In this document: piece after piece, positions 1 through 10,330 of the stretch
How positions within the stretch are numbered: position 1 is the first letter of the stretch
How the letters are laid out: every line of letters starts with the position of its first letter
NCBI GenBank assembly: GCA_016932955.1
Contig: JAFGBV010000006.1
Location: 1-10,330, forward strand
Source of the DNA: Anaerolineales bacterium
Lineage (GTDB): Bacteria > Chloroflexota > Anaerolineae > Anaerolineales > UBA4823
DNA: 10,330 nt
Direction: 5' to 3'
Position numbers and translations under genes: made by a program
The notes under the pieces: generated by a model
The model's database searches: none
Told to the model about the DNA's origin: nothing
Seen by the model: only the letters and a program-made list of their open reading frames with translations

Positions 1-671
1 TCGGCAGCCTCATTCACCAGGCGGATGGCTTCTGCCTTGCCCTGAGCGACTTGGATTACCGCTTCGCGTTCGCCCTCAGCGCGCTGGATGATCGCCAGTT
101 TTTGTTGTTCGGCAGCTTCGAACTCACCCGTTGCTAGCAGGCGCATGGATCGCCGCTCTTGTTCGGCTGTCTTTTGCTTATGCATGGCTTTCTTAATATC
201 CTCGGGTGGGTCGATCAGGCGAATTTCCACTTTGCTGACGGTCAAACCCCATTCAACAGCATAGGTGTTCAGGATGCGCTGCAGGTTGGTGGCAATCGTC
301 TCGCGCGCCACCAGGCTCTCGTCCAGAGTCAGATCCCCAAACTCCTGGCGCAGGTTGGTCATTGCCAGTTGGATAACCGCTCGCTTCCAATCGTCAATGT
401 TGTAAAACGTTTTTTTGATCGCCTCTTCCTCAATCGTAGGTCGTACCCACATAATCCCATCCACCTGGATTTCAACGTTGTCTTTGGTGATCACCGATTG
501 CGGGTGAATGTCCATAGTGTGCTCCCGGACGTCGCGGATACGGATAATATGGACGATTGGGATTTGAAATCCCAGGCCGGGAGTCACAAACCGGTGGTAC
601 TTTCCCAGCGTTTCCTGGATTCCCCGCTCGTAAGGTCGTAGAGTGTAAATTGGGCTATAGATGGTTCTCAT
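1..671 (-). CDS. SPFH/band-7 (stomatin/prohibitin-like) protein, C-terminus cut by window edge
   Basis: Reading the minus strand from ATG at 671 gives 223 open codons that run off the left edge. A GGAG ribosome-binding site lies 7 bases before the ATG. The protein opens with MRTIYSPIYTLRPYERGIQE, then a band-7 core (PGLGFQIPIVHIIRIRDVRE, followed by a DNVEIQVDGIMWVRP stretch and a segment like NLRQEFGDLTLDESLVARE). It continues into the long charged helix typical of stomatins (KQKTAEQERRSMRLLATGEFEAAEQQ, rich in E, A, Q and R). SPFH proteins form large ring or cage oligomers that scaffold membrane microdomains or regulate membrane proteases. Most have an N-terminal membrane anchor; here the SPFH domain begins almost at residue 1 and I see no TM segment, so membrane attachment would have to be peripheral or through the partner. 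It lies 35 bp downstream of the GlsB-like gene on the same strand and is probably co-transcribed with it. Family call is secure; the specific role is unknown. Confidence 0.88.
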   Translation of the reverse strand, partial: MRTIYSPIYTLRPYERGIQETLGKYHRFVTPGLGFQIPIVHIIRIRDVREHTMDIHPQSVITKDNVEIQVDGIMWVRPTIEEEAIKKTFYNIDDWKRAVIQLAMTNLRQEFGDLTLDESLVARETIATNLQRILNTYAVEWGLTVSKVEIRLIDPPEDIKKAMHKQKTAEQERRSMRLLATGEFEAAEQQKLAIIQRAEGEREAVIQVAQGKAEAIRLVNEAA

Positions 672-706
672 ATTGAAACTCCATTCTGATTTGATCATAA
701 CTGCCC

Positions 707-991
707 TTAGGTAGCTTTATAATTGACTTCAACCTCTGTGTGTTCTTTATAGAATAAATTGACGATCGCCAGCAGAGCAATGCTGCCCCCCATCGAAACC
801 AGCAAGCCCGGCCAACTGAAGCTGGTTGTGTTGACATGATCCACGGTAAACAACAAGTAACCCGCTACCAACGCGCTAACGCTGCCCACAACGACATTGA
901 GCGGCAGGAGCGATCGACGGCGGCGCATGATTAAAGTGACTAGCCCTCCGATGATCTCCCCAGTGATGAGCCACACCAAGAAATTAATCAT
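707..991 (-). CDS. GlsB/YeaQ/YmgE-family stress-response membrane protein
   Basis: A 94-residue, three-TM protein. Hydrophobic segments lie at about residues 2-22 (with the family's G..GGL glycine pattern), 30-48 and 58-82, separated by a basic loop RRRR at 23-26. This matches the small transglycosylase-associated/GlsB/YeaQ/YmgE family of inner-membrane proteins, known as general stress-induced proteins in many bacteria. No biochemical activity is established for the family. The C-terminal polar tail (FYKEHTEVEVNYKAT) is slightly longer than usual. The start is fixed by AGGAGAG six bases before ATG 991. Upstream lies a compact promoter with two direct-repeat boxes and a TATATT -10 (see 1015-1048), giving a leader of only about 17-20 nt. 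The gene is likely the first of a two-gene unit with the SPFH protein. Confidence 0.88.
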   Translation of the reverse strand: MINFLVWLITGEIIGGLVTLIMRRRRSLLPLNVVVGSVSALVAGYLLFTVDHVNTTSFSWPGLLVSMGGSIALLAIVNLFYKEHTEVEVNYKAT

Positions 992-1014
992 CTGATTCTC
1001 TCCTATCTAATCTC

Positions 1015-1048
1015 AATATACTGATGGAGAGTCTCAAAAGCGTCACAA
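1015..1048 (-). promoter_or_regulatory. SARP-type promoter of the GlsB-like gene
   Basis: Read on the minus strand: heptamer GTGACGC (1040-1046), 4 bp, heptamer GAGACTC (1029-1035), 8 bp, then -10 box TATATT (1020-1015). The ATG follows at 991. No -35 hexamer sits 17 bp upstream of the -10; that position is occupied by the boxes. The same heptamers, the same 11-bp period and the same 8-bp gap occur at 3229-3262 and 3742-3775. Shifting the frame two bases gives TTGTGAC/TTGAGAC, and another similar heptamer, TTGAACA, lies 22 bp (two periods) further up at 1064-1070. SARP activators are known to bind heptamer direct repeats on one helix face, with the last repeat about 8 bp from the -10. The match in geometry is seen in the sequence; the binding protein is inferred. 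Confidence 0.68.
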
Positions 1049-1069
1049 CACACTGCCTGGTTGTGTTCA
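1028..1069. repeat. 42-bp promoter repeat, copy 1
   Basis: This 42-bp stretch is 38/42 identical, without gaps, to 3242-3283. The four differences fall at 1040, 1049, 1052 and 1054. Identity extends well beyond the two heptamer boxes, up to 1069, covering a conserved block CAACCAGGC and a TGAACA on the minus strand. Both copies sit in the same orientation upstream of a small minus-strand membrane-protein gene. It could be a duplicated upstream control region, or strong selection on a multi-site operator. Confidence 0.85.
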
Positions 1070-1131
1070 ACGACGCACCTGTTTTAGGACAGTATGGATG
1101 GGTTCAACTAATAATTGCCGACAAGCGGTTA

Positions 1132-1410
1132 TCATTCATGAAATTCCAGCTCGATCCAGGTGGCCTCACAATAGACCTCCCGGTAACGAGCCAGGCGCAA
1201 CTGCTGGCTGGCAACCTGGGCAGCCAGCTCGGCTTCTAATTGGCGAATATGGGACTGTAATCCAAGAACCTGGCTGCGCAGGCGTAGGATTTTCTCAGCA
1301 GCAGCCTCGTCAACCCCCAAATCTTCCTTTAAGCGGCGCTGGCTGCGCGCTTCATAGCCTTCGTATGGGCCATACCAATACCTTTTTGGGGATGGATTTT
1401 TGGGAAGCAT
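1132..1410 (-). CDS. CbpM/MerR-C-terminal-like helical protein
   Basis: A 92-residue protein whose centre (RRLKEDLGVDEAAAEKILRL at about 25-44, then RSQVLGLQSHIRQLEAELA) resembles the last helix and coiled coil of MerR-like proteins of the CbpM/HspR type. In that family, R..RL..DLG...A....IL.L is followed by a dimerisation coil. The N-terminal MerR helix-turn-helix is missing; instead there are about 22 residues rich in aromatics (KRYWYGPYEGYE). DNA binding is therefore unlikely, and a role as chaperone modulator or dimeric adaptor is a guess. The start is supported by GAGGT six bases before ATG 1410. CbpM genes usually follow a DnaJ/CbpA gene; none is visible in the 242 bp upstream. The stop is followed by about 60 bp and then the control region of the GlsB-like gene. 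Confidence 0.6.
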   Translation of the reverse strand: MLPKNPSPKRYWYGPYEGYEARSQRRLKEDLGVDEAAAEKILRLRSQVLGLQSHIRQLEAELAAQVASQQLRLARYREVYCEATWIELEFHE

Positions 1411-1652
1411 ACGATTACCTCATCTTGGATACGGTTCAGAACGGTTTGGCCGTGAGGTGGCCAACGCGCCTATTTGCGCTGGCCAGATGGAAGCAACGAG
1501 AGCCAGAGTCGTTCAAAGTGACTTTGATTGATGCTCCAATAGATGCTCAAGCAAATTGCATTCTCGGCAATTCGCCGGTTTTAGAAAATGTTTTTGAGGA
1601 GAATTTCCGGCAAATTGCTTTGTGGGGGCGGAATTTGAATTGCCTGCCCATC
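1411..1652. other. Intergenic region with AATTGC-rich inverted repeats
   Basis: No coding region that I can support on either strand; the plus-strand frame open here overlaps the CbpM-like gene antisense and has no recognisable content. The stretch holds a perfect odd palindrome TCAAAGT-G-ACTTTGA (1513-1527), about 103 bp upstream of the CbpM-like start. It also holds an imperfect inverted repeat: GCAATTCGCCGG (1567-1578) against CCGGCAAATTGC (1607-1618), 11 of 12 bases pairing, with a 28-base loop. GCAAATTGC also occurs directly repeated at 1551 and 1610. The palindrome could be an operator for the CbpM-like gene, and the larger hairpin could end the upstream transcript of 1653-2222. Confidence 0.45.
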
Positions 1653-2222
1653 TTACGGTTTAGGGAAAAGGCTATTTTCCAATTGCACTAAGTTTTTTGT
1701 TAACTGATCCAACTCTGGCTGTACTAACGCGAGGTCGGTCTTCATCTCAGTCAATGCCTGAGCGGCACTCTGCTGCATGGCGGTGAGCACGTCTTTTTGA
1801 TCCGCCCCCACCAAGCCAGACAAGATATCCAGCGCTTCGGAGGCCTGGATCAACGATAAGCGCGCTCCAGCGTAATCGTCGGCGGCCACTGCCAGGCTGG
1901 CTCCGCGCACACCTGACAACGCCTTGAGCACGTACATGTGCAGTGTGGCGGAGACCAGATTCTCTTGCAGGGTCTCGTTATCCGTTTGCAATATTGTGAT
2001 CTGACCGGTTTTTTCTGCGATCGTCGCGTTGGCGGTCTCCAGGTCGGTGTTGGCTTTGTCGAGTTTCTGCCGGGTGGGGAAGTAGAGCGCAAAGGCGATT
2101 ATCAGCGCGCCCAACCCAAAGGCCAACAGCGCCACCAACACCCAGCGCAGGGCGCCGCGCATGGACTTTTGCAGGCGGGTTTCAGGCTTGCCCGTGGATA
2201 GGACGGATTCTTTTTCGTTCAT
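1653..2222 (-). CDS. Single-pass membrane protein with coiled coil, unknown function
   Basis: A 189-residue protein. Residues 1-25 are polar and basic, one TM helix covers about 26-48 (WVLVALLAFGLGALIIAFAL), and the rest is predicted soluble and strongly helical. About 51-92 reads as a coiled coil with regular I/L heptads (KLDKANTDLETANATIAEKT). About 95-145 looks like a helical hairpin (LKALSGVRGASLAVAADDYAGA, in the style of TPR-like bundles). About 150-185 is a second coil. No catalytic motif is seen. The short positive N-terminus suggests the coiled-coil part faces outside, but that is inference. The start is supported by AAAGGAAA 5 bases before ATG 2222. It lies 36 bp downstream of the lmo0937-like gene on the same strand. 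I do not recognise a named family. Confidence 0.8.
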   Translation of the reverse strand: MNEKESVLSTGKPETRLQKSMRGALRWVLVALLAFGLGALIIAFALYFPTRQKLDKANTDLETANATIAEKTGQITILQTDNETLQENLVSATLHMYVLKALSGVRGASLAVAADDYAGARLSLIQASEALDILSGLVGADQKDVLTAMQQSAAQALTEMKTDLALVQPELDQLTKNLVQLENSLFPKP

Positions 2223-2258
2223 TGGGTTTCCTTTCCCATTCGTTGAAGTTCGAGAGTC

Positions 2259-2423
2259 TTACACCACCCCAAGGAGGTGCAATATTAGGAGGATGAGGGC
2301 GAGAACGATCAGGATATGAATCCAATTCCCAGTGCGCGGAAACCTTGGACTGATATTCCGACCGAAAAAGCCGAACAGCCACAGTACGACTAATATGATG
2401 ATGATGATCCATAGTAACGGCAT
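2259..2423 (-). CDS. lmo0937-family (DUF5670-like) small membrane protein
   Basis: Starting at ATG 2423 gives 54 residues, MPLLWIIIIILVVLWLFGFF..., with a TM at about 3-21, a short loop GRNISPRFPRTGNWIHI, and a second TM at about 37-53 ending LLHLLGVV-like. The pattern LWxIxxxLxVLWLxGF ... GxxIHxLLVxAxxxLLxxLL is that of lmo0937-type proteins, small two-helix membrane proteins that cluster with GlsB, CsbD-like and other stress genes; their function is unknown. A TTG at 2474 would add 17 residues (MHDPNQSNLIKKKSRNL), but those are polar and lysine-rich, unlike the family N-terminus, so I prefer ATG 2423 even though its ribosome-binding site is poor. The four-isoleucine run is encoded by a short ATC repeat. 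Probably in one transcript with 1653-2222. Confidence 0.75.
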   Translation of the reverse strand: MPLLWIIIIILVVLWLFGFFGRNISPRFPRTGNWIHILIVLALILLILHLLGVV

Positions 2424-2464
2424 GAGATTTCTGCTTTTCTTTTTTATCAGGTTTGATTGGTTGG

Positions 2465-2498
2465 GGTCATGCAAAGGTCGTAGACCCTTCGCATGACC
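2465..2498. terminator. Hairpin between DUF6176-like and lmo0937-like genes
   Basis: GGTCATGC (2465-2472) pairs perfectly with GCATGACC (2491-2498). Inside, after one mismatch, AAGG-TC pairs with GACCCTT with a one-base bulge, leaving a loop of about three bases. It lies 17 bp downstream of the DUF6176-like stop. No T-run follows on either strand, so it is either a weak or factor-assisted terminator or an mRNA-processing or stability element. It also occupies the possible upstream TTG start (2474) of the next gene. Confidence 0.5.
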
Positions 2499-2514
2499 GT
2501 TTCAACAAGAAGGC

Positions 2515-2904
2515 TTAGCTCTTCTTGGGATTGCTAGAATTCAACATCCACTCAAAATGCACCTCTTGATTGGGTGGCAGCGGCGTTCGCACCGCGAATT
2601 GCTCATAACCGACCAGGTTGATACCGTGCAGCTCCTGTAACTGCTCCCGATACCAGGTGTCAAACGGGAGAACCGAGGCAATGATCTGCCCCAGCGCCTG
2701 GGCCATATCGGGAGCCTCCAGGGTGGTCACAGCGGTTGATCCGAAGGCGGTTTCCACCAATGCTAGCCGTTCGCGTGTGATGCCCAAGCGCTGGCGCGAG
2801 GCTTCGTACGGCTTTCGTCGAGAGCCAGCTAATTCTTGGCAAAACCGGCGCCAGGCTTCAACCTTACCGGCCAGAATGGGGAATGTCAGAACAATACCAG
2901 ACAT
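2515..2904 (-). CDS. DUF6176-like dimeric alpha/beta-barrel protein, unknown function
   Basis: A 129-residue soluble protein beginning MSGIVLTFPILAGKVEAWRR. The shape is beta strand (IVLTFPILAGK), helix (AWRRFCQELAGSRRKPYEAS), strand (LALVETAFGSTAVTTLEA), helix (DMAQALGQIIAS), and then a helix DTWYREQLQELHGI. This is the ferredoxin-like/ABM-type fold found in small DUF6176-like proteins, which act as dimers. No ligand residues can be assigned. The open frame extends to 2985, but the upstream 27 residues (NLVGELSCGNPAWGVTYPHG...) run across the intergenic region and carry no family similarity. ATG 2904 has AGAGAGG six bases upstream and begins exactly at the first strand, so I use it. The leader contains a small GGGGA/TCCCC stem (2928-2945). 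Confidence 0.7.
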   Translation of the reverse strand: MSGIVLTFPILAGKVEAWRRFCQELAGSRRKPYEASRQRLGITRERLALVETAFGSTAVTTLEAPDMAQALGQIIASVLPFDTWYREQLQELHGINLVGYEQFAVRTPLPPNQEVHFEWMLNSSNPKKS

Positions 2905-2977
2905 TGGGGGCCTCTCTCTGTTCCCGTGGGGATAAGTAACTCCCCAGGCAGGGTTACCGCAGCTTAATTCACCCACC

Positions 2978-3012
2978 AGATTCAAACACAGAAGCGCTCT
3001 GTGTTTGAATCT
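2978..3012. terminator. Perfect 15-bp stem hairpin after the 56-residue gene
   Basis: AGATTCAAACACAGA (2978-2992), a five-base loop AGCGC, and the exact reverse complement TCTGTGTTTGAATCT (2998-3012). It starts 3 bp beyond the stop of the minus-strand gene 3016-3186, so it most likely terminates or stabilises that transcript. There is no T-tract behind it on the minus strand (GGTGGGTGAAT follows), which is not typical of an intrinsic terminator. Confidence 0.7.
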
Positions 3013-3015
3013 GAA

Positions 3016-3186
3016 TCATAGGTTTTTAACCAGGGTTGCTAAAAGCAGGAGCCCTGCAGCAACCAGGGCGAGCCAGAAAGCATAAGGTGCGAGCACAGCG
3101 ATAACACCTGCGTGCCCGAGCAGCGCGAGTACGGCAAGCGCTAGAGCGATGAACCAAGTAATCTGTTTCGGCGGGGATAGTTTCAT
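3016..3186 (-). CDS. Small two-TM membrane protein, 56 residues
   Basis: Minus strand ATG 3186 to TGA 3016 encodes MKLSPPKQITWFIALALAVL followed by ALLGHAGVIAVLAPYAFWLA and LVAAGLLLLATLVKNL. Two hydrophobic helices lie at about 10-32 and 35-53, with a basic N-terminus and C-terminus, so both ends probably face the cytoplasm. AAGGAG lies eight bases before the ATG. A promoter with the shared double box and TATACT sits 43 bp upstream of the start, and a perfect hairpin ends the gene. Small proteins with an MKxSPPKxxTW... opening occur in diverse bacteria without assigned function; I recognise the style, not a named family. The shared promoter with the GlsB-like gene suggests a role in the same envelope-stress response (inference). 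Confidence 0.75.
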   Translation of the reverse strand: MKLSPPKQITWFIALALAVLALLGHAGVIAVLAPYAFWLALVAAGLLLLATLVKNL

Positions 3187-3228
3187 TATCAATTCTCCTT
3201 TTCCTTTTTGGTTATTACTTTTAGATTA

Positions 3229-3262
3229 AGTATAATGATCTAGAGTCTCAAAAACGTCACAA
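3229..3262 (-). promoter_or_regulatory. SARP-type promoter of the 56-residue membrane protein
   Basis: Minus strand: heptamer GTGACGT (3254-3260), 4 bp, heptamer GAGACTC (3243-3249), 8 bp, -10 box TATACT (3234-3229). The predicted leader is about 36 nt to ATG 3186. Spacing is identical to the copies at 1015-1048 and 3742-3775. A further related heptamer, ATGAACA (3278-3284), lies 22 bp above the distal box, as in the first copy. No -35 hexamer is visible. Confidence 0.68.
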
Positions 3263-3283
3263 GACGCGGCCTGGTTGTGTTCA
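3242..3283. repeat. 42-bp promoter repeat, copy 2
   Basis: Same orientation as copy 1 at 1028-1069, 38/42 identical and gap-free. It carries both heptamer boxes and the conserved upstream block, and lies upstream of the minus-strand 56-residue gene. Confidence 0.85.
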
Positions 3284-3343
3284 TCATCCCAACCTGCCGC
3301 TGCTGGGACTGTTACGTTGGGCTTCGATACAATTCTTCTCGCC

Positions 3344-3706
3344 TCAGCTGTATTGTTCTAGCCATTCCAGTATGGCGCGCACACTGCCGCTGGCAAGGGC
3401 CAGGCTCGTATCTGCCGCACCATAATACAACAGTTGGACCGTATCGCCATTGGATGTAAGGGCATAGCCACAGGGAAAAGTAATGTAGCCTACATCACCG
3501 CGCTGTTCATATGCTTCTTCCGGGCCAAATACCCAATGGTAGATCACCAGCCAACCCTGCGGGGTTTCGATGGGTGGCGGGCGACATGCCGATCTTGTTA
3601 ACGTCCCACCAGCCCCCAGTGGCGCTTCCAGCATTAGCTTGTGACTTCTTCGGTACGAGCGCGGTGCTGGATATTTCACCATAGTCCATGCCTGTAATAT
3701 CAACAC
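3344..3706 (-). pseudogene. GH130 glycoside phosphorylase/hydrolase remnant, truncated and frameshifted
   Basis: The 3' part reads PPPIETPQGWLVIYH, then WVFGPEEAYEQRGDVGYITF, then PCGYALTSNGDTVQLLYYGAADTSLALA: the C-terminal signature of GH130 enzymes, which phosphorolyse or hydrolyse beta-mannosides. Three defects are visible. (1) About two thirds of the enzyme, including the N-terminal catalytic blades, is absent. (2) The conserved stretch GWWDVNKIGMSP is in another frame: a missing base in the C-run at 3613-3617 opens it, and an extra base near 3578 closes it, so about 11 codons are out of phase. (3) VIYH joins directly to WVFGPEE near 3535, whereas family members have roughly 30 residues between. 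The reading frame nevertheless stays open from GTG 3706, behind AAGGAG and the shared promoter, so a 120-residue product could be made, but not an active GH130 enzyme. Family call is firm; the exact extent of decay is inferred without an alignment. Confidence 0.78.
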
Positions 3707-3720
3707 TTTTCTCCTTAATC

Positions 3721-3749
3721 TTGTCAGTTAGCTTTAGTTTACGTATAAC
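3721..3749 (+). promoter_or_regulatory. Sigma70-like promoter of the SARP/BTAD regulator
   Basis: TTGTCA (3721-3726), 17 bp spacer, TATAAC (3744-3749): a good housekeeping-type promoter pointing at ATG 3798 with a predicted leader of about 42 nt. Its -10 overlaps the -10 of the divergent minus-strand promoter (3742-3747) almost completely. The two transcription units therefore compete for the same DNA. The SARP-type boxes at 3756-3773 fall just downstream of this start site, where a bound protein could block it. Confidence 0.6.
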
Positions 3750-3775
3750 GAGCAGGGGCCTTAACAGCGTCACGG
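3742..3775 (-). promoter_or_regulatory. SARP-type promoter in front of the GH130 remnant
   Basis: Minus strand: heptamer GTGACGC (3767-3773), 4 bp, AAGGCCC (3756-3762), 8 bp, -10 box TATACG (3747-3742). The box sequence is more diverged than in the other two copies, but the 11-bp period, the 8-bp gap and the TATA position are the same to the base. Like those copies it has no -35. It lies in the intergenic region divergent to the SARP-like regulator, where autoregulated operators are common. Confidence 0.58.
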
Positions 3776-3800
3776 TAGCCGTGCATTTGCAGAACAAATG
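3771..3800 (+). promoter_or_regulatory. Two leader hairpins, one including the regulator start codon
   Basis: In the short leader of the regulator transcript, CACGG-TAG-CCGTG (3771-3783) is followed immediately by CATTTG-CAGAA-CAAATG (3784-3800), whose last three bases are the ATG. No Shine-Dalgarno sequence precedes the ATG. The second stem would bury the start codon, suggesting low or controlled translation. The stems are short (5 and 6 bp), so this may be chance. Confidence 0.4.
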
Positions 3801-6143
3801 TTATCGCTGCGTTTCATCACACTGGGACCGCCCGAAGTGTACCTGGGCGATAGCCTGCTTGCGTTCCCCACGCGCAAGACACTGGCGTTGGTGATCTACT
3901 TAGCGGCTGAGGCAGGTACGCAACCGCGTGAACACCTGGCTACCCTGCTGTGGCCTGAAGTGAGCCCTGAGCGCAGCTACGCCAGCCTGCGTAACACGCT
4001 CAGCCACCTGCAAACAGCCTTGCGCCAGGCGAGGAGCCGGGACCAATCATCCTACCTTTCCGTCACACACAATGCGCTGAGCCTGAATTCAGACGCCAAC
4101 ATTTCCCTTGACCTGCATACGGTAGGACAAGCATATGCCCTGGCACGCGCCGACCGTTCTAGCCGCATGCTGCAGGAGGGTTCGGCCAGCCTGCCTTTAT
4201 TGCAGGCGGCCGCGGCCTGCCAGCGCGGCGATTTTCTTGCCGGATTTTCGCTGGGCGATGCGCCTAGTTTCGACGATTGGGCCGCCATCCAGCGCGAAAT
4301 CTGGCATCGCCGTCTGGGTTTGATCTTCGACCGGCTGTCCGAAATTCAGTTTGCGCAGGGCGAGTTTGCTGGCGCCACGGATACTGCTTCGCATTGGATT
4401 GCCCTGGATGCGCTGAACGAAATTGCTTATCGCCGCAAGATGCGGGCGCACTTCGCGGCCGGCGAGCGCGGGCAGGCATTGGAGACCTATGAGGCGTGCT
4501 GACCCATGTTAACGGCTGAATTGGGCATCAAGCCAGAACCGGATACGGCGGCGCTGGCTGAGCGCATTCGCACACAGGCCCTCCCTTTACATCCTCACAT
4601 CCGTCACGCCGCGCCTCGGTCACGCCACCCCGACACTCCGGTTGCATTTCTGGGGAACCTGTTTGCCGGGCGCACTATCGAGTACCAGGAGCTTGTTCAC
4701 AGCTATGAGCGCGCCGCAGCCGGCCAACCTCAGCTGGTGGTGCTGCGCGGTGAGGCAGGAATTGGGAAGACCCGCTTAGCCAGGAAATTCTTAGCCTAGG
4801 CCAGCGCGCAGGGGGCTGAGTTGTTGCAGGGCGGCGCTTTCGAGAGCGGCAGCTATTGCCGTTTCAACCCCTGGTTGAGGCAGTGCGGCTGCGGCTCAAC
4901 CAGGAAAACTTTCCCCAGGATATCCTGGGGGGGTGTGGCAGCCATCTTTATGCCAACTGTTGCCAGAATGGCCCGCCCGCGCGCCAGATTTGCCCCAGGC
5001 CGCAAAAGAGACGGAAATAAGCCAGACGCAGCTCTTCGAACCCCTGGCGCAATTAACACTCGTCTTGGCCCAACGAGCGCCACTGGCGTTGTTCGTGGAC
5101 GATCTACAGTGGACAGATAGCGCCACGTTGGATCTGCTGCAATATATCATCCGGCGCTGGTGCGACAGTGCAGCATTATCTTCCAACGGGGGGCGGGTGT
5201 TACTGTTGGCCAGCCTGCGTTCAGAAGCTTTGCACCCAATGACCCAACCCCAGCAAACGGATGGGCCTCAAGGTTTGATCCAGTGGCTGGCGCGTGTGAC
5301 GCGTGAGTTAACCCCGGTTCACATCGAGTTGGCGCCGCTTGGGGAAGGTGAGACGGTGCAAATGGTACAGTCCATCCTGTCACCGCCCGCCACCGACTTC
5401 GCCCAATAGAAACCTTGAAGGATTTGCTCGAACGCCGCGTGCTGCATCCCAAACGGCGAGCGGAGGGGCAGTGGACCTTTGCAGTGGAGGCTGAACACGA
5501 TCTTGGGCAAGCAGTACGTGTCCCGTCTACCGTGCACGCTGTGATCCGTTCACGCTTGAACCGCCTCAGCCCGAATGCCTTCAGCTTGTTGGCGGGCGGA
5601 GCCGTACTCGAGCAGCAGCTCTCGTTTGAGCGCCTGTGCGCCATCGCTAATGTGGCCGAAGATTTGGCCTTGCCTGCCCTGGATGAATTGATCAGCAGCC
5701 GCCTCTTGCTAGAAGTGGTGCAGCCGGGTGTGGCTAGTGCGTATATCTTCACCAACGGCATGCTGCGCGATGTGGTGTATACCGAAGCTGGGGATGCACG
5801 GCGGCGGCTTTTCCACCGGCGGGCGCTGGAAACCCTCGAAGAGGCGGGTGAATCTGCTGCAGTGTTGGCTTACCATGCGCAGGCGGCCGGCCTGGCGCAG
5901 GCTGATTTCCACCACAGCCTGGCTGCCGGCCGAGAAGCGCTGCGCATCTCGGCGGTGAGTGAGGCCATCGTTCATTTCGAGCACGCCAGCCAACTCATGC
6001 GGGAAGCGTCGCTGCCAGAAATGCCAGGCAAAGTGGATGTGAGTGATCTGTACGTGCAGCTAAGCCGGGCCTATGAATTAAGCGGTCAGACGGGAAAGGC
6101 TTTGGCTATGGATGCTGAACGAGAAAGACTCCTATTGGATTAA
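3798..6143 (+). pseudogene. SARP-like BTAD/AAA-ATPase transcriptional regulator, multiply disrupted
   Basis: Domains in order: winged helix (MLSLRFITLGPPEVYLGDSL to about residue 90, with PTRKTLALVIYLA and SYASLRNTLSHLQTAL), BTAD helical domain (about 97-240), AAA ATPase with Walker A GEAGIGKT (4749-4772) and Walker B LFVDD followed by LQW (5089-5109), then the helical region to 6143. Such proteins are signal-responsive activators. Lesions: TGA at 4500-4502 where the family has Arg (EAC-R-AMLTAELGI); TAG at 4797-4799 probably replacing Trp; a lost base near 4857, after which PFQPLVEAVRLRLNQENFPQ is in another frame; a lost base in the G7 run 4927-4933, which restores frame at WQPSLCQLL; a deletion of about 13 codons near 5406 (DFAQ joined to IETLKDLLERR), creating TAG; and an early end at DAERERLLLD without the usual TPR-like C-terminus. 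Both nonsense codons fit single G:C to A:T changes. The first 234 codons are intact, so a stand-alone DNA-binding/BTAD protein of SARP size could still be made. Confidence 0.87.
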
Positions 6144-6171
6144 AAAATCGCCAATTCAGCATGGCTGATAA

Positions 6172-6405
6172 AGTTGTGAGCTTGGCCTGACCCTGGTCGG
6201 CCTGATTGAAAATAAACCCAGGAAGGGGATCGACAACCCGACCACCGAAAGATTGCTGAAAATGTTCGATAACATTACCCTGACCATTGTGCAGCTACCT
6301 GACCAAACCATTCGGCACCTACCCGTTCTGACTGCGGCGCAAACTCGCATCCTAGAGTTGTTCAGCTTGCCTGCAAATGTCTACACTCGTTTGGCCAATA
6401 ATTGA
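6172..6405 (+). mobile_element. Transposase C-terminal fragment (IS4/IS1634-like), remnant
   Basis: The frame opens after TAA 6169-6171 without a start codon and reads SCELGLTLVGLIENKPRKGI, then DNPTTERLLKMFDNITLTIV, then QLPDQTIRHLPVLTAAQTRI and LELFSLPANVYTRLANN to TGA 6403-6405. The order NPT-R-L---F--I-LT-V, then HL--LT--Q-RIL-L, then -YTRL resembles the tail of DDE transposases of the IS4/IS1634 groups. The catalytic domain is absent and no terminal inverted repeats are visible, so this is an old remnant. It begins about 30 bp after the broken end of the regulator, suggesting that an insertion and later deletion removed the regulator's C-terminus. Assignment is from sequence feel only. 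Confidence 0.45.
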
Positions 6406-6934
6406 GAAATGTCAAATATTTTCAGCGAATGGACAGCGCGTGCCTGCTATGACGAAACCTATTATGTAGAGCAGTGGGCATTACGGACCAAACCGTTGCC
6501 CAAAGCCTGATTATTTCTGATCTTTTCCATCGACAAACCGGAAGTGGCTTTGCAATTGGGCTGCCTGGATACCTTCCTCACCCTCAGTCCAAACCCCTTG
6601 TTTGGTGCTGCTATCCCAGCACGCATTTTGCCTGTTTTGCCTATTGACATAACATATCCCAAAAACTCGCACAAGAAACATGTTCGGATTGGACTCAACA
6701 GGAGGCAGGTCACCCGACTTCAACCTCGGCTATCCTACCAACTATGAGCCCATTCCATTGGATGCAGTTAGTAGTCACCATAGTGCAGTATAATTCAATA
6801 CCAAGAAAAGGGAACTAAAACCTCTCGTCTCTGCCCACTAAAATTGGTTCAGTAAAGTCATACCTATAGCCAAGCGCCAGGAAACCAAGCCCTTTTCTCC
6901 GCAGGTTTTATGTCATTATCAAAAAGGAAGGGCT
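6406..6934. other. Gene-free stretch, about 530 bp
   Basis: I find no gene I can support. A short frame at 6409-6510 encodes 33 residues (MSNIFSEWTARACYDETYYV, then EQWALRTKPLPKA), and another from 6680 ends in a GYPTNYEP motif. Neither has a ribosome-binding site or recognisable family. The open frames on both strands at 6462-6747 look like chance. The last 100 bp must hold the promoter of the UspA gene; a weak candidate is TTGGTT (6844-6849) with TATAGC (6865-6870), but the 15-bp spacer is short. The region is probably decayed DNA following the transposase remnant. Confidence 0.5.
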
Positions 6935-7891
6935 ATGTTTAGACGGATCATTCTCCCGTTGGATAGTTCAAAATTGGCAGAATGCGTTTTACCGCATCTG
7001 GTCGCCATTGGCCGAATCTGTGAGCCAGAGGTGCAATTGTTGCGCGTCTCGGAACCGTTTGGTGTGACAGCGCGCTTGCGTATGATTGACCCGGTGGATT
7101 GGCAGATTCGTAAAGCTGAGGCGGAGAGTTATCTCTCTGGTGTAGCTGCTCGCTTACAGAATGCCGGTCTGCGGGTATCCACGCATCTTTATGATGGCAG
7201 ACCCGCTGAACAAATTATTGAAGTAGCCCGCTCTTGGAATGCAGACTTGATCTTGATGAGCAGTCACGGGCAAAGCGGTATAAGCCCCTGGAATGTCAGC
7301 AGCGTTGTACAGCAGGTCATCCTGCGCGCGCACCGTTCCCTGATGATCATCCGGGCCTATCAATCCGTGAGCGTAGATTTGACAGGCCTGCATTACCGCA
7401 GGATCTTCCTTCCGTTGGATGGTTCCCAGCGATCGGAAATGTCACTGCCGTTAGCTGAAGCTCTGGCACGTGCCCACAGCAGCGAGATCCTGGCTGCCCA
7501 CATAGTTCGGCAGCCGGAACTGCCCCGCCGGACGTCTGCTTCACAGGAAGACTTGCTGCTGGTCAACCAATTGATGGAGCGGAATCGAGCCGAAGCCATC
7601 AAATATCTGGAAGACCTGAAATCCCGGATGGACATAGACATCCAGACGAAACTGGAGGTCAGTCCCAGTATTAGCCGTTCTTTGCACCAGATCGCTGATG
7701 AGAACAAAGTAGATTTGACGATTTTAAGCGCCCACGGGTATTCTGGCGACACACGCTGGCCCTTTGGCAGCGTGGGACTCGGCTTTATCGTTTACGGCAG
7801 CACACCACTGTTGATCCTGCAGGACCTGCCGATCGACCGGATTGAGCCAACCCAAGCGGAGATCGCTGCCCGGGAAACCGGAGGGCACTAA
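6935..7891 (+). CDS. Tandem-domain universal stress protein (UspA family)
   Basis: A 318-residue cytoplasmic protein of two UspA domains. Domain 1 (about 1-145) begins MFRRIILPLDSSKLAE and ends with the nucleotide loop SSHGQSGISPWNVSSV. Domain 2 (about 150-300) begins YRRIFLPLDGSQRSEMSLPL and ends SAHGYSGDTRWPFGSVGLGF. The ATP-binding pattern G-2x-G-...-GS is complete in domain 2 (GYSG then GS), while in domain 1 the final GS is SS. Domain 1 may therefore bind nucleotide poorly, with domain 2 the working site. Universal stress proteins help cells survive starvation, redox and envelope stress, often as nucleotide sensors. The start has AAGGAAGGG just before ATG 6935. It is followed after three bases by the glucan synthase start, so the two are almost surely one operon. 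Confidence 0.93.
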   Translation: MFRRIILPLDSSKLAECVLPHLVAIGRICEPEVQLLRVSEPFGVTARLRMIDPVDWQIRKAEAESYLSGVAARLQNAGLRVSTHLYDGRPAEQIIEVARSWNADLILMSSHGQSGISPWNVSSVVQQVILRAHRSLMIIRAYQSVSVDLTGLHYRRIFLPLDGSQRSEMSLPLAEALARAHSSEILAAHIVRQPELPRRTSASQEDLLLVNQLMERNRAEAIKYLEDLKSRMDIDIQTKLEVSPSISRSLHQIADENKVDLTILSAHGYSGDTRWPFGSVGLGFIVYGSTPLLILQDLPIDRIEPTQAEIAARETGGH

Positions 7892-7894
7892 CCC

Positions 7895-10330
7895 GTGCTG
7901 AACCAGGTTCCCATCATGCCGGCAGGGCTGCAGTCCGAGACCCAGCCGGGTAACCCGCCTGCCGACCTGGAGGCTCAAGGTCGCTGGTTGGCAGAAGATC
8001 ACCGCCGCCATGCCCAGGTACCGCCCAGCGCACGCACTAGCTCGTCGGGTATAGATTACAGATCATCAGGCCCGGCATTGCTCTTGTCGGCGCGTCTCCC
8101 CTGTTTTACCTCGATCCTTAAAGAAGCTGCCGGGCGCTTGCAAGCGCAAACATCGAAATCTGGACAGCTCTCGCCGGCTGCTGAATGGTTGCTGGACAAC
8201 TACTACATTGCGGCGCAGACGCTCCGCGAAGTGCGGCAAGATCTGCCGCCACATTATGAGCGCCAACTCCCCCGCTTGCAAGCAGGGCTCCCGCGCATCT
8301 ACGATCTCACCACAAAGATAATCCAAACCGAGAATGCCCTGCTCGACCTGGGGCGTGTCCAGAGCTTCGTACATGCCTACCAGGATGTGCTCCCGCTCAC
8401 TATGGGCGAGTTGTGGGCACTGCCGACCATGCTGCGTCTGGGGATTCTGGAATGCCTTTTGGCGGCGAGTGCCCGGCTCACAGAGCTCGCAGATGGCGCG
8501 ATCACAGAGATTGCACCCGTCTTGAAACCCTCTGGGCAACTGGACGACCAGCTCATAGTTGAGAACAGTATCCGCAGCCTGCGCTCCCTGGCAGTTTTTG
8601 ATTGGAAACGCTTCTTTGAAACCTTAAGTTTGGTCGAGGTTACCCTGCGCCAGGATCCGGCGGGGCTGTATACCGGGATGGACTTTGAGACACGCGACCT
8701 TTACCGGAAGGCCGTTGAAGAAATTGCTAATTATGGGCAGGGAGATGAACTGGCAGTCTCCCGAGGTGCCATTAGCCTGGCACGCGCTGGGGTAGACCAG
8801 CTTACCCAGTTTCCTGCGCTAGCCTCGCAAGAATTGCCGGACCTGGATAGGCATAAAGACCTGAAAGTCCAACCGGACGGCTGGGATGAATTCCGTTCGC
8901 AACCTAGCGCGCATGTCGGGTATTATCTCCTAGGCCAAGGTCGCCAGGTGCTGGAACAGGCTTTCGGGTACACTCCGAAAGGATGGCGACGGTTGGAGCG
9001 CTTCATCCGTAGCCATCCTACCCAACTTTACCTGGGATCGATCGCAAGCCTATCGCTGGGATTGATGATTATTCCTCTGGTCCTTGCCGCCATAGTCAGA
9101 GCGCCGATGTTCGGACTCCTGATGGTTTTCATTCTCGCCTTGGTTCCGGCACTGACGATCACTGTAGACCTGGTCAACTGGGCGGTTACCCAGGTCATCA
9201 AGCCTGAGGGCCTACCGCACATGGATTTCAGTCGGGGATTACCAGATGAGTGTGCGGCCTTGATTGTCATCCCGGCTTTGCTCTCTGGACCGGGTGAGGT
9301 CGATTCACTGGTGTCGCAGTTGGAGCAGCAATACTTGCGCAACACCGACCCGGGGCTTTTCTTTGCCCTGGTGACCGATTACACGGATTCCCCGACGAAA
9401 AATCAACCCGGTGATGCCGACCTGGTCGCAAGGGCGCGGCAAGGGATACGAGGTTTGAATGAAAAATACCGGCAGAAAAGGTCGGGGCCTTTCACTGAGG
9501 GGTGCTTCGCCCTCCTTCAGCGAGAGCGACGCTGGAATCCCTCCGAAGGCGTTTGGATGGGCTGGGAGCGTAAGCGCGGCAAGCTGCACGAGCTAAATCG
9601 CTTGATCCTGGCAGAGCAAGGCGCTTCCCTGGATAGCCATACTCCTGTTCCAGAGTCCTCATTCCCAATCCGCGAGGGAGATCTATCCTTCCTTCAGCAC
9701 GTACGCTACGTCATAACCCTAGATTCTGACACAGTCCTGCCCCGCGACGCTGCCCGGGAATTGATTGCAGTCCTGGCTCATCCCCTGAACCGCGCCCATC
9801 TCAAACCTGTAGGCGCGGGTGAAAGCGGCGAAGAAGTTGTTTCGGGATATACCATTCTCCAGCCGCGCACCGATATCAATCCGCTCAGCAGCAGCGCGTC
9901 TTACTTCACGCGTATCTTCTCGGGGGATAATGGCCTTGACCTTTATACCAGGGCAGTATCGGATGTCTATCAGGACCTCTTTGGAGAAGGCAGCTATATC
10001 GGTAAGGGAGCCTACGAGGTTGATAGCTTCGAGCGCAGCTTGGAGAATTGCATCCCCGAAAATTCCCTGCTCAGCCACGACCTGCTAGAGGGCATTCACG
10101 GTCGAACTGCTTTGGTGACCAGTACCGTCCTGATCGAAGATATGCCGCCTAGCTATTTGGTACATGCCCGCCGACTTCACCGCTGGACGCGTGGCGATTG
10201 GCAACTCCTACCATGGCTGTTCTCGCCCCGCCTGTCGGCGATTAGCCGTTGGAAGATACTGGATAACCTGCGGCGCAGCCTGGTACCCTGCTCTCTTCTA
10301 CTGTGGTTCCTGGCCGGTTGGCTAATTCAA
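7895..10330 (+). CDS. ndvB: NdvB-like cyclic beta-1,2-glucan synthase (GT84), N-terminal part
   Basis: 812 codons stay open to the window edge. The protein should make a beta-1,2-glucan from UDP-glucose at the inner membrane; full-length enzymes are about 2,800 residues, with a GH94 phosphorylase-like domain at the C-terminus, here beyond the edge. Seen in order: an N-terminal helical domain with the hallmark PAAEWLLDNYYIAAQTLREV (about 96-115) and LTMGELWALPTMLRL; two TM helices at about 378-430; the glycosyltransferase with ALIVIPALLSG (about 455), RRWNPSEGVWMGWERKRGK, the DxD motif TLDSDTVLPRDAARE (D610, D612), TRAVSDVYQDLFGEGSYIGK, SHDLLEG (from 727) and RRLHRWTRGDWQ (759-770); and a TM beginning near 790. 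The start is chosen as GTG 7895, because GGAGGG lies nine bases upstream inside the uspA end. ATG 7916 in the same frame has no good site. Cyclic glucans act in osmotic adaptation and surface interactions; pairing with a stress protein fits this. Confidence 0.93.
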   Translation, partial: MLNQVPIMPAGLQSETQPGNPPADLEAQGRWLAEDHRRHAQVPPSARTSSSGIDYRSSGPALLLSARLPCFTSILKEAAGRLQAQTSKSGQLSPAAEWLLDNYYIAAQTLREVRQDLPPHYERQLPRLQAGLPRIYDLTTKIIQTENALLDLGRVQSFVHAYQDVLPLTMGELWALPTMLRLGILECLLAASARLTELADGAITEIAPVLKPSGQLDDQLIVENSIRSLRSLAVFDWKRFFETLSLVEVTLRQDPAGLYTGMDFETRDLYRKAVEEIANYGQGDELAVSRGAISLARAGVDQLTQFPALASQELPDLDRHKDLKVQPDGWDEFRSQPSAHVGYYLLGQGRQVLEQAFGYTPKGWRRLERFIRSHPTQLYLGSIASLSLGLMIIPLVLAAIVRAPMFGLLMVFILALVPALTITVDLVNWAVTQVIKPEGLPHMDFSRGLPDECAALIVIPALLSGPGEVDSLVSQLEQQYLRNTDPGLFFALVTDYTDSPTKNQPGDADLVARARQGIRGLNEKYRQKRSGPFTEGCFALLQRERRWNPSEGVWMGWERKRGKLHELNRLILAEQGASLDSHTPVPESSFPIREGDLSFLQHVRYVITLDSDTVLPRDAARELIAVLAHPLNRAHLKPVGAGESGEEVVSGYTILQPRTDINPLSSSASYFTRIFSGDNGLDLYTRAVSDVYQDLFGEGSYIGKGAYEVDSFERSLENCIPENSLLSHDLLEGIHGRTALVTSTVLIEDMPPSYLVHARRLHRWTRGDWQLLPWLFSPRLSAISRWKILDNLRRSLVPCSLLLWFLAGWLIQ

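Follow-up and report, generated by a model that had tools for sequence, protein, structure and literature searches.

The window (the whole stretch of 10,330 nt that was analysed) carries three copies of a 34-bp element on its minus strand, a broken SARP gene on its plus strand and several genes that follow the elements (Table 1). The sequence-only reading had described three minus-strand elements with fixed internal gaps, and this is borne out. The gap from GTGACG to TATA is exactly 20 bp in all three sites, and the second heptamer (in the register of that reading) always lies 8 bp from TATA. When up to three mismatches are allowed, these sites are the sole matches within the window; shuffled windows have a mean of 0.05 matches, and at least three matches occurred in 0 of 200 shuffles. 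The three sites differ in quality. In a matrix of 22 sites that has sites 1 and 2 among its members, site 2 has the top score (57.6 bits) and site 1 scores 50.6 bits, while site 3, which is outside the matrix, scores 14.4 bits and deviates by CC for TT, AAGGCCC and TATACG. Upstream of the box, sites 1 and 2 have an extra common sequence, TGAACACAACCAGGC.

Table 1. Features of the window, with positions counted from its first letter.
Feature	Position	Strand	Remarks
Site 1	1015..1048	minus	read 1048 to 1015; TTGTGACGCTTTTGAGACTC N8 TATATT, predicted SARP box and -10
Site 2	3229..3262	minus	read 3262 to 3229; TTGTGACGTTTTTGAGACTC N8 TATACT, nearly perfect consensus
Site 3	3742..3775	minus	read 3775 to 3742; degenerate copy adjoining the broken SARP gene
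SARP pseudogene	3786..6143	plus	orthologous to a wHTH + BTAD + AAA_16 protein
GlsB/Transgly_assoc-like membrane protein, 94 aa	707..991	minus	first gene after site 1
SPFH/Band_7 protein, extends past the window edge	3..698	minus	second gene after site 1; PF01145 8.6e-34
Two-TM protein, 58 aa	3016..3192	minus	first gene after site 2; ORF with a homologue in L045
Conserved protein, family C1, 129 aa	2515..2904	minus	start set from the orthologues' MSGIVLTF
lmo0937-family/DUF5670 small membrane protein	2259..2474	minus	PF18919; NF033488 above cut-off
Membrane protein, family C5, 189 aa	1653..2222	minus	recurs in regulon clusters
GH130 gene remnant	3344..3706	minus	after site 3; PF04041 9.4e-14 over the C-terminal part

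Alignment of relatives gives TTGWGAC, N4, TTGAGAC, N10, TATACT as a better reading of the element. The repeat unit is TTGWGACnCTn, present as two direct copies directly before the TATACT -10; no -35 is recognisable ahead of that -10. The heptamer repeat of the sequence-only reading and its 11-bp period stand, but the register moves 2 bp upstream once the relatives are aligned. The linker between the repeats is also partly conserved, as are columns outside the search pattern.

A pattern scan of one genome for each of 84,980 species found eight stretches, all eight from Chloroflexota. The scan of related genomes lies far above chance, with 35 sites in 14 of the 30 genomes and none for the reversed pattern, which together with the window shuffles leads us to reject a chance origin of the motif. 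Overall, the element is present in 15 genomes; counts based on 37 sites omit the window's site 3 and the site of genome G003 (locus L045), which has a box with a poor -10 (TAAGAT) and where the SARP gene was not found. Two matches look like chance and were set aside: one in L007, where TTACC replaces TATA, and a strict-pattern match in G016 with TAGGGT. Separately, a candidate box, TTGTAAC-N4-TTGTCAC-N10-TAGAAT, lies near the start of the nearest outgroup SARP (G075, L064); it is the single such site in that genome, and we record it as a lead only.

Since sites 1 and 2 resemble each other beyond the box, duplication may account for the spread of some promoters. As a general account, in which no common regulator exists and the repeats are copies of a promoter segment that was duplicated or is mobile, or arose by chance, it is hardly credible: across genomes the linker base and the NNN before the -10 vary freely while the box and the -10 stay fixed, and the zero counts of the reversed pattern, in the class, order and family sets too, argue against it as well.

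The presence of the motif goes almost perfectly with that of an orthologue of the local SARP gene. In the order set of 201 genomes it is present in 11/11 with a SARP orthologue and in 1/190 without (Fisher 3e-17, a value that overstates the case since the genomes compared are related). This count scored at most five SARP candidates per genome and takes the broken gene of G187 as an orthologue, partly after the fact; without G187 it becomes 10/10 vs. 2/191. The family set, whose genomes partly recur in the order set, has the motif in all five genomes with an orthologue and in none of the 33 without, and in the class set a site is found in 4 of 396 genomes, all four with an orthologue. Adjacency follows the same line: a divergent copy of the motif stands at the start of all 15 SARP orthologues found and at none of 19 paralogue loci. 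Five of these divergent sites were overlooked by the strict DNA pattern and recovered via the protein. The divergent site is the sole site (up to three mismatches) in six genomes (G016, G090, G135, G187, G459, and G551); the one in G016 (31.5 bits) overlaps the last part of an 846-aa ORF and has no gene after it. Two further genomes are irregular: in G028 there is a site with three mismatches and the SARP orthologue was not found, and in G187 a good site adjoins a broken SARP gene. Co-occurrence, adjacency and the SARP domain of the protein support the link to a SARP that the sequence-only reading had drawn; that the protein binds the box we infer from sequence. The same reading had placed one copy divergent to a SARP/BTAD gene; this copy is site 3, but the gene is broken and the site is decaying.

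In the window's copy of the gene the orthologous start codon is replaced, the next ATG lying four codons downstream, and the frame is interrupted by two in-frame stops and two changes of frame. The intact orthologue begins with an OmpR-type wHTH followed by a BTAD (Pfam, 2.1e-19), the order that defines SARPs, and has an AAA_16 ATPase; Pfam calls no TPR domain in it. The element likewise has the layout of a SARP target, with direct repeats 11 bp apart and a gap of 8 bp between the 3′ repeat and the -10 (first reading's register). AfsR (chain 8hvr) is matched by PDB profile over 7–263 with an E of 4e-4 in one alignment (A1) and of just 0.39 in another (A2). The NCBIfam AfsR model NF053617 gives 48.8 bits (E 2.8e-13) over 7–333, below its equivalog cut-off of 1430 bits, and the best NCBIfam match, TIGR03903 with 99.9 bits, covers the ATPase part and likewise falls short of its cut-off. 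By these profiles the orthologue is a SARP-domain relative distinct from AfsR itself. A structure model has AfsR and EmbR as its top Foldseek matches, with low confidence (pLDDT 58), and is too weak as stand-alone evidence. In a metagenomic protein set, 905 SARP-type proteins (non-orthologues included) were found at E ≤ 1e-60 among 7998 candidates scored.

The genes scanned among those after sites belong mostly to stress and envelope families. After site 1, the GlsB-like protein scores 25.1 bits with PF04226, narrowly under the cut-off of 25.3, and relatives of it come after sites in three other loci (L044, L115, and L147); relatives of the SPFH protein do so in two (L031 and L121). After site 2, the 58-aa protein had no match in Pfam and NCBIfam searches. 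Family C1 is the most frequent partner of SARP-divergent sites; its model predicts a ferredoxin-like alpha/beta fold, with no PDB match found at E ≤ 0.001, and 1331 of 1369 metagenomic candidates are its relatives. Homologues of the C5 protein occur in L031, L036, L039, and L123. The former GH130 gene that had been proposed after site 3 is confirmed as a remnant, and in L041 a 330-aa homologue stands second among the genes behind a site. In relatives, other motif copies precede operons with GlsB/CsbD, YtxH, lmo0937-type, SPFH, Usp or GroESL genes, and the stress regulon proposed from the window gains accordingly, many of the genes after sites being stress-like.

Such a gene list, with strictly fixed spacing, would also suit a promoter read by an alternative or ECF sigma factor, with the GTGACG...GAGAC stretch as its -35. 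We consider this very improbable, since the tandem 11-bp repeat and the ordinary TATACT -10 fit an activator working with the housekeeping sigma, and the Pfam-scanned proteins of these loci (a minority of the neighbours) include no sigma factor. A more serious competitor, though still unlikely, is another winged-helix response regulator of the OmpR/PhoB type that binds the 11-bp repeats, the SARP gene being one divergent member of its regulon. Pho boxes, in the text of the cited account, are likewise two 11-nt direct repeats, bound head-to-tail by PhoB in contact with sigma (PMC4415409), and geometry alone cannot tell SARP from PhoB-type regulators. An OmpR-type response-regulator family (Response_reg + Trans_reg_C) occurs in 4 of the 26 mapped loci, to which the count applies, but its members stand 7–9 kb from the sites, whereas the SARP orthologue follows the motif genome by genome and adjoins one copy in every one of 15 cases; the element also fits SARP geometry.

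A feature beyond the three sites of the first reading is that the -10 is mirrored at the SARP-divergent copies. ATTATA is found at 15/15 of these and at 4/26 other sites (G565 included), or at 14/14 and 3/23 without G565, the mirrored copies all being one orthologous set. The hexamers at the SARP-divergent copy read ATTATACT / AGTATAAT; at all 15 they overlap between divergent genes, as in a bidirectional promoter. The window's decayed site 3 has no mirrored -10. Because the -10 is mirrored, the SARP gene probably starts from it in the opposite direction; a -35 for that direction was not found (2.7 matches vs. 2.45 in shuffled sequence). From this arrangement we suggest that one -10 serves both directions, that the SARP 5′ UTR contains the box, and that the SARP may repress its own gene.

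In sum, all the 34-bp elements are probably promoters that depend on a SARP. Two adjacent SARP protomers would occupy the repeats at -40 to -19, and the bound SARP would offer sigma region 4 a docking surface that stands in for the -35, in the manner of AfsR at afsS. The SARP would thereby activate envelope and general-stress operons (GlsB/CsbD, SPFH, YtxH, lmo0937-like, BrkB, PAP2, AI-2E-type permeases, Usp, and GroESL), with its ATPase part presumably sensing the signal. Its own transcript would carry the box in the 5′ UTR, just ahead of the Shine-Dalgarno. We give about even chances to the hypothesis that active SARP fires the stress operon and shuts off its own transcription. As sites 1 and 2 are intact while the window's SARP has decayed, a second genomic SARP copy or a very recent loss would be needed. 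More tentatively, and with the balance slightly against it, a SARP whose ATPase part is STAND-like may be the general-stress master regulator in some Anaerolineales, filling by sigma appropriation the role that SigB or RpoS has elsewhere. It would be wired via one symmetric element: its -10 and box would drive the stress operon one way and, once occupied, keep the regulator gene silent the other way.

The box is now defined, and a candidate regulator and a list of genes go with it; such a regulon in this group is described in none of the open-access journal papers among the matches listed. SARPs usually regulate antibiotic or secondary-metabolite genes. If the proposal is true, SARP control, exerted on antibiotic genes in Actinobacteria, would also reach a stress regulon of a different phylum, and the common -10 suggests a compact means of self-limitation for an activator.

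The SigB general-stress regulon of Firmicutes contains CsbD-, GlsB-, YtxH- and lmo0937-type genes and is controlled by an alternative sigma factor. The genes after the Chloroflexota sites are similar in content, whereas their proposed controller is a SARP rather than a sigma factor. At the afsS promoter, the target of AfsR (a large SARP of Streptomyces coelicolor), the afs box consists of two 11-bp direct repeats, the upstream one at -40 to -30 and the centre at -29.5, with a poor or absent -35 (PMC10936776). As far as that text describes it, the geometry is that of the Chloroflexota element once the -10 is set at -12 to -7, and AfsR similarly joins a SARP domain (OmpR-type wHTH and BTA) to an extra ATPase domain. 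The differences are the host phylum, the repeat sequence, the type of ATPase (AAA_16, with no Pfam-called TPR domain), the genes after the sites (stress and envelope rather than antibiotic regulation) and the possible second use of the box as the regulator's own 5′ UTR. PhoB, in the account cited above, is unlike the proposed regulator in being a two-component response regulator of phosphate genes, with CTGTCAT as the E. coli heptamer. The closest parallel for the mirrored -10 is the soxR/soxS promoter, where SoxR is described as activating the divergent gene and blocking its own expression at a common pseudo-symmetrical -10 (PMC12825309). SoxR belongs to the MerR family, whereas the Chloroflexota case involves a SARP box, and the predicted distance between starts at the SARP-divergent copy is ~21 bp, to be compared with the common distances of 18, 10 or 23 given in that source.

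The minus strand of the window carries the claimed pattern three times, with the spacing exactly as the sequence-only reading had it: in each element 20 bp separate GTGACG from TATA, and the second heptamer ends 8 bp before TATA. At up to three mismatches these elements are the window's total; shuffled sequences average 0.05 and none of 200 reached three. The scores are 50.6 bits for site 1 and 57.6 for site 2, both of them part of the matrix, and 14.4 bits for site 3. The further claim, that one copy is divergent to a SARP/BTAD gene, stands for the position of site 3, but the site is this low-scoring one and the gene is broken: the orthologous start codon is lost, two stops interrupt the frame, and the frame changes twice. 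The decay of site 3 fits the dead SARP gene beside it. That sites 1 and 2 are intact would then require either another SARP elsewhere in the genome or a very recent SARP loss. In G187 (L071/L123), too, the SARP ortholog is broken, yet the divergent site is well kept. Sites 1 and 2 also share sequence upstream of the box, TGAACACAACCAGGC; of the 23 sites that are not beside the SARP gene, five have GGCGT plus one base directly before TTG. The likeness may be an extra element or the trace of a promoter duplication.

Positions of the features discussed, in the window and in two loci of related genomes
Feature	Sequence	Positions	Strand
Site 1	window	1015-1048	minus
Upstream sequence of site 1	window	1049-1075	
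C1, conserved protein, 129 aa	window	2515-2904	minus
Site 2	window	3229-3262	minus
Upstream sequence of site 2	window	3263-3290	
Site 3	window	3742-3775	minus
SARP pseudogene	window	3786-6143	plus
Usp gene, then large protein	window	6935-10330	
groES-groEL preceded by a site	L117 (G009)	4728-6239	
846-aa ORF whose end the SARP-divergent site overlaps	L122 (G016)	5043-7583	

A collection with one genome per species (84,980 species) was scanned with the pattern GTGACGYTTTTGAGACYCN8TA. Eight stretches were returned, all in MAGs titled Chloroflexota, Chloroflexi or Anaerolineales, and six of them carry TATACT. Six of these genomes, searched whole, gave 16 sites in five, vs. none for the reversed pattern. 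In an alignment of 23 sites, unsearched columns are conserved (TT before GTGACG and TC before the -10), and TATACT is found where the query had asked only for TANNNT. Judging from the sequence, the repeat unit is best read as TTGWGACnCTn with an 11-bp period, so that 10 bp separate the second heptamer, TTGAGAC, from TATACT. With the -10 set at -12 to -7, the units fall at -40 to -30 and -29 to -19.

The arrangement of the window recurs elsewhere, with a site at the start of a ~800-aa BTAD + AAA_16 protein. The distance from box to called ORF start is 8–22 bp in 9 of 14 loci; in L040, L042, L043, L118 and L119 the mechanically called SARP ORF extends into the box and the start is approximate. 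In G565 the homology begins 11 bp from the box. An alignment of seven SARP proteins was searched against the 201 genomes of the order, with no more than five candidates per genome scored. This gave nine clear orthologs (>1250 bits) and two more, in G004 (cut by the contig end) and G187 (a broken fragment, 326 bits over 192 positions); among these candidates the best intact protein below the group scored 716 bits. A site lies at the start of the ortholog in all 11 genomes; five of these sites (in G004, G016, G090, G135, and G187) had escaped the strict DNA pattern and were reached through the protein. The 19 other BTAD loci returned held no motif match of at least 8 bits. When the same 201 genomes were searched for sites with up to three mismatches, 12 were positive: the 11 ortholog genomes and G028. 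In the family set (38 genomes, overlapping the order set) sites occur in precisely the five ortholog genomes (G001, G002, G004, G140, and G565). A stricter pattern found sites in 4 of 396 genomes of the class, all four with the ortholog, and a chosen set of 30 genomes had 35 sites within 14 ortholog genomes and none in the 16 others. Fisher values for motif vs. ortholog (3e-17, order; 2e-6, family) are inflated because the genomes share ancestry.

So far as such comparative evidence goes (co-occurrence and sites at ortholog starts), the suggested SARP link is borne out, and the SARP probably binds the box. Less probably, an OmpR-type response regulator with the same distribution acts on the sites in its place: the family (Response_reg + Trans_reg_C) is present in 4 of 26 mapped loci (L031, L032, L037, and L038), but it stands 7–9 kb from the sites and touches none, and such regulators are common genes in general. 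The SARP protein has BTAD and AAA_16 domains. PDB profile matches are EmbR and AfsR (8hvr over 7–263, E 4e-4 with the seven-row alignment, falling to 0.39 with a wider one). The NCBIfam AfsR model matches at E 2.8e-13, far below its equivalog cut-off; TIGR03903, matching the ATPase part, is the better NCBIfam match, also sub-threshold. The best Foldseek matches are AfsR complexes and EmbR (query model pLDDT 58). In the nearest outgroup SARP locus (L064 of G075) a candidate divergent box, TTGTAAC-N4-TTGTCAC-N10-TAGAAT, lies ~30 bp before the BTAD ORF, perhaps a diverged form of the same wiring.

The mapped set, which takes in neither L045 nor the decayed site 3, comprises 37 sites of at least 25 bits in 26 loci; two of the sites are in the window. 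With 60-bp margins, a single one of the 37 falls within an ORF called at 150 aa or longer, whereas 70.5% of bases would. With margins dropped, 11 touch a called ORF of at least 100 aa: in five cases this is a SARP ORF and in two a C1 ORF, all seven over-extended; in three it is an ORF of 121–147 aa without named family, and in one the end of an 846-aa ORF (G016). For 30 of the 37 sites an ORF on the same strand begins within 400 bp, and for four it begins farther off; for the other three none is seen (two at contig ends, one in G016). The SARP-divergent site of G016 overlaps the end of the 846-aa ORF, which runs in the SARP direction, and has no gene downstream; perhaps autoregulation alone is left.

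In 10 of 15 loci C1 is the first or second ORF behind the SARP-divergent site. Its homolog in L031 has no Pfam or NCBIfam match and a predicted ferredoxin-like fold, and 1331 relatives of it were counted in the protein set. Other families behind sites are GlsB/CsbD, YtxH, YegS-type lipid kinase, AI-2E-type permeases, BrkB, PAP2, DUF3597, DUF5666/FecR, SPFH, DUF5670/lmo0937, Usp with a large protein, Cpn10/Cpn60, RRM, AHSA1-like, ice-binding-like, GT + GH130 and guanylate cyclase. The list resembles SigB regulons. In L041 the second gene behind a site is a relative of the GH130 remnant at site 3. The window's own Usp and large-protein pair has no preceding site; the same pair stands behind a site in L033 and is part of the L118 cluster. 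In G009 a site precedes groES-groEL, and chaperonins may belong to the regulon in that one genome.

The -10 context at the SARP-divergent copies is ATTATACT (ATTATAGT in one), and the SARP strand therefore reads TATAAT. This mirrored -10 is present in 14/14 SARP-divergent vs. 3/23 other sites (Fisher 1e-7), or 15/15 vs. 4/26 with G565 added (6e-8). The copies are one orthologous set; common descent alone explains the mirroring poorly, since columns 21–23 of the set vary freely (0.1–0.2 bits). On the SARP strand the box end reads AAGGA in 10 of 14, at the Shine-Dalgarno position ahead of the start codon. From these two features the SARP transcript would begin at the box edge, and the box would be carried in its 5′ UTR. 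A search of the SARP-divergent sites for a -35 in the SARP direction found none. Whether the SARP closes an autorepression loop is, in our view, evenly balanced. Three things are new beyond the earlier claim: a regulon that spans the lineage, a nearly perfect co-occurrence of site and ortholog, and a mirrored -10 where the site adjoins the gene of the regulator itself.

The layout agrees with what the AfsR structure report describes (PMC10936776). In SARP promoters the repeats are spaced by 11 (or 22) bp, the 3′ repeat lying 8 bp from the -10, and in the AfsR complex sigma region 4 rests on the SARP protomers. The 22-bp afs box has its center at -29.5, and its upstream repeat occupies -40 to -30, the position of the upstream unit here also. 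For the SARP-divergent arrangement, the nearest described analog is SoxR at soxR/soxS, where one direction is activated and SoxR's own expression is prevented (PMC12825309); the predicted start distance here is ~21 bp, whereas the preferred distances are 18, 10 or 23.
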